Shown piece by piece: positions 1 to 64,000 of a stretch of DNA of 64,000 nt. Origin of the DNA: Serratia nematodiphila DZ0503SBS1 (GTDB taxonomy: Bacteria; Pseudomonadota; Gammaproteobacteria; Enterobacterales; Enterobacteriaceae); assembly GCF_000738675.1 (NCBI RefSeq), contig NZ_JPUX01000001.1, forward strand, positions 62,001-126,000, written 5' to 3'. A program made the translations under genes and the position numbers. The stretch's first letter is position 1. Each line of letters starts with the position of its first letter. The notes under the pieces are model-generated. The model was given only the letters and a program-made list of their open reading frames with translations. It was not told the DNA's origin and did not search any database.

Positions 1-2
1 GT

Positions 3-914
3 CTGCTGCAGGTTTACGCTGCGCAGGCAGGAAAACTCTCCATCGTCATCGATGACGTGGGTTACCGCCCTCACGAAGAAAACGCGGTGCTGCAAATGCC
101 GACGGCGATCTCGGTCGCAGTGTTGCCCAACGCGCCGCATGCCCGCCTGATGGCCACCCGCGCCCACAGCCAGGGCCGCGAAGTCTTGATCCACATGCCG
201 ATGGCGCCGCTCAGCAAACAGCCGCTGGAACGCGATACCCTGCAGCCTTCCATGAGCAGCGACGAGATCCAGCGCATCATCCGCAACGCGGTGAACAACG
301 TGCCCTACGCGGTCGGCATGAACAACCACATGGGCAGCGCCATGACCTCCAGCCTGCCGGGCATGCAGAAAGTGATGCAGGCGCTCGAAAGCTACCGCCT
401 GTACTTCCTCGACAGCATGACCATCGGCAGCAGCCAGGCGACCCGCGCTGCGGCCGGCACCGGCGTGAAAGTGATCAAACGCAGGGTGTTCCTCGACGAT
501 ACCGCGAACGAAGCCGACATCCGCCGCCAGTTCAACCGCGCGGTCGAATTGGCGCGGCGCAACGGATCCGCCATCGCCATCGGCCACCCGCGCCCGGCGA
601 CGGTGAAGGTGCTGCAGCAGATGCTGCCGTCGCTGCCCGCCGATATCGTGCTGGTCAAACCGAGCGCGCTGCTGAACGAACCGCAGGGCAATGGTGGTGG
701 CAGCTACGTCCCGCCGCCGGTCAAACCGCAAAAACCGCAGCCGAAGAACCCGTTCAGCGGCGGCATCAAGCAGTGCAAGGTCAAACCGCCGAAGGAAAAA
801 GCCAACGCCGGCACCGCGCTGGGCGTTATCGCCGACAGCATTGCCACCTCGCCGCCGGTGACCTTCATCAAGCGTCATTGGCAGCACTGGACGCAAACCA
901 AACCGCAAACATAA
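3..914 (+). CDS. yibQ: YibQ, divergent polysaccharide deacetylase family (5' end outside window)
   Basis: The open frame runs in from the left edge without a start codon and ends at TAA 912-914, so only the C-terminal ~303 residues are present. The visible part opens with the NodB-like strand SIVIDDVGYR, and contains IHMPMAPL and NNHMGSAMTS, typical of the divergent polysaccharide deacetylase (DUF610/YibQ) family. These are probably envelope proteins, often following an EnvC-like murein hydrolase activator; that neighbour would lie outside the window. The tail (from about residue 225) is proline- and lysine-rich and may be a disordered extension. The catalytic role of YibQ is not established. 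Family assignment is confident, function is not. Confidence 0.85.
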   Translation: MLQVYAAQAGKLSIVIDDVGYRPHEENAVLQMPTAISVAVLPNAPHARLMATRAHSQGREVLIHMPMAPLSKQPLERDTLQPSMSSDEIQRIIRNAVNNVPYAVGMNNHMGSAMTSSLPGMQKVMQALESYRLYFLDSMTIGSSQATRAAAGTGVKVIKRRVFLDDTANEADIRRQFNRAVELARRNGSAIAIGHPRPATVKVLQQMLPSLPADIVLVKPSALLNEPQGNGGGSYVPPPVKPQKPQPKNPFSGGIKQCKVKPPKEKANAGTALGVIADSIATSPPVTFIKRHWQHWTQTKPQT

Positions 915-941
915 AAAAAGGGCCGGAATTCCGGCCCTTTT
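915..941. terminator. bidirectional terminator between yibQ and tdh
   Basis: A perfect inverted repeat (AAAGGGCCGG / CCGGCCCTTT around AATT) is flanked by A-tract on the left and T-tract on the right, so it can stop yibQ (+) and tdh (-). Confidence 0.85.
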
Positions 942-955
942 CACGCCTGCCGAGA

Positions 956-1981
956 TCAATCCCAGCTCAGCACCACTTTGCCCGACTTGCCGGAGCGCAT
1001 GGCGTCGAAGCCCTGCTGGAACTCGTCGATCGAGAAACGGTGGGTGATGATCGGGGTCAAATCCAGGCCGGACTGGATCAGCGCCGCCATCTTGTACCAG
1101 GTCTCGAACATTTCACGGCCGTAAATCCCTTTGATAAACAGCCCTTTGAAGATGACCTGATTCCAGTCGATCGACATATCCGAAGGCGGAATGCCCAGCA
1201 TGGCGATGCGCCCGCCGTGGTTCATCGCATTGAGCAGCGTGCGGAACGCCGGCGGCGCGCCGGACATTTCCAGGCCGACGTCGAACCCTTCGGTCATGCC
1301 CAGTTCGGCCATCACGTCGCTGAGGTTTTCCTTGCTGACGTTCACCGCACGGGTCACGCCCATCTTGCGCGCCAGTTCCAGGCGGTATTCGTTAACGTCG
1401 GTGATCACCACATGGCGGGCGCCGACGTGTTTGCACACCGCCGCCGCCATGATGCCGATCGGACCGGCGCCGGACACCAGCACGTCTTCCCCAACCAGAT
1501 CGAACGACAGCGCGGTATGCACTGCGTTACCGAACGGATCAAAGATCGAAGCCAGTTCGTCGGAGATGTTATCCGGGATCTTGAAGGCGTTGAACGCCGG
1601 GATCACCAGGTATTCCGCGAAGCTGCCCGGGCGGTTCACGCCCACGCCGACGGTGTTGCGGCACAGGTGCGTGCGGCCGCCGCGGCAGTTGCGGCAGTGG
1701 CCGCAGGTGATATGGCCTTCGCCGGACACGCGATCGCCGATGTTGAAACCTTTGACTTCCTGACCGATCGCCACCACTTCGCCCACGTATTCATGGCCGA
1801 CCACCATCGGAACCGGAATGGTCTTTTGCGACCACTCGTCCCAGTTGTAGATATGCACATCGGTGCCGCAGATCGCGGTTTTGCGGATTTTGATCATGAT
1901 GTCGTTGTGGCCCAGCTCCGGCTGAGGCACGTCGGTCATCCAAATCCCTTCTTCCGCTTTCAGTTTTGACAGTGCTTTCAT
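956..1981 (-). CDS. tdh: L-threonine 3-dehydrogenase
   Basis: 341 aa, the usual length. Medium-chain Zn-dependent dehydrogenase that oxidises L-threonine to 2-amino-3-ketobutyrate with NAD+. Visible: catalytic-zinc region [14 protein letters not shown] (~res 37-50), structural-zinc cysteine cluster CGHCRNC...HLC (~93-107), and the GAGPIG nucleotide-binding loop (~170). It lies 9 bp downstream of kbl on the same strand; the two form the kbl-tdh operon degrading threonine to glycine and acetyl-CoA in the cytoplasm. Intact. Confidence 0.97.
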
Positions 1982-1990
1982 GGTTTTACC

Positions 1991-3187
1991 TTATGCAATA
2001 ACGCCAAGATCCTTACCGATACGTGTAAACGCCGCCACTGCGCGTTCGATTTGCTCCGGGGTGTGGTCGGCGGACATCTGGGTGCGGATGCGCGCCTGGC
2101 CTTTCGGCACCACCGGATAGAAGAAACCGGTCACATAGATGCCTTCCTTGAGCAACGCATTGGCGAATTCCTGCGCCAACTTCGCCTCACCCAGCATCAC
2201 CGGGATGATGGCGTGATCGGCGCCGGCCAACGTGAAGCCGGCGGCGGTCATTTTTTCGCGGAACAGACGCGCATTGGCCCACAGGCGATCGCGCAGGGCA
2301 TCGCCCTCTTCCAGCAGTTCCAGCACTTTGATCGACGCGGCGACGATCGCCGGCGCCAGCGAGTTGGAGAACAGGTACGGGCGCGAACGCTGGCGCAGCC
2401 ACTCCACCACTTCTTTCTTGGCGGCGGTGTAGCCGCCGGACGCGCCGCCCAGCGCTTTGCCTAACGTACCGGTGATGATATCGACGCGGCCCATCACTTC
2501 GCAGTATTCATGGGTGCCGCGCCCGTTGGCGCCGACAAAGCCCACCGCGTGAGAGTCATCCACCATCACCAGCGCCTGGTATTCGTCCGCCAGATCGCAA
2601 ACCCCTTTCAGGTTGGCGATCACGCCGTCCATAGAGAAGACGCCGTCGGTGGCGATCAGGATGTGACGCGCGCCGTCGGCTTTGGCCTGCTTCAGCTGCG
2701 CGGCCAGCTCGGTCATGTCGTTATTGGCATAGCGATAGCGCTTGGCCTTGCACAGGCGCACGCCGTCGATGATCGACGCGTGGTTCAGCGCATCGGAGAT
2801 AATGGCGTCTTCCGGGCCGAGCAGGGTTTCGAACAGCCCGCCGTTGGCGTCGAAGCAAGAGGAGTACAGGATCGCGTCTTCCATGCCCAAAAAGGCCGCC
2901 AGTTTCTGTTCCAGCTGCTTGTGGCTGTCCTGGGTGCCGCAGATGAAGCGCACCGACGCCATGCCGAAACCGTGGCTGTCCATGCCCGACTTGGCGGCGG
3001 CGATCAGCGCCGGGTGGTTGGCCAGGCCCAGGTAGTTATTGGCGCAGAAGTTGATCACATGGCTGCCGTCGGCGACGGCGATATCCGCCTGTTGCGCGGA
3101 GGTGATGATGCGTTCTTCCTTGAACAGCCCTTCACTGCGCGTGGCGGCAAGCTGTTGTTCCAACTGCTGATAAAAAGACGCTGACAT
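1991..3187 (-). CDS. kbl: 2-amino-3-ketobutyrate CoA ligase (glycine C-acetyltransferase)
   Basis: 398 aa, the E. coli length. PLP-dependent alpha-oxoamine synthase that cleaves 2-amino-3-ketobutyrate with CoA to glycine and acetyl-CoA, taking the unstable Tdh product. Visible: the PLP lysine in [14 protein letters not shown] (~res 240), the [10 protein letters not shown] motif (~210), and [10 protein letters not shown] near the N-terminus. First gene of kbl-tdh. The promoter must lie in the 240-bp gap shared with divergent hldD. Confidence 0.97.
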
Positions 3188-3427
3188 TCGGTTATCTCCA
3201 GGATTGGGCTATTTGCGGCATATTTTACTGATTTGTAACCAAACTGACGAGAATGCGCGGGAGAGAATATTAAAATTGCAGCAGATATCACGGCAAACGG
3301 CGGACTTCAATGGCAATGCGGGATATTCGGAGCCCTTCCGCTGTTTGCCGCGGCATGAAATGCTATTATAACCGCCATTGAGCGTGGGGCATTGTGCCCC
3401 GCCAGGCAGCTTAGCAGGGGTAACCCA

Positions 3428-4357
3428 ATGATTATCGTCACAGGCGGCGCCGGCATGATCGGCAGCAACATCATTAAGGCACTGAACGACAAGGGATATC
3501 GCGATATCCTGGTGGTGGATAACCTGAAAGACGGCACCAAGTTCGTCAACCTGGTCGATCTGGACATCGCCGACTATATCGATAAAGAAGACTTTATCGC
3601 CAGCATCGTGGCCGGCGACGATCTGGGCGATATCGAAGCGGTGTTCCACGAAGGCGCCTGCTCCGCGACCACCGAGTGGGACGGCAAGTACATGATGGAC
3701 AATAACTATCAGTACTCCAAAGACCTGCTGCACTACTGCCTGGATCGCGAAATCCCGTTCTTGTATGCCTCCTCCGCCGCCACTTACGGCGGCCGCGAAG
3801 AGTTCATCGAAGAGCGTGAGTATGAAGCGCCGCTCAACGTTTACGGCTACTCCAAATTCCTGTTCGATCAGTACGTGCGCGAGATCCTGCCGGAAGCGGA
3901 CTCGCAGATCTGCGGCTTCCGCTACTTCAACGTTTATGGCCCGCGCGAAGGCCACAAAGGCAGCATGGCCAGCGTCGCCTTCCACCTGAATACCCAGATC
4001 AACCGCGGCGAAAACCCGAAACTGTTCGCCGGCAGCGAAAACTTCAAGCGTGACTTCATCTACGTCGGCGACGTGGCGGCGGTTAACCTGTGGTTCTGGG
4101 AAACCGGCAAATCCGGCATCTTCAACTGCGGCACCGGCCGAGCGGAAACCTTCCAGGCGGTAGCCGACGCGGTGGTGGACTTCCATCAGAAAGGCGCTGT
4201 GGAATACATCGAGTTCCCGGAGAAGCTGAAAGGCCGCTATCAGGCGTACACCCAGGCCGATCTGACCAAGCTGCGCGCCGCCGGCTACAACGCACCGTTC
4301 AAAACGGTCGCCGAAGGCGTGAAAGAGTACATGGCCTGGTTGAACCGCACCGCATAA
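3428..4357 (+). CDS. hldD: ADP-L-glycero-D-manno-heptose 6-epimerase
   Basis: 309 aa from ATG 3428, preceded by an AGGGG Shine-Dalgarno; a start 12 codons upstream is in frame but would add residues before the Rossmann fold. Short-chain dehydrogenase family epimerase giving ADP-L,D-heptose, the donor for inner-core LPS. Visible: [10 protein letters not shown] nucleotide loop at the N-terminus, SSAATYGG (~115), catalytic YGYSK (~140), [10 protein letters not shown] (~170). It opens the LPS core locus and is followed 22 bp later by waaF. Also called rfaD/gmhD. Confidence 0.97.
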
Positions 4358-4379
4358 GCTGAAGGAATTAACGCTGGGT

Positions 4380-5426
4380 ATGAAAATACTGGTTATCGGC
4401 CCTTCTTGGGTTGGCGACATGATGATGTCGCAAAGTCTCTATCGCACCCTGAAGGCCGAATACCCGTCGGCGGAGATCGATGTGATGGCGCCGGCCTGGT
4501 GCCGCCCGTTGCTGGCGCGCATGCCGGAAGTCAATCAGGCGCTGGCGATGCCGCTGGGCCACGGCGCGCTGGGGCTCGGCGAGCGCCGCCGCCTGGGGCG
4601 CGCTCTGCGCGCCAACCGTTACGATCGCGCTTACGTCCTGCCCAACTCGTTCAAATCCGCGCTGGTGCCCTTCTTCGCCGATATCCCGCAACGCATCGGC
4701 TGGCGGGGCGAAATGCGCTACGGCCTGCTGAACGACGTCCGCGTGCTCGACAAGACCGCCTTCCCGTTGATGGTGCAACGCTATGTGGCGCTGGCCTATG
4801 ACAAAGGCCGCGTTCTGCGCGCCGACGATCTGCCGCAGCCGCTGCTGTGGCCGCGGCTGCAGGTGAGCGACGAAGAGATCGCCGACACCACCGCGGCCTT
4901 CAACCTGACCGACAGCCGCCCGATCGTCGGCTTCTGCCCAGGCGCGGAGTTCGGCCCCGCCAAGCGCTGGCCGCACTATCACTACGCGGCGCTGGCTCAG
5001 CGGCTGATCGAGAGCGGCTATCAAATCGCGCTGTTCGGTTCGGCAAAAGACCATGAGGCCGGCGAACAGATCCGCGCCGCGTTGCAGGACGACGCCCGCG
5101 ATTTCTGCCTTAATCTGGCCGGGAAAACCCAGCTGGAGCAAGCAGTTATCCTGATCGCAGCCTGCCGGGCGGTGGTCAGCAACGACTCCGGTTTAATGCA
5201 CGTTGCCGCAGCGTTGAACAAACCGCTGATAGCCTTATACGGCCCAAGCAGCCCCGACTTCACGCCGCCGCTTTCCGACAAGGCGCGGGTCATTCGCCTG
5301 ATCAGCGGCTACCACAAGGTGCGTAAGGGCGATGCCGAGCAGGGATACCACCAAAGTTTGATCGATATTCAGCCGCAGCAAGTGTTGGATGCGCTGACGC
5401 CGTTACTTGTCGCCAGCGAGGAATAG
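4380..5426 (+). CDS. waaF: ADP-heptose--LPS heptosyltransferase II
   Basis: 348 aa, GT9 (GT-B fold). Adds the second L,D-heptose to HepI of the inner core at the cytoplasmic face of the inner membrane. Visible: MKILVIGPSWVGDMMMSQSL at the N-terminus, CPGAEFGPAKRWP (~180) and the donor-binding NDSGLMHVAAAL (~260). It lies between hldD and waaC, 2 bp before waaC, the order found in most Enterobacteriaceae. Intact. Confidence 0.96.
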   Translation: MKILVIGPSWVGDMMMSQSLYRTLKAEYPSAEIDVMAPAWCRPLLARMPEVNQALAMPLGHGALGLGERRRLGRALRANRYDRAYVLPNSFKSALVPFFADIPQRIGWRGEMRYGLLNDVRVLDKTAFPLMVQRYVALAYDKGRVLRADDLPQPLLWPRLQVSDEEIADTTAAFNLTDSRPIVGFCPGAEFGPAKRWPHYHYAALAQRLIESGYQIALFGSAKDHEAGEQIRAALQDDARDFCLNLAGKTQLEQAVILIAACRAVVSNDSGLMHVAAALNKPLIALYGPSSPDFTPPLSDKARVIRLISGYHKVRKGDAEQGYHQSLIDIQPQQVLDALTPLLVASEE

Positions 5427-5428
5427 TC

Positions 5429-6394
5429 ATGCAGGTGTTAATTGTAAAAACCTCCTCGATGGGGGACGTGCTGCATACGCTGCCCGCCCTGACCGACGCG
5501 CTGCAGGCCATTCCCGATATCCGCTTCGACTGGGTGGTGGAAGAAGGCTTCAGCCAAATCCCCACCTGGCACCCGGCGGTAGATCGCGTGATCCCGGTGG
5601 CCATTCGCCGCTGGCGAAAAAACTGGTTCGGCAACGATACTCGGCAACAGCGCTGCGACTTCAAGCGCGCGCTGCAAGAACGCCGTTACGACGTGGTGAT
5701 CGACGCGCAGGGCCTGATCAAAAGCGCCGCGCTGATCACGCGCATCGCCAAAGGCAACAAACATGGCCCGGACTGCAAGAGCGCGCGCGAGCCGTTCGCC
5801 AGCTGGTTCTACAACGTGCGCCATGAGGTAGACAAACAGCAGCACGCGGTGGAACGCACGCGCGAACTGTTCGCCAAAAGCCTCGGCTACGATAAACCGG
5901 GCAGCTACGGCGATTACGCCATCGCCGCACGCTTTCTCAGCCGCCCGCCGGCCGATGCCGGGCAGTATTTGGTGTTTCTGCACGCGACGACCCGTGACGA
6001 TAAGCATTGGCCGGAGCAAAACTGGCGTGAGCTGATCGCGCTGGCGGCAGACAGCGGGCTGAAGATCAAACTGCCGTGGGGCGCAGAGCATGAACATCAG
6101 CGCGCGCTGCGCTTGGCGGAAGGTTTTCCACATGTCGAGGTGCTGCCGAAACTCAGCCTGCAGCAGGTGGCCGAGGTGCTGGCCGGCGCCAGGGGTGTGG
6201 TCTCGGTCGATACCGGGCTCAGCCATTTGACCGCCGCGCTCGACAAACCGAACATCACGCTGTTCGGGCCGACCGATCCCGGCCTGATCGGCGGTTACGG
6301 GCAAAATCAGCACTCGCTGATTTCGCCGGAAAAAAGCATGGCGACAATCGACGCCGATACGGCATGGCAGGCGTTGCAAAAGGTTATAGCATGA
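5429..6394 (+). CDS. waaC: LPS heptosyltransferase I
   Basis: 321 aa GT9 enzyme transferring the first heptose onto Kdo of Kdo2-lipid A. Visible: VLIVKTSSMGDVLHTLPAL N-terminal acceptor region, DAQGLIKSA (~93), and VSVDTGLSHLTAALDKP with LFGPTDP (~255-285) for ADP-heptose binding. Its TGA overlaps the ATG of the next gene (ATGA), so the three genes appear translationally coupled. Intact, standard length. Confidence 0.96.
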   Translation: MQVLIVKTSSMGDVLHTLPALTDALQAIPDIRFDWVVEEGFSQIPTWHPAVDRVIPVAIRRWRKNWFGNDTRQQRCDFKRALQERRYDVVIDAQGLIKSAALITRIAKGNKHGPDCKSAREPFASWFYNVRHEVDKQQHAVERTRELFAKSLGYDKPGSYGDYAIAARFLSRPPADAGQYLVFLHATTRDDKHWPEQNWRELIALAADSGLKIKLPWGAEHEHQRALRLAEGFPHVEVLPKLSLQQVAEVLAGARGVVSVDTGLSHLTAALDKPNITLFGPTDPGLIGGYGQNQHSLISPEKSMATIDADTAWQALQKVIA

Positions 6395-7557
6395 AAAAAC
6401 TGCACATTATCAACCTGGGTAAAATGGGCGGCGTCGAGCGCCTGTTCCTGCAGTACATCAACGATACCACCGACGGCAGCAACCAGGTCCTGTGCATCAG
6501 CGGCGACATTGGCGAAGAGATCCGCCGCCAGTTGCCGGCGCATCAGCCCGTCACCTTCGCCAACCGCCTTATCAATGCGCTGCCGTTGCGTTGCCCGCAG
6601 TTCCTGCGCAAATTTTTGCTGAAATGGAAAATTGAACGGGCGAACGCTGACGTGGTGATCGTCTGGGACCTGGTGCCGGGGCTGGCGGCCAAACCCAAGC
6701 GCGGCAAGCTGGTTTACTACGATCACGGCTGCTCCTGGCGTTACCCCAAGAATAAAAAGACGCTGCGTTTCTTCGCCATGCTGGACGGCGTCATTTCCGC
6801 CTCACACGCGTCGAAGCGGGTGATGGCGCTGCGCTTTAATCTGCCTTGCCCAAATCACGTGGTGATCAACCGCATCAAGACGCCGGCGGGGATCGACGCT
6901 GCGCCGAAAACGCTGTCGCAGCCGGTCAGGATCGGCACTGCCTCACGCCTGGTCAGCCTGAAAGGCATCAGCGTTTCATTATTGATGATGCAGGAACTGC
7001 TGCGGCGCGGGCATGACGTCACGCTGGAAGTGGCCGGCAAAGGGCCGGATCGCGCGGCGTTCGAAGCGCTGGCGGCACGGCTGCAGCTCGGCGATCGCGT
7101 CACCTTCAGCGGTTATCAGGATGACGTCGCCGGTTTCTTCAATCGCACGCACATCTACATGAGCACGCCAATCACCGAGCCGTTCGGCTTGTCCTGCATG
7201 GAATCGCTCTATTTCGGCGTGCCGGTCATTTTCCCGCGGGTCGACGGCCAGCCGGAAGCGGTCAGGGACGGGGTCTGCGGCCTTGGCCTAACGCCGTCGG
7301 TCACCATCGAACAACACCGGCAGCTCACCGATATCGAGGTCGACTTCCCGCATGAGGTCTACGATCCGCAGACCGACAGCCTGGTGGCGCCCAAGCTGCT
7401 GTCGCATATCGACTGTGCAGATGCCGTTGAGAAATTGCTGGAGCGAGAAACCTACCAGACTCTGAGCCGAAATGCGCAGCGCTATCCTGCGGATCATTTC
7501 AACTATGCTCAGTTCAAAGTTGAGTTCGACGACACGCTGCGCTCCTTCATCGCTTAA
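6391..7557 (+). CDS. GT4-type glycosyltransferase, LPS core locus
   Basis: 388 aa from ATG 6391, which overlaps the waaC stop; the longer open frame begins inside waaC and lacks family support. GT-B fold with the Rossmann start LHIINLGKMGGVERLF and the C-terminal GT1/GT4 signature PITEPFGLSCMESLYFGVPVIF (~265-285, including the E-x7-E pair). IGTASRLVSLKGI (~190) starts the donor domain. It probably adds an outer-core sugar. Its position between waaC and the ligase suits an outer-core transferase, but donor and linkage cannot be read from sequence. Confidence 0.85.
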   Translation: MKKLHIINLGKMGGVERLFLQYINDTTDGSNQVLCISGDIGEEIRRQLPAHQPVTFANRLINALPLRCPQFLRKFLLKWKIERANADVVIVWDLVPGLAAKPKRGKLVYYDHGCSWRYPKNKKTLRFFAMLDGVISASHASKRVMALRFNLPCPNHVVINRIKTPAGIDAAPKTLSQPVRIGTASRLVSLKGISVSLLMMQELLRRGHDVTLEVAGKGPDRAAFEALAARLQLGDRVTFSGYQDDVAGFFNRTHIYMSTPITEPFGLSCMESLYFGVPVIFPRVDGQPEAVRDGVCGLGLTPSVTIEQHRQLTDIEVDFPHEVYDPQTDSLVAPKLLSHIDCADAVEKLLERETYQTLSRNAQRYPADHFNYAQFKVEFDDTLRSFIA

Positions 7558-7585
7558 TTAAAACGTGAGCCGGAAAACACGCCCA

Positions 7586-8827
7586 ATGTTAAAACACAGA
7601 ACACCGCACCCTGCCTTTAGCTATCTGATCTATCTGGGGTGCGCCATCGCTTTTTGCACCATTCCTTTCGGTTCCGCGACCGGACGCAATCTGTTTTATG
7701 TTTCCAGCTACATCGCCTTTATCGCCGTTTGCCTGTATCCGCGCTACTACTTCAGCAACGTTAGAAATCTGCTGCTGCCCGCGCTGATGTTCAGCGTAGG
7801 CATGGGAACCATCCTCTGGATGCACCACTTCAAACAGCCGGGTGAATACATCAACATTTACCGCTCTTATATGTCGACCGGTAAACTCCAACTGGCAACC
7901 GCCTTCATCCTGCTGATTGCGCTTAATGAGCGGTTGTGCGTGCAGCGCCTGCTCGTTGTCGTGGCCCTCATTACCGGTCTGGCGGTCAACGGTTATTCAC
8001 TCTATCAGGGGCTGCGGCTGGATATTCCGCGCGTGGAGCTCAACTTCGATCGCGCCACGGTCGTTGCCTACCTGATGACCGCCATCGATCTGGTGATGAT
8101 GCAAGCCATCCTGATGCTGCGCACCCGCTACCGTCTGGTGTTGTACATTGCGGCGTTCCTGCTGTCCTTCTCTGCGCTGGTGCTCACCGGCACGCGCGCG
8201 GCCATGCTGGTTTACCCGGTGGCGGTTTGCCTGTCACTGCTGGCGACCAAGCATCTGGTATCCAGAAAACACAAGTTTTTGCTGGTCTCCTCGGTGCCAT
8301 TATTGCTGCTCATCTGCGGATTCGTCTTTAAAGCGCAGATTGAACAACGCATTGCCGACTTCAAAACCAACATGCAACTGATCGATAAACCCGAGATAGA
8401 TAACTCGATCATTTCCCGGCTGTCGATGCAAACGCTGGCATGGCGTACTGGTTCACAAGCCCCTTGGGGCCAATCCGCCGAACAACGCGGTGAAGAGATC
8501 CGCACCATCGTCGCGCAGCAGCCACATCTGTACGGCGTCATGCCCTACATCAACGTTCACCTGCACAACGAACTGCTGGAAACCTACTCGCTCAAGGGCG
8601 TCTGGGGCGCACTGCTGCTGCTGGCGCTCTACGCCGGCCTGCTCTTCTCTTCGTTCCGGCCGCAGCGCAACGCGTTACTGCTGAGCGTCAGCGCCAGCCT
8701 GTTCGTTTACGGCCTGAGCGACGTCATCTTCTTCAGCACGGAAGGCACCGTCATGTTCTGCCTGGCGCTGATCGCCGCCGTTCTTTCCGTTACGAAACAG
8801 CCCCCAGTTCAGGAGCCCGCCTTGTGA
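7586..8827 (+). CDS. waaL: O-antigen ligase family protein (WaaL-like)
   Basis: About 413 aa from ATG 7586; a GTG at 7565 in the same frame would add 7 residues, and neither has a clear Shine-Dalgarno. Highly hydrophobic with around ten predicted membrane segments and a large periplasmic loop near residues 260-345. That loop includes the His-containing segment INVHLHNELLETYSLKG (~335), as in Wzy_C/O-antigen ligase proteins. It would join undecaprenyl-linked O antigen to the lipid A core in the periplasm. Sequence conservation in this family is poor; the call rests on topology, the HNxxL-type motif and locus position. The stop overlaps the next start. Confidence 0.82.
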   Translation: MLKHRTPHPAFSYLIYLGCAIAFCTIPFGSATGRNLFYVSSYIAFIAVCLYPRYYFSNVRNLLLPALMFSVGMGTILWMHHFKQPGEYINIYRSYMSTGKLQLATAFILLIALNERLCVQRLLVVVALITGLAVNGYSLYQGLRLDIPRVELNFDRATVVAYLMTAIDLVMMQAILMLRTRYRLVLYIAAFLLSFSALVLTGTRAAMLVYPVAVCLSLLATKHLVSRKHKFLLVSSVPLLLLICGFVFKAQIEQRIADFKTNMQLIDKPEIDNSIISRLSMQTLAWRTGSQAPWGQSAEQRGEEIRTIVAQQPHLYGVMPYINVHLHNELLETYSLKGVWGALLLLALYAGLLFSSFRPQRNALLLSVSASLFVYGLSDVIFFSTEGTVMFCLALIAAVLSVTKQPPVQEPAL

Positions 8828-9801
8828 ATCCTCAGCAGCCGCTGCTCAGCGTTATCGTGCCGTTTTATAATAATGAAGCGTTCGTTATCGCTGCGCTGGA
8901 TTCGTTATTTGTACAGATTGGCGACGATATCGAGGTGGTGATCATCGACGATGGCTCCACCGACGCCTCCGGTGCGCTGGTCAGCCACTATCTGGCGCAG
9001 CGGCGGCATCCGCGCGCGGTCCTTACTTCACAGGCCAACGGCGGCATTGCGCACGCCCGCAACGTCGGGCTACAGCGGGCCACCGGGCGCTATGTCACCT
9101 TTCTCGACGGCGACGATCTGCTGAGCGACGACTATCTGGCGATCCTGCGCCCCCTGTTGATCGCCGGTGAATATGACCTGATCGATTTTAATTATCAGAA
9201 GTTCACCGAACATCCGTCGACAGCGGATAACCGCGCGGCGCAGCCCGCAGCCTACGACTTTTCACAGTTGGGGCTCGGCTGCCTGCAACCGCTGTTTGCA
9301 CGCTCGATGTGGCATCTCTGGAGCCGGGTATATAAACGCACGCTGCTGGAAGGGGAAGCGTTCGAAGACGGCAGGCGCTACGAAGACGTGATTTTCACGC
9401 CTTTTCAGTATTTCAAAACTCGCCGCATCGCCCATCTTGACTGCGAACTCTACTTCTATCGGGACAACAGCCAGGGCATCACCCGCAATATCAAACCCAA
9501 AGATATTGAAGATCTGCTGTTCGCCATGGAGAAGATGCTGCGTTTTGTGGCGCAGCATCCCGGGGATGAGCCGCTGCGCCGGTTAGCCGCACTGATGCTG
9601 GCCAACTGCTTTTCCGAGGTGAAAAGCATGTCGAAGGCGGTATACGGCTATTACCATTACGCGCCGGCAACGCTGCATATCCTGCGCCGCGCCGCCGCTG
9701 TCTGCCGCAACAGCGACGTGCCGGGCAAAAAAGTCCGCCAGATGCGCTATGCGCGAGTGGATACCTTTCTTTCGAAGCTGCGCGGGCGCAGGCCGCATTA
9801 A
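8824..9801 (+). CDS. family 2 glycosyltransferase, LPS core locus
   Basis: 325 aa from a GTG start overlapping the waaL stop by 4 bp. GT-A fold GT2 enzyme: LSVIVPFYNNEAFVIAALDS at the N-terminus, VVIIDDGSTD (~38), NGGIAHARNVGL (~72), and the metal-binding FLDGDDLLSDDY (~95). ED in RYEDVIFTPF (~185) is a candidate catalytic base. Probably transfers a hexose or hexosamine to the outer core or builds part of an O unit. Last gene of the hldD-to-GT2 run. Confidence 0.87.
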   Translation: MNPQQPLLSVIVPFYNNEAFVIAALDSLFVQIGDDIEVVIIDDGSTDASGALVSHYLAQRRHPRAVLTSQANGGIAHARNVGLQRATGRYVTFLDGDDLLSDDYLAILRPLLIAGEYDLIDFNYQKFTEHPSTADNRAAQPAAYDFSQLGLGCLQPLFARSMWHLWSRVYKRTLLEGEAFEDGRRYEDVIFTPFQYFKTRRIAHLDCELYFYRDNSQGITRNIKPKDIEDLLFAMEKMLRFVAQHPGDEPLRRLAALMLANCFSEVKSMSKAVYGYYHYAPATLHILRRAAAVCRNSDVPGKKVRQMRYARVDTFLSKLRGRRPH

Positions 9802-9803
9802 CC

Positions 9804-9825
9804 GCATCGGCCGGGCGGCCGATGC
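9804..9825. terminator. hairpin between convergent glycosyltransferase genes
   Basis: GCATCGGCC / GGCCGATGC form a 9-bp stem with a GGGC loop between two convergent genes. There is no U-tract, so it is a weak or factor-assisted terminator at best. Confidence 0.5.
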
Positions 9826-9837
9826 GTCGTCTCGCCT

Positions 9838-10932
9838 TTAGCGCGCTAAAGGCACGTGCGCGACCAGCTCGTCATAAATCCGCTGCGGCTGGATAACCCC
9901 CATCGGGCCTTCCGCCTCCAGCGGCATCGTATAGCCGGTACGAGACACCTGAATGATGCGATGCAGTTCAGGATCCTGAATCGGCCCGGTGGAACGTGAG
10001 TCGGCGGTCACGAACAGGCTGATGGTTTTCACCTTCAACGCCACCGCCAGATGCAACGGCCCGGTATCGCCGGTAACCAGAACATGGAAACTGTCGAGCA
10101 ACGTCAGCAAACCTTGCAGCCCCGTTTTACCGATCTGGTTATCCACGCAGGCCTGCGTTTGCGGGCCGATCAGACTCAAAAACTGTTTGGCCTTGCCGTC
10201 GTCAAACGGTGCGCCAATCAGCACGATGCGTACATTTGGGTGCTTCGCCACCAGCTCATCGGCCAGCCGCGCATAGTGCGCAACCGGCCAGCAACGCGAC
10301 TCCGTTGACGCCCCCAGCTGAAAACCGATGGTGGGATGCTCGCTGCTTTTGACGCCGCGCTGATAATCCACGGGAATTTCCATCGTCGGATCGTCGCTGC
10401 GGCAGCCCAAAATGGAAATCAGCTCCAGCTTGCGGCGCACGAAGTGGCCGTAATAATGGAAGACGTAGTTGGTTAGCCAAGGCTCCAGCCCGCAAATGCC
10501 TGAACTGTAGTTATCCCTGATAATGTACTTCGCCCCGGCCAGTACGGCGCTGATGATGTCATAAGGCAGATGGGAATGCAGGATCAGCGCCAAATCCGGC
10601 TGATGTTCGCGCAGCGATTTCAGCAACGGGCGCATCGTCTTGATCTTGCTGTCCCAATACACCACGCGATCGTAATAGCGGCCGTTTTCCACCAGCTCGC
10701 GGTTTTTCTTGTGCACCACCAGCGTGATGTGCGCGTTGGGGTAGCGTTCCCGCATCGCCCGCAGTGCCGGCGTGTTGAACATGAAGTCGCCCAACGCCGT
10801 GGTGGAATAGATGACGATATTGTCAAACTGCTGGGCGCCGTCGAACGTCGCCTTATCCTGAAAACGGCCGTACTTCGCCGTATAGCGCCGCAAGAACCAG
10901 TCGGCAACCTTGATTTTCCATTTCTTCGACAT
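9838..10932 (-). CDS. GT9 heptosyltransferase-like protein
   Basis: 364 aa, GT9. Visible: DNIVIYSTTALGDFMFNTPAL (~34-54, the N-terminal acceptor loop) and the donor site VTGDTGPLHLAVALKVK (~290). Longer at the N-terminus than WaaC/WaaF by about 30 residues. It may add an outer-core heptose; Serratia cores are reported to contain additional heptoses, but this gene's specificity is inference. It follows the deacetylase gene by 8 bp on the same strand, forming a minus-strand pair inside the core locus. Confidence 0.85.
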   Translation of the reverse strand: MSKKWKIKVADWFLRRYTAKYGRFQDKATFDGAQQFDNIVIYSTTALGDFMFNTPALRAMRERYPNAHITLVVHKKNRELVENGRYYDRVVYWDSKIKTMRPLLKSLREHQPDLALILHSHLPYDIISAVLAGAKYIIRDNYSSGICGLEPWLTNYVFHYYGHFVRRKLELISILGCRSDDPTMEIPVDYQRGVKSSEHPTIGFQLGASTESRCWPVAHYARLADELVAKHPNVRIVLIGAPFDDGKAKQFLSLIGPQTQACVDNQIGKTGLQGLLTLLDSFHVLVTGDTGPLHLAVALKVKTISLFVTADSRSTGPIQDPELHRIIQVSRTGYTMPLEAEGPMGVIQPQRIYDELVAHVPLAR

Positions 10933-10940
10933 GTGCGTGC

Positions 10941-11897
10941 TTAATTCGCTTTAAGTTGATAATACTCGGCCAGCGTCATGCCCACCGTGCGCTGCTGCAG
11001 CCAGTCAAACAGCTGCTCCAGATCGCGGTACAGCCCTTCGATATCCTGCTCGGTTTTGAACGTCGGGCTGCCGCCCGGCATAAATTCGGAGGAGTGCAGC
11101 ATGAATTCGACGTAGTCATGCCCCTGCGCCAGCGATGTTTCAGCCACGCTTATCATCTTGGCCACATTGCCGCCACTCGGCCGCAGCCAGTTGACGGACG
11201 GCGAACGCCGCTTGCCGCGCAGCCGGTCATAGCCCTGCTTGAAGGCATTCATCAGCGCCGAGTGCTTGTACTGGATACTCATCGGCACTTCCAGCAACGA
11301 CGAAGCGCCCGGTTTGGCGATGTTCTGCGGATCGATGAAATAGGCCTGCGACGGGAACCGGCTATAGTCTGTGCCGCCGTTGCCCTGCGGATTGCCCGGC
11401 GAAAACTGCCAGTTGACCCGCGGCGTCACCGAACAGTCCACCTGATAGCCATACTCCAGCAGCAGCGAGGCATAATATTCGTTGAACGCCCAGCGGCCGG
11501 CGCGATGGCTGAGCATTTTGGTCTGGAAGGCATCTTCCAGCAGCTTGGTCATGTGATCGACCTTGGCGCGGATCTGATCGGCGGGATACTCGATCAAATA
11601 AGGCTTGTGGCGCCAGTCGTCGTCGGTCAGCGGCGTCAGCGGCGGGCTGTTCCAGGCATGCAGGTGCATGCCCACTTCACCCGTGCCGCGAGCGATCACG
11701 TCGCGCGCAAACTCGACATAAGCCGGGTCCATCGCCATTTCATAGTTGGTGAGATAAACCGGTTTGAAGGCGTATTTTTCGCACAATGCCTGAAAGCGCG
11801 GCAAGAAACGCGTGTTTTCGGTCGCGATGCGATCGTGGTTTTGCCACAGATTATCGCCTTCGGTATCAATGGTGATGAGAAACGCCGGTTTAGTCAT
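10941..11897 (-). CDS. wabN: polysaccharide/LPS-core deacetylase, WabN-like
   Basis: 318 aa from ATG 11897 (MTKPAFLITIDTEGDN); a TTG 21 bases upstream is a poorer start. NodB-like fold: ITIDTEGD (metal Asp), GEVGMHLHAW (His ligands, ~90) and SHRAGRWAFN (~155). Best fit is WabN, which in Klebsiella and Serratia deacetylates the core GlcNAc added by WabH to give glucosamine. A wabH-like gene is 2.4 kb away in the same locus, supporting this. The symbol rests on family recall and context, not on a search. Confidence 0.75.
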   Translation of the reverse strand: MTKPAFLITIDTEGDNLWQNHDRIATENTRFLPRFQALCEKYAFKPVYLTNYEMAMDPAYVEFARDVIARGTGEVGMHLHAWNSPPLTPLTDDDWRHKPYLIEYPADQIRAKVDHMTKLLEDAFQTKMLSHRAGRWAFNEYYASLLLEYGYQVDCSVTPRVNWQFSPGNPQGNGGTDYSRFPSQAYFIDPQNIAKPGASSLLEVPMSIQYKHSALMNAFKQGYDRLRGKRRSPSVNWLRPSGGNVAKMISVAETSLAQGHDYVEFMLHSSEFMPGGSPTFKTEQDIEGLYRDLEQLFDWLQQRTVGMTLAEYYQLKAN

Positions 11898-12107
11898 GAA
11901 TATCGAGCCTGATATCAACAGAATGCACTATGTTACGCAGGCCGTTTCGCCAGGGCAAACGACTTTGCTGCCTGGTTTGGACAACGTTGAAGCGCATTCG
12001 TCCCCGGCTCGGCGATTTTTTTACGGCCAGGCAAGAAAACCTTGCAACAGTAGCCACATGCGATCGTGTCATTTAGAATCAAAGATTGGTTTCCCAGAAA
12101 GCGACTC

Positions 12108-13190
12108 ATGATGAACGACGCGCCAGCCCCAACTTCCGCCCCATCCGTACAGCGTATTTTGATCATAAAACTGCGCCATCACGGCGATATGCTGCTGGTC
12201 ACGCCGGTCATCAGCAGCCTGCGGCAAAACTACCCGCAGGCGCAGATCGATGTGCTGCTGTATCAGGAAACGCAGGAAATGCTGGCCAGTAATCCGGAAC
12301 TGTCGACGCTGTTCGCCATTGACCGTCAATGGAAAAAACAGGGCACCCGCGCGCACCTGGGGCACGAACTGGCGCTGCTGCGTCGCCTGAAGGCGCAACG
12401 CTACGATCTGGTGGTCAACCTGGCCGATCAATGGCGCAGCGCCATCCTCACGCGCCTGACCGGTGCGCGTATCCGTCTGGGCTTCGATTTCCCCAAACGC
12501 CGCGGCTTCCTGTGGCGCCATTGCCACACCCAGCTGGTGCCGGTCGACAATCACGCCCACCTGCATACCGTCGAACAGAATCTTTCGCTGCTGGCGCCGC
12601 TGAACCTGCCCGCGCTCAATGAACATGTGACCATGAGTTACGATCCGCAGGATTGGCAGACCTGTGAGCAACGGTTGCAGAAACAGGGCGTCGCCGGCAG
12701 TTATATTGTGGTGCAGCCCACCTCGCGCTGGTTCTTCAAATGCTGGAGCGAAGAGAAAATGGCCGCCACCCTCACCGCCTTGCAGGCCGACGGCCACCAG
12801 CTGGTGATCACCTCCGGCCCCGACGCCAGAGAACAAGCCATGGTCGAGCGCATTTTGGCGCTCTGCCCGCCACAGGGCGTGATCTCGTTGGCCGGCCAGC
12901 TGACGCTGCGCCAACTGGCCGCCCTGATCGACCACGCCAAGCTGTTTATCGGCGTGGATTCGGTGCCGATGCACATGGCCGCCGCGCTGCAAACGCCGTG
13001 CGTGGCGCTGTTCGGCCCTTCCAAGCTGACTTTCTGGCGGCCGTGGCAAGCTACCGGCGCCGTGATCTGGGCCGGCGACTTCGGCGAACTGCCCGATCCG
13101 GACGCCATCGATACCGGCACCGACGAACGGTATCTCGACCTTATTCCTACAGACGCGGTGATTGCAGCCGCGCGGAGCACGCTGGCATGA
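12108..13190 (+). CDS. waaQ: LPS heptosyltransferase III
   Basis: About 360 aa from ATG 12108 (or 12111); the frame stays open to GTG 12066 but the GT9 domain starts with QRILIIKLRHHGDMLLVTPV, very close to WaaQ. The donor site is FIGVDSVPMHMAAALQTP (~280), followed by ALFGPSKLTFWRPW. It adds the branch heptose (HepIII) to HepII. First gene of waaQ-wabG-wabH; the stop overlaps the wabG start (ATGA). A divergent promoter region (11898-12107) separates it from the deacetylase gene. Confidence 0.9.
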   Translation: MMNDAPAPTSAPSVQRILIIKLRHHGDMLLVTPVISSLRQNYPQAQIDVLLYQETQEMLASNPELSTLFAIDRQWKKQGTRAHLGHELALLRRLKAQRYDLVVNLADQWRSAILTRLTGARIRLGFDFPKRRGFLWRHCHTQLVPVDNHAHLHTVEQNLSLLAPLNLPALNEHVTMSYDPQDWQTCEQRLQKQGVAGSYIVVQPTSRWFFKCWSEEKMAATLTALQADGHQLVITSGPDAREQAMVERILALCPPQGVISLAGQLTLRQLAALIDHAKLFIGVDSVPMHMAAALQTPCVALFGPSKLTFWRPWQATGAVIWAGDFGELPDPDAIDTGTDERYLDLIPTDAVIAAARSTLA

Positions 13191-14314
13191 AAGCATTCCG
13201 TTTGGCGATCGTTCGCCAAAAATATCGCCCGGACGGCGGAGCCGAACGTTTCGTTTCCCGCGCCCTGGAAGCGCTGGAGCAACAGGATCTCGATCTGAAC
13301 GTCATCACTCGCGAATGGCAGGGCGACGCCAATCCCAACTGGCATATCCACCTGTGTAACCCGTTAAAGCTCGGCCGCATCAGCCGCGAGCGAGGCTTCG
13401 CCGTGGCAGCCAGGGCGCTGTGGCAGAAAGAGCGCTTCGATCTGGTGCAAAGCCACGAGCGCATTCCCGGCTGCGACATCTATCGCGCCGGCGACGGCGT
13501 ACACCGCCGCTGGCTGCTGCAACGCGCGCGTCTGCTGCCGGAATGGCGCCGCAAGTGGCTGTTCTCCAATCGCTATCACCGCTATGTGATGTGCGCCGAA
13601 CGCGCCATGTACGCCGCGCCCGAGCTGAAAGCCGTCATCTGCAACGCCGAGATGATCAAGCAGGAAATCATCGCCGACTTTGGCGTGCCCGCCGACAAGA
13701 TCACGGTGATCTATAACGCCATCGACAATCAAAAGTTCCCGCCCGCCGACGAGGCCCTGCGTCAACGTCTGCGCGAGCAATATCAGATCCCGCAACAGGC
13801 GCACTGCCTGATCTTCGTCGGCTCCGGTTTCGAGCGCAAAGGGCTGGCCGCCGCCATCCGCGCCGTGGCGGCGACCGACAGTCACCTCCTGGTGGTCGGT
13901 AAAGACAAAGCCGAAAAACGCTACCGGGCGCTGGCGCAGTCGCTGGGCTGCGGCGATCGCATTTACTTTATGGGCGTGCAGAAGCAGACCCTGCCGTTCT
14001 ATCAGGCCGCGGACGCGCTGCTGCTGCCGACGCTGTACGATCCGTTCCCGAATGTAATTCTGGAAGCGATGTCGTGCGGCCTGCCGGTTATCACCAGCAC
14101 CACCTGCGGCGGCGCCGAGTTTATCACCCCCGGCCAGAACGGCTTCGTGACCGACGCGCTCGATGTACCGGCCATCACGGAGGCTATTCGGGCACTGCCG
14201 CGCCAGGCGCTGGGATCATCCATGGGCGAAGCGGCGAGATTGCGCATTATGACGGCTACGCCGGCGCATCTGTCCGAACAGCTGATTTCCCTCTATAACC
14301 GGTTACTGGATTAG
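13187..14314 (+). CDS. wabG: core glycosyltransferase WabG (GalA transferase type)
   Basis: 375 aa from ATG 13187, overlapping the waaQ stop; the longer open frame upstream is inside waaQ. GT4: VRQKYRPDGGAERFVSRAL (~8-26), SHERIPGCDIYRAGDGVHRRW (~87-107), FVGSGFERKGLAAAI (~205), and the E-x7-E signature PNVILEAMSCGLPVITS (~287). The N-terminal third strongly resembles Klebsiella WabG, which adds galacturonic acid to HepII. E. coli WaaG is a relative acting at the same acceptor with glucose, so the donor should be checked. Confidence 0.85.
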   Translation: MKAFRLAIVRQKYRPDGGAERFVSRALEALEQQDLDLNVITREWQGDANPNWHIHLCNPLKLGRISRERGFAVAARALWQKERFDLVQSHERIPGCDIYRAGDGVHRRWLLQRARLLPEWRRKWLFSNRYHRYVMCAERAMYAAPELKAVICNAEMIKQEIIADFGVPADKITVIYNAIDNQKFPPADEALRQRLREQYQIPQQAHCLIFVGSGFERKGLAAAIRAVAATDSHLLVVGKDKAEKRYRALAQSLGCGDRIYFMGVQKQTLPFYQAADALLLPTLYDPFPNVILEAMSCGLPVITSTTCGGAEFITPGQNGFVTDALDVPAITEAIRALPRQALGSSMGEAARLRIMTATPAHLSEQLISLYNRLLD

Positions 14315-14316
14315 CT

Positions 14317-15420
14317 ATGCGTATTCTGATGATCATCGACGGCCTGCCGGGAGGCGGCGCGGAAAAAGTGGTGCTGACCCTGTGTCAGGGCATGCAGCAA
14401 CAGGGGCACGACGTCAGTCTGATCTCGCTGCGCGACGTCTGCAATTACCCTATTCCACCGGGCATTGATTATCAGGTGCTGGCCGATCGCAGCCGTGCCC
14501 CCTGGCGCAAGCTGACCGAGCTGTCGCGCCGCGCCGCCGCGCTGGATCGCGCGATAGCCGAACACGAGCGCCAAAACGGCGCGTTCGATCTGGTGTTCTC
14601 CAACCTGCATAAAACCGATCGTATCGTCAGCCGCAGCAAGCGGTTGGCCGCGGATCGCCTGTGGTTCTGCATTCACGGCATCCTCTCCACCTCCTACCTC
14701 GGTCACCGCAAGGGTCTGGATCGCTGGCTGAAGCAACGCAAAATCGCCAACGTTTACCAGGGAAGAAATATCGTCGCCGTTTCACAGGCGGTCGGCGACG
14801 ATCTGCAGCGGAACTTGCCGATCCGCCCGCGCCGGTTGGCGGTCATCAACAACCCGTTCGACATCGACGCTATTCAGCAACAGGCGGCGGCGCCTTGCGA
14901 ACTGGCCGGCCAGGACTATCTGGTGCACGTCGGCCGCTTTCACACCACCAAGCGGCATGACCGCCTGTTGAAAGCCTATGCGCTCTCCGGCATTCAGGCA
15001 CCGCTGGCCTTGATCGGGTCCGGTGACGACGCCAAAGTCGCCGAGGTCAAACGTCTGGCGACAGACTTGGGCATCGCAGAGCGCGTGTTGTTCCTCGGTT
15101 TCCAGAGCAATCCCTACCCGTTTATTCGCCATGCCTCGCTGCTGGTGCTCAGCTCCGACAGCGAAGGGTTTGGCAACGTACTGGTAGAATCGCTGCTGTG
15201 CGGCACACCGGTGGTCAGCACTCGCTGCCCGGGCGGCCCTGCGGAAATTCTGGAAAAAGCCGGCATGGCTAACGCGCTGGCGGAATTAAACGAAGCGTCG
15301 CTGGCAGAAAAAATGGCGGAGTTTTACGCCAACCCGCCGCAGATAAATCAACAGCAATTGCTGAGCTATGGGCTTGAGCCTATTTGCCATCAATATATTG
15401 AGCTGAAAGAAGAACAATAA
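14317..15420 (+). CDS. wabH: core glycosyltransferase WabH-like (GlcNAc transferase type)
   Basis: 367 aa GT4 enzyme. Visible: MRILMIIDGLPGGGAEKVVL at the N-terminus, VHVGRFHTTKRHDRL (~208) and SDSEGFGNVLVESLLCGTPV (~285). It follows wabG by 2 bp. In the Klebsiella/Serratia outer-core pathway WabH adds GlcNAc to the WabG-derived GalA, and the product is deacetylated by WabN. Gene order and the deacetylase gene nearby support this role; donor specificity is inferred. Confidence 0.75.
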   Translation: MRILMIIDGLPGGGAEKVVLTLCQGMQQQGHDVSLISLRDVCNYPIPPGIDYQVLADRSRAPWRKLTELSRRAAALDRAIAEHERQNGAFDLVFSNLHKTDRIVSRSKRLAADRLWFCIHGILSTSYLGHRKGLDRWLKQRKIANVYQGRNIVAVSQAVGDDLQRNLPIRPRRLAVINNPFDIDAIQQQAAAPCELAGQDYLVHVGRFHTTKRHDRLLKAYALSGIQAPLALIGSGDDAKVAEVKRLATDLGIAERVLFLGFQSNPYPFIRHASLLVLSSDSEGFGNVLVESLLCGTPVVSTRCPGGPAEILEKAGMANALAELNEASLAEKMAEFYANPPQINQQQLLSYGLEPICHQYIELKEEQ

Positions 15421-15430
15421 AAAAATAAAT

Positions 15431-15456
15431 AAGGCAGGGGATGCCTGCCTTATTTT
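15431..15456. terminator. bidirectional terminator
   Basis: AAGGCAGG / CCTGCCTT stem (15431-15451) with A/T-rich flanks on both sides, between convergent wabH and the minus-strand GT9 gene. Confidence 0.8.
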
Positions 15457-15461
15457 CTTCG

Positions 15462-16475
15462 TTAGTTGAGCGCCTGCATTTTCTGCCAAACCTCATCGAC
15501 AGAAACATCTTCACAGTGCCCCGATTCACTTTGCAAAATATGATGGCGGCCAGTCCATGGATGCCAGGACACTTTATCGGTATCGCCAAAGAACACCACC
15601 ATGTCCTTATTCAACGCAGCAGCAAGATGCATCTGCCCACCGTCGCTGCACAGCACCCGGTCGCATAAATCAAACCCGCCCAACAGCTCACGCACCGACG
15701 CCGTCGGATAAAGCGCGACGCGTTCGTTTTGACACAGCGCCAGCAGCTGTTCGGCGCGCTGCTGATCGCCGATGTCGTCCGGTGCCAACGTGCCCTGCGG
15801 CGACCAAAAGATCAGCACGCCGGTGCGGGGATCGGCAACCAGACGGTTGATGATTTCGGCATAGCGTTCAACCGGCCAACGCCGTTTCGGGCTGCGGCTG
15901 CTGATGTGCACGGCGCATACGCGCTCGACCGGCGGCAGACGTTCCTGCCGCCGCTGCGCCGCCAATTGCCGCTCTTCAGGCGCCAGAAACACCCGCACCG
16001 GCGGGATCGGAATGGATTGATCGGTTATCGCCGATAAATAGCTGTAGGTGTGCTCGACCTGATGGAGGCCGCGGAAATCGTCCTTGCGGAACGGGCGATG
16101 AATATCTTTCGTGCCCAGATCGGCGCCGATGATATGGGTGGCGCCGGCCATTTTCGCTAGACGCAGGCTGTATTTGCAAGGCACCGGGTTGGCCAGAATA
16201 ACCGCATCGAACTTTATTTTGCGCAGCTTCAGGAAGATCATCATGCGTTCGAAATAAACGCCCAACGTGGTCTCATTTTTCGCCTTGTGCTTGGCCTTTT
16301 TATAGACAAAGACTTTCTCGAGATGAGGATTGTTTTTAACAACATCCTGGCTGACTTTATTGATCAGCAGATAAACTTTTGCGTCCGGATAGGCAATTTT
16401 CACCCCCTCAATCAAGGGCGTGGTGCAAACAAGATCGCCGATGTTATCGCGGCGAATAATTAAAATATTCTTCAT
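15462..16475 (-). CDS. GT9 heptosyltransferase-like protein
   Basis: 337 aa from ATG 16475 (MKNILIIRRDNIGDLVCTTP); the frame continues 20 codons upstream without family support. GT9 features: the N-terminal RRDNIGDLVCTTPL loop, HISSRSPKRRWPVERYAEII (~190) and CSDGGQMHLAAALNKDMVVF (~282). Internal codons are more AT-rich than neighbours, notably the first 100 codons, suggesting separate acquisition. It sits between wabH and waaA as a single reversed gene. Likely adds a core heptose; specificity unknown. Confidence 0.85.
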   Translation of the reverse strand: MKNILIIRRDNIGDLVCTTPLIEGVKIAYPDAKVYLLINKVSQDVVKNNPHLEKVFVYKKAKHKAKNETTLGVYFERMMIFLKLRKIKFDAVILANPVPCKYSLRLAKMAGATHIIGADLGTKDIHRPFRKDDFRGLHQVEHTYSYLSAITDQSIPIPPVRVFLAPEERQLAAQRRQERLPPVERVCAVHISSRSPKRRWPVERYAEIINRLVADPRTGVLIFWSPQGTLAPDDIGDQQRAEQLLALCQNERVALYPTASVRELLGGFDLCDRVLCSDGGQMHLAAALNKDMVVFFGDTDKVSWHPWTGRHHILQSESGHCEDVSVDEVWQKMQALN

Positions 16476-16600
16476 TCCGAGCCTGTCGGCGAAATCGCTC
16501 GCCGGTTGTCTGAAACTGACACCCAAGGTTACCAAATTAGCGCCTTTCCCTTCCAGTTATGGTACTATTCCGAATAACCCATATAAATGAAATTGATAGA

Positions 16601-17878
16601 ATGTTGCTGCGTTTATATCAGGTACTACTCTACCTCATCCAACCCCTGATCTGGCTCCGCTTACTGCTGCGCAGCCGCAAAGCTCCAGCCTACCGTAAAC
16701 GCTGGGCGGAACGCTATGGCTTCTGCGCCGGGAAAGTCGTGCCAGGCGGCATCATGCTGCATTCCGTCTCCGTCGGCGAAACGCTGGCGGCCATCCCGCT
16801 GGTGCGGGCGCTGCGCCATCGTTACCCCGCTTTGCCGATAACTGTGACCACAATGACCCCGACAGGTTCAGAACGCGTCCAGTCCGCTTTCGGCAAAGAC
16901 GTGCATCATGTCTATCTGCCCTACGATCTGCCCGGCGCCATGAACCGTTTCCTCGACCAGGTGAATCCCAAGCTGGTGATCATCATGGAAACCGAGCTAT
17001 GGCCTAACCTGATCAACGCGCTGCATCAGCGGCAAATCCCCCTGGTGATCGCCAATGCGCGTCTGTCGGCCCGCTCCGCCGCCGGCTATAAGAAAATTGG
17101 CGGATTCATGCGCGATATGCTGCGCCGCATCACGCTGATCGCCGCACAGAACCAGGAAGATGGCGATCGATTTATCGAACTGGGCCTGAAACGCTCGCAG
17201 TTGGCCGTCACCGGCAGCCTGAAATTCGATATCTCCGTCACCCCGGAGCTGGCCGCCCGCGCTGTTACATTGCGCCGCCAATGGGCGCCGCGCCGCCCGG
17301 TGTGGATCGCCACCAGCACCCACGACGGTGAAGAGACCATCCTGCTGGAAGCGCACCGCAAACTGCTGGAAAAACACCCTGACCTGCTGCTGATCCTGGT
17401 GCCGCGTCACCCGGAACGCTTCCCGACCGCCAAAGAGCTGGTGCAGAAGGCCGGCTTCAGTTACACCCTGCGCAGCAGCGGCGAAATCCCGTCCGGCAGC
17501 ACCCAGGTGGTGATCGGCGATACCATGGGCGAACTGATGCTGCTGTACGGCATCGCCGATCTGGCCTTTGTCGGCGGCAGCCTGGTGGAACGCGGCGGGC
17601 ACAACCCGCTGGAAGCCGCCGCGCACGCCATCCCGGTGTTGATGGGCCCGCATACTTTCAACTTTAAAGACATCTGCGCCAAGCTTTCGCAGGCCGAAGG
17701 CCTGATCACCGTGACCGATGTCGATTCGCTGGTGAAGGAAGTGGCAACCCTGCTGACCGACGAAGACTACCGTCGTTACTACGGCCGCCATGCGGTGGAA
17801 GTGCTGTATCAGAATCAGGGAGCGTTGCAGCGCCTGCTGCAGCTGCTGGAACCGCACCTGCCGCCCCGGAGTCACTGA
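16601..17878 (+). CDS. waaA: 3-deoxy-D-manno-octulosonic acid (Kdo) transferase
   Basis: 425 aa from ATG 16601, matching the E. coli WaaA length and N-terminus (YLIQPLIWLRL membrane anchor); the frame extends 14 codons upstream but that part is not family-like. GT30 enzyme adding two Kdo residues to lipid IVA at the inner membrane. Visible: MLHSVSVGETLAAIPL (~58), METELWPNL (~125), STHDGEE (~240) and GGSLVERGGHNPLEAAAH (~330). Two bases of its TGA abut the waaE start. Confidence 0.97.
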   Translation: MLLRLYQVLLYLIQPLIWLRLLLRSRKAPAYRKRWAERYGFCAGKVVPGGIMLHSVSVGETLAAIPLVRALRHRYPALPITVTTMTPTGSERVQSAFGKDVHHVYLPYDLPGAMNRFLDQVNPKLVIIMETELWPNLINALHQRQIPLVIANARLSARSAAGYKKIGGFMRDMLRRITLIAAQNQEDGDRFIELGLKRSQLAVTGSLKFDISVTPELAARAVTLRRQWAPRRPVWIATSTHDGEETILLEAHRKLLEKHPDLLLILVPRHPERFPTAKELVQKAGFSYTLRSSGEIPSGSTQVVIGDTMGELMLLYGIADLAFVGGSLVERGGHNPLEAAAHAIPVLMGPHTFNFKDICAKLSQAEGLITVTDVDSLVKEVATLLTDEDYRRYYGRHAVEVLYQNQGALQRLLQLLEPHLPPRSH

Positions 17879-18652
17879 ATGAGCAGCCGCAAAAGCCTGT
17901 CGGTGGTGATGATCGCCAAAAACGAAGCCGGGTTGTTGCCGGACTGTCTGCGCTCGGTCGAGTGGGCCGATGAAATCATTGTGCTGGACTCCGGCAGCGA
18001 AGACGACAGCGTCGCCGTCGCCGAAAGCCTGGGCGCCAAAGTCTTCACGCACACCGACTGGCAAGGGTTTGGCAAGCAGCGTCAGCTGGCGCAAAGCTAC
18101 GCCAGCCATGACTACGTTTTGATGATCGACGCCGACGAACGCGTCACGCCCGAGCTGCGGCAATCTATCGAACAGGTGTTGAACGCGCCGGAGGACGGCT
18201 CTGTCTACAGCTGCGCGCGGCGCAACCTGTTCCTCGGCCGCTTCATGCGCCACAGCGGCTGGTATCCCGACCGCGTCAACCGCCTGTACGCCAACCAACG
18301 CTATCGCTATAACGACGATCTGGTACACGAGTCGCTGAACATCGGCGACGCCAAAGTGATCCCCCTCAGCGGCGATATGCTGCACCTGACCTGCCGCGAT
18401 TTCTTCGCCTTCCAGCGCAAACAGCTGCGCTATGCCGAAGAGTGGGCCACGCAGCGCCACCGGGCCGGCAAGCGTTGCGGCTATTTGTCTATCCTGACCC
18501 ACACGCTCGGCGCCTTCGTCAAAACCTGGCTGCTGCGCGCCGGCTTCCTGGATGGCAAACAGGGGTTGCTGTTAGCGGTGGTCAACGCGCAATATACCTT
18601 CAATAAATATGCCGCATTATGGGCATTGGGCCGCAACTACTCAGAGAAGTGA
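17879..18652 (+). CDS. waaE: LPS inner-core beta-1,4-glucosyltransferase
   Basis: 257 aa GT2. Visible: [20 protein letters not shown] at the N-terminus, [13 protein letters not shown] (~38), [12 protein letters not shown] (~86) and the membrane-associated C-terminal part. WaaE (KdtX) in Klebsiella and Serratia adds glucose to HepI of the inner core. It starts immediately after the waaA stop and is followed by coaD after 3 bp, the known waaA-waaE-coaD order. Intact. Confidence 0.93.
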
Positions 18653-19141
<489 letters not shown>

Positions 19142-19146
19142 TCGGC

Positions 19147-19962
19147 TCAGCGCTGGCAGCGGCGGCAAAAGAAGGTGCTGCGCTGCCCGTGCTTGGCGGA
19201 TTCGATCGGCGTGCCGCACGCGCGGCACGGTTCTCCCGCCCGGCCGTAAACCTGCAACTCCTGCGCGAAATACCCCGGTTTGCCATCCGACTGCAAAAAG
19301 TCGCGCAATGTCGTGCCGCCCTGCTCGATAGAGCGCTGCAACACCGCCTTGATGGTCTTCGCCAGCAGTTCCGCTTCGGCTTTGCTCAAGGATCCCGCCG
19401 GACGATCGGGCAGGATCCCGGCGCTGAACAGCGATTCGCTGGCGTAAATGTTACCAACGCCGACCACCAACTTGTTATCCATCAGCCACGGTTTGATTAG
19501 CGTGCGCTTATTGCGTGATTTTTCATACAGGTAGTCGCCGTTGAACGCTTCGCTCAGCGGTTCCGGCCCCAGATGCGCCAACACGCTGCTGGTCGCCAGG
19601 TCTTCGCACCACAGCCAGGCGCCGAAACGGCGCGGATCGGTATAGCGCAGGATCATGCCGTTGCTGATCACCAGATCGACGTGGTCGTGTTTGCCGGCTT
19701 CGTCTTCGTTTTCCTCGCGCAGCATGCGCAGGCTGCCCGACATGCCCAGGTGCACGATAATCCAACCGTTCTCCAGCTCGATCAGCAGGTATTTGGCCCG
19801 GCGCTGCACGCTGAGCACCGGCCGATCGCTCAGCGTCAGGATCTGCTCGGAAACCGGCCAGCGCAGGCGCGCATTGCGCACCACCGCATACTGAATGCTG
19901 TGGCCGACAAGATAAGGCTCTATACCGCGTCTGCTCGTCTCAACTTCCGGTAATTCAGGCAT
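19147..19962 (-). CDS. mutM: formamidopyrimidine-DNA glycosylase
   Basis: 271 aa. Base-excision repair enzyme for 8-oxoguanine and Fapy lesions with AP-lyase activity. Visible: catalytic N-terminal Pro-Glu ([14 protein letters not shown]), conserved Lys in [11 protein letters not shown] (~55), [10 protein letters not shown] (~170), and the C-terminal zinc finger CxxC-x16-CxxC (from ~res 245). In the rpmB-rpmG-mutM direction, as in E. coli, with a terminator hairpin before it. Confidence 0.97.
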
Positions 19963-20000
19963 CTGGCTTCCCCTCCGACGTTTTCTACCCTTTATAAAAC

Positions 20001-20027
20001 AAAAAACCCGGCCAAGGCCGGGTTTTT
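20001..20027. terminator. terminator between rpmG and mutM
   Basis: AACCCGGCC / GGCCGGGTT stem with AA loop and A/T tracts on both sides; it would end the rpmBG transcript on the minus strand, with some readthrough to mutM. Confidence 0.85.
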
Positions 20028-20043
20028 CATTAATCCACTAAAA

Positions 20044-20214
<171 letters not shown>

Positions 20215-20222
20215 TCAGTTCC

Positions 20223-20480
<258 letters not shown>

Positions 20481-20721
20481 TCAGCTCGAGCTTCGTATAG
20501 GGTATGGCCGCCTCGTCAGGCTTTTAGAGCCCATCTCAGCAAACTTCATACTGAGGAGACTCTCGTCATCAGGTAGAAACCACACATCAGGTCAGAAACC
20601 TGCTGAGATAGGCTCTTGCGCCAAACCCAAGATTCTCAAAGGTGGCGTAGTATACGCTCTGAAGCGTAAGTGCTCAAGTCCCGAACAGCTAAAGATCCCA
20701 CAAGGATCGCGAAAAAATCGC

Positions 20722-21405
20722 TTAAAGCCATCCGCGCTCGGCAAAAGAGACGCATTCACCCCGACCGATCACCAAATGATCAAGCACTCGGATCTCCAAT
20801 AACTGACAGGCTTTCACCACCTGTTCCGTTATCAAACGGTCGGCATGACTGGGTTCAGCCTTACCCGAAGGGTGATTATGCGCGAGAATCAGCGCGGCGG
20901 CATTAGCCTTCAACGCTTCACGCACAATTTCTCTCGGATAGACGACGACGCTGCTGATGGTACCAGCAAACATCTCCTGATGGCGAATAACCCGATGCTG
21001 ATTGTCTAAAAACAATACCAAAAAGACCTCTCGCTCGCGATGCGCCAGCAGGCTTTGCAGATAATGCTGGGTGACGCGCGGGTTGAGCATGGCGTTTTCC
21101 TGCGACAAGTGGCTGGAAAAGAAGCGCAGCGCCAGCTCGGCAATCGCCTGCAGTTGGGTATAGCTGGCGTCGCCCAGGCCTTTTTGGCTGCAAAAAGCCT
21201 GATGGTCGGCCGACATCAGGTGATAAAGCGAGCCGAATCGGCGCAGCAGTTGCTCCGCCAGCTGCATCACATGCACGCCGGGCAACCCGGTGCGCAAGAA
21301 AATGGCCAACAGCTCTGCGTCAGACAGCGACGCCGCCCCCTGCATCAACAGCTTTTCACGCGGCGCCAACGCGCCCGGCCAGCACGCCACAATCGGGTTG
21401 CTCAT
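20722..21405 (-). CDS. radC: RadC family protein
   Basis: 227 aa from ATG 21405, preceded by a strong GGGAGGA; the open frame continues far upstream antisense to coaBC and should be ignored. Domains: N-terminal helix-hairpin-helix region ([14 protein letters not shown], ~28-41) and C-terminal JAB/MPN domain with the metal motif [15 protein letters not shown] (~173-187). Historic link to DNA repair has been withdrawn; the biochemical role is unknown. Divergent from coaBC. Confidence 0.93.
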
Positions 21406-21585
21406 CGTGTTCCTCCCTGAAAGGGCTACAGCATGCCATGCGCCACCCGACGCGTTCGACAGGTGTTTGATAACATTGCGAAGTGTTTCGCAAAGCACAA
21501 TGTAACGCCTTGCAGCCATTGCGGAATCGCTCACCTGAACGGCGGATATGCTAAAATGGCGCATCTTTCGGCTTTCAATCGGACA

Positions 21586-22806
21586 ATGATGATGACGGGA
21601 CTTTCCGGCAAACATATTGTGCTTGGCATCAGCGGCGGCATCGCCGCCTACAAGTGCCCAGAGCTGGTGCGCCGCCTGCGCGACAGGGGCGCGGAAGTGC
21701 GCGTGGTGATGACCCACGCAGCCAAGGCGTTCATTACGCCGCTGACGCTGCAGGCCGTTTCCGGCCATCCGGTGTCCGACGATCTGTTGGATCCCGCCGC
21801 CGAAGCCGCCATGGGCCACATCGAGCTCGGCAAATGGGCGGATCTGGTGATTCTGGCGCCGGCGACCGCCGATCTGCTGGCGCGCGTCGCTGTCGGCATG
21901 GCCAACGATCTGCTGACCACCGTCTGCCTGGCGACCGACGCCCCTATCGCCGCCGCGCCCGCCATGAACCAGCAGATGTATCGCGCCGCCGCCACGCAGG
22001 CCAACCTGCAAACGCTGCAGGCGCGCGGCATGCTGCTCTGGGGGCCGGACAGCGGCAGCCAGGCCTGCGGCGACGTCGGCCCGGGCCGCATGCTGGATCC
22101 GCTGGACATCGTCGAGCTGGCGAGCGGTCATTTCTCCGCCCCGCAGGATCTGCAACATTTGCAGGTTATGATCACCGCCGGCCCGACGCGTGAAGCGCTG
22201 GATCCGGTGCGTTTCATCAGCAATCACAGCTCCGGCAAAATGGGCTTCGCCATCGCCCGCGCCGCCGCCGCCCGCGGCGCGCAGGTGACGCTGATCGCCG
22301 GGCCGGTGAGCCTGCCGACGCCGCCGAAGGTCACACGCGTGGACGTCACCAGCGCGCTGGAGATGGAGCAGGCAGTGCAACAACGCGCCGCTCAGCAGCA
22401 GATTTTCATCTCCTGCGCCGCCGTGGCCGACTATCGCCCCGAGCGGATCGCCGATGAAAAAATAAAAAAACAGGGTGATGAAATCGTCCTCAAGATGGTA
22501 AAAAACCCCGATATCGTCGCCGGCGTGGCGGCGATGACCAAAAATCGACCGTTTGTCGTGGGGTTTGCCGCCGAAACCCAGAATGTGGAAGAATACGCGC
22601 GGCAAAAACTGGCGCGTAAGAAGCTGGATTTGATTTGCGCTAACGATGTATCGCTTGCAGAGCACGGGTTCAACAGCGACACCAATGCCCTGCATCTTTT
22701 TTGGCAGGATGGAGAGAAACGCCTGGCGCTGAGCGACAAGGCACTCCTTGGCCAACGTTTAATAGACGAGATAGTCAGCCGTTATGATGAAAAAAATCGA
22801 CGTTAA
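21586..22806 (+). CDS. coaBC: bifunctional phosphopantothenoylcysteine decarboxylase / phosphopantothenate-cysteine ligase
   Basis: About 406 aa; three consecutive ATGs (21586, 21589, 21592) make the exact start uncertain. N-terminal CoaC flavoprotein half: [19 protein letters not shown] (~9-27), [11 protein letters not shown] (His, ~75), APAMNQQMY (~123) and SGSQACGD (catalytic Cys, ~158). C-terminal CoaB half: [20 protein letters not shown] (~195), KIKKQGDEI (~289). Two steps of CoA synthesis. The end overlaps the dut start by 23 bp. Confidence 0.95.
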
Positions 22807-23242
22807 GATCCTCGACCCGCGCATCGGTCAGGATTTCCCGCTACCGACCTACGCTACGCCGGGCTCCGCCGGTCTCGACCTGCGCGCCTGCCTGGACAGC
22901 GCGGTAGAGCTGGCGCCGGGTGAAACCACGCTGCTGCCTACCGGTCTCGCGATCCACATCGCCGACGCCAGCCTGGCGGCGGTGATCCTGCCGCGCTCAG
23001 GCCTGGGCCATAAGCACGGCGTCGTGCTGGGCAATCTGGTCGGCCTGATCGACTCCGATTATCAGGGCCAGCTGATGGTGTCCGTCTGGAACCGCGGCCA
23101 GAAGCACTTCACCATCGAGCCGGGCGAACGCATCGCGCAGATGGTCTTCGTGCCGGTGGTGCAGGCCGAGTTCAACCTGGTGGAAGAGTTCGACAGCAGC
23201 GAGCGCGGCGAAGGCGGCTTCGGCCACTCGGGGCGCCACTAA
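22784..23242 (+). CDS. dut: dUTP diphosphatase
   Basis: 152 aa trimeric dUTPase, overlapping coaBC as in E. coli. All five motifs are visible: [10 protein letters not shown] (~22), [11 protein letters not shown] (~70), [10 protein letters not shown] (~86), GERIAQMVF (~115) and the C-terminal [10 protein letters not shown]. Hydrolyses dUTP to dUMP. Either of the first two ATGs may be used. Confidence 0.97.
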
Positions 23243-23492
23243 GCGCCACCCAATGCACGAGGGCCGGCAGGGAAACGTCGCCTGAACCTTGCTTTCCGGG
23301 GAGATGGATGTCTCTGCGGCAAGGTTTTACCGCGACAATTGCAGCGCACACCAGGCAGCGCGGAAAAAGGCCGTTAAGGCCGCTGACCCCAGCATCGTAA
23401 AAAAGCTATCACATAAGCCGCACAGAGCCTGCTCTGCAGCGGCCGGTGCGCGGGTTTCCGTCAGTTAAGTTTTAGCAAGGGTCTAATCAGAC

Positions 23493-24089
23493 ATGGCAGA
23501 AAAAGAAAAGACGAAAAGGAATCGGCGCGAGGAAATATTGCAGGCGTTAGCCCAGATGCTGGAGTCCAGCGACGGCAGCCAACGCATCACCACCGCCAAG
23601 CTCGCCGCGAACGTGGGTGTTTCTGAAGCTGCGCTGTACCGGCATTTCCCCAGCAAGACACGGATGTTCGACAGTCTGATCGAGTTTATCGAAGACAGCC
23701 TGATCACCCGCATCAACCTGATCTTGCAGGACGAGAAAGAGACGTTTAATCGTCTGCGCCTGATTTTGCTGCTGATTCTGGGCTTTGCGGAGCGCAACCC
23801 AGGGCTGACGCGCATCATGACCGGCCACGCGCTGATGTTTGAACAGGATCGCCTGCAGGGCCGCATCAACCAGCTGTTCGAGCGCATCGAGGCGCAGCTG
23901 CGTCAGGTGCTGAAAGAGCGCAAATTGCGCGAAGGCAAAGGCTTTATCGTCGATGAAACGCTGCTGGCCAGCCAACTGCTGGCCTTCTGCGAAGGCATGT
24001 TGTCGCGCTATGTGCGTTCGGAATTCCGCTATCGCCCCACGCAGGAATTCGACGCCCGCTGGCCGCTATTAGCGGCACAGCTGCAATAA
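23493..24089 (+). CDS. slmA: nucleoid occlusion factor SlmA
   Basis: 198 aa TetR-family DNA-binding protein that blocks FtsZ ring assembly over the nucleoid. Helix-turn-helix [20 protein letters not shown] (~29-48) followed by [17 protein letters not shown]. Gene order dut-slmA-pyrE as in E. coli; a 250-bp gap with no clear element separates it from dut. Confidence 0.96.
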
Positions 24090-24093
24090 CGAA

Positions 24094-24115
24094 AACGCCG
24101 GGCATGCCCGGCGTT
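24094..24115. terminator. terminator between slmA and pyrE
   Basis: AACGCCGGGCA / TGCCCGGCGTT is a perfect 22-bp palindrome between convergent genes, followed by GTTATTTAT. Confidence 0.75.
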
Positions 24116-24120
24116 GTTAT

Positions 24121-24762
24121 TTATACTCCGTACTGCTCACGGTAAGCGCGCACCGCCGCCAGGTGGTCCGCCATCTCCGGTTTCTCTTCCAGATAGGCGA
24201 TCAGATCCTTCAGCGTGACGATTGAAATCACCTTGCAGTGATAGTCGCGTTCCACTTCCTGAATGGCGGAGATATCCGCGCGGCCGCGTTCCTGGCGGTC
24301 GAGGGAGATCAGCACGCCCGCCAGCGAAGCGCCGCTGGCGCCGATGATTTCCATCGACTCGCGGATCGCGGTGCCGGCGGTGATCACATCGTCCACCAGC
24401 ATCACGCGCCCCTGCAGCGGGCTGCCCACCAGCGAACCGCCTTCGCCATGGGTCTTGGCTTCCTTGCGGTTAAAGCAGTAAGGCACGTCGCGTTCATGGT
24501 GTTCCGCCAGCGCCACCGCCGTGGTGGTGGCGATAGGAATGCCTTTATAGGCCGGGCCAAACAGCAGGTCGAAATCGATGCCGGAATCCATCAGGGCTTC
24601 GGCGTAGAAGCGCCCCAACAGCGCAAGATCGCGCCCGGTATTAAACAGGCCGGCGTTGAAGAAATACGGGCTGGTGCGGCCGGATTTCAGGGTGAACTCG
24701 CCGAACTTCAATACCTGCTTGTTAAGCGCGAACTCGATAAACTGGCGCTGATAGGCTTTCAT
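24121..24762 (-). CDS. pyrE: orotate phosphoribosyltransferase
   Basis: 213 aa. Converts orotate and PRPP to OMP in pyrimidine synthesis. PRPP-binding signature [18 protein letters not shown] (~120-137); also [13 protein letters not shown] (~98). It follows rph by 96 bp, separated by an attenuator. Confidence 0.97.
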
Positions 24763-24826
24763 TATTGCTTCTCCTCGTCTGAATCTGCTTGGGTCTTGTC
24801 ATTACTGCCGCCCGATCGCCGGGCAT

Positions 24827-24853
24827 AAAAAAGGCGACTTCTCAGTCGCCTTG
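24827..24853 (-). promoter_or_regulatory. pyrE attenuator (intrinsic terminator in rph-pyrE leader)
   Basis: On the minus strand AAGGCGACT / AGTCGCCTT form a 9-bp stem followed by a run of T. In E. coli this position holds the UTP-sensing attenuator: close coupling of translation of the upstream rph frame with transcription lets polymerase pass. Here rph ends just before the hairpin, which fits the same mechanism. Confidence 0.85.
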
Positions 24854-24858
24854 AAAAA

Positions 24859-25575
24859 TCAGTCCGCCAGCGCCGCTTTCTGCGCCTGGAAGATGGTTTC
24901 GATGCCCCCTCGGGCCAGCGCCAATAGCGCCAACAGCTCATCGTGGCTGAACGGCTCGCCTTCGGCGGTGCCCTGCACTTCAATCATGCGGCCGTCTTCC
25001 ATCATCACTACGTTCATGTCGGTTTCCGCCGCGGAATCCTCCACATACTCCAGATCGCACAGCGCTTCGCCATTGACGATGCCGACGGAAACCGCCGCCA
25101 CCATGCCCTTCATCGGGTTAGCTTTCAGCTTGCCGTTGGCCACCAGGGTGTTCAGCGCGTCGGCCAGCGCCACGCAGGCGCCGGAGATGGAGGCGGTGCG
25201 GGTACCGCCGTCGGCCTGCAATACGTCGCAGTCGAGGGTGATGGTGAATTCACCGAGCTTTTTCAGATCTACCGCGGCACGCAGCGAGCGGGCGATCAGG
25301 CGCTGGATCTCCAGCGTGCGGCCGCCCTGCTTGCCTTTGGCGGCTTCACGGGCGTTGCGGCTGTGGGTGGAGCGCGGCAGCATACCGTACTCGGCGGTGA
25401 TCCAACCTTGCCCCTGGCCTTTCAGGAAGCGCGGAACGCCCTCTTCTACCGTGGCGGTGCACAAGACTTTGGTATCGCCAAACTCAACCAGCACTGAACC
25501 TTCAGCGTGTTTGGTATAGTGACGGGTCAGTGTCAGTGGGCGAACTTGCTGTGGTGCTCTGCCTGCAGGACGCAT
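24859..25575 (-). CDS. rph: ribonuclease PH
   Basis: 238 aa, full length (not the frameshifted rph-1 type of E. coli K-12). Phosphorolytic 3' exonuclease trimming tRNA precursors. Visible: [20 protein letters not shown] at the N-terminus, [20 protein letters not shown] (~68-87) and [19 protein letters not shown] (~115). Leader gene for pyrE. Confidence 0.97.
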
Positions 25576-25701
25576 GGGCTCTCTCCGGCTTCAAATCAAC
25601 TATTGGCTGCGCATTATACGGGCTTCGTGACGTAATGCCTATCCTGCCCGCAGCCGCGACGCTATAATCGCCCCATCTTTTCCTATTACGGGTACGCATC
25701 A

Positions 25702-26565
25702 ATGATCCGCAGCATGACCGCCTACGCCCGGCGTGAAATCAAGGGTGAATGGGGCAGCGCAGCCTGGGAGCTGCGTTCCGTTAACCAGCGCTACTTAGAA
25801 ACCTACATCCGCCTGCCGGAACAATTCCGCAGCCTGGAGCCGGTGATCCGTGAACGTATCCGTGGCCGCCTGACCCGCGGCAAAGTCGAATGCAACCTGC
25901 GTTTCGAACTGGATCCAAGCGCGCAAAGCTCGCTGATCCTGAACGAAAAGCTGGCCAAACAGCTGGTCGAAGCCGCCAACTGGGTGAAAATGCAGAGCGA
26001 CGAAGGGGAAATCAACCCGATCGACGTGCTGCGCTGGCCGGGCGTGATGTCCGCGCAGGAGCAGGATCTGGATGCCATCAGCGCCGAGCTGATGCAGGCG
26101 CTGGACGGCGCGCTGGATGACTTTATCGTCGCACGCGAAAGCGAAGGCGCCGCGCTGAAAACGCTGATCGAACAGCGCCTCGACGGCGTCAGCGCCGAAG
26201 TGGTCAAAGTGCGCGCCCAGATGCCGAACATCCTGCAATGGCAGCGCGAGCGCCTGGTCAGCAAGCTGGAAGAGGCGCAGGTGCAGCTGGAAAACACCCG
26301 CCTGGAGCAGGAGCTGGTGCTGATGGCGCAGCGCATCGACGTCGCCGAAGAGCTGGACCGCCTGGAAGCGCACGTGAAAGAGACGCACAACATCCTGAAG
26401 AAGAAAGAAGCCGTCGGCCGCCGCCTCGACTTTATGATGCAGGAGTTCAACCGCGAATCGAACACCCTGGCCTCCAAGTCGATCAATGCCGACGTCACCG
26501 CCTCCGCCATCGAGCTGAAGGTGCTGATCGAGCAAATGCGCGAGCAGATCCAGAATATCGAGTAA
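25702..26565 (+). CDS. yicC: YicC family endoribonuclease; host gene of island insertion
   Basis: 287 aa. YicC_N domain (MIRSMTAYARREIKGEWGSA) and C-terminal DUF1732 region (KKKEAVGRRLDFMMQEFNRE, ~233; the last ~85 residues). YicC proteins are reported RNases, linked in E. coli to RyhB decay. The last codons (QNIE then TAA) are supplied by the mobile element: the displaced original 3' end (same residues, TGA stop) is 16.4 kb downstream at 42960-42979. The reading frame and protein sequence are restored exactly, so the host gene remains functional. Confidence 0.95.
   Translation: MIRSMTAYARREIKGEWGSAAWELRSVNQRYLETYIRLPEQFRSLEPVIRERIRGRLTRGKVECNLRFELDPSAQSSLILNEKLAKQLVEAANWVKMQSDEGEINPIDVLRWPGVMSAQEQDLDAISAELMQALDGALDDFIVARESEGAALKTLIEQRLDGVSAEVVKVRAQMPNILQWQRERLVSKLEEAQVQLENTRLEQELVLMAQRIDVAEELDRLEAHVKETHNILKKKEAVGRRLDFMMQEFNRESNTLASKSINADVTASAIELKVLIEQMREQIQNIE
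26537..26561 (+). repeat. attL, left island junction in the yicC 3' end
   Basis: Core AGATCCA (26546-26552) with right arm GAATATCGA (26553-26561) and chromosomal left arm TGCGCGAGC. The core plus flanks recur at 42959-42979 with 19 of 21 bases identical. The right arm is the exact reverse complement of the left arm at attR (TCGATATTC), the layout expected for a tyrosine-recombinase crossover site. Confidence 0.9.
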
Positions 26566-26592
26566 ATTATTTTAAAGTCCACTTGAATCCAT

Positions 26593-26617
26593 AAGCCCAT
26601 GTTAAATGGGCTTTTTT
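26593..26617 (+). terminator. island-supplied terminator after yicC
   Basis: AAGCCCAT / ATGGGCTT stem with a 5-nt loop and a T6 tract, just inside the island. It replaces the native yicC terminator that was pushed to 42999-43024. Confidence 0.85.
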
Positions 26618-26766
26618 ATTTGAAAGATAGTCTATATAAGACCATTCAGATTTATTAAAAACCACCAGAAAATGGGGAGTAGAACGGGGAGCATTTTTGC
26701 TTTACTAGCCCGATCTGGCAGTTTATAACAATGTACCCCCCACTACTTTTTCCATCAGGACAGATT

Positions 26767-28005
26767 ATGACCTCACTCACAGCCAGGACAGTTCAGGCTC
26801 TCATCAAAGCAAGAGAACCGGGGAAGTTTGGAGATGGGCGAGGCTTGTACCTGAAAGTCCCACAAAAAGGTGAGGCGTATTGGATGCTTCGATACACAAT
26901 CGGCTCTAAGAGACGAGAAATCACCTTAGGTAAGGTATCTCATCTATCTCTGTCCGAGGTTCGTAGCCTCGCTGAGGATACTCGAAGAAAAGTTGCCACC
27001 GGGGATGATCCTATTGCTGAGAGAAAACTCAATCGCCCTAAGCAACTGACCACAGTAGATGGACTGTTTGAAGACTGGCACAAAGACCTGGTTAGGCGGT
27101 TGAAGCATCCACAAATCCCAGAAAGGGTATACAGGAAAGATATTGCTCCTACGATTGGTCAACTTTCTTTGGCGAAGATAACCCCCATTGATGTTCGAGC
27201 CATTCTCCAAAAAATTACAGATAGCGGAAGGCCAACCATTTCAAATGATGCCCTACTCTACATGAAGCAACTCTTCGACCATGCAATCAAGCTTGGATTA
27301 TTGTTAAACAATCCAGCTTCTGCGTTTAAGGTCAATGATGCAGGTGGAATCGAAAAAAGCAGAGAAAGAGCATTGAGTCTGGAAGAAATTGGTCAGGTGT
27401 TTAAAGTTTTCAGAGAACACTCTGACAGCTTCTCTCGTGATAACTACCTTGCATGTGCCCTACTTCTACTGCTGGCAGTTCGAAAAAGTGAACTTACGGA
27501 AGCGCCTTGGTCAGAATTTGACCTTGATGAGAAAAAGTGGTCTTTACCAAAAGAAAGGAGTAAGTCAGGAGTGGGCATTGTGATTCCGCTACCCCCACTG
27601 GCAATTGAAATGTTAAAAGAGCTAAAGGTCAGAGCTTTTGGTTCTGATTATGTCTTTCCTAACCGCAGATCCAGTAAGAATCTACATATGGGAAAAGATA
27701 CCCTCAACAGGGCGATAGCCAAGCTATTCGGGGTAGAACCGGGTAAGAGGAAGCAACCACCTAATGTAATGGGTAATATTGAATATTTCACAGTCCATGA
27801 CTTACGAAGGACTTGCAGAAGTTTACTTGCATCACTGTCTGTTCCCCCACATGTCGCAGAAAGATGTCTGAACCATAAGCTGAAGGGTGTAGAAGGTATT
27901 TATGACAGATATGATTATTTTGATGAAAGAAAAGAAGCCTTACAAAGGCTTTCAGAAAGATTATCAAAAAAACCATTTGAACACTTCATTATTCCAGCTT
28001 TATAA
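26767..28005 (+). CDS. int: P4-type tyrosine integrase of the island
   Basis: 412 aa from ATG 26767; the frame extends 12 codons further up but the family N-terminus is LTARTVQALIKAREPGKFGD. Domains: N-terminal DUF4102-like arm-binding region (to ~90), core-binding SAM-like region (~95-190) and catalytic domain. Catalytic residues: Arg in LLLAVRKSELTEA (~240), HDLRRT (~341), HK in CLNHKLKG (~367) and Tyr in YDRYDY (~378). It lies 201 bp from attL, as expected for the enzyme that inserted this island in yicC. Its 3' end overlaps the converging McrC gene by 17 bp. Confidence 0.95.
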   Translation: MTSLTARTVQALIKAREPGKFGDGRGLYLKVPQKGEAYWMLRYTIGSKRREITLGKVSHLSLSEVRSLAEDTRRKVATGDDPIAERKLNRPKQLTTVDGLFEDWHKDLVRRLKHPQIPERVYRKDIAPTIGQLSLAKITPIDVRAILQKITDSGRPTISNDALLYMKQLFDHAIKLGLLLNNPASAFKVNDAGGIEKSRERALSLEEIGQVFKVFREHSDSFSRDNYLACALLLLLAVRKSELTEAPWSEFDLDEKKWSLPKERSKSGVGIVIPLPPLAIEMLKELKVRAFGSDYVFPNRRSSKNLHMGKDTLNRAIAKLFGVEPGKRKQPPNVMGNIEYFTVHDLRRTCRSLLASLSVPPHVAERCLNHKLKGVEGIYDRYDYFDERKEALQRLSERLSKKPFEHFIIPAL

Positions 28006-29245
28006 GTGATTTTTTAATACTCTGATTCATTTGTTCTATCGAGTTTTTAATATCACCTTTGAGACTAAACTTACAATGGTAAAATTTAATACCACTATTT
28101 ATTGTACCAATAAATTCGAGGTCGGTATTTTCATCCATTGAAGGAGATATCCATAATGCCACGGATGTTTTGAGTGCTGTCGCATGACTAATTAATTGAT
28201 AACGGTCAGACTCATCAATTTTAGGTTTATATTTTACCTCACCAAGCATGATAGGAACCTTCCCTTTTTTAAAAATCAAATCAGGTTTAACTGGAAACCT
28301 TTTATTATCAGAAAAAAGAATACCTTGATGTTTTTTTTGGTTTCCATCAAAAACACGAACTCCAAACTTCATAAAATAATTCGAAATGCAATTCCTTATA
28401 AAGTTTTCAAAAACAACATCCATATTAAAGAGAAAAGAAGGCATTCTAGTTCCGTCTGGATTGAAAGAGAAACCTATTTTTTTATAACCTAAAAGAATTG
28501 CATAAGTAGTAAGAAGACCATCATAATGTTTTTTATTAACAGAGTCAGCCTGATTCAGCAACGTATGATAGTCTGGATTCATTTGACGCGGCTCAAGCAT
28601 TTCCAATATACTCAGCGCCTCTAGAAGAATATTTTTTTCCTCTTCAACGTTATTAAGCAATCGTGATTTTTGAAGAAACGCCAAACAACTTTTCTTAATT
28701 GTTTGGTTTAAAGCAATATCTCTTGAGAAAATGAATACATCTGAGGCTACAGTATAATGATTGCCTTTTAAAATATGTTTTTTTAAAGTTCGCCCGAAGT
28801 TTAAACTAGGCCTATAAAAACCTTCTTCTTCTTCTAATTTATATTTTCTTGTAAAAGAGCTATCTAAGATAGGTCTTAGGAAAAAACAAAAACTCTTTAA
28901 AAGCACTTTTAAAGGAACATCACTATCATTAACTTCATAGCTTCGCAGAAATGGTAATAATGAATCACAAGATACATCTGAAATTCTGACCATTTCCCAA
29001 AGATTGACAATAGGGAACTTTGGTTTGATATTTATGATTATTTCGCTTGTTAAAGGCAATAGCCCTACAATGCCAAGAACCCGTAATTCAATGCCATTAA
29101 TTGTATCTCTTAAATCTATTACGGATAACTTCCTGGCACTTTCAAAAATTAGTGAATTACCGAATTGATCGTAAAGCATTTCTTTAGGGAAACGTCTAGT
29201 CTCCCTTTCAAACAAATCTATTACCAATGTTTTAGAGTCATTCAT
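27989..29245 (-). CDS. McrC-like restriction endonuclease subunit
   Basis: 418 aa. Resembles the McrC/McrBC 5-methylcytosine restriction component: N-terminal beta-rich partner-binding part and a C-terminal PD-(D/E)xK nuclease, with KPDLIFKKGK (~328, Asp) and MLGEVKYKP (~343, E-x-K). It would be recruited by the McrB-like NTPase to cut DNA. Third gene of the methyltransferase-McrB-McrC run, 19 bp after mcrB. AT-rich. Also similar in plan to LlaJI-type R2 subunits. Confidence 0.85.
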   Translation of the reverse strand: MNDSKTLVIDLFERETRRFPKEMLYDQFGNSLIFESARKLSVIDLRDTINGIELRVLGIVGLLPLTSEIIINIKPKFPIVNLWEMVRISDVSCDSLLPFLRSYEVNDSDVPLKVLLKSFCFFLRPILDSSFTRKYKLEEEEGFYRPSLNFGRTLKKHILKGNHYTVASDVFIFSRDIALNQTIKKSCLAFLQKSRLLNNVEEEKNILLEALSILEMLEPRQMNPDYHTLLNQADSVNKKHYDGLLTTYAILLGYKKIGFSFNPDGTRMPSFLFNMDVVFENFIRNCISNYFMKFGVRVFDGNQKKHQGILFSDNKRFPVKPDLIFKKGKVPIMLGEVKYKPKIDESDRYQLISHATALKTSVALWISPSMDENTDLEFIGTINSGIKFYHCKFSLKGDIKNSIEQMNQSIKKSLIKLE

Positions 29246-29264
29246 TTTATATCTCTAATTATTT

Positions 29265-30800
29265 TCACTCGAAATTGTCATCAGTTAATAGTTCAATTAT
29301 TTTCTGTTTAGTCTCTTCATACTTGCTTCGATCATGCAATAATGCCCTTTTTAACGGAAGCGATATTTTAGCTTTCCATATAGACATTAAATCTTCTTGA
29401 GACTTAACTTTCATGAATCCAGCATGGCCAAAACCATTTGGGAAAGCATTATTTATTAAATTAAATACAAAAATGATTTTTCTTATTAGCGAATCTTCTA
29501 TCCCTTCATCTTGTAATTTTTTTTCAAGAGTAAGTTGGTCCGGTTCAAAATTTATAACCCAAAACCGTCTCAAAAGAGCATCATCAAGCTCAGTAATGGA
29601 ACGGTCATAAGGATTAGCTGTAGCTAATATAATTATATTTTCAGGTATGAAAACTTCTTTGCCAGAGAATGGCAAGGTAAAAATTTTATTCCTATAATCT
29701 CTTTCTATATATGTTAAAGCTTCACCAAATATTCTTTGGACATCACCTCGATTTAATTCGTCTATAACGATGACATGAGGTTTATCATTACTTAACTTAG
29801 CTTTCTCACAAAACTCTAAAAAAAGTCTTGGTGCCAGCTCATAGGTAATATTCTGATTCACTTCAGAATATTTTGGTCTAAACCCTTCAACAAAGTCGTC
29901 ATAACTTATAGCTGGATGAAATTGAAGATATATTATATTTTCCTCACTGGTAATTTTATTGGCTATTTTTCGAGCATAGTGGGTTTTACCAGTACCAGGG
30001 GGACCTACAAATAAAAAATTCAAACTTTCCTGATTACGGATGGATGCCATAATTTCAGAGTATATACTGTCATCATCACCTAACTCAGGTTCTACTATTT
30101 CATCTTCAACCATAGAATCACTTACTAAAGATTCTTTGAATTTCGGAGCTAAATTTTCTAATATTATATTCGAAGATTGTTTTTCATTATCTAATTCAGG
30201 CCAAGGTATATCACCAAAAATTCTAAATCTTTCATGGAAAGCTGGTGGAAAACTATCTATACCAAGCTCTTGAGTTAAAAGAAAATTAAATAACAAATCC
30301 CACGAAACTATATTATCTGGGAATCCTTTAAATGCAAATAACCATATGAGGAAGTATTCAAACCTGAAACTATCTGGGACTTCATTCTCAAACCTTGGTT
30401 GGAACTGATCCGTTAGTTTAACAAGGGATTTTTCTCCTTCAATTAACCCCTGCAACCTCATCTCTCTATATCCACGAGATGAAAAAAGATTACCCCACAT
30501 CTTAGTATCTTGCCGAATAACAAAATCCCCACTATAGGGACCTGTTTTCCAACCAACAACGTCTTTAAAACGGGGACGAAGAAGATTATTACCTCTTTTA
30601 GTTGGAGGAATATCCAATAAATTACCATTAAAATACCTGTCCAAAAAGTGATCCGTACCTAATTTTTTAGACATATCAACAACTTCCGTTGTACTCACTT
30701 CATTAGAAGCAAATACGAAAGCAGGCAAAAGCCAATTTCCATTGAACTGTTGGAGATGCTCTATAGCCTCGATAATTGATGAAATTTTGAAGTATTTCAT
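29265..30800 (-). CDS. McrB-like AAA+ NTPase, restriction subunit
   Basis: 511 aa. C-terminal AAA+ domain (~270-490): Walker A FVGPPGTGKTHYARK (~273), Walker B HVIVIDELNRGDVQRIFGEA (~346), and sensor ILATANPYDRSITELDDALL (~391, in place of the McrB MNTADR motif). The first ~250 residues do not look like the E. coli McrB methylcytosine-binding domain and are presumably the specificity domain; the family of that part is not recognised. It would form the hexameric motor stimulated by McrC. 9 bp downstream of the methyltransferase. Confidence 0.85.
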   Translation of the reverse strand: MKYFKISSIIEAIEHLQQFNGNWLLPAFVFASNEVSTTEVVDMSKKLGTDHFLDRYFNGNLLDIPPTKRGNNLLRPRFKDVVGWKTGPYSGDFVIRQDTKMWGNLFSSRGYREMRLQGLIEGEKSLVKLTDQFQPRFENEVPDSFRFEYFLIWLFAFKGFPDNIVSWDLLFNFLLTQELGIDSFPPAFHERFRIFGDIPWPELDNEKQSSNIILENLAPKFKESLVSDSMVEDEIVEPELGDDDSIYSEIMASIRNQESLNFLFVGPPGTGKTHYARKIANKITSEENIIYLQFHPAISYDDFVEGFRPKYSEVNQNITYELAPRLFLEFCEKAKLSNDKPHVIVIDELNRGDVQRIFGEALTYIERDYRNKIFTLPFSGKEVFIPENIIILATANPYDRSITELDDALLRRFWVINFEPDQLTLEKKLQDEGIEDSLIRKIIFVFNLINNAFPNGFGHAGFMKVKSQEDLMSIWKAKISLPLKRALLHDRSKYEETKQKIIELLTDDNFE

Positions 30801-30809
30801 GGTAATCCC

Positions 30810-31811
30810 TTATTTTTTATTGCCAGGCTTTCTAAAATTGGCTTTATTACCAGCCCAAGAACTCCATAAAGGTGATGGCTGTGAGACTCTTTGGATAATT
30901 TTATCAAACTCAATCCTTTGATGACCGTCTGCCTCAAGGGAAGTGTCAATAAAATCAATGTAGTCGGGACTCATATCAATACCAACAACATTGCGATCAT
31001 TAGCTAAAGAAGTAAAAATAGTAGTACCACTACCTACAAATGGATCTAGCACATGCCCACCCACCGGACTACCGATCTCAATGCATCTTCTTACTAATTC
31101 AGAAGGAAATGAAGCATTGTGATTAGCTCGACGACTTCTTTCGATAGGGATATTCCATACATCTTCTTCAACAAGCATAGAACGATCGAAGCTGTAAAAA
31201 CGGCTTTTGGAAAACATGAAAACGAACTCATATTGTCTGTAAGGACGATCTCTTGCCGTAGGTTCGACAAATGCATTACAACGGTTCCAAATGATAGAAC
31301 TTCGCAAAGTCCATCCTCGGTTCTGCATAGCAAATGCAACTTTCCACGGGATACCAATTAAACTTTTTTTAGGTATATCCCAACCACTTTGGTCTACAGG
31401 TCTAACCTTCTGCCGTAAAAAATCTCTGGAGGCGCATTTAGGATCGCGACCATGCGGCTGCCCATTGCCAGAATAATATGTATCACCAATGTTAAGGAAG
31501 AAAACGCCCTCTGGATGTAAAGTTCGCTTTACTTCATCGAATACCGTCATCAATTGTTCAATGTAAGCTTCCACAGAAGCTTCATGCCCTAATTGTCCTT
31601 CATAACCATAATCTCTTACCCAGAAATAAGGTGGAGAAGTAACGGCAACGTTGAATACATTGTCTGGAAGTTTTTTCAGGCAAGAAGCGGAGTCGCCCTT
31701 TAGCAAGCCCGCCATGTGCATAGCACCAGACTTAAAGCACATTTTATCTTCAGTCTGCTTATTGACAGCTTGGAAACTTGTGGCAAGATCCAGTTCTAAG
31801 TTTTTCTTCAT
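30810..31811 (-). CDS. beta-class DNA methyltransferase, probably N4-cytosine
   Basis: 333 aa. Catalytic motif IV TSPPYFWVRDYG (~58) precedes motif I HVLDPFVGSGTTIFTSL (~255), the beta-class order. SPPY is typical of N4-cytosine (and some N6-adenine) enzymes. DNA-binding target region between ~120 and 220. First gene of the three-gene restriction module, so it should mark host DNA at the sequence the McrBC pair attacks, or mark the sequence they read. The C-terminus is slightly basic. AT-rich coding differs from the backbone. Confidence 0.87.
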   Translation of the reverse strand: MKKNLELDLATSFQAVNKQTEDKMCFKSGAMHMAGLLKGDSASCLKKLPDNVFNVAVTSPPYFWVRDYGYEGQLGHEASVEAYIEQLMTVFDEVKRTLHPEGVFFLNIGDTYYSGNGQPHGRDPKCASRDFLRQKVRPVDQSGWDIPKKSLIGIPWKVAFAMQNRGWTLRSSIIWNRCNAFVEPTARDRPYRQYEFVFMFSKSRFYSFDRSMLVEEDVWNIPIERSRRANHNASFPSELVRRCIEIGSPVGGHVLDPFVGSGTTIFTSLANDRNVVGIDMSPDYIDFIDTSLEADGHQRIEFDKIIQRVSQPSPLWSSWAGNKANFRKPGNKK

Positions 31812-31889
31812 GATATTCCTAAATATTATATCTTCTAAGGATGCACCCTTTATAATACCACAAAAACACCCGAATTGGAACTTGTTATT

Positions 31890-32567
31890 TTATAGCAGTT
31901 TCTTTGCTAATGCGTATTGAACTGGCTCAGGAGTCGATAAAACCATCTCTATTTTGTCTACTTGTTGTAAAGTAATATCTACAACGTAAATATATCTCTT
32001 TTGCAATCCAGAAGAGTTCCAGGGAGCATTAGGGCTATTATTTAAAGAAGGTATTGGCTCTAATACAAAAAACATGTCGGATTTTCGGCTAGGACCATTT
32101 TTAGTAGTTTTGTAAGATGGAAATAGTGAACAACATACAAGTAGCACATAAGATATGTAGTCAAATTGCATTCCCTTATACGACCAAATATCTAATTGGT
32201 TAGCATTCTTTAAACAATTTTGCATATCATACCAATTAAAATTGAGTTGGGGAAATTCTTTTCTAATTTTAAAATAAATATTCCATAAGTTTTCTTTAGT
32301 CCAGTTCTTTGCAGCAACCCTCAAGGATGGATCTTTTGGAATATTTATCAAATTTGAGAATGGAATATTATTTTTGTTTATCGATGGACAATTAGAACCA
32401 GGCTTATGGGCAAAATGCGCCCTTTTCTGAGCAGCTTTAGATTTCGTAGTTAAACGCTGATCGCAAATAATACAACATGGTATACTAAGATTGTAATCAA
32501 GTAGCCAAACCTCTATAGGAATCAGATTTTTTTGACTATCTCCTGATTTGTATGCTTTATTTGTCAT
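31890..32567 (-). CDS. uncharacterised protein with CxxC and HFAH motifs (CoiA-like N-terminus)
   Basis: 225 aa with a good GGGAGGG Shine-Dalgarno. The N-terminal 60 residues hold CCIICDQRL (~31-39), then KRAHFAHKPGSNCPS (~48-62): a probable zinc knuckle followed by HFAH, a combination seen in the N-terminal part of the competence protein CoiA and of some nuclease-associated proteins. The rest has no recognised domain. It stands upstream of, and in the same direction as, the methyltransferase (78-bp gap), so it may belong to the defence module. Function unknown. Confidence 0.6.
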   Translation of the reverse strand: MTNKAYKSGDSQKNLIPIEVWLLDYNLSIPCCIICDQRLTTKSKAAQKRAHFAHKPGSNCPSINKNNIPFSNLINIPKDPSLRVAAKNWTKENLWNIYFKIRKEFPQLNFNWYDMQNCLKNANQLDIWSYKGMQFDYISYVLLVCCSLFPSYKTTKNGPSRKSDMFFVLEPIPSLNNSPNAPWNSSGLQKRYIYVVDITLQQVDKIEMVLSTPEPVQYALAKKLL

Positions 32568-32625
32568 AGTCCCTCCCTTGTAAGTTAAAAGAGTATGGAC
32601 TATTGTTCAAAATATTTCAATACGT

Positions 32626-32901
32626 TCAAATGAGTAGTAGACAATTTGATATATACAATTGAAAAGCACCACGGTTATTGTATTTTTCCCATATTAATGA
32701 AATGACTTTCATTGATGCATCATATTCAAGACCCACTATATACTGATGGAAGCTTTCCTCTCCATACGTAACTATAAACTCAGATATTTTATCAACATTC
32801 TTTTCAAAATAATCATCTAAGTTATCAATATTAAATTTTATATCATATATAGCTGAAATAACTTGCCACTTTAATTTCTCTTTTTCTATCATAAGGATCA
32901 T
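32626..32901 (-). CDS. small hypothetical protein
   Basis: 91 aa, acidic, mostly helical-looking (FEKNVDKISEFIVTYGEES), with no recognised domain. The Shine-Dalgarno is weak, and a second ATG at 32892 is possible. It lies just left of the candidate oriT and reads away from it, a common place for anti-defence or regulatory genes on mobilizable elements; this is only positional inference. Confidence 0.45.
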   Translation of the reverse strand: MILMIEKEKLKWQVISAIYDIKFNIDNLDDYFEKNVDKISEFIVTYGEESFHQYIVGLEYDASMKVISLIWEKYNNRGAFQLYISNCLLLI

Positions 32902-32971
32902 CTCATCTTAAATTTAATCATTTAATACTTGCAATATTTATTTATGTCAAGTCTTCCACGTTATAATCCAT

Positions 32972-33049
32972 AAGCAAGGGCTAACTCTACGAAGCTACGC
33001 TTCTTTGAGTTCCCTTGTTTTTCGCCCTACGGTTGAAAAATAAGAACCG
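32972..33049. other. candidate oriT (nested inverted repeats upstream of mobC)
   Basis: An extended hairpin at 32975-33017: outer arms CAAGGG / CCCTTG, middle arms AACTC / GAGTT, inner arms GAAGC / GCTTC around a TAC loop. It is followed by CGCCCTACGG and a second inverted repeat CGGTT / AACCG (33030-33049). It lies about 120 bp before mobC and the relaxase, where oriT sites normally sit. The nick site is not identified. An alternative reading is a terminator, since a T5 run follows, but no plus-strand gene precedes it. Confidence 0.5.
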
Positions 33050-33165
33050 GGTCAAATTCAAAATATTGACATATCAAATTTTTGAAATATAAATGTACAA
33101 AGTGCTGCAAAGGAATTGCTCACAATAAAAGTAATACAAAACCTAATATACGAAAAGGAGCTTCT

Positions 33166-33549
33166 ATGAAAGAAACTATAGGATTACAATTCTGTAAGAA
33201 AAACAACAAAGTCCCAGCTAAATCATTGCGTACTCATTGTGTCAGCGCCCGATTCAACCATGAAGAACTACAGCTTCTCAACACGAAACGCGGTGATAAA
33301 AGCAAGGGAGAGTGGCTTCGCTTAGCGTCCCTGGATAAGCTTCCTTTGTCCGTTCCGGCCATCAACATAGAAGCCTGGAAATCTCTGAGCGAAATTTCAC
33401 AGAAGCTGAACAAGCTTGTCGCTCATCTGGATAACAAAAGCCAGGGTAGCTCTCTGACGCAAACAGAACTATTCGCAGTGAAGCGCCAGATCTCTGAGCT
33501 TCGCATAAATCTTGTTGGTGCTGATCTATGGGGAGAAATAAATGAATGA
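33166..33549 (+). CDS. mobC: MobC-like relaxosome accessory protein
   Basis: 127 aa from ATG 33166, which has a clear AAAAGGAG; the frame is open further upstream without support. Ribbon-helix-helix-like N-terminus (HCVSARFNHEELQLL, ~24-38; KGEWLRLASLD) and C-terminal MobC-type helix (LNKLVAHLDNKSQG, ~80; FAVKRQISELRINLVG). MobC proteins bind oriT and help the relaxase open DNA. Its stop overlaps the relaxase start (ATGA), so the two are coupled. Confidence 0.75.
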   Translation: MKETIGLQFCKKNNKVPAKSLRTHCVSARFNHEELQLLNTKRGDKSKGEWLRLASLDKLPLSVPAINIEAWKSLSEISQKLNKLVAHLDNKSQGSSLTQTELFAVKRQISELRINLVGADLWGEINE

Positions 33550-34682
33550 AAGGGATGCAAAAAATCAAAAGAGGAAAAACCTTTAATTGCCTTATTTCTT
33601 ATTTATTAAAACCTGCTTCGCACCACATGTCAGATCCGTATGTAGTCGGTGGCAATGTCATAGAAAGCTTCGCAGAAGCACTAAGTGCAGAGTTCAACAC
33701 AACGAAGCTTCTACGTCCTGATGTCAGTAAACCCGTATGGCATAACTCTTTGCGTCTTCCTTGTGGTGAGTCTTTACCAAGAACGCAATGGAAACAGATA
33801 GCCGATGACTACATGAAGCGTATGGGCTTCTCTGAGACGCATCTACGAGCTTACGTCCTACATGATGATGGAGAGGGTCAGCATATCCATATAGTAGCAA
33901 GTCGCATCGATACCATATCAGGGAAGCTGTATCTGGGAAAAAACGAGAATCTTATCAGCACCCGTATCATCCAGGAACTTGAAAAAGACTACCAGTTAAC
34001 CAGAACCAAAGGACCTGATGCTCTGAAACCTCCTGCCTCACCTGCTGCCAAACGTAAAAAATCACGTAATGAAGCAATGTTAGAAGAGAGAACAGGCGAG
34101 AAATGTGCAAAGACGCTCATACAAGAAGCTATAGATACACTGCTCACAAGCCAGATTTCCGAAGACGAGTTTGTGCAGCAGCTTGCAGTTCAGAAGATAA
34201 AAGCGCTACCCAACAGGTCTTCGACTGGAAAAATGAATGGTTTTTCCTTTGAGTACGCCAATATTTCATTCAAGGCTTCTCAGCTTGGTAAAAAGTATTC
34301 ATGGAAAAACTTAGAACAGCTCATACGCATTGATACAATCCAAACGATGGCGTCTGATGCAATAGTTTGTTTTGGTGCAGTAGATGCGAGCGACATATTG
34401 CTTCCCTTACCTGAACGACCTCAACCACTGTTGAAAGAAAATTTGGATGCTAAAACAATAACAGCTACCAATAGTTATATAAATCTCACAATGAGATGGA
34501 TAGAAGCAATCCCCTGGTTAGATAGCATAGTTGGTATCGTAAAAAGCTTGCATAACTCTTTCTTTGAACGCAAAAACAAACCAGCAATAATCTTTTCTGC
34601 TTCACCACTTTCTATAGACCTACCATCTCCTCCGTCTGTTGAAAAACCTGTGAAAACAAACATTTTTAGACTGAAAATTTAG
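33546..34682 (+). CDS. mobA: MobA/VirD2-type relaxase (MOBP-like)
   Basis: 378 aa. Relaxase domain in the first ~170 residues: tyrosine candidate in CLISYLLKPASHH (~15-27) and the metal-binding GEGQHIHIVASRI (HIH, ~108-120). The middle (~180-300) is probably a linker/DNA-binding part; the C-terminus is short and no primase domain is visible. It would nick oriT for transfer by a helper conjugative element. 4-bp overlap with mobC; a second ATG 3 codons in is equally possible. Confidence 0.85.
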   Translation: MKGMQKIKRGKTFNCLISYLLKPASHHMSDPYVVGGNVIESFAEALSAEFNTTKLLRPDVSKPVWHNSLRLPCGESLPRTQWKQIADDYMKRMGFSETHLRAYVLHDDGEGQHIHIVASRIDTISGKLYLGKNENLISTRIIQELEKDYQLTRTKGPDALKPPASPAAKRKKSRNEAMLEERTGEKCAKTLIQEAIDTLLTSQISEDEFVQQLAVQKIKALPNRSSTGKMNGFSFEYANISFKASQLGKKYSWKNLEQLIRIDTIQTMASDAIVCFGAVDASDILLPLPERPQPLLKENLDAKTITATNSYINLTMRWIEAIPWLDSIVGIVKSLHNSFFERKNKPAIIFSASPLSIDLPSPPSVEKPVKTNIFRLKI

Positions 34683-34919
34683 CTTAAAACAACCTAAAAA
34701 CCCTATACTGTTGATTTTATGACAAATAATTGATCGTTATAATCGATCGATTAATCACAAATGATAGCCAGCACCTATCAAATTGCAAAATATCGATCGG
34801 TACAAATGATTTGATAACTTTACAGCTTTGTACAAAATGTACGTTGAAGGAACTATCAGCTAAAAGACTGATTTTACTAGCCTATTTTTAATATCGTTCT
34901 ATCATACAGGAAAAACCGT
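34683..34919. promoter_or_regulatory. AT-rich control region with GATC palindromes
   Basis: 237 bp between the relaxase and a membrane protein gene. It contains the perfect palindrome AATCGATCGATT (34741-34752), further CGATCG/TGATCG copies within 75 bp, and three spaced ACAAATRAT-like boxes (near 34724, 34758 and 34804). It may bind a regulator or be Dam-responsive. Function is inferred only. Confidence 0.35.
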
Positions 34920-35498
34920 ATGAAATTCTTCATGATGAAACGTGTAATGCTGGCGATTGCACTCCCTGTTTTTGTTGCTTTTTTTGGGGGCGCTAAGGTC
35001 ATGTCAGTTTATTGGGTGCCCCTGTTTTTTATCAGTGCGATGCTATGTGCAACAGCTTATGGCAAATATGTCGTCAGGAAAAACAATGATGCTACATTCA
35101 ATTATCTGAATGAAAATAATGATGGGATCTATATTCATAAATTCAATGACTGCGAGATTAGGTTAGACAAAAATAAACAAGAAGTATTTCTTAAAAATAG
35201 CGCAGGGGCAAAAACGTATTCTTTTGATGATATCAAAGAGTGGCACTACAACATTACATACGGTGGTGAAGTTGCAGGTGCTGGATTAACTAGTATCAGA
35301 GAGAACGGTAAAACATTAGGCCAAAACATCGCTGATACAGGTCTCTTTATCCGCGTAAAAGACGTTCGTAAACCAGAGTGGCATATCCGGTTCTATCCCC
35401 GTAATGATGCTTTTAATTCGCGTAATGGGTTGAATGATTTGAAGACGCAGCTCAACCAATGGATGGAGATCTTTGATCAGAATTTAAATGCTGCATAG
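34920..35498 (+). CDS. small membrane protein of unknown function
   Basis: 192 aa. AGGAAA precedes ATG 34920. Two hydrophobic segments at the N-terminus (~8-27 and ~30-50) are followed by a soluble domain with IRLDKNKQEVFLK (~76), TYSFDDIKEWHYNI (~98) and PEWHIRFYPRND (~148); this layout recalls DUF4755-type proteins. Likely an inner-membrane protein with a cytoplasmic domain. It has its own promoter region and a strong terminator, so is a single-gene unit. Role unknown. Confidence 0.6.
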   Translation: MKFFMMKRVMLAIALPVFVAFFGGAKVMSVYWVPLFFISAMLCATAYGKYVVRKNNDATFNYLNENNDGIYIHKFNDCEIRLDKNKQEVFLKNSAGAKTYSFDDIKEWHYNITYGGEVAGAGLTSIRENGKTLGQNIADTGLFIRVKDVRKPEWHIRFYPRNDAFNSRNGLNDLKTQLNQWMEIFDQNLNAA

Positions 35499-35517
35499 AA
35501 AATTTTTAATAATCGCT

Positions 35518-35548
35518 AAGCCTGTATGCTGACATACAGGCTTTTTTT
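35518..35548 (+). terminator. terminator after the membrane protein gene
   Basis: AAGCCTGTATG / CATACAGGCTT, an 11-bp perfect stem with CTGA loop and T7 tract. Confidence 0.92.
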
Positions 35549-35566
35549 ATTTTACAGTAATTAAAT

Positions 35567-35595
35567 TTGACAACAGGAAAATGGTACGTCATAAG
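35567..35595 (+). promoter_or_regulatory. sigma-70 promoter for the antisense RNA
   Basis: Consensus -35 TTGACA (35567-35572), exact 17-bp spacer, then CATAAG (35590-35595, 4 of 6 to TATAAT). Predicted start near 35602, which is the base of a 13-bp hairpin. No plus-strand gene follows, only an RNA-like segment and a terminator. Confidence 0.6.
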
Positions 35596-35646
35596 TTGAA
35601 TAATATGGCTACCAGTGCTAGCTGGTAGCCATATATCAGCAACCCC

Positions 35647-35724
35647 TTAGTAAACCGGTTGGCTATACAAAAGGATGCTGATAAAAATCGCTATCCTTAG
35701 CAGGTTTGTGAGATTATTATGCAT
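35647..35724 (-). CDS. 25-aa hydrophobic peptide, candidate type I toxin
   Basis: ATG at 35724 preceded by a perfect AAGGAGG (35731-35737) with a 6-nt spacer, and stop TAA at 35647-35649. The peptide starts MHNNLTN, has a hydrophobic core LLRIAIFISILLY with one Arg, and ends QPVY. Size and single-membrane-segment character match small toxins such as ShoB, TisB or Ibs in style, without clear sequence similarity. It is opposite the candidate antisense RNA. Too short for normal ORF calling. Confidence 0.5.
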   Translation of the reverse strand: MHNNLTNLLRIAIFISILLYSQPVY

Positions 35725-35788
35725 AATCCACCTCCTTCTTTATAATTGTTATTTTAAGGACCTGTGGTCCAAGTGTATAGTAGCAGCA

Positions 35789-35814
35789 AAAGCACCCTCA
35801 TGGGTGCTTTTTTT
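35789..35814 (+). terminator. terminator of the candidate antisense RNA
   Basis: AAAGCACCC / GGGTGCTTT, 9-bp stem with TCAT tetraloop and T7 tract on the plus strand. No plus-strand protein gene lies between it and the previous terminator, so it implies a separate short transcript. Confidence 0.85.
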
Positions 35815-35952
35815 GTTCATCTAAGGGTATGTAATTGAGAAGTGTGAAGGAATTCCGCTTTGGAGAGAACTTCTTGTTGATAGTCAAGCCACGTTTTTCG
35901 ATGGGTAAGATACGACATAGCATTCAGGCTAAAAATTCAAAAGCTAAAGATA

Positions 35953-36369
35953 CTATTTATGTCCATGACTTATATTAAACTCGATGTCCCTTTTCCTCAA
36001 ACTCATAGCCAACAGAGATCTATCATATTTTCTTTTTTCTGTTATAAATACACTTTCCGAATTAGCTTTGTTTTTCATGATAAAGTGAATAAGTAATCCA
36101 CACATTCTTCTTATTCTCTCAGCGTCGATTACTCTTTTTTCAACATTGTTAATAAAGCAGTAATAAGAGGTAAGCATAAAAGATAAAACAATATCCCTGT
36201 TAGCTAACTCTATATTATCAATGTCATTTTTATACTTGATATAGAAACCTACACAAAAAAGGTAAGATTTATCAATTATATCTGATTCTGATAGTCCAGA
36301 CTCTTCGAGTTTCTTCACGAAACGTTCAAAAAGAATTAGAAAACGCTCCATGCTATTTAATTTTTCCAT
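35953..36369 (-). CDS. hypothetical protein
   Basis: 138 aa from ATG 36369 (AAGGA 8 nt upstream; an ATG three codons earlier overlaps the ribosome site). Mainly alpha-helical with VKKLEESGLSESDIIDKSY, a hydrophobic FMLTSYYCFINN stretch (~75), and a basic end (RKRDIEFN). Not recognised. It lies downstream of the four-gene recombinase operon with a 115-bp gap, in the same direction. Confidence 0.45.
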   Translation of the reverse strand: MEKLNSMERFLILFERFVKKLEESGLSESDIIDKSYLFCVGFYIKYKNDIDNIELANRDIVLSFMLTSYYCFINNVEKRVIDAERIRRMCGLLIHFIMKNKANSESVFITEKRKYDRSLLAMSLRKRDIEFNISHGHK

Positions 36370-36484
36370 AATATGCATCCTTGCAATTTATTTTGGTCAT
36401 CCTGACAATCAATAAATAACAGTATTAGTTTAAAAATCAATACCTCAGTAAAAATATATTTACAGCATGTAATATTAAATTTAC

Positions 36485-36880
36485 TTAATTGTCGTTTTTT
36501 GCACGTAATGGTTCATTTAGCTGGTGTGGCTTAAGTCCATATTTATATGAATTGTACTGCCATAGTGTAAACTGTTCTTTATATCTATTATTCTGCTTTT
36601 TAAGTATTTCAATTTCGACCTCCAGCCCCTTAATTCTCTGGGCTGCAATATTCAGATTGGCAGGTTTTCTAAAAACCTTCCCATTAATTTTTAACCTTTC
36701 CTTTTTCAATAAATACGCATGAACTATCTCTTTATGCATATTCAATGACTGGCGAGTAGGTTTCTTCCCTATATGGGATTTTACTGACTCACATAACAAT
36801 TCCCATGTTAACTTTCCATCCCAAGTATTTATAGTGTTTTTTATTTTATTAATGTCATTTTGTGTTAAGTGTTTCGCCAT
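36485..36880 (-). CDS. small protein of the recombinase operon (TnpC/GmtX-like position)
   Basis: 131 aa from ATG 36880, with TTGGAGG directly upstream; a TTG start 12 bases earlier is unlikely. N-terminal DNA-binding-like part (KLTWELLCESVKSHIGKKPT, ~20-39), then a coiled coil (AAQRIKGLEVEIEILKKQNN, ~78-97). Size, place and coiled coil recall TnpC of Tn554 (DUF6262-like) and the small GmtX protein of Gamma-Mobile-Trio islands, both encoded next to two or three recombinases. It follows the third recombinase by 27 bp. Confidence 0.6.
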   Translation of the reverse strand: MAKHLTQNDINKIKNTINTWDGKLTWELLCESVKSHIGKKPTRQSLNMHKEIVHAYLLKKERLKINGKVFRKPANLNIAAQRIKGLEVEIEILKKQNNRYKEQFTLWQYNSYKYGLKPHQLNEPLRAKNDN

Positions 36881-36907
36881 AACATCCTCCAATATTTTTA
36901 TAATAAA

Positions 36908-38785
36908 TTATTTACCTGTTTTGAAATGGTTTCTTTTCTCAAGATTATTTAATACGTCTTCATGAAATGAAACCCATTTGTCTGCGCCATAAAAGCCATC
37001 ATCTACTGCTTGTTTTGCCATTTTAAGAAACAAACTTATTTTATTGATAACTTCTTTCTGCTGTTGCTCATTCATCTCACCATAATCTTCCCATCCATAT
37101 GCCTGAGCTTCTGCCAATTTTCGGCAAGGGGGAATGACATAGTTATGAATACAATAACCCTCTGATGTCAAGTGAGCCGCACCATGAGCCAGATTCTCTA
37201 ATACAACCATATTATTAGATTTGTTATCCATAGGGGAGCAATAACGATTACTTCCGAGTTTTAAACTACTTATCTTTTCAAGTATCTCTTCCTGAGATGT
37301 GTGATTATAATTTTTGTTTTGTAAAACACTAACTCTTCCTGACCATTTTGCTATATTTAATTGAGATAAATCACCCAATTGTGCGATTGTGTTTAGTAGA
37401 TGCCTAGGTTGATGAGTGCGTAAGAAAAGACATTTGCCAAACTGATCAAAGTAGCCATGACGTTTAAAAATATTGTTAACCTCAGGTTTCATCTTTCGAG
37501 ATTTCTCTATATCTCGTGATAAATCACTATAACTAGGTTTGTAAAGTGTATAGCAAGCTGTCATTTTAACTTCATGGCATTGATGCAAATTCAGCAAACA
37601 TAATGCATTACTATACCTAACTGACTTTTCTTTATCTAACCAAGGGAAATCCTGCGGTAAATTTTTTCTTATCAACTTCCAGAGTTTATGTAGCGTATAG
37701 TATCTATCAGAGTAATTCAGAAACGAGACTCCGCCATCAAGACTCGTGCGCTTTAATTTATTAATACATTGTCCTTTATCATCCAATCGATAGCCAAGAG
37801 CATGACAAACCTGACGAACATCAAGTGGTTCATGTTCATCCACTTCAGGACAAAGCGGGTGTCTATAAAATTTATCAGGTGAGCGTTCACACCATCTGGC
37901 AAGAGAGCGGGCATTTTCAGAAAGTTTAAGTAATCTTGAAACAGCTTTTTGGGCGACAGGGATCATGACATCAGGTATCCACTTAATAGTCGCACCACCA
38001 CCTTTCGCAGCATAATAACGAAGCCCATAACGCTCCACACCATTTCTATCTTTCCTTGTTATTTCACAGTCAGCAGGTAAAGCCAAAATCTCTGAGGCAC
38101 GACTTGGTGAACACATTAATAAAGCAATAACAGATGTAGTAAAAAGATCTCTTGAGCTAAGTTTTTCATCTGGCCTTGAAAATATCTCCGCTATTGAAAA
38201 TAGGGCACGCTCATCTGGTAATTTGTGTATCCTATCTTCATCTTCTTTTTCTGGGAGGTAGTTGTTTTTAAATCTTGGTTTAACTGGATTTGTCCAGCTA
38301 ATAAACCCACACCTGACAAAGCGATGTTCAGATAAAAAAATACTTAATTTTTGAAGTTCATAACCACATTGATGAAGAACATTGCTCTTATAATGTTTAC
38401 TTGCTATCTGTAAAGCTTCATCCAGAACTATGGTAGAAACATTATATACATGTGCATTATGACAAGTTTGCAAAAGAGCTTTTTCAAGACATCTTAATGC
38501 CAATATTTTTCTTCCAGGTGTCTTAACTGAACTCAAAGCCTGATTGTACCTTATATAGCTTTTAGCGAAATCAATAAAATCACTATCCAGTCTATCTTTA
38601 CTTTCTACCAATCCGTATCCTGCTTTCAATTTTCGAAAGGCTGCAATTCCTTTCCACGAACTGGAATTCCAGTCTATAATATCATCATAAATAGTTAATT
38701 TATCACGACAGAATGTTATAAAATTTCTGACATTTTTGATTGCATCCAATTCATGACTTGCTTTAAATTCAACAAGATTATTCAT
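36908..38785 (-). CDS. large tyrosine recombinase, third of the trio
   Basis: 625 aa, close to the ~630 aa of Tn554 TnpB. C-terminal catalytic domain: Arg in ALLMCSPSRASEILALP (~222), Lys in YYAAKGGGATIKW (~258), THQPRHLLNTIAQ (~463, H-x-x-R-H), WSGR (~484) and Tyr in NKNYNHTSQEE (~492). After the catalytic Tyr comes a Cys/His tail (AAHLTSEGYCIHNYVIPPC, ~540-558). Its start abuts the stop of the previous gene. AT-rich. GmtZ-like integrase of a Gamma-Mobile-Trio is an alternative name. Confidence 0.8.
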   Translation of the reverse strand: MNNLVEFKASHELDAIKNVRNFITFCRDKLTIYDDIIDWNSSSWKGIAAFRKLKAGYGLVESKDRLDSDFIDFAKSYIRYNQALSSVKTPGRKILALRCLEKALLQTCHNAHVYNVSTIVLDEALQIASKHYKSNVLHQCGYELQKLSIFLSEHRFVRCGFISWTNPVKPRFKNNYLPEKEDEDRIHKLPDERALFSIAEIFSRPDEKLSSRDLFTTSVIALLMCSPSRASEILALPADCEITRKDRNGVERYGLRYYAAKGGGATIKWIPDVMIPVAQKAVSRLLKLSENARSLARWCERSPDKFYRHPLCPEVDEHEPLDVRQVCHALGYRLDDKGQCINKLKRTSLDGGVSFLNYSDRYYTLHKLWKLIRKNLPQDFPWLDKEKSVRYSNALCLLNLHQCHEVKMTACYTLYKPSYSDLSRDIEKSRKMKPEVNNIFKRHGYFDQFGKCLFLRTHQPRHLLNTIAQLGDLSQLNIAKWSGRVSVLQNKNYNHTSQEEILEKISSLKLGSNRYCSPMDNKSNNMVVLENLAHGAAHLTSEGYCIHNYVIPPCRKLAEAQAYGWEDYGEMNEQQQKEVINKISLFLKMAKQAVDDGFYGADKWVSFHEDVLNNLEKRNHFKTGK

Positions 38786-40132
38786 CTATACCTCCTTAAC
38801 TGATTTTTTAAAATAAATACACCCATGACATGGCATTGCGGTTTTTTTTATGCAAGATAAACTCGTTTTCCCTGTTAATAAATCACCGCTATTATGTGTA
38901 GGTGCAACTCCACTAATCTTGGCTTTACCAAGAAAGGCATCTGCAATAAGTGCCAAACCATTAGAAACTGCCTGATTGATTTTTTCAGCATTATCAGCAA
39001 GGTTTTCTGTATAAATACCCACACTCAAGATTGACGAATGATCTAATAACTCTGCAATTATCTCGTCCCTATACCCTTCACGAGCAAGTTTTGTTCCTAA
39101 GGTATAACGTAACCTGTATGCGTTTACTGTTATACGTTCTCCAGTTCTTTCTGAAATTACATTTTCTTTTTTGACAATTTTTTTTAAAGATACTCCAAAT
39201 ATATTTTTGGGTGCATGAAGCCTATCAGAAACTAACAAATCAAAAACATCTACCTTTCCACTTAATATTTCATATTTTCTGGCATCAAGAAAAACCGGTA
39301 CTTCATTTTTTTCTTCCAATAGAAGATGTCTATCAATGTAAGCCTCTACAAGAGATATAGAATTATTCGCCTGTCGCATCATCACGTTATAAAGATTACC
39401 ATCAATTCTCAATTCTCTGAAAATCTGCCTGAATCCAAAACCTTGTTTCACCCTGGGGATTCTCAAAAAGAATACTTCACTTCCATCTGATTTTTCATTT
39501 TTAATTATATCCTTAAATTTCAATGCGATAAGCTGTGATGCCCTTCGTCCTGTAAAACTAACTAACAACGCCGATGAGTATTCTAAAAGAGTTATTTTTT
39601 TATCTTTGTATGCACTATGAATAGCCTGATTTAACGAATTGTGTTCATTATCAGTCATAGCCCCCTTATTTGGGTCCTCTTGCTTAATAACAGAGCCTCG
39701 TGTTTTTACCTTTAACACCATTGATTTCATCAAAGTTATTACACTATCATCAACACCATAATAACCAATAGAATGCCATTTTTTTAAAAACGCCCTCAAA
39801 ACAATTAAGTCTTTTATCTTTGAATATGAAATGAGTGATCTATAATTCAAAATATCAAATTCGGAAACAAATATAGAATTAGTCCTTATAAAAAAATCTT
39901 TCATAATGACATTAATTCTTCTAACATACCCAGCACTATAGTTGCTTGCATAAAAAGCAAGCGTGTTTATATACCCTTCAATAAGTGAGGAATGAATGAA
40001 TTTTAATATACCCCCAACATTTACACTAGAACCACTATCTAATTTCCATTTAGCTTCATCAATGTTAAAAAAATAACCATACTGTTTCGCTTGTCTATTA
40101 CTATTATCCGATTTACATTCTTTCTTATTCAT
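38786..40132 (-). CDS. tyrosine recombinase, second of the trio
   Basis: 448 aa. Catalytic Arg in SFTGRRASQLIALK (~197), YRLRYTLGTKLA (~345, H replaced by Y in the HxxR box), LLDHSS (~365) and Tyr in VGIYTENLAD (~373). The C-terminus ends in a cysteine cluster TAMPCHGCIYFKK, probably a metal knuckle or redox pair. Its start overlaps the previous stop (TAATG), so synthesis is coupled. The Tyr for His substitution is unusual but known in some recombinases. No close relative is identified by eye. Confidence 0.8.
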   Translation of the reverse strand: MNKKECKSDNSNRQAKQYGYFFNIDEAKWKLDSGSSVNVGGILKFIHSSLIEGYINTLAFYASNYSAGYVRRINVIMKDFFIRTNSIFVSEFDILNYRSLISYSKIKDLIVLRAFLKKWHSIGYYGVDDSVITLMKSMVLKVKTRGSVIKQEDPNKGAMTDNEHNSLNQAIHSAYKDKKITLLEYSSALLVSFTGRRASQLIALKFKDIIKNEKSDGSEVFFLRIPRVKQGFGFRQIFRELRIDGNLYNVMMRQANNSISLVEAYIDRHLLLEEKNEVPVFLDARKYEILSGKVDVFDLLVSDRLHAPKNIFGVSLKKIVKKENVISERTGERITVNAYRLRYTLGTKLAREGYRDEIIAELLDHSSILSVGIYTENLADNAEKINQAVSNGLALIADAFLGKAKISGVAPTHNSGDLLTGKTSLSCIKKTAMPCHGCIYFKKSVKEV

Positions 40133-41331
40133 TACAACAATCCTTTTATTAGTTCTTGTTGCATAGCGAGAGATGCTTTATGAGCTTCCTCAATAACATG
40201 TCTCCTGTTATATATTTTTGCAGTTCCAGATCCCTCTTTCCATCCCATTAGATAAGACCTAATTTGCTCTTCTTTTTCCTGGGAGATACCTTCGCTCAAT
40301 CCATCCATTTTCTTGGAAAACTCGTAATTCCAAGTATGCCTTAATTGGTGTCCACATAAACCCGATAGCTCTGGATGAGAGTTTCTGATTAGTTTGATTA
40401 TCTTATGATATGCTGAAATTGATAGCGGCATACCATGAGTATTACCAGATTTGTAAGTAATAAACATAAAGTCGTTGAATTTTGATTTATTTATTTTATT
40501 TCGATTTACCGTTATATAATAATATATTTCACTCATTAAATCCTTCTCCACTGAAAATATTCGCTCACTCGTTTTTACAAGTGGTTGATTCACTCGCGGG
40601 TCAAAATTATCATCAGGTCTTCTTTTAATCACAATGGTGGAATTAATAAAATCAATATCACTTACTCTGAGGTTTAACACTTCACCAGCTCTAATGCCGA
40701 ATGAAAAAAGCATGAGTATAATTAATCTATTTCTTGGTTGAACTAAATCTGAGAAAGGATTTAATTCCGAACCCGGCTCGATAATATTAAATAAAAGATC
40801 AAGTTGTCTTCGGCTTAGAGACTTATCAGGCATCTCCTTTTTATATACATTTGAACCCAAAGGTCTTTTATGATTTAACTCAGCTATAAAAGCATCTACC
40901 CTATCTTTATTTTTTTTACCGTCTGATAGAGCCAAATGCATCTGGCAAAGCCACTTCATATAATCGATAACCACACCCAGCCTAAAATATTTAGTTGGAT
41001 TTTTCACAGAGGATGGATGACTTCTAAGACTACCTTTTTTTGAATTCTTTGACATATAATCAGAAAGACTATCTATCTCATTGGATTTCATAAATTCTTG
41101 GATTAATATTCTTTTATCTATATCTATATTATTTAAAGAAAAATAATTCATTAGTAATGCTAAGACCCCTGCAACAGCTCGCATAGTGTTAATGGAGTTT
41201 GCTCTATTTCTTATATGTGTGGTTAGATAAAGATTAGGATAATAAATTGGTTCTCCTGTTTTCTTATCAATCACATGACAGAACCTCTCACCATTTTTAA
41301 AAATAAAATTATTAACGCCATGCTTTTCCAT
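40132..41331 (-). CDS. tyrosine recombinase, first of the trio
   Basis: 399 aa. Catalytic Arg in LFSFGIRAGEVLNLRVSD (~212), CGHQLRHTWNYEF (~332), W in MGWKEGSGTAKIYN (~370) with Tyr ~380. Complete active-site set, so probably active. Similar in size to Tn554 TnpA (361 aa). It leads the operon, behind a 334-bp AT-rich region with a 16-bp palindrome. Confidence 0.82.
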   Translation of the reverse strand: MEKHGVNNFIFKNGERFCHVIDKKTGEPIYYPNLYLTTHIRNRANSINTMRAVAGVLALLMNYFSLNNIDIDKRILIQEFMKSNEIDSLSDYMSKNSKKGSLRSHPSSVKNPTKYFRLGVVIDYMKWLCQMHLALSDGKKNKDRVDAFIAELNHKRPLGSNVYKKEMPDKSLSRRQLDLLFNIIEPGSELNPFSDLVQPRNRLIILMLFSFGIRAGEVLNLRVSDIDFINSTIVIKRRPDDNFDPRVNQPLVKTSERIFSVEKDLMSEIYYYITVNRNKINKSKFNDFMFITYKSGNTHGMPLSISAYHKIIKLIRNSHPELSGLCGHQLRHTWNYEFSKKMDGLSEGISQEKEEQIRSYLMGWKEGSGTAKIYNRRHVIEEAHKASLAMQQELIKGLL

Positions 41332-41665
41332 ATCCCCTCCTAGAAATTTTACAAAACTTTATTGGAAACAGATATTATTAAATTAATATTTAATTTTTTA
41401 CAAAAATAATTAACTTTAATTCTATTCTTTTTGTTTTATATCAATAACAAAGCAATATAAATTTTCGCACCTTATATAAGGTGAATCTAGCCTATTTTAT
41501 AAATACCAAATACTTAATAGTTAACCTCAGAGTCTTATAAAGACTAAGTTAGTTCTAATCTGTAATTTTTTTTGTAAAATATATAGGGTTTTTATTAATT
41601 TATTTTTTACATTATAGATAAAAAACAGTTTATCATATGCCATAAAAAGATTTTAGTTGATTGAC
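41332..41665. promoter_or_regulatory. AT-rich control region with a 16-bp palindrome
   Basis: Gene-free region upstream of the recombinase operon. It contains the perfect palindrome CACCTTATATAAGGTG (41468-41483), and a second inverted repeat AGTCTT / AAGACT (41531-41545). Very low GC. The first looks like an operator for a dimeric regulator; promoters cannot be placed with confidence. Confidence 0.5.
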
Positions 41666-41872
41666 TCATTCAACATTATTTCTTGAATTTTTAATAGCCA
41701 ATTGAATCCACTCTTCAACTTCACTTTCAATGAAAGCAACAGCACGAGAGCCAATTTTGATAGGTGCTGGGAAAAGATGTTGATTGATAAGATGATAAAT
41801 CCAGGCTTTTCCATAACCTGTTCGATTTAGAACTTCGGGAAGGCGAATAAGGCGTGTATTGAGCTGATTCAT
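41666..41872 (-). CDS. alpA: AlpA-type transcriptional regulator
   Basis: 68 aa, AGAGGAAA upstream. MerR/AlpA-like winged helix: LIRLPEVLNRTGYGKAWIYH (~8-27), the QHLFPAPIKIGSRAVAF turn (~31-47) and W in EVEEWIQLAI. AlpA-family proteins act as excisionase/activator of integrases on P4-like islands. Near attR and at the far end from int. Alone on its transcript; reads toward the recombinase operon. Confidence 0.85.
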   Translation of the reverse strand: MNQLNTRLIRLPEVLNRTGYGKAWIYHLINQHLFPAPIKIGSRAVAFIESEVEEWIQLAIKNSRNNVE

Positions 41873-41965
41873 AGTCGTTTCCTCTTGTGTTTCTTTGATG
41901 AAAACGACTATACGAATGAATCAGCAACAAAAGTAGCGAACTTCATAACACCTAAATGATAGAAA

Positions 41966-42823
41966 TTAACTCTTTTCAGAATCAGAGAGTTTCATGGTGT
42001 CTGAAACTCTCATGTTTTTTAAATGGCTATTCTTGTTTATGAAGTAATAAAACTGCCTGATGAAGTCAACTGAGGCCGCTTTGAGGGCAAGTGGTCTGTC
42101 GGTATCCTTTACATGATAGTGAAGTCTGATCTGACTTTCATCATCATCATCGGTATAAAGCAGCCTGGACAGTCGATCATCCGATACACGAATCTGTTTA
42201 ATCTTTGTCCAAACTAAAATGTCGAGCATAGGGATGATTCGATAGTTGATAAGCTTCTTAATGGTTCCATATCCAAAGCGAACGGAATCCAGAGGGTTTT
42301 CCTGTATTTCCATGTACTTACGCCACTGAGGTAATGCCGCTTTGAGTGATTCCGCAATTTCGTCGTCTGTGCCACTTGAGAGATCAACTTCTAACATGAC
42401 TGTTCTTTGGAATTGGTCGGGTAAACTTTCGTAGAGAGTTTCTTCCTGTAGCTCACCGTTGATTGAATACTTATCATCGCCATGCCACACAAAAGTGCCC
42501 CGTTGCATTGAGATGATGCTCAGTTCAGCAAGTCGTTCAAGTGTAGTTAGAAAGAAATGAGGCGGTTGAAACAATCGGTTGTCCGGTGCCATATAGCCAA
42601 GTTGCTTTTCCTCAATCAAGAATGGATTTCCGCTGAAAATTTTTTCGAAGTATCCCATTAGGGCTTTTGCCTCAAAATCCTCCCTGTAGCTTTTGAAGAA
42701 CAGTGTTCTGGCCCACAGCTCGTGGTATAACTGTAGAAGGGTGAGATCTTCGAACTTACGATATGTGTCGATATCTAACCATTTCTTGATTTCTTTTGTA
42801 TGTTCAGTTGTCCAGTTTTTCAC
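41966..42823 (-). CDS. DUF6387-like protein of unknown function
   Basis: 285 aa. KWLDIDTYRKFEDLTLLQLY (~14-33) at the N-terminus, many aromatic residues, and no membrane segment or catalytic motif. DUF6387 proteins are typically next to integrases on enterobacterial islands; the match is from memory of style and should be checked. It is the gene closest to attR (128 bp away) and points away from it. Confidence 0.55.
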   Translation of the reverse strand: MKNWTTEHTKEIKKWLDIDTYRKFEDLTLLQLYHELWARTLFFKSYREDFEAKALMGYFEKIFSGNPFLIEEKQLGYMAPDNRLFQPPHFFLTTLERLAELSIISMQRGTFVWHGDDKYSINGELQEETLYESLPDQFQRTVMLEVDLSSGTDDEIAESLKAALPQWRKYMEIQENPLDSVRFGYGTIKKLINYRIIPMLDILVWTKIKQIRVSDDRLSRLLYTDDDDESQIRLHYHVKDTDRPLALKAASVDFIRQFYYFINKNSHLKNMRVSDTMKLSDSEKS

Positions 42824-42950
42824 TCATCCTCTCCGTCTATAACTCAATATTTAAGTAAACTATACGGGGGGTGATTCGGGGAGTAAATATCGATTTAAAG
42901 ATCTTTAGTTGTTATCAAACCGCTGATTATTAAAGAAAATAACAATGAAA

Positions 42951-42975
42951 TCGATATTCAGATCCAGAACATCGA
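42951..42975 (+). repeat. attR, right island junction
   Basis: Left arm TCGATATTC (42951-42959), core AGATCCA (42960-42966) and right arm GAACATCGA (42967-42975). The right part continues into the original yicC end (codons for QNIE and a TGA stop), then the native terminator. Compare attL. Confidence 0.9.
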
Positions 42976-42998
42976 GTGATCCCGCTCCGCTCACCGTC

Positions 42999-43024
42999 AA
43001 GCCCGCGCCACGCGGGCTTTTTTC
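42999..43024 (+). terminator. original yicC terminator, displaced by the island
   Basis: AAGCCCGCG / CGCGGGCTT stem with CCA loop and T6. It directly follows the yicC 3' remnant at attR, so before integration it ended yicC. It may now serve nothing on the plus strand. Confidence 0.85.
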
Positions 43025-43034
43025 CGGCTGCAGA

Positions 43035-43424
43035 TCAGCGATAGGCGGCCGCTTGCTCCTCACCGATCAACCCCATTTTCTGCAGCTGCACCGCAATGCT
43101 CCAGGTTGAGCGCTCGAACTCATCGCTCAGCGCTTCCAGCGTCGTCCCGGCCGCATGGCTCTCGCGCAGCCGCAGCTTTTCCTCTTCCGGCCAGGGGAAG
43201 TAGGCATTGGCCGGCCGCCCCTCGGCCAGATTCTTCTGCCGCTTCTCCTCCGGTGTCAGCCGGGCTTTTTTCTGCAGTTCGGATTCACCGTCAAACTCGT
43301 TGGCCAACGCGAACAGCAGCCGGATAGCCTCCGGCGCGCAGGCCGCCGAAGCCGGTCTCAACAGCTCGCCGGTGTCGGGATTAACGCCGTTGGCCAGCGC
43401 CCTGAGCAACGTGCCGGTATTCAT
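43035..43424 (-). CDS. small hypothetical protein
   Basis: 129 aa from ATG 43424 with AGGAGG upstream; the open frame further upstream is unsupported. N-terminal NPDTGELL (~13-20) and C-terminal helices (PWPEEEKLRLRESHAAG, SDEFERSTWSIAVQLQKMGL) that may form a small helical, possibly DNA-binding, fold. GC and codon use match the backbone, so it is not island cargo. Not recognised. Confidence 0.65.
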   Translation of the reverse strand: MNTGTLLRALANGVNPDTGELLRPASAACAPEAIRLLFALANEFDGESELQKKARLTPEEKRQKNLAEGRPANAYFPWPEEEKLRLRESHAAGTTLEALSDEFERSTWSIAVQLQKMGLIGEEQAAAYR

Positions 43425-43795
43425 CGTTCGCCTCCTGGTTTGAGAAAATGCGCGCCAGTCGCGGCGCCTTGCCCAAACATGTTTCTCCGCCTTAGCCAAG
43501 AAAACCACATTTTGCGCCGGGAAAAATCGCCCATTGCGAGCCAGATTCCAGGTGCCTGAACGTGCGGGACGGTGGTTGCATCAGGCTGCGAGCCGGCAGG
43601 CATCATGGAAGACGGCTCACTAAGGCACTTCGGGGGCTTATGAAAAACTGCCGAGCAGCGCGTGCGGATGACAATCGGCAAGATATCCCGCATGCCATAA
43701 GTATTTTGTTCTAATTATCACGCAAGGTAATGAAAGGACGGCAATGCTGTGGCTAAATGTGTTTTTTTCCTGCCCGTGAACCGTACGGACCGTTT
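43425..43795. promoter_or_regulatory. upstream region of the nucleoside transporter gene; possible CRP site
   Basis: 371 bp with no gene. It holds TGTTC-TAATTA-TCACG (43707-43722), a partial match to the CRP consensus TGTGA-N6-TCACA; nupC-type genes are CRP-activated in E. coli. No other convincing element is seen. Confidence 0.3.
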
Positions 43796-44980
43796 ATGCC
43801 ACAAATTCTGCAATTTATTATGGCCCTGGTGGTGATCATCGCCCTGGCGCTGCTGGTCAGCAATAATCGCAAGAAAATCCGCCTGCGCTATATCATCCAG
43901 CTGTTGGTGATCGAAGGCGCGCTGGCCTACTTCTTCCTGCACTCCGCCAGCGGGCTCAGCGTGATCAAACACGTCGCCGGCTTCTTCGACACCCTGCTCG
44001 CCTACGCCGCCCAAGGATCGGAGTTCGTATTCGGCGGCATGAGCAAGGATGGCCTGGCGTTCATCTTCCTCGGCGTTTTGTGTCCTATCATCTTTATTTC
44101 CGCCCTGATCGGCATTTTGCAGCATTTCCGCATTCTGCCGCTGATCATCCGCATGGTGGGCACCCTGCTGTCCAAGGTCAACGGCATGGGCAAGCTGGAA
44201 TCGTTCAACGCCGTCAGCACGCTGGTGCTGGGGCAGTCAGAGAACTTCATCGCCTACAAGGGCATCATCGGCGACATCTCGCCGCGCCGCATGTACACCA
44301 TGGCCGCAACCGCCATGTCGACGGTATCGCTCTCCATCGTCGGCGCCTACATGTCGATGATCGACGCGCAGTACGTGGTGGCGGCGTTGATCCTTAATAT
44401 GTTCAGCACCTTCATCATCCTGTCGATCATCAACCCGTATCAGGTCGAAGACGAGCCGGAGCTGAAGCTGAACAAGCTGCACGAAGATCAGAGCTTCTTC
44501 GAAATGCTGGGCGAGTACATTCTGGCCGGATTCAAGATTGCGATGATCATCGCGGCGATGCTGATCGGCTTTATCGCGCTGATCTCCGCCGTCAACGCGC
44601 TGTTCTCGGCGGTGCTCGGCATCAGCTTCCAGCAGATCCTCGGCTACGTGTTCTATCCGCTGGCCTGGCTGATCGGCATCCCGGCGGAGGAGGCCCTGAA
44701 GGCGGGCAGCATCATGGCGACCAAACTGGTGGCCAACGAATTCGTGGCGATGATTGAACTGAAGAAGATCGCGGCGGAGCTGTCGCCGCGCGGGCTGGGC
44801 ATTTTGTCGGTGTTCCTGGTGTCGTTCGCCAACTTCGCCTCCATCGGCATCGTCGCCGGCGCCATCAAAGGACTGAACGAGCAGCAAGGCAACGTGGTTT
44901 CCCGTTTTGGCCTGAAGCTGGTTTACGGCTCGACGCTGGTGAGCCTGTTGTCGGCAGCCATCGCCGGCCTGGTGCTGTAA
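43796..44980 (+). CDS. CNT-family nucleoside transporter (NupC/NupX type)
   Basis: 394 aa from ATG 43796. Concentrative, proton-linked nucleoside importer in the inner membrane. About eight to ten hydrophobic segments. CNT motifs: [11 protein letters not shown] (~140), [14 protein letters not shown] (~175) and [16 protein letters not shown] (~300). Alone between terminators. It could be nupC or the nupX-like paralogue; length (E. coli NupC 400) favours NupC-like, but the symbol is left open. Confidence 0.88.
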
Positions 44981-44984
44981 TCCC

Positions 44985-45016
44985 CACTCCCGGCCAGGCG
45001 GCCGGGAGTGCGTTTT
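44985..45016. terminator. terminator between transporter and lipoprotein genes
   Basis: CACTCCCGGC / GCCGGGAGTG stem followed by CGTTTTAG, between convergent genes; overlaps the first bases of the lipoprotein stop codon region. Confidence 0.75.
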
Positions 45017-45449
45017 AGAACGCCACGCACACCGGCGCATCCACCCGCATCACCGAATCCTGCGCAAACTGCTGCTTATAGCCGCTGCGCAGCGCCTCGA
45101 TATTCGCCTCGCTCTCTTTGCCCGGCGCATGGATCAGCAGCAGCGCCTTGCTGTTCTCGCGCGCCAGTTTGCCGTCGTGGCCCAGCCACTGCCCTTTGGC
45201 ATCAAACACCGTCAGCCCGTCTTTAAAACGTGGTGTCACCTGGCTATCGACGAAGGTTTGCCACTCGGCGGCGGTGATCGCCGGCCCCGCCGGCCGGTTC
45301 AGGCCGAAGTAGAGCGTTGTCTGCACCAGCGGATCGCCGGTGCGGCAAGCCGGGGTGGGGGAAACAGCCTGGTGGCCTGGCGCCACGCAGCCGCTCAGCA
45401 GCAGGGCTGCCATCATGGCGCCAGCAGCCAGTCTCGGGGAGTTTTTCAT
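45015..45449 (-). CDS. DUF3574-type lipoprotein
   Basis: 144 aa from ATG 45449. Signal peptide with lipobox ALLLSGC (Cys ~20), so probably an outer- or inner-membrane lipoprotein. The mature part matches the DUF3574 outline: PLVQTTLYFGLNRPAG, AEWQTFVDSQVTPRF, FDAKGQWLGHDG. No known function. An in-frame start 15 codons upstream would spoil the signal peptide. Confidence 0.8.
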   Translation of the reverse strand: MKNSPRLAAGAMMAALLLSGCVAPGHQAVSPTPACRTGDPLVQTTLYFGLNRPAGPAITAAEWQTFVDSQVTPRFKDGLTVFDAKGQWLGHDGKLARENSKALLLIHAPGKESEANIEALRSGYKQQFAQDSVMRVDAPVCVAF

Positions 45450-45702
45450 CTGCAGTCTCGGTTTCTCGGTTGAAGGATTCGCTGCAAAAATCATAGTCAG
45501 CGATGGAAATTAGCGCGAAATTTCTAATGCTTTCATTAACAGCCAGATGTTAAAAAAGGCTGGTTATCGGCAATAAAAACGGAGTTTGAATTAGCTATAT
45601 TAATCCGAAATGCCATCAGTGAAAAAAACTCAGTGGCGCGCGTCCTCGGCGGCGATTACCCTGCCGGCCATCATTCTGACGCAAGTACGCTGTGAATCCC
45701 TT

Positions 45703-46320
45703 ATGTTACTGAGCATCCTTTATATCATCGGCATCACCGCCGAAGCCATGACCGGCGCGTTGGCGGCCGGCCGCCGCCAAATGGACATGTTCGGCGTGAT
45801 CATCATCGCCTCGGTCACCGCGATCGGCGGCGGGTCGGTGCGCGATATGCTGCTCGGGCATTTTCCGTTGGGCTGGGTCAAACACCCGGAATACATCGTC
45901 ATCGTCGCAATAGCGGCGATCGTCACCACCTGGGTGGCTCCTCTGATGCGCCATCTGCGCCGCCTGTTTCTGGTGCTCGACGCCGTCGGCCTGATTGTCT
46001 TCTCGATCATCGGCGCGCAGGTGGCGCTGGATATGGGGCACAGCGCGATTATCGCCGCCATCGCCGCAGTGATCACCGGCGTCTTCGGCGGGGTGCTGCG
46101 CGACATGTTCTGCAACCGTATCCCGCTGGTTTTCCAGAAAGAAATCTACGCCGGCATCTCCTTCAGCGCCGCCTGGCTGTATATCGGCCTGCAGCACCTC
46201 AGCCTGCCGCACAATCTGGTGGTGATCCTCACGCTGGTCGCCGGCCTGAGCGCGCGTCTGATCGCCCTGCGCTTCCGCCTCGGTCTGCCGGTGTTCAACT
46301 ACCAACATCCGGATCACTGA
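45703..46320 (+). CDS. yicG: YicG, TRIC/UPF0126 membrane protein
   Basis: 205 aa from ATG 45703, the E. coli YicG length; upstream in-frame codons are not family-like. Six to seven membrane helices arranged as two repeats, with glycine motifs [14 protein letters not shown] (~47) and [19 protein letters not shown] (~125) as in the trimeric intracellular cation channel family. Inner-membrane; ion specificity not assured. In E. coli the order is yicC-dinD-yicG-ligB-gmk; here ligB and dinD are absent. Confidence 0.9.
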
Positions 46321-46458
46321 TCCCGGGGCGGCAGCGCGCCGCCGCTGGGCCAAAACTGCCAAAATATCGCTCTTCAGCGCGCATATTCGCGCATTCGCCG
46401 CTTTTTCCGCGCAAAGCCACGGGCAAAATGCGAGCTAACGCTGCACCCGGCGCGTTAG

Positions 46459-47154
<696 letters not shown>

Positions 47155-47208
47155 AGGCAGTTTCAGTATCATGCCCAGTCTTTTCGTCACCTGTGGAGTA
47201 GCACAAAT

Positions 47209-47484
47209 ATGGCACGCGTAACTGTTCAAGACGCTGTAGAGAAAATTGGTAACCGTTTTGACCTGGTGTTGGTCGCTGCTCGTCGGGCGCGTCAGATCCA
47301 GACCGGCGGCAAAGATGCACTGGTTCCGGAAGAGAACGACAAGTACACCGTTATCGCCCTGCGCGAAATCGAAGAAGGCCTGATCACCAGCCAGATCCTC
47401 GACGTGCGTGAGCGCCAGGAGCAGCAAGAGCAGGAAGCCGCAGAGATTCAAGCGGTTACCGCGATTGCTGAAGGTCGTCGTTAA
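47209..47484 (+). CDS. rpoZ: RNA polymerase omega subunit
   Basis: 91 aa: [20 protein letters not shown] and [12 protein letters not shown], as in enterobacterial omega. Helps assemble beta prime and carries part of a ppGpp site. Standard length, 18 bp before spoT. Confidence 0.97.
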
Positions 47485-47502
47485 TTAGACAGCGAGTCCG
47501 CC

Positions 47503-49614
47503 TTGTACCTGTTTGAAAGCCTGAATCTGCTGATTCAACGTTACCTGCCCGAGGAGCAGATTAAGCGCCTCAAACAGGCATACCTCGTCGCGCGCGACGC
47601 GCACGAGGGCCAGACACGCTCCAGCGGTGAGCCCTACATTACTCACCCGGTCGCCGTGGCCTGCATCCTGGCGGAAATGCGTCTCGACCACGAGACGCTG
47701 ATGGCGGCGTTGCTGCACGACGTCATCGAAGACACCCCGGCCACCTATCAAGATATGGAACAGCTGTTCGGCAAGAGCGTCGCCGAACTGGTCGAGGGCG
47801 TCTCCAAGCTCGACAAGCTGAAGTTCCAGGACAAGAAAGAAGCGCAGGCGGAAAACTTCCGCAAGATGATCATGGCGATGGTGCAGGATATCCGCGTCGT
47901 GCTGATCAAGCTGGCCGACCGTACGCACAACATGCGCACCCTCGGTTCGCTGCGCCCCGACAAACGCCGGCGCATCGCGCGTGAAACCCTGGAAATCTAC
48001 AGCCCCCTCGCCCACCGCCTGGGTATTCATCACCTGAAAACCGAGCTGGAAGAGCTGGGCTTCGAGGCGCTGTACCCAAACCGCTACCGCGTGATCAAGG
48101 AAGTGGTGAAAGCCGCGCGCGGCAACCGCAAAGAGATGATTCAAAAAATCCTCTCCGAGATCGAAGGGCGGCTGACGGAAGCCGGCATCGCCTGCCGCGT
48201 CAGCGGGCGGGAAAAACACCTCTATTCCATCTACCTCAAGATGCACCTGAAAGAACAGCGTTTTCATTCCATCATGGATATCTACGCGTTCCGGGTGATC
48301 GTCAAAGAGGTCGATACCTGCTACCGCGTGCTCGGCCAGGTGCACAGCCTGTATAAACCGCGCCCGGGGCGGGTGAAAGATTACATCGCCATTCCCAAGG
48401 CCAACGGCTATCAATCGCTGCATACCTCGCTGATCGGCCCGCACGGCGTGCCGGTCGAAGTGCAGATCCGCACCGAAGACATGGATCAGATGGCTGAGAT
48501 GGGGGTGGCCGCGCACTGGGCTTACAAGGAAAGAGAACAGGGCGAAACCGGCACCACGGCGCAGATCCGTGCCCAGCGCTGGATGCAAAGCCTGCTGGAG
48601 CTGCAGCAAAGCGCCGGCAGTTCGTTTGAATTTATCGAGAGCGTCAAATCCGATCTGTTCCCGGATGAGATTTACGTTTTCACCCCGGAAGGCCGCATCG
48701 TCGAGCTGCCCGCCGGCGCCACGCCGGTCGACTTCGCCTATGCGGTGCATACCGATATCGGCCATGCCTGCGTCGGCGCGCGCGTCGATCGTCAGCCGTA
48801 CCCGCTGTCGCAGTCGCTGACCAGCGGCCAGACCGTCGAGATCATCACCGCGCCGGGCGCGCGGCCCAACGCCGCCTGGCTGAACTTCGTGGTGAGCTCG
48901 AAAGCGCGCGCCAAGATTCGCCAGATGTTGAAGAACCTCAAGCGCGACGACTCCGTCGGCCTCGGCCGCCGTCTGCTCAACCATGCGTTGGGCGGCAGCC
49001 GCAAACTGGCCGAAATCCCGCAGGAAAACATTCAGCACGAGCTGGACCGCATGAAGCTGGCGACGCTGGACGATCTGCTGGCGGAAATCGGCCTCGGCAA
49101 CGCCATGAGCGTGGTGGTGGCGAAGAACCTGCAGGGCGATCAGTCCAGCCTGGGCACCTCTTCCGGCGTGCGCAACCTGGCCATCAAGGGCGCCGACGGC
49201 GTATTGATCACCTTCGCCAAGTGCTGCCGTCCGATTCCGGGCGACCCGATTATCGCTCACGTCAGCCCGGGCAAAGGGCTGGTGATCCACCATGAATCCT
49301 GCCGCAATATTCGCGGCTATCAGAAAGAGCCTGAGAAGTTCATGGCGGTCGAGTGGGATAAAGAGACCGAGCAGGAGTTCATCGCCGAGATCAAGGTGGA
49401 TATGTTTAACCACCAGGGCGCGCTGGCCAACCTGACGGCGGCGATCAACGCGGCCGAGTCCAATATTCAGAGCCTGAACACCGAAGAGAAAGACGGTCGG
49501 GTTTATAGCGCCTTTATCCGCTTGACCACCCGCGATCGCATCCATTTGGCAAACATTATGCGTAAAATCCGTATCATGCCGGATGTGATCAAAGTTAACC
49601 GCAACCGAAACTAG
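47503..49614 (+). CDS. spoT: bifunctional (p)ppGpp synthetase/hydrolase SpoT
   Basis: 703 aa from TTG 47503, the start used in E. coli. Domains: N-terminal HD hydrolase (ALLHDVIEDTP, ~70), synthetase domain (KPRPGRVKDYIAIPKANGYQ, ~286), TGS (FTPEGRIVELPAGATPVDFA, ~393), zinc-finger-like GVLITFAKCCRPIPGDP (~567) and C-terminal ACT. Main ppGpp hydrolase, weak synthetase during fatty-acid and carbon starvation. A 686-aa antisense open frame over it is spurious. Confidence 0.97.
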   Translation: MYLFESLNLLIQRYLPEEQIKRLKQAYLVARDAHEGQTRSSGEPYITHPVAVACILAEMRLDHETLMAALLHDVIEDTPATYQDMEQLFGKSVAELVEGVSKLDKLKFQDKKEAQAENFRKMIMAMVQDIRVVLIKLADRTHNMRTLGSLRPDKRRRIARETLEIYSPLAHRLGIHHLKTELEELGFEALYPNRYRVIKEVVKAARGNRKEMIQKILSEIEGRLTEAGIACRVSGREKHLYSIYLKMHLKEQRFHSIMDIYAFRVIVKEVDTCYRVLGQVHSLYKPRPGRVKDYIAIPKANGYQSLHTSLIGPHGVPVEVQIRTEDMDQMAEMGVAAHWAYKEREQGETGTTAQIRAQRWMQSLLELQQSAGSSFEFIESVKSDLFPDEIYVFTPEGRIVELPAGATPVDFAYAVHTDIGHACVGARVDRQPYPLSQSLTSGQTVEIITAPGARPNAAWLNFVVSSKARAKIRQMLKNLKRDDSVGLGRRLLNHALGGSRKLAEIPQENIQHELDRMKLATLDDLLAEIGLGNAMSVVVAKNLQGDQSSLGTSSGVRNLAIKGADGVLITFAKCCRPIPGDPIIAHVSPGKGLVIHHESCRNIRGYQKEPEKFMAVEWDKETEQEFIAEIKVDMFNHQGALANLTAAINAAESNIQSLNTEEKDGRVYSAFIRLTTRDRIHLANIMRKIRIMPDVIKVNRNRN

Positions 49615-49619
49615 CGCTT

Positions 49620-50315
49620 ATGAGTCCTGAACGCTATGCGCGGATTTGTGAAATGCTCGCGACCCGGCAGCCGGATCTGACGGTCTGCCTGGAGCAGGTG
49701 CACAAGCCGCATAACGTCTCCGCCATTATCCGCACCGCCGACGCCGTCGGCGTGCATCAGGTCCACGCCGTGTGGCCCACCACCCGCATGCGCACCCTGG
49801 TCTCCTCCGCCGCCGGCAGCAACAGCTGGGTCAGCGTTAAAACCCACCGCACCATCGGCGACGCGGTCGGGCACCTGAAAGCGCAGGGCATGCAAATTCT
49901 GGCTACCAACCTGTCTGCGCGCGCGGTCGATTTCCGCGAGGTGGACTACACCCGGCCAACCTGCGTGCTGCTCGGCCAGGAAAAAACCGGCATCACCGAA
50001 GAAGCGCTGGCGCTGGCCGATCAGGACATCGTCATTCCGATGATCGGCATGGTGCAATCGCTCAACGTCTCCGTGGCTTCGGCGCTGATCCTGTATGAGG
50101 CGCAGCGCCAGCGGCAAAACGCCGGCCTGTACCGTCGCGACAACAGCATGCTGGACGAAGAAGAGCAGCAGCGTCTGCTGTTCGAAGGCGGTTACCCGGT
50201 GCTGGCCAACGTGGCCAAGCGCAAAGGGCTGCCGCGCCCGCAGATCGATGAACAGGGCCAGGTGGTCGCCAGCGCCGAATGGTGGGCGGCCATGCAGGCG
50301 ACGGTACGCAAATGA
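49620..50315 (+). CDS. trmH: tRNA (guanosine-18-2'-O)-methyltransferase
   Basis: 231 aa SPOUT methyltransferase. SAM-binding knot motifs LLGQEKTGITEEAL (~119) and IPMIGMVQSLNVSVASALIL (~139); NVSAIIRTADAVGVHQVHAV near the N-terminus. Its end overlaps the recG start. Also called spoU. Confidence 0.96.
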   Translation: MSPERYARICEMLATRQPDLTVCLEQVHKPHNVSAIIRTADAVGVHQVHAVWPTTRMRTLVSSAAGSNSWVSVKTHRTIGDAVGHLKAQGMQILATNLSARAVDFREVDYTRPTCVLLGQEKTGITEEALALADQDIVIPMIGMVQSLNVSVASALILYEAQRQRQNAGLYRRDNSMLDEEEQQRLLFEGGYPVLANVAKRKGLPRPQIDEQGQVVASAEWWAAMQATVRK

Positions 50316-52393
50316 AAGGCCGCCTGCTGGATGCTGTCCCACTCACCACGCTTTCCGGGGTTGGCGCCAGCCAGGCGGGCAAATTGGCCAAACTCGGCCT
50401 CGACACCATTCAGGATCTGCTGCTGCACCTGCCGCTGCGCTACGAAGACCGCACCCGCCTCTACCCGATCAACGATCTGCTGCCGGGCATCTACGCCACG
50501 GTAGAGGGGGAAGTGCTGCGCAGCGACATCAGTTTCGGCCGCCGCCGCATGCTGACCAGCCAGATCAGCGACGGCACCGGCATCCTCACCATGCGGTTCT
50601 TCAACTTCAACGCCGCAATGAAAAACAGCCTGGCCACCGGCCGCCGCGTGACCGCCTACGGCGAGATCAAACGCGGCAACCACGGCGCGGAAATCATCCA
50701 TCCGGAATACCGCATTCAGGGCGAAGCCAGCGAGGTTGAGCTGCAGGAGTCGCTGACGCCGGTTTATCCCACTACCGAAGGGGTGCGGCAGGCCACGCTG
50801 CGCAAGCTGACCGATCAGGCGCTGGCGCTGCTGGATACCTGCGCCATCGCCGAACTGCTGCCGCCGGAGCTGAGCGGCGGCCTGATGAGCCTGCCGCAGG
50901 CGCTGCACACACTGCACCGCCCGCCGCCGGACATCCAGCTGGCGGATCTGGAGCTGGGCAAACACCCGGCGCAAAAACGCCTGATCCTCGAAGAGCTGTT
51001 GGCGCATAACCTCAGCATGCTGGCGGTGCGCGCCGGCGCCCAGAGTTACCGGGCGCAGCCGCTGCTGCCGGACGATCGGTTGAAAAACCGTTTTCTCGCC
51101 CAGCTGCCGTTCTCGCCGACCGGCGCGCAAACGCGCGTGGTGGCCGACATCGAAGCCGATATGCAAAAAGACTTCCCGATGATGCGGCTGGTGCAGGGCG
51201 ACGTCGGCTCCGGCAAAACGCTGGTGGCGGCGCTGGCGGCGCTGCGCGCCATCGCGCACGGCAAACAGGTGGCGCTGATGGCGCCGACCGAGCTGCTGGC
51301 CGAGCAGCACGCCAACAATTTCCGCCAGTGGTTTGAACCGCTGGGGCTGGAGGTCGGCTGGCTGGCCGGCAAACAGAAAGGCAAGGCGCGCATCGCGCAG
51401 CAGGAAGCCATCGCCAGCGGCCAGGTGTCAATGGTGGTCGGCACCCACGCCATCTTCCAGGAGCAGGTACAGTTCAACGGCCTGGCGCTGGTGATCATCG
51501 ATGAGCAGCACCGCTTCGGGGTACATCAGCGGCTGGCGCTGTGGGAGAAAGGCGAAGAGCAAGGCTTCCACGCCCATCAGCTGATCATGACCGCCACGCC
51601 GATCCCGCGCACGCTGGCGATGACCGCCTATGCCGATCTCGACACCTCGGTCATCGACGAGCTGCCGCCGGGCCGCACGCCGGTGACCACCGTCGCCATT
51701 CCCGATACCCGCCGCGCCGACATCATTCAACGGGTGAAGAGCGCCTGCCTGGAAGAGGGGCGGCAGGCTTACTGGGTGTGTACGCTGATCGAGGAATCTG
51801 AGCTGCTGGAAGCGCAGGCGGCGGAAGCCACCTGGGAGGAATTGAAAGCCGCATTGCCGGAGCTGAAGGTGGCGCTGGTGCACGGCCGCATGAAAGCGCA
51901 GGAGAAGCAGGCGGTGATGCAGGCGTTTAAACAGGGCGAGCTGCAGCTGCTGGTCGCCACCACGGTGATCGAAGTCGGCGTCGACGTACCGAACGCCAGC
52001 CTGATGATCATCGAAAACCCGGAACGGCTGGGCCTGGCGCAGCTGCACCAGCTGCGCGGCCGCGTAGGGCGCGGCGCGGTGGCCTCACACTGTGTGCTGC
52101 TGTACAAAACGCCGCTGAGCAAAACCGCGCAAACGCGCCTGCAGGTGCTGCGCGACAGCAACGACGGCTTTGTCATCGCCCAGCGCGATCTGGAGATCCG
52201 CGGCCCGGGCGAGCTGCTCGGCACCCGCCAGACCGGCAGCGCCGAATTCAAAGTGGCGGACCTGCTGCGCGACCAGGCGATGATCCCCGAAGTGCAGCGC
52301 GTCGCTCGCCACCTCCACCAGCACTACCCGGAACACGCCCAGGCGCTGATTGAACGCTGGCTGCCGGAGAAGGCGCGCTACTCCAACGCATAA
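50312..52393 (+). CDS. recG: ATP-dependent DNA helicase RecG
   Basis: 693 aa from ATG 50312, exactly the E. coli length; in-frame codons from 50279 lie in trmH. N-terminal wedge/OB domain (~1-260), Walker A GDVGSGKTLVAALAA (~290), DExH box VIIDEQHRFGVHQR (~395), helicase motif TATPIPRTLAMT (~425), and the TRG-like C-terminal part GPGELLGTRQTG (~628). Remodels stalled forks and branched DNA. Intact. Confidence 0.97.
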   Translation: MKGRLLDAVPLTTLSGVGASQAGKLAKLGLDTIQDLLLHLPLRYEDRTRLYPINDLLPGIYATVEGEVLRSDISFGRRRMLTSQISDGTGILTMRFFNFNAAMKNSLATGRRVTAYGEIKRGNHGAEIIHPEYRIQGEASEVELQESLTPVYPTTEGVRQATLRKLTDQALALLDTCAIAELLPPELSGGLMSLPQALHTLHRPPPDIQLADLELGKHPAQKRLILEELLAHNLSMLAVRAGAQSYRAQPLLPDDRLKNRFLAQLPFSPTGAQTRVVADIEADMQKDFPMMRLVQGDVGSGKTLVAALAALRAIAHGKQVALMAPTELLAEQHANNFRQWFEPLGLEVGWLAGKQKGKARIAQQEAIASGQVSMVVGTHAIFQEQVQFNGLALVIIDEQHRFGVHQRLALWEKGEEQGFHAHQLIMTATPIPRTLAMTAYADLDTSVIDELPPGRTPVTTVAIPDTRRADIIQRVKSACLEEGRQAYWVCTLIEESELLEAQAAEATWEELKAALPELKVALVHGRMKAQEKQAVMQAFKQGELQLLVATTVIEVGVDVPNASLMIIENPERLGLAQLHQLRGRVGRGAVASHCVLLYKTPLSKTAQTRLQVLRDSNDGFVIAQRDLEIRGPGELLGTRQTGSAEFKVADLLRDQAMIPEVQRVARHLHQHYPEHAQALIERWLPEKARYSNA

Positions 52394-52397
52394 AAAA

Positions 52398-52424
52398 GGG
52401 CGCCGACGGCGCCCTCTTCTTTTT
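52398..52424. terminator. terminator after recG
   Basis: GGGCGCC / GGCGCCC with GAC loop, then CTCTTCTTTTTTT; A-run on the other side, so it can also end gltS transcription from the minus strand. Confidence 0.85.
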
Positions 52425-52439
52425 TTCTGGCTCGCGATA

Positions 52440-53650
52440 TCACCCCACCGCCGGGAACACCGGCAGCAGCAGATACAGCTTGATGACGATGGCGTTGGCG
52501 ATATCGATAAAGAACGCCCCCACCATCGGCACCACCAAAAACGCCACGTGCGACGGGCCGAAGCGATCGGTGATCGCCTGCATGTTGGCGATCGCCGTCG
52601 GCGTGGCACCCATGCCGAAGCCGCAGTGGCCGGCGGCCAGCACCGCCGCGTCGTAGTTCTTGCCCATCACCCGGTAGGTGACGAATATCGCGTACAGCGC
52701 CATCACCAGCGTCTGCACCGCCAGGATCGCCAGCATCGGCAGCGCCAGCGAGGCCAGCTCCCACAGGCGCAGGCTCATCAACGCCATCGCCAGGAATAGC
52801 GACAGGCTGACGTTGCCCAACACCGACACCGCCCGCTCGAACACGGTATAGAAGCCGGTGAAGGCCAGCGTGTTGCTGAGGATCACCCCGACGAACAGCA
52901 CGCAAACGAAGTTCGGCAGTTCAAACACCGTGCCGCCCAGCAGGCCGGCAATCAACTGCCCCAGGCTCAGACAGATGGCGATCATGGCGATGGTTTCGAT
53001 CATCACCAGCGAGGTGATGAGACGGCCGCTTTCCGGCTTCTCAAAACCGCTCGGCTGCACGCTGTCATCCGGGGTGCCTTCCGGCGTAGAGGAGTGTTTG
53101 ACCAGATAGCGCGCCACCGGGCCGCCGATCAGGCCGCCCAGCACCAGGCCGAAGGTGGCGCAGGCCATGGCGACTTCCGTGGCGTTTTCAAAACCGTAGC
53201 GCTCGATGAACAGCTTGCTCCAGGCCGCCCCGGTGCCGTGGCCCCCGACAGGGTGATCGATCCGGCAATCAGGCCCATCAGCGGATCCAGCCCCAGCATT
53301 TTCGCCATGCCGATGCCGATGGCGTTCTGCACGATAAGCAGCCCCAGCACCACGAACAGGAACACTACCAGCACCTTGCCGCCGGCGCGCAAACGCGCCA
53401 GGTTGGCGTTCAGGCCGATGGTGGCGAAGAAGGCCAGCATCAGCGGATCCTTCAGCGACATGTCAAAACTGACTTCCCAGTTGACGAGCTTTTTCAGGGC
53501 TAACAGCAGAAGGGCCACCAGCAAACCGCCGGCGACGGGAGCGGGAATGGTATATTTTCGCAGCAGGGGAATGGTTCTGACGCACTTGCCTCCGAGGAGC
53601 AAAACCAGCGTCGCCGCGACTAACGTGCCATAAGTATCAAGATGAAACAT
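52440..53650 (-). pseudogene. gltS: sodium/glutamate symporter GltS, frameshifted in this sequence
   Basis: Two overlapping minus-strand frames make one GltS. The first (from ATG 53650) matches GltS to ...LIAGSITLSG; it then changes frame. The second carries the rest (MACATFGLVLGGLIGGPVAR to the C-terminus). At 53242-53246 the plus strand has five C; six would restore the conserved SGGHGTGAAW motif and a 403-aa protein. Ten or more membrane segments. GltS imports glutamate with Na+. Divergent from xanP. A one-base homopolymer loss may be an assembly error. Confidence 0.85.
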
Positions 53651-53890
53651 CTAGGTACTCCATGTAAGGGAAAAGATCCAAATAAAAATAATAAGTTATA
53701 GAAAACCACTTAGTTTTTAAACTTGATGAGTGCAGGATTAGAAGTAAAAAACGCTGAGATGACAAGAAAAAATGAATGAAAATGCGACATAAACGGGAAA
53801 GTCGGCAACATAATATTTACGCGCAACCGTTTGCTTTTGCGGGGCGGGGCATTAAAATGCCTGCTTTGCCGTATCTGGAAACGCCACACC

Positions 53891-55289
53891 ATGAGCATGT
53901 CATCCTCCGAGCTTGATGCCGCGCGCCAAGCCGCCTCAGAACCCCGCGCCAGTGAACTGATTTATCGCCTGGAAGATCGCCCGCCGCTGCCGCAAACGCT
54001 GTTTGCCGCCGGCCAGCATCTGCTGGCGATGTTCGTCGCGGTGATCACACCGGCTCTGCTGATCTGCCAGGCGCTGGGCCTGCCGGCACAGGATACCCAG
54101 CACATCATCAGCATGTCGCTGTTCGCCTCCGGTCTGGCTTCCATTCTGCAAATCAAAACCTGGGGGCCGGTGGGTTCCGGGCTGTTGTCGATTCAGGGCA
54201 CCAGCTTCAATTTCGTTTCGCCGCTGATCATGGGCGGTCTGGCGCTGAAAAACGGCGGCGCCGACGTGCCGACCATGATGGCCGCGCTGTTCGGCACGCT
54301 GATGGTCGCTTCCTGCACCGAAATTTTACTGTCGCGCGTGCTGCATCTGGCGCGCCGCATTATCACCCCGCTGGTTTCCGGCATCGTGGTGATGATCATT
54401 GGCCTGTCGCTGATTCAGGTCGGTCTGACCTCGATCGGCGGCGGCTACGCCGCGATGAACGATCACAGCTTCGGCTCGCCGAAAAACCTGCTGCTGGCCG
54501 GCGCGGTGCTGGCGGTCATCATCCTGCTGAACCGCCAGCGCAACCCTTACCTGCGCGTCGCTTCGCTGGTGATCGCCATGGCGGTCGGCTATCTGTTGGC
54601 CTGGGCGATGGACATGCTGCCCCCGACGCATCGGCAGCCCCACGGCGGCGATCACCATCCCCACGCCGCTCTATTACGGCCTGGGCTTCGACTGGAACCT
54701 GCTGCTGCCGCTGATGCTGATCTTTATGGTCACCTCGCTGGAAACCATCGGCGACATCACCGCCACCTCTGACGTCTCCGAACAGCCGGTCAGCGGGCCG
54801 CTGTACATGAAGCGCCTGAAGGGCGGCGTGCTGGCCAACGGCCTGAACTCGATGCTGTCGGCGGTGTTCAACACCTTCCCCAACTCCTGCTTCGGCCAGA
54901 ACAACGGCGTGATCCAGCTGACCGGCGTCGCCAGCCGCTACGTCGGCTTCGTAGTGGCGCTGATGCTGATCGCGCTGGGGCTGTTCCCGGCGGTGGCCGG
55001 CTTCGTGCAGCACATTCCCGAGCCGGTACTGGGCGGCGCGACCATCGTGATGTTCGGCACCATCGCCGCCTCCGGCGTGCGCATCGTGTCGCGCGAGCGC
55101 CTGAACCGCCGCGCCATCATGATCATGGCACTGTCGCTGGCCGTCGGCATGGGCGTCTCTCAGCAGCCGCTGATCCTCCAGTTCGCGCCGGACTGGCTGA
55201 AAACCCTGCTCTCTTCCGGCATCGCCGCCGGCGGCATTACCGCCATCGTGCTGAACCTGGTGTTCCCGCAGGAACACGAGAAAAAGTAA
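53891..55289 (+). pseudogene. xanP: xanthine permease XanP, frameshifted in this sequence
   Basis: From ATG 53891, a full match to enterobacterial XanP (NCS2/nucleobase cation symporter) until ...AWAMDMLPP near 54620, then wrong frame for ~100 bases, then the C-terminal part from [13 protein letters not shown] to the end. Two short C runs, five C at 54620-54624 and four C at 54638-54641, would each need one more base to give a continuous MLPPD...[17 protein letters not shown] and a ~467-aa protein. Same homopolymer pattern as gltS next door. Imports xanthine. Alternatively a real null allele. Confidence 0.85.
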
Positions 55290-55307
55290 CCCGTCCATTG
55301 GCGTTCA

Positions 55308-55332
55308 AACGGCCGCTTGCGGCCGTTTTTTA
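55308..55332 (+). terminator. terminator after xanP
   Basis: AACGGCCGC / GCGGCCGTT stem with TT loop and T-tract. Confidence 0.85.
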
Positions 55333-55417
55333 TTGTCTATCAGACCATTGCCCTTGAGATGCCCGGCCAATTGCGGCATAAACAGGGTATCTTTTTTGAC
55401 CGATGCGGATGTAGACG

Positions 55418-57079
55418 ATGAAATTTATCGGAAAGCTGTTGCTGACGTTGCTGCTGCTGACCGTGCTGGCGGCGGTGGTGCTGTATCTGGTGGGGCAAAC
55501 CCGCTGGGCGGCAGGCCGCCTGAGCGCCTGGATCAGCGACAACAGCGAATACCGCCTGTCGATAGGAAAAATCACCCATTCGTGGCGCCAGCCGGACCAG
55601 ATCGGTCTGGAAGAGGTGCAGCTGGCGCGCAATGGCCAGCCGCAGGCGCTGGCCGCCAAACGCGTCGATCTCGGCCTCAGCCTGCGCCAAATCACCGAAC
55701 CGCGCTATTTCCACAGCGTCACGCTGCGTGACGGCACGCTGAACGTGCAGCCGCAGACTGCTGCGCTGCCTGTACAGGCCGACGTGCTGCAGCTGAGCAA
55801 CATGGCGCTGCAATCCAACGATAACGAGTGGCAGCTCAACGCGCAGCGGGTCAATGCCGGCATCACGCCGTGGCGCCCGCTGGCCGGCCATCTGCTGGGG
55901 GACAACAATCAGTTCCAGTTCAGCGCCGGTTCGATGACGCTGAACGGCATTCCCGCTTCGAAGGTGTTGGTGCAGGGGGAGCAAAAACAGGGCCAGCTGC
56001 TATTGAACAATTTCGGCGCCGATCTGGCGCAGGGCGACCTGACCGGCGTGGCCAGCCGCGCCGCCGACGGCAGTTGGCAAGTGGATCGCCTGCGGCTGAG
56101 CGGCGTGCGCATGCAGACCCCGTTGACGCTAGCGGAATTCATGCAGCGCTTTACCACCCTGCCGCCGGTCACCCTCAAGCGTTTCGATCTGATCGACGCG
56201 CGCCTGGAAGGCAAGGCGTGGGCGTTTAACGATCTCGATCTGTCGCTGCAAAACGTCAGCATCGAAAAAGGCGACTGGCGCAGCGAAGACGGCTCGCTCA
56301 ACGTCAATGCCAGCGATGTGATCAACGGCGGTTTCCACCTGATCGACCCGATCGCCACCCTGCGCCTCTCCTCCGCCGGCATCGCCATTCAGCAATTCAC
56401 CACCCGCTGGGAAGGCGGGCTGCTGCGCACCTCCGGCAATTGGCTGCGCGCCGGCAAACGCCTGCAGCTGGATGAAGTGGCCATGGCGGCGCTGGAGTAC
56501 ACCCTGCCTATCGACTGGCGCGAGCTGTGGCTGAAACCGCTGCCGGACTGGCTGGCGGAGGTGTACGTCACCAAGCTGACCACCAACCGCAATCTGATCA
56601 TCGACATCAACCCGGCGTTTCCGTTCCAGATCACCGCGCTGGACGGTTACGGCAGCAACCTGCTGCTGGCGCGCGATCGCCAGTGGGGCATCTGGTCCGG
56701 TTCGCTGAACCTGAACGGCAGCGAGGCCACCTTCAACAAGATCGACGTGCGGCGCCCTTCGCTGGCGCTGAACGCCGACGCCAACCAGATCGCCGTCACC
56801 GAACTCAGCGCCTTTATGCCCAATGGGCTGCTTGAGGCCAACGCGACCGTCGATCAGCTGCCGGGCAAACCATTCCTGCTGACGCTGCACGGCCGCTCGG
56901 TACCGCTCAATACCTTGCAGCAATGGGGATGGCAGCCGGTGCCGCTGACGGGCGACGGCAACCTTGAGCTGCAGTTGAAAGGGCTGTTGAACAGCGACGG
57001 GCCGTTCAAAGCTTCATTGAAGGGGACTCTGCAAGCCACCGCCGGCGACGGCCAGACGGTGAACCAACAGCTGCCGTAA
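55418..57079 (+). CDS. yicH: YicH, AsmA family protein
   Basis: 553 aa (E. coli YicH 569). An N-terminal membrane anchor (LLLTLLLLTVLAAVVLYLV, ~8-26) is followed by a long periplasmic AsmA-type beta-rich region. Conserved segments: FTTRWEGGLLRTSGNW (~326) and DVRRPSLALNAD (~443). AsmA-like proteins bridge the periplasm and are implicated in lipid transport to the outer membrane; YicH itself is little studied. Next to xanP, as in E. coli. Confidence 0.9.
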   Translation: MKFIGKLLLTLLLLTVLAAVVLYLVGQTRWAAGRLSAWISDNSEYRLSIGKITHSWRQPDQIGLEEVQLARNGQPQALAAKRVDLGLSLRQITEPRYFHSVTLRDGTLNVQPQTAALPVQADVLQLSNMALQSNDNEWQLNAQRVNAGITPWRPLAGHLLGDNNQFQFSAGSMTLNGIPASKVLVQGEQKQGQLLLNNFGADLAQGDLTGVASRAADGSWQVDRLRLSGVRMQTPLTLAEFMQRFTTLPPVTLKRFDLIDARLEGKAWAFNDLDLSLQNVSIEKGDWRSEDGSLNVNASDVINGGFHLIDPIATLRLSSAGIAIQQFTTRWEGGLLRTSGNWLRAGKRLQLDEVAMAALEYTLPIDWRELWLKPLPDWLAEVYVTKLTTNRNLIIDINPAFPFQITALDGYGSNLLLARDRQWGIWSGSLNLNGSEATFNKIDVRRPSLALNADANQIAVTELSAFMPNGLLEANATVDQLPGKPFLLTLHGRSVPLNTLQQWGWQPVPLTGDGNLELQLKGLLNSDGPFKASLKGTLQATAGDGQTVNQQLP

Positions 57080-57116
57080 TCTATCGCGCGGCCCGCCGCC
57101 AGGCAGGGCCGCCGTT

Positions 57117-58064
57117 TTACTCTTCCAGCGCTTCGGAACCGCCCTGATCCAGCGGCACATCCGGCTCGGCCGGCAACACCATGTAAGTGCCTTCGAACAC
57201 CGCGCCCTTATCCTCATCGCCGAACAGATGCACTTCGGCGTGCACGCGCGCACGGCGGCCCCGCGCCAGACGCGCCAAATCACCGCTTAGCGAACCGAGA
57301 TCCGCCACCGCCCGCGGCCTGCCGGTGATCGGTTTGCTGTAGCGAATGTGCGCGTCCGCCAGAATGATAGTGCCACCGAGATGGCGCTCGCGCAGCAGCA
57401 GCCAAATCAGCCCCCAGGCGGTCAGCGTCGCCAGCGAGAACAGGCTGCCGGCAAACAGCGTATGGTGCGGGTTCTGGTTGCCGATCTCCGGCATGGTGGT
57501 GACGAAGCGCTGGCCGGTGTACTGGCTGATGCGCACGCCCATCTTTTCGCTCAGGGGGATATGTTCATACCAGGCCTGCTGCAATTGGCCGCACCAATCG
57601 GGGCGATGCAGGATATCGTCCAGCGTCGCTACCGGTTTGATCATCAAAAAGTGGCGGATCGGGGTGGTCTGCGGTGCAGTGATCTCGCCCTGATTGACGA
57701 ACCCCAGCTTGGCAAAGAAATCCACCGCGTCTTCACGGGCGCTGCACACCACCCGCTTCACGCCTTCCTGCCGCGCGACGGACTCCAGCGTCATCGCCAC
57801 CAGCGTCCCCAGCCCTTTATCCTGCAGCGTCGGGTCTACCGCCAGAAAACGGATCGCCGCCTCGTTATCAGCATTGATGTACAGCCGCCCGATGGCGACG
57901 ATTTTACCGGCTTCATCCACCACCATTTGGTGATGGGCCATGGCGTCATAGGCATCCTTTTCCGAACCCACCGGCTGGTGCAGCGGCTTGCGCAGCATTT
58001 CCCAGCGAAACTGGTAATACTCTTTCAGTTCTTGCTCTGTTACGGGTACTCGTAGGTGATACAT
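57117..58064 (-). CDS. fabY: FabY/YiiD: GNAT acetyltransferase plus thioesterase-like protein
   Basis: 315 aa. N-terminal GNAT domain (to ~150): [18 protein letters not shown] (~74-91, CoA-binding Q/R-x-x-G-x-G/A type loop). C-terminal hot-dog thioesterase domain: [20 protein letters not shown] (~197), [13 protein letters not shown] (~236). E. coli YiiD has been reported as FabY, acting in fatty-acid synthesis initiation by supplying acetoacetyl-ACP when KAS III is absent. The start may be slightly further upstream in relatives. Next to dtd-yihY. Confidence 0.9.
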
Positions 58065-58085
58065 AGACGCCTGTTCTCCGAATGC

Positions 58086-58523
58086 TTAGACCTGTAGCCA
58101 GAATGTCACCGGACCATCGTTGACCAGCGCCACCTGCATGTCGGCGGCGAACTCGCCGGTCTGGGTCTCTACGCCGCGTTCGCGGCACTGGCCAACAAAA
58201 TATTGATACAACCGATCGGCTTCTTGCGGCGCCGCGCCGCGCGAGAAGCTGGGCCGCATGCCTTTCTGGGTGTCCGCCGCCAGGGTGAACTGCGAAACGA
58301 CCAGCACGCTGCCCCCGGCCTGCTGGACGTTGAGGTTCATCTTGTCGTTCTCGTCGCCGAAAATACGGTATCCCAACACGCGTTCGCACAGGCGCTGCGC
58401 TTTTTGCTCGTTATCGCCCTGCTCCACGCCCAATAACACTAACAAACCGGGGCCAATTTTGCCTACCGTCTCGCCACCCACCGTGACGCTGGCGTTTAAC
58501 ACCCGTTGAATCAACGCAATCAT
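58086..58523 (-). CDS. dtd: D-aminoacyl-tRNA deacylase
   Basis: 145 aa from ATG 58523, overlapping the yihY stop by 4 bp; the longer open frame runs into yihY. Removes D-amino acids (and glycine) from mischarged tRNA. Active-site motifs [17 protein letters not shown] (~77-93) and [10 protein letters not shown] (C-terminus). Catalysis uses the SQxT loop and the cross-subunit NxP motif. Confidence 0.96.
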
Positions 58524-59413
58524 TCCTGCTGCCCTTCTGGTTTTGGTTCCTGTTGCTCCGCCTTCTGCCGGCGGTAGTCGCGGTATTCGCCGATGGTCAC
58601 GGTAATTTCCGCGCCGAGTAACACGATACACCAGCTCCAGTAGACCCACAGGAATAAAATCGGGATCACCGCCAGCACGCCGTAAATCAGCTGATAGGAA
58701 GGGAACATGGTGACGTACAGCGCGAATCCCTTCTTGCCCAGCTCGAACAGCAATCCGGCCACCACCGCGCCAATCAGCGCGTCTTTGGGCGGCACGCGCA
58801 CCGTCGGCACGATGCAATACAGCAGCCAGAAGGAGATGCACGACAAAATCAGCGGGAAGATGCGCAGCACCTGATCCACCAGGCCATTGACGCCGGTCTG
58901 CGCCAGCCAGTTGAGCGACAGCAGGTAAGAACTGATGGCCATGCTGGCGCCCACCAGCAGCGGCCCCAGCGTCAGCACCATCCAGTACACGGCGAAGGAG
59001 AAGACGATCGGCCGTTTGTTCTTGCTGCGCCAGATGGTGTTCAGCACGCTGTCCACCGAGGAAATCAGCAACAGCGCAGTGACGATCAGCCCGCAGGTGC
59101 CGACGGCGGTCATCTTGTTGGAATTGGCGACGAACTGTTCCAGGTAGTTCTGGATCACGTTGCCGGCGGCCGGCACGAAATTGGAAAAGATAAAGCTCTT
59201 CAGCTGCTCGCTGATGTCGGAAAACATCGGGAAAGCCGCGAACAGCGCGAACACCACCGTGACCAGCGGCACCAGCGACAGCAGGGAAACATAGGCGAGA
59301 TGGCCCGCCAACATCGTCAGGCCATCATGATCGATACGCTGGTACAGCAGCCGTCCGAAGGTGACGCCGGGCTTAATCGCAGAGGGCAGCTTCTTGCGGC
59401 GGAAAAACGACAT
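58520..59413 (-). CDS. yihY: YihY/BrkB family inner-membrane protein
   Basis: 297 aa from ATG 59413 with a GGAGT site; a GTG two codons earlier has less support. Six membrane helices predicted (e.g. [20 protein letters not shown], ~43-62; [15 protein letters not shown], ~190). UPF0761/BrkB family, formerly 'RNase BN' by misannotation. Transport or biogenesis role unknown. Coupled to dtd, and follows yihX. Confidence 0.93.
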
Positions 59414-59464
59414 GGTCACTCCTTGATGTCCGTTGATACGCCTTAAGCTTAACGCGCCCTGCGC

Positions 59465-60055
59465 TCATTGAGCAAAATAGGCCGGCACCACGTCGCGATC
59501 GGTGACGTGCACCGTCTTGATCCCCAGCGCCTGCGCGGCGAGGACGTTCGCCGGGTGATCGTCGAAGAACACCGCGTCGGCGGCGGCGGTGTTTTCCGCG
59601 GCCAGCACATGTTGATAGATATCGGCCTCCGGCTTGCGCATGCCGAGATCTTGCGACAAATAGAGATGATCGGCGGCGGCGGCCACTTCAGGATAGTGCT
59701 GCGGCCAGTAGTTGCAGTGCAGGCGGTTGGTGTTCGACAGCACCACCACCCGGTGGCCTTCGTTGCGCAGGCGCTGCATGATGTCGATCACTTCCGGGCG
59801 CAGCGCGACAAATACCGCCTGCCAACCGGTGGCGAATTGTTCGAAGCTGAGCGCAATGCCCATTTCATCGCACAGCTTGCCGGCGAAGTCTTCATCGCTG
59901 ATTTCACCGCGCTCATGTTGCTGGAACACCTCACCCATGGCGAAACGATCGGACAGCACCGCCAACGGCGTGCCGCTCAAATTGCTCCACACGCCCAGCA
60001 CACGCTTGAAATCGATATCGACGATCACATTACCTAAATCAAAGATATACAGCAT
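59465..60055 (-). CDS. yihX: YihX, alpha-D-glucose-1-phosphate phosphatase
   Basis: 196 aa from ATG 60055 (MLYIFDLGNVIVDID, with the HAD nucleophile DLGN); the frame upstream is unsupported. Further HAD motifs: VLSNTNRLHCN (~104), RKPEADIY (~143) and FFDDHPANV (~163). Dephosphorylates glucose-1-phosphate. The usual E. coli order yihX-yihY-dtd is kept. Confidence 0.93.
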   Translation of the reverse strand: MLYIFDLGNVIVDIDFKRVLGVWSNLSGTPLAVLSDRFAMGEVFQQHERGEISDEDFAGKLCDEMGIALSFEQFATGWQAVFVALRPEVIDIMQRLRNEGHRVVVLSNTNRLHCNYWPQHYPEVAAAADHLYLSQDLGMRKPEADIYQHVLAAENTAAADAVFFDDHPANVLAAQALGIKTVHVTDRDVVPAYFAQ

Positions 60056-60221
60056 AGTCCTCTCCTGATGGGCCGGTGAGATTTCACTGTAGCGGGAAAA
60101 GGAACAGCTGAACAGGGAGCGAACGGAAAAGCGCATAGCGCGCCGCACAAACGGGGAACAACAGAGGAAAAAACTCAGGGCGCGAGAACCGCGCCCTAAG
60201 CATGAGACACTCAATCAGCGA

Positions 60222-62045
<1,824 letters not shown>

Positions 62046-62195
62046 AGCTTTGCCTCGGGCATTAGAAATAGCGCGCTATTGTACACGTATTAAGCGAGGG
62101 ACTAAACAAGATCACAACCATCTCTTATAAACAACCGCGTACCGGTCAGTTTGTGATCCCTTTCACGGTGCAAAAAGCCGCAATCGTTGCACTTT

Positions 62196-62212
62196 TGCAC
62201 CATTTCAGTGCC
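62196..62212 (+). promoter_or_regulatory. NtrC-binding site 1 upstream of glnA
   Basis: TGCACCATTTCAGTGCC, a dyad matching TGCACC-N5-GGTGCA with one arm imperfect. 120-150 bp before the sigma-54 promoter, where enhancers of glnAp2 lie in E. coli. Confidence 0.8.
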
Positions 62213-62227
62213 CACGCTCACCCCAAT

Positions 62228-62244
62228 TGCACCATTTCGGTGCA
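62228..62244 (+). promoter_or_regulatory. NtrC-binding site 2 upstream of glnA
   Basis: TGCACCATTTCGGTGCA, a near-perfect NtrC dyad 32 bp (three helical turns) after site 1, the spacing known for cooperating NtrC dimers. A further TGGTGCAT half-site follows at 62256-62263. Confidence 0.88.
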
Positions 62245-62317
62245 ATTTATCACTGATGGTGCATACTGTGGTTGGGTAAAACCCGCGCAGAAAGGCGATG
62301 AAAGCCTTTTTTAAAAG

Positions 62318-62335
62318 TTGGCACGCTTTTCGCTT
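62318..62335 (+). promoter_or_regulatory. glnA: sigma-54 promoter (glnAp2)
   Basis: TTGGCAC-GCTT-TTCGCT matches the -24/-12 consensus TTGGCAC-N4-TTGCW with one change. It lies 80 bp before glnA. Transcription start expected around 62346. Under nitrogen limitation NtrC~P bound at 62196-62244 would activate it. Confidence 0.88.
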
Positions 62336-62414
62336 TAGTCTTTTCAAGGCGAAAAAAGCCAGTTCCACAGATTCGTTCCACGACGACGACAATGATAAAC
62401 CGGGAGAGTTAAGT

Positions 62415-63824
62415 ATGTCCGCTGAACACGTTTTGACGATGCTGAATGAGCATGAAGTGAAATTCGTAGACCTGCGTTTCACTGACACCAAGGGTAAGGA
62501 ACAGCACGTGACTATCCCGGCTCACCAGGTAAACGCCGACTTCTTCGAAGAAGGTAAAATGTTTGACGGCTCCTCTATCGGTGGTTGGAAGGGCATCAAC
62601 GAATCTGACATGGTGCTGATGCCGGACGCCAGCACGGCGGTTCTGGATCCGTTCTTCGAAGAACCTACGCTGATCATTCGCTGTGACATTCTCGAGCCGG
62701 GCACCATGCAAGGCTACGATCGCGACCCGCGCTCCATCTCCAAACGCGCCGAAGACTTCCTGCGCTCCTCCGGCATCGCGGACACCGTGCTGTTCGGGCC
62801 AGAGCCTGAGTTCTTCCTGTTCGACGACATCCGCTTCGGCAGCAGCATCCGCGGTTCCCACGTGGCGATCGACGACATCGAAGGCGCCTGGAACTCCGGC
62901 ACAAAATACGACGGCGGCAACAAAGGCCACCGTCCGGCGGTGAAAGGCGGTTACTTCCCGGTTCCACCGGTCGACTCTTCGCAGGATCTGCGTTCCACCA
63001 TGTGTCTGACCATGGAAGAGATGGGCCTGGTGGTTGAAGCGCACCACCACGAAGTGGCGACCGCCGGTCAGAACGAAGTGGCAACCCGCTTCAACACCAT
63101 GACCAAGAAAGCCGACGAAATTCAGATCTACAAGTACGTGGTGCACAACGTGGCGCACGCCTTCGGTAAAACCGCGACCTTCATGCCGAAACCCATGTTC
63201 GGCGACAACGGTTCCGGCATGCACTGCCACATGTCGCTGTCCAAGAACGGCACCAACCTGTTCGCCGGCGACAAATACGGCGGCCTGTCTGAAACCGCAC
63301 TGTTCTACATCGGCGGCATCATCAAGCACGCCAAGGCGATCAACGCGCTGGCCAACCCGACCACCAACTCGTACAAACGTCTGGTGCCAGGCTACGAAGC
63401 GCCGGTGATGCTGGCTTACTCCGCCCGTAACCGCTCCGCGTCCATCCGTATCCCGGTGGTCGCCAGCCCGAAAGCGCGCCGCATCGAAGCCCGCTTCCCG
63501 GATCCGGCGGCTAACCCATACCTGTGCTTCGCCGCGCTGCTGATGGCCGGCCTGGACGGCATCATCAACAAGATCCACCCTGGCGACGCCATGGACAAAA
63601 ACCTGTACGACCTGCCGCCGGAAGAAGAAGCCGAGATCCCAAAAGTGGCCGGCTCGCTGGACGAGGCGATGGCCGCACTGAACGAAGACCGCGAGTTCCT
63701 GACCCGCGGCGGCGTGTTCACCGACGATGCGATCGATGCCTACATCGAACTGCGCAAAGAAGAGATGGACCGCATTCGCATGACGCCACACCCGGTTGAG
63801 TTCGAACTGTACTACAGCGTCTAA
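62415..63824 (+). CDS. glnA: glutamine synthetase, type I
   Basis: 469 aa from ATG 62415 ([17 protein letters not shown]); AGAGTTAAG upstream; in-frame codons from 62298 are in the promoter. ATP-dependent ligation of ammonia to glutamate, dodecamer. Beta-grasp [17 protein letters not shown] (~15), [17 protein letters not shown] catalytic loop (~264), adenylylated Tyr in [11 protein letters not shown] (~398). Adenylylation by GlnE and transcription by NtrBC; glnL-glnG should follow outside the window. Confidence 0.98.
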
Positions 63825-63834
63825 GTTCTACCCG

Positions 63835-63860
63835 CGCCGTCTGCCCTGGCGGACGGCGCC
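63835..63860 (+). terminator. hairpin right after glnA
   Basis: GCGCCGTC / GACGGCGC, 8-bp stem with a 10-nt loop, followed by CCACAATTTTTG. Partial terminator or RNA stabiliser between glnA and glnL. Confidence 0.6.
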
Positions 63861-63902
63861 CACAATTTTTGTTATCGCTTTTTTGTTGCCGTGGAAACTT
63901 TC

Positions 63903-63927
63903 AGCCCATCTTCGGATGGGTTTTTTT
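63903..63927 (+). terminator. intrinsic terminator between glnA and glnL
   Basis: CCCATC / GATGGG with a TTCG tetraloop and a T7 tract. In E. coli a terminator here attenuates glnA readthrough into glnLG. Confidence 0.88.
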
Positions 63928-63989
63928 CTCCACCGTATTTTCTGCAAAACTATTCCATACCGTGTCGATCCCGGATGGAGTAGGATAGA

Positions 63990-64000
63990 TGCACTAAAAA
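63990..64000 (+). promoter_or_regulatory. left half of the glnL-promoter NtrC site, cut by window edge
   Basis: TGCACTAAAA, the first half of a dyad whose second half (TGGTGCA type) would be outside the window. In E. coli NtrC bound at the glnL promoter represses it. Confidence 0.45.

Follow-up and report, generated by a model that had tools for sequence, protein, structure and literature searches.

A small hydrophobic-peptide gene and its antisense RNA in a variable slot of yicC-adjacent islands: a probable type I toxin-antitoxin module

Within an island that follows yicC in the window (the whole 64-kb stretch of DNA analysed), we found a small cassette, probably a type I toxin-antitoxin module from a family not yet described, a reading to which we give a probability of about 0.7 on the strength of its sequence. 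Both signals by which type I systems are recognised in sequence are present, i.e., a gene for a small hydrophobic peptide with its ribosome site, and a gene for a complementary antisense RNA. Directly visible in the DNA are these elements, their recurrence in other genomes, the optional slot in which they lie and the other peptide/antisense pairs that occupy the same slot. The elements of the cassette and its two neighbours are listed below; version A denotes the form of the cassette present in the window and in four further loci.

34920..35498, plus strand: DUF4755 gene (PF15947, 221.5 bits), flanking the slot on its left and convergent with the toxin gene
35567..35595, plus strand: antisense promoter TTGACA-17-CATAAG (TTGACA at 35567-35572, 17-bp spacer, CATAAG at 35590-35595)
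35602..35814, plus strand: antisense RNA of ~213 nt, the putative antitoxin, as predicted from promoter and terminator
35603-35634, plus strand: 5' hairpin of the antisense RNA, 13 bp (arms 35603-35615 and 35622-35634), its stem the same in 4 loci
35724-35647, minus strand: toxin-like ORF of 25 aa, MHNNLTNLLRIAIFISILLYSQPVY, with one hydrophobic segment and a charge of +1; same length in all five version-A loci
35712..35728, minus strand: hairpin GAUUAU..AUAAUC that takes in the start codon, with both-side changes only in G186
35737-35731, minus strand: Shine-Dalgarno AAGGAGG, 6 nt from the ATG and unchanged in all five loci of version A
35770-35758, minus strand: 5-bp hairpin at the predicted 5' end of the toxin mRNA, with both-side pair changes in relatives
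35785-35777, minus strand: extended -10 TGCTACTAT, the predicted toxin mRNA promoter
35788..35815, plus strand: intrinsic terminator of the antisense RNA, a stem (35788-35811) and then a T-rich tail, listed by the terminator scan
35953..36378, minus strand: 141-aa gene, right neighbour of the slot, without a Pfam match; also slot-adjacent in L034 and L077-L080

An earlier note, made from the letters alone, had described a 25-codon minus-strand ORF for a hydrophobic peptide with a perfect AAGGAGG 6 nt from its ATG, and all of this was found where it had been placed. The toxin mRNA would start near 35770, beside the 5-bp hairpin. Its extended -10 is kept in relatives (as TGCTATTAT in G340), and the terminator scan returned no minus-strand terminator for this mRNA between 34900 and 36600. 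A leader-peptide reading of the ORF was rejected, as the minus strand has no gene between it and the convergent DUF4755 gene.

The plus-strand promoter proposed in the same note stood only in part: the TTGACA and the 17-bp spacer are as described, but the -10, CATAAG, is a weak box that shares 4/6 bases with the consensus and lacks the final T, which is why a stricter promoter scan does not list it. The 13-bp hairpin at the RNA start and the strong intrinsic terminator are both in place, and the RNA predicted between them spans the entire toxin ORF, its ribosome site and its leader. When both strands were folded, a check that the note had suggested, the antisense RNA and the mRNA proved more stable than shuffled sequences (z of -6.3 and -6.2, respectively, with 0/200 shuffles as good in each case). 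In G340, where the long hairpin is absent and the antisense RNA is predicted to begin within the last toxin codons, the pair folds with z of -3.0 and -2.4, values reached by 2/200 shuffles each.

The chance of such a layout was gauged with a filter for ribosome site, hydrophobicity, antisense promoter and terminator, which was defined after the locus had been seen. Of the 64-kb window, the filter passes the candidate locus alone; in E. coli GABEEC10 (L034) it passes the homologue of that locus, and 100 kb of E. coli K-12 gave no pass. In 2.28 Mb of Markov-random sequence, four ORFs had the ribosome site and hydrophobicity, and none of the four had the antisense promoter and terminator. The ibs loci of K-12 themselves fail the filter (only ibsC gets through the first stage), and it therefore gauges chance for this layout and not the detection of Sib genes.

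Version A comprises five loci, found in two genomes of the window's genus (the window's own, G000, and G016), Citrobacter gillenii, E. coli GABEEC10 and a genome of a further genus (G340). A DNA search of 392 genomes of the family returned the locus in four, G000, G016, G220 (C. gillenii UMG736, where the G220 and L036 sequences are the same) and G340; 119 of the 392 genomes matched at E <= 0.01, and beyond these four the matches were short and mostly to the terminator. Among 5426 complete E. coli genomes, GABEEC10 alone has version A (88.5% identity), in a yicC-adjacent island, flanked by a DUF4755 gene on one side and a small hypothetical gene on the other, with no annotated feature at the cassette. 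A covariance model built from the five loci recovered, in the 392 family genomes, the four known loci and, in G186, a copy that has diverged (48.6 bits, E 3.8e-5). The same model matched only the window's own locus in 394 genomes of the order and, at genus level, 2/30 genomes, both already known; the family and order searches used stricter filters, at which weak matches are lost. Seventeen further weak family matches (E 0.02-0.92) were returned, and the six inspected held no such locus; two pattern matches in metagenome bins (Bacteroidetes and Fibrobacter) were likewise set aside, their surroundings being unrelated. Plasmids and phages gave no blastn match to 451 bp of the locus and no tblastn match to the 25-aa peptide, and viral contigs gave no exact match to three degenerate patterns. 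The viral contigs did hold one DUF4755 relative, 28% identical.

The start, the Shine-Dalgarno and the hydrophobic core, whose loss in related islands the earlier note had named as evidence against its reading, are kept in all five version-A loci, as are the stop and the 25-codon length. Four distinct peptides occur among these loci (MHNNLTNLLRIAIFISILLYSQPVY in the window and G016, MNNNLLFLLRIAIFISILLYSQPAY, MNNNLLNLLRIAIFISILLYSQPAY and MKNNHLQVLRMVIFISLLLYSSSLY), with 14/25 positions invariant. With equal numbers of random substitutions, an open and equally hydrophobic ORF survives in 1.3% (G340) or 2.5% (C. gillenii) of trials. Exclusively synonymous change is not seen, as most codons that differ from the window are replacements (11/12 in G340, 4/4 in C. 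gillenii); within the peptide core, these replacements exchange one hydrophobic residue for another. The antisense promoter is also kept in the relatives, having been identified in G340 by reading.

Covariation was examined by aligning the five version-A loci with G186, six sequences that all have the terminator. Both-side changes were observed at 6/54 predicted pairs. Three of these lie in the mRNA 5' hairpin (two of them in C. gillenii and E. coli GABEEC10, the third in G186 alone), two belong to the start-codon hairpin, and the terminator has one (in G340 and G186). The 13-bp antisense 5' stem, absent from G340 and G186, has a variable loop and is itself invariant in the 4/6 loci where it is present, so it is uninformative on covariation. 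The covariation term of the consensus fold, +0.53 kcal/mol, gives no net support; such support as there is from covariation is local and comes from few independent lineages.

The gene yicC (25702-26565) precedes the island, whose first gene codes for an integrase. The island also has McrBC-like, DNA-methyltransferase, relaxase, DUF4755, recombinase, AlpA and DUF6387 genes along with the cassette, which the relaxase gene lies near. At 27989-31811, an N6/N4 DNA methyltransferase gene adjoins a restriction pair that is McrBC-like (PF10117 with an AAA ATPase), together likely defence cargo of the island. At 36485-41331, a small gene and three large genes lie in a row that recurs in related islands, two of the large ones having Phage_integrase matches and the third, of 625 aa, having no Pfam match.

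The place of the cassette in this island is a slot whose content varies. Flanks that match at 80-90% identity around a missing middle occur in 18 of the 5426 E. coli genomes; in the four inspected, 51-64 bp with a short inverted repeat separate the DUF4755 gene from the next gene, and the slot of G062 resembles these. Islands with an empty slot still carry a relaxase gene (L077-L080). Since the slot is empty in related islands, the cassette does not belong to the core machinery of the island. We also inspected another eight E. coli islands with the same recombinase type (L124-L131). In four of them (L125, L126, L127 and L129), the small gene is ~58 bp from a hypothetical gene that takes the place of DUF4755; L130 has an ankyrin gene in the slot, L131 an insertion element, L128 an A-like sequence and L124 a different module.

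Genes of the slot's surroundings were also met elsewhere. A Klebsiella michiganensis plasmid (L081:4001-6622) has a DUF4755 gene (75.5% identical) followed, 1.5 kb away, by a type II Phd/YefM-RelE/ParE pair, and a distant DUF4755 gene (26.5%, L121:2755-3387) shares a 5.7-kb Enterobacter plasmid with two genes of the Rop family. In G186, the slot-adjacent gene (L088:1354-2724) contains a long Glu-Pro codon run made by a perfect GGCTCT-type repeat; the relaxase of G382 has a similar Ala-Pro run.

The different module of L124, in E. coli TUM11353 (version C, found in 1/5426 E. coli genomes), encodes another hydrophobic 25-aa peptide, MSKKRSRALKVMLFILLMVVSTSVY, with a ribosome site. Its antisense promoter is 88.9% identical to that of the window over 36 bp (E 3e-10 in a two-sequence comparison), with a 14-bp 5' hairpin and then a terminator downstream of it. 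A promoter retained despite a changed peptide, together with the conservation of the elements in version A, supports the type I layout that the earlier note had proposed.

Version B, in the yicC-side island of another genus (G222), encodes a 21-aa peptide, MKIIVLVLIFITLMLISPSAM, and has TTGACA-17-TATAAA, a 9-bp 5' hairpin and a terminator on the opposite strand; it had no match in E. coli or in plasmids. The region scores 18.9 bits (E 0.78) against the version-A covariance model. In similarity to the G340 peptide, only 6 of 3000 shuffles did as well as the version-B peptide, in similarity to the C. gillenii one 69 and to the window's 80; as the similarity beats nearly all shuffles, common descent of version B with version A is likely, though not proven.

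The remaining form, that of G186, encodes VYNTPLTLLRLAILFSIVLSNI from a GTG start and lies beside the same small gene. E. coli NWU_1 (L128:3560-3760) has a near-identical copy with a GTG-start ORF of 22 aa, and this form occurs in 313/5426 E. coli genomes; among the 30 matches listed, 14 are named O157 and none has an annotated feature under it. In the G186 and NWU_1 copies the ORF is open, no TTGACA promoter stands at the version-A position, and the best antisense promoter candidate scores 9/12 with a 15-bp spacer. With that promoter missing from both copies inspected, the G186-type form may be decayed.

How would such a module act? An Ibs-Sib-like mechanism is our best guess, because the layout is the same. 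IbsC, a 19-aa membrane peptide in which central hydrophobic and C-terminal residues matter, is reported to depolarise cells when overproduced (PMC8309996); by analogy, the 25-aa peptide would be expected to insert into the inner membrane and, if overproduced, to damage the cell. Sib RNAs, which have this layout, are described as overlapping ibs over its entire coding region and its ribosome site and repressing it by blocking translation, with likely processing by RNase III (PMC4147584). The plus-strand RNA may likewise pair with the toxin ribosome site and coding region and block translation, exposing the duplex to RNase III, and the start-codon hairpin may further restrain translation. As loss of the island would end the supply of antisense RNA, the module would most likely favour retention of the island; alternatively, sister islands with a non-matching antisense RNA might be its target. 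This final step, in either form, is the least certain of the scheme.

Could the cassette be a far-diverged true member of Ibs-Sib by descent? This concerns its ancestry and is compatible with the type I reading; we regard it as possible but unlikely. In its favour, beside the shared layout, a C-terminal pattern, S-x-[PSAQT]-[AVLT]-Y, found in 28/32 Ibs peptides, recurs in the version-A and version-C peptides (5/7 tested) and in 7/9238 background peptides (our own loci among them), the pattern having been chosen after the peptides were seen. The C. gillenii locus also has a 20-nt local match to a Sib nucleotide model, which 4/500 random sequences reach; that model scored 1/4 loci. These hints of kinship are weak and partly post hoc.

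The family models tell against such descent. Pfam Ibs_toxin (PF13956) has no match in the window, C. gillenii, G340, G222, TUM11353 and NWU_1 peptides, and as a control it scores K-12 IbsA at 50.4 bits and IbsB at 43.0. An Ibs profile that we built from 32 Ibs peptides (members score 45.0-58.8 bits) gives the window peptide no score and the others -0.4 to 7.1 bits, values equalled by at least 12% of shuffles. Rfam has no match in the window at gathering score, and the 13 matches obtained in the locus at permissive E-values are all under their gathering scores. SIB_RNA (RF00113) is found neither in the window's genome nor, at E up to 10, in 35540-35840 or the TUM11353 slot, and in G222 reaches 13.4 bits (E 3.9), far under its 56-bit cut-off. 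A clear Sib is detected in C. gillenii (140.7 bits) and also in G186, so both hold a Sib and a version of the module. The earlier note had recognised no named family in the locus; Ibs-Sib is the closest by layout, and the sequence models tested do not place the cassette in it.

A non-toxic small membrane protein, such as an island regulator or exclusion factor whose level the antisense RNA only tunes, would also account for a hydrophobic peptide with a conserved start and core, the toxicity of which is predicted, and we consider this quite improbable. Across the three versions (A, B and C) the peptide is nearly wholly different and the antisense arrangement constant, which fits an antisense-controlled toxin better than it fits a specific regulator. 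It is very unlikely that the locus is a convergent-terminator region or a decayed, functionless module: it does lie between convergent genes, empty islands have a short inverted repeat there, and the G186-type copies have a GTG start and lack the version-A promoter, but the ORF, ribosome site, both promoters and terminator are intact in the five version-A loci, and versions B and C look intact as well. Least of all do we expect the structured plus-strand RNA to be the product itself, acting in trans in mobilization or regulation with the ORF incidental, even with a relaxase gene close by and a transfer-required small RNA described for another mobilizable island (Salmonella Genomic Island 1, PMC9299015), since the ORF and its ribosome site are conserved in five loci and relaxase-bearing islands without the cassette exist.

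Returning to the type I reading, these systems are described mainly from prophages and plasmids, and from genomic islands too (PMC12548467). On mobilizable islands they can go unnoticed, as gene finders usually skip peptides so short; the E. coli cassette matches listed have no annotated feature beneath them. Were the peptide toxic, it would offer a direct reason for the persistence of some such islands and a candidate origin for Ibs-Sib, which is known from chromosomal repeats. The filled, exchanged and empty slots at one site form a natural comparison set for the effect of the module on its island. More speculatively, the antisense promoter may be retained while the toxin and the antisense specificity diverge fast or are exchanged, such that sister islands that compete for one attachment site would lack cross-protection, with the chromosomal Ibs-Sib loci descending from mobile modules of this kind; we hold this combined proposal to be rather improbable.

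Among the open-access papers found on Ibs-Sib, type I systems, yicC islands and DUF4755, no title or abstract opening describes the locus, and its novelty is claimed within that scope. Among the known systems, sgm-sRNA is, like the antisense RNA here, a small RNA carried by a mobilizable island; it is described as essential for transfer and encoded between mpsA and oriT (PMC9299015), whereas the cassette is missing from relaxase-bearing islands. DqlB-AgrB, a dinQ-like system of pOXA-48, shares with the cassette an unannotated hydrophobic peptide and an RNA antitoxin on a mobile element. By its description (PMC12365149) it stands apart, its antitoxin RNA acting in trans, in contrast to the whole-gene overlap seen here. 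Closest is Ibs-Sib, with a peptide of ~20-25 aa bearing a hydrophobic segment and an antisense RNA that covers the whole ORF and ribosome site (as described in PMC4147584), preceded by a TTGACA promoter with a CATAxx-like -10 and starting with a hairpin at its 5' end. The two differ in that the cassette's peptide is longer at its N-terminus, and in that the cassette is an optional part of mobilizable islands, whereas the K-12 loci are chromosomal repeats.
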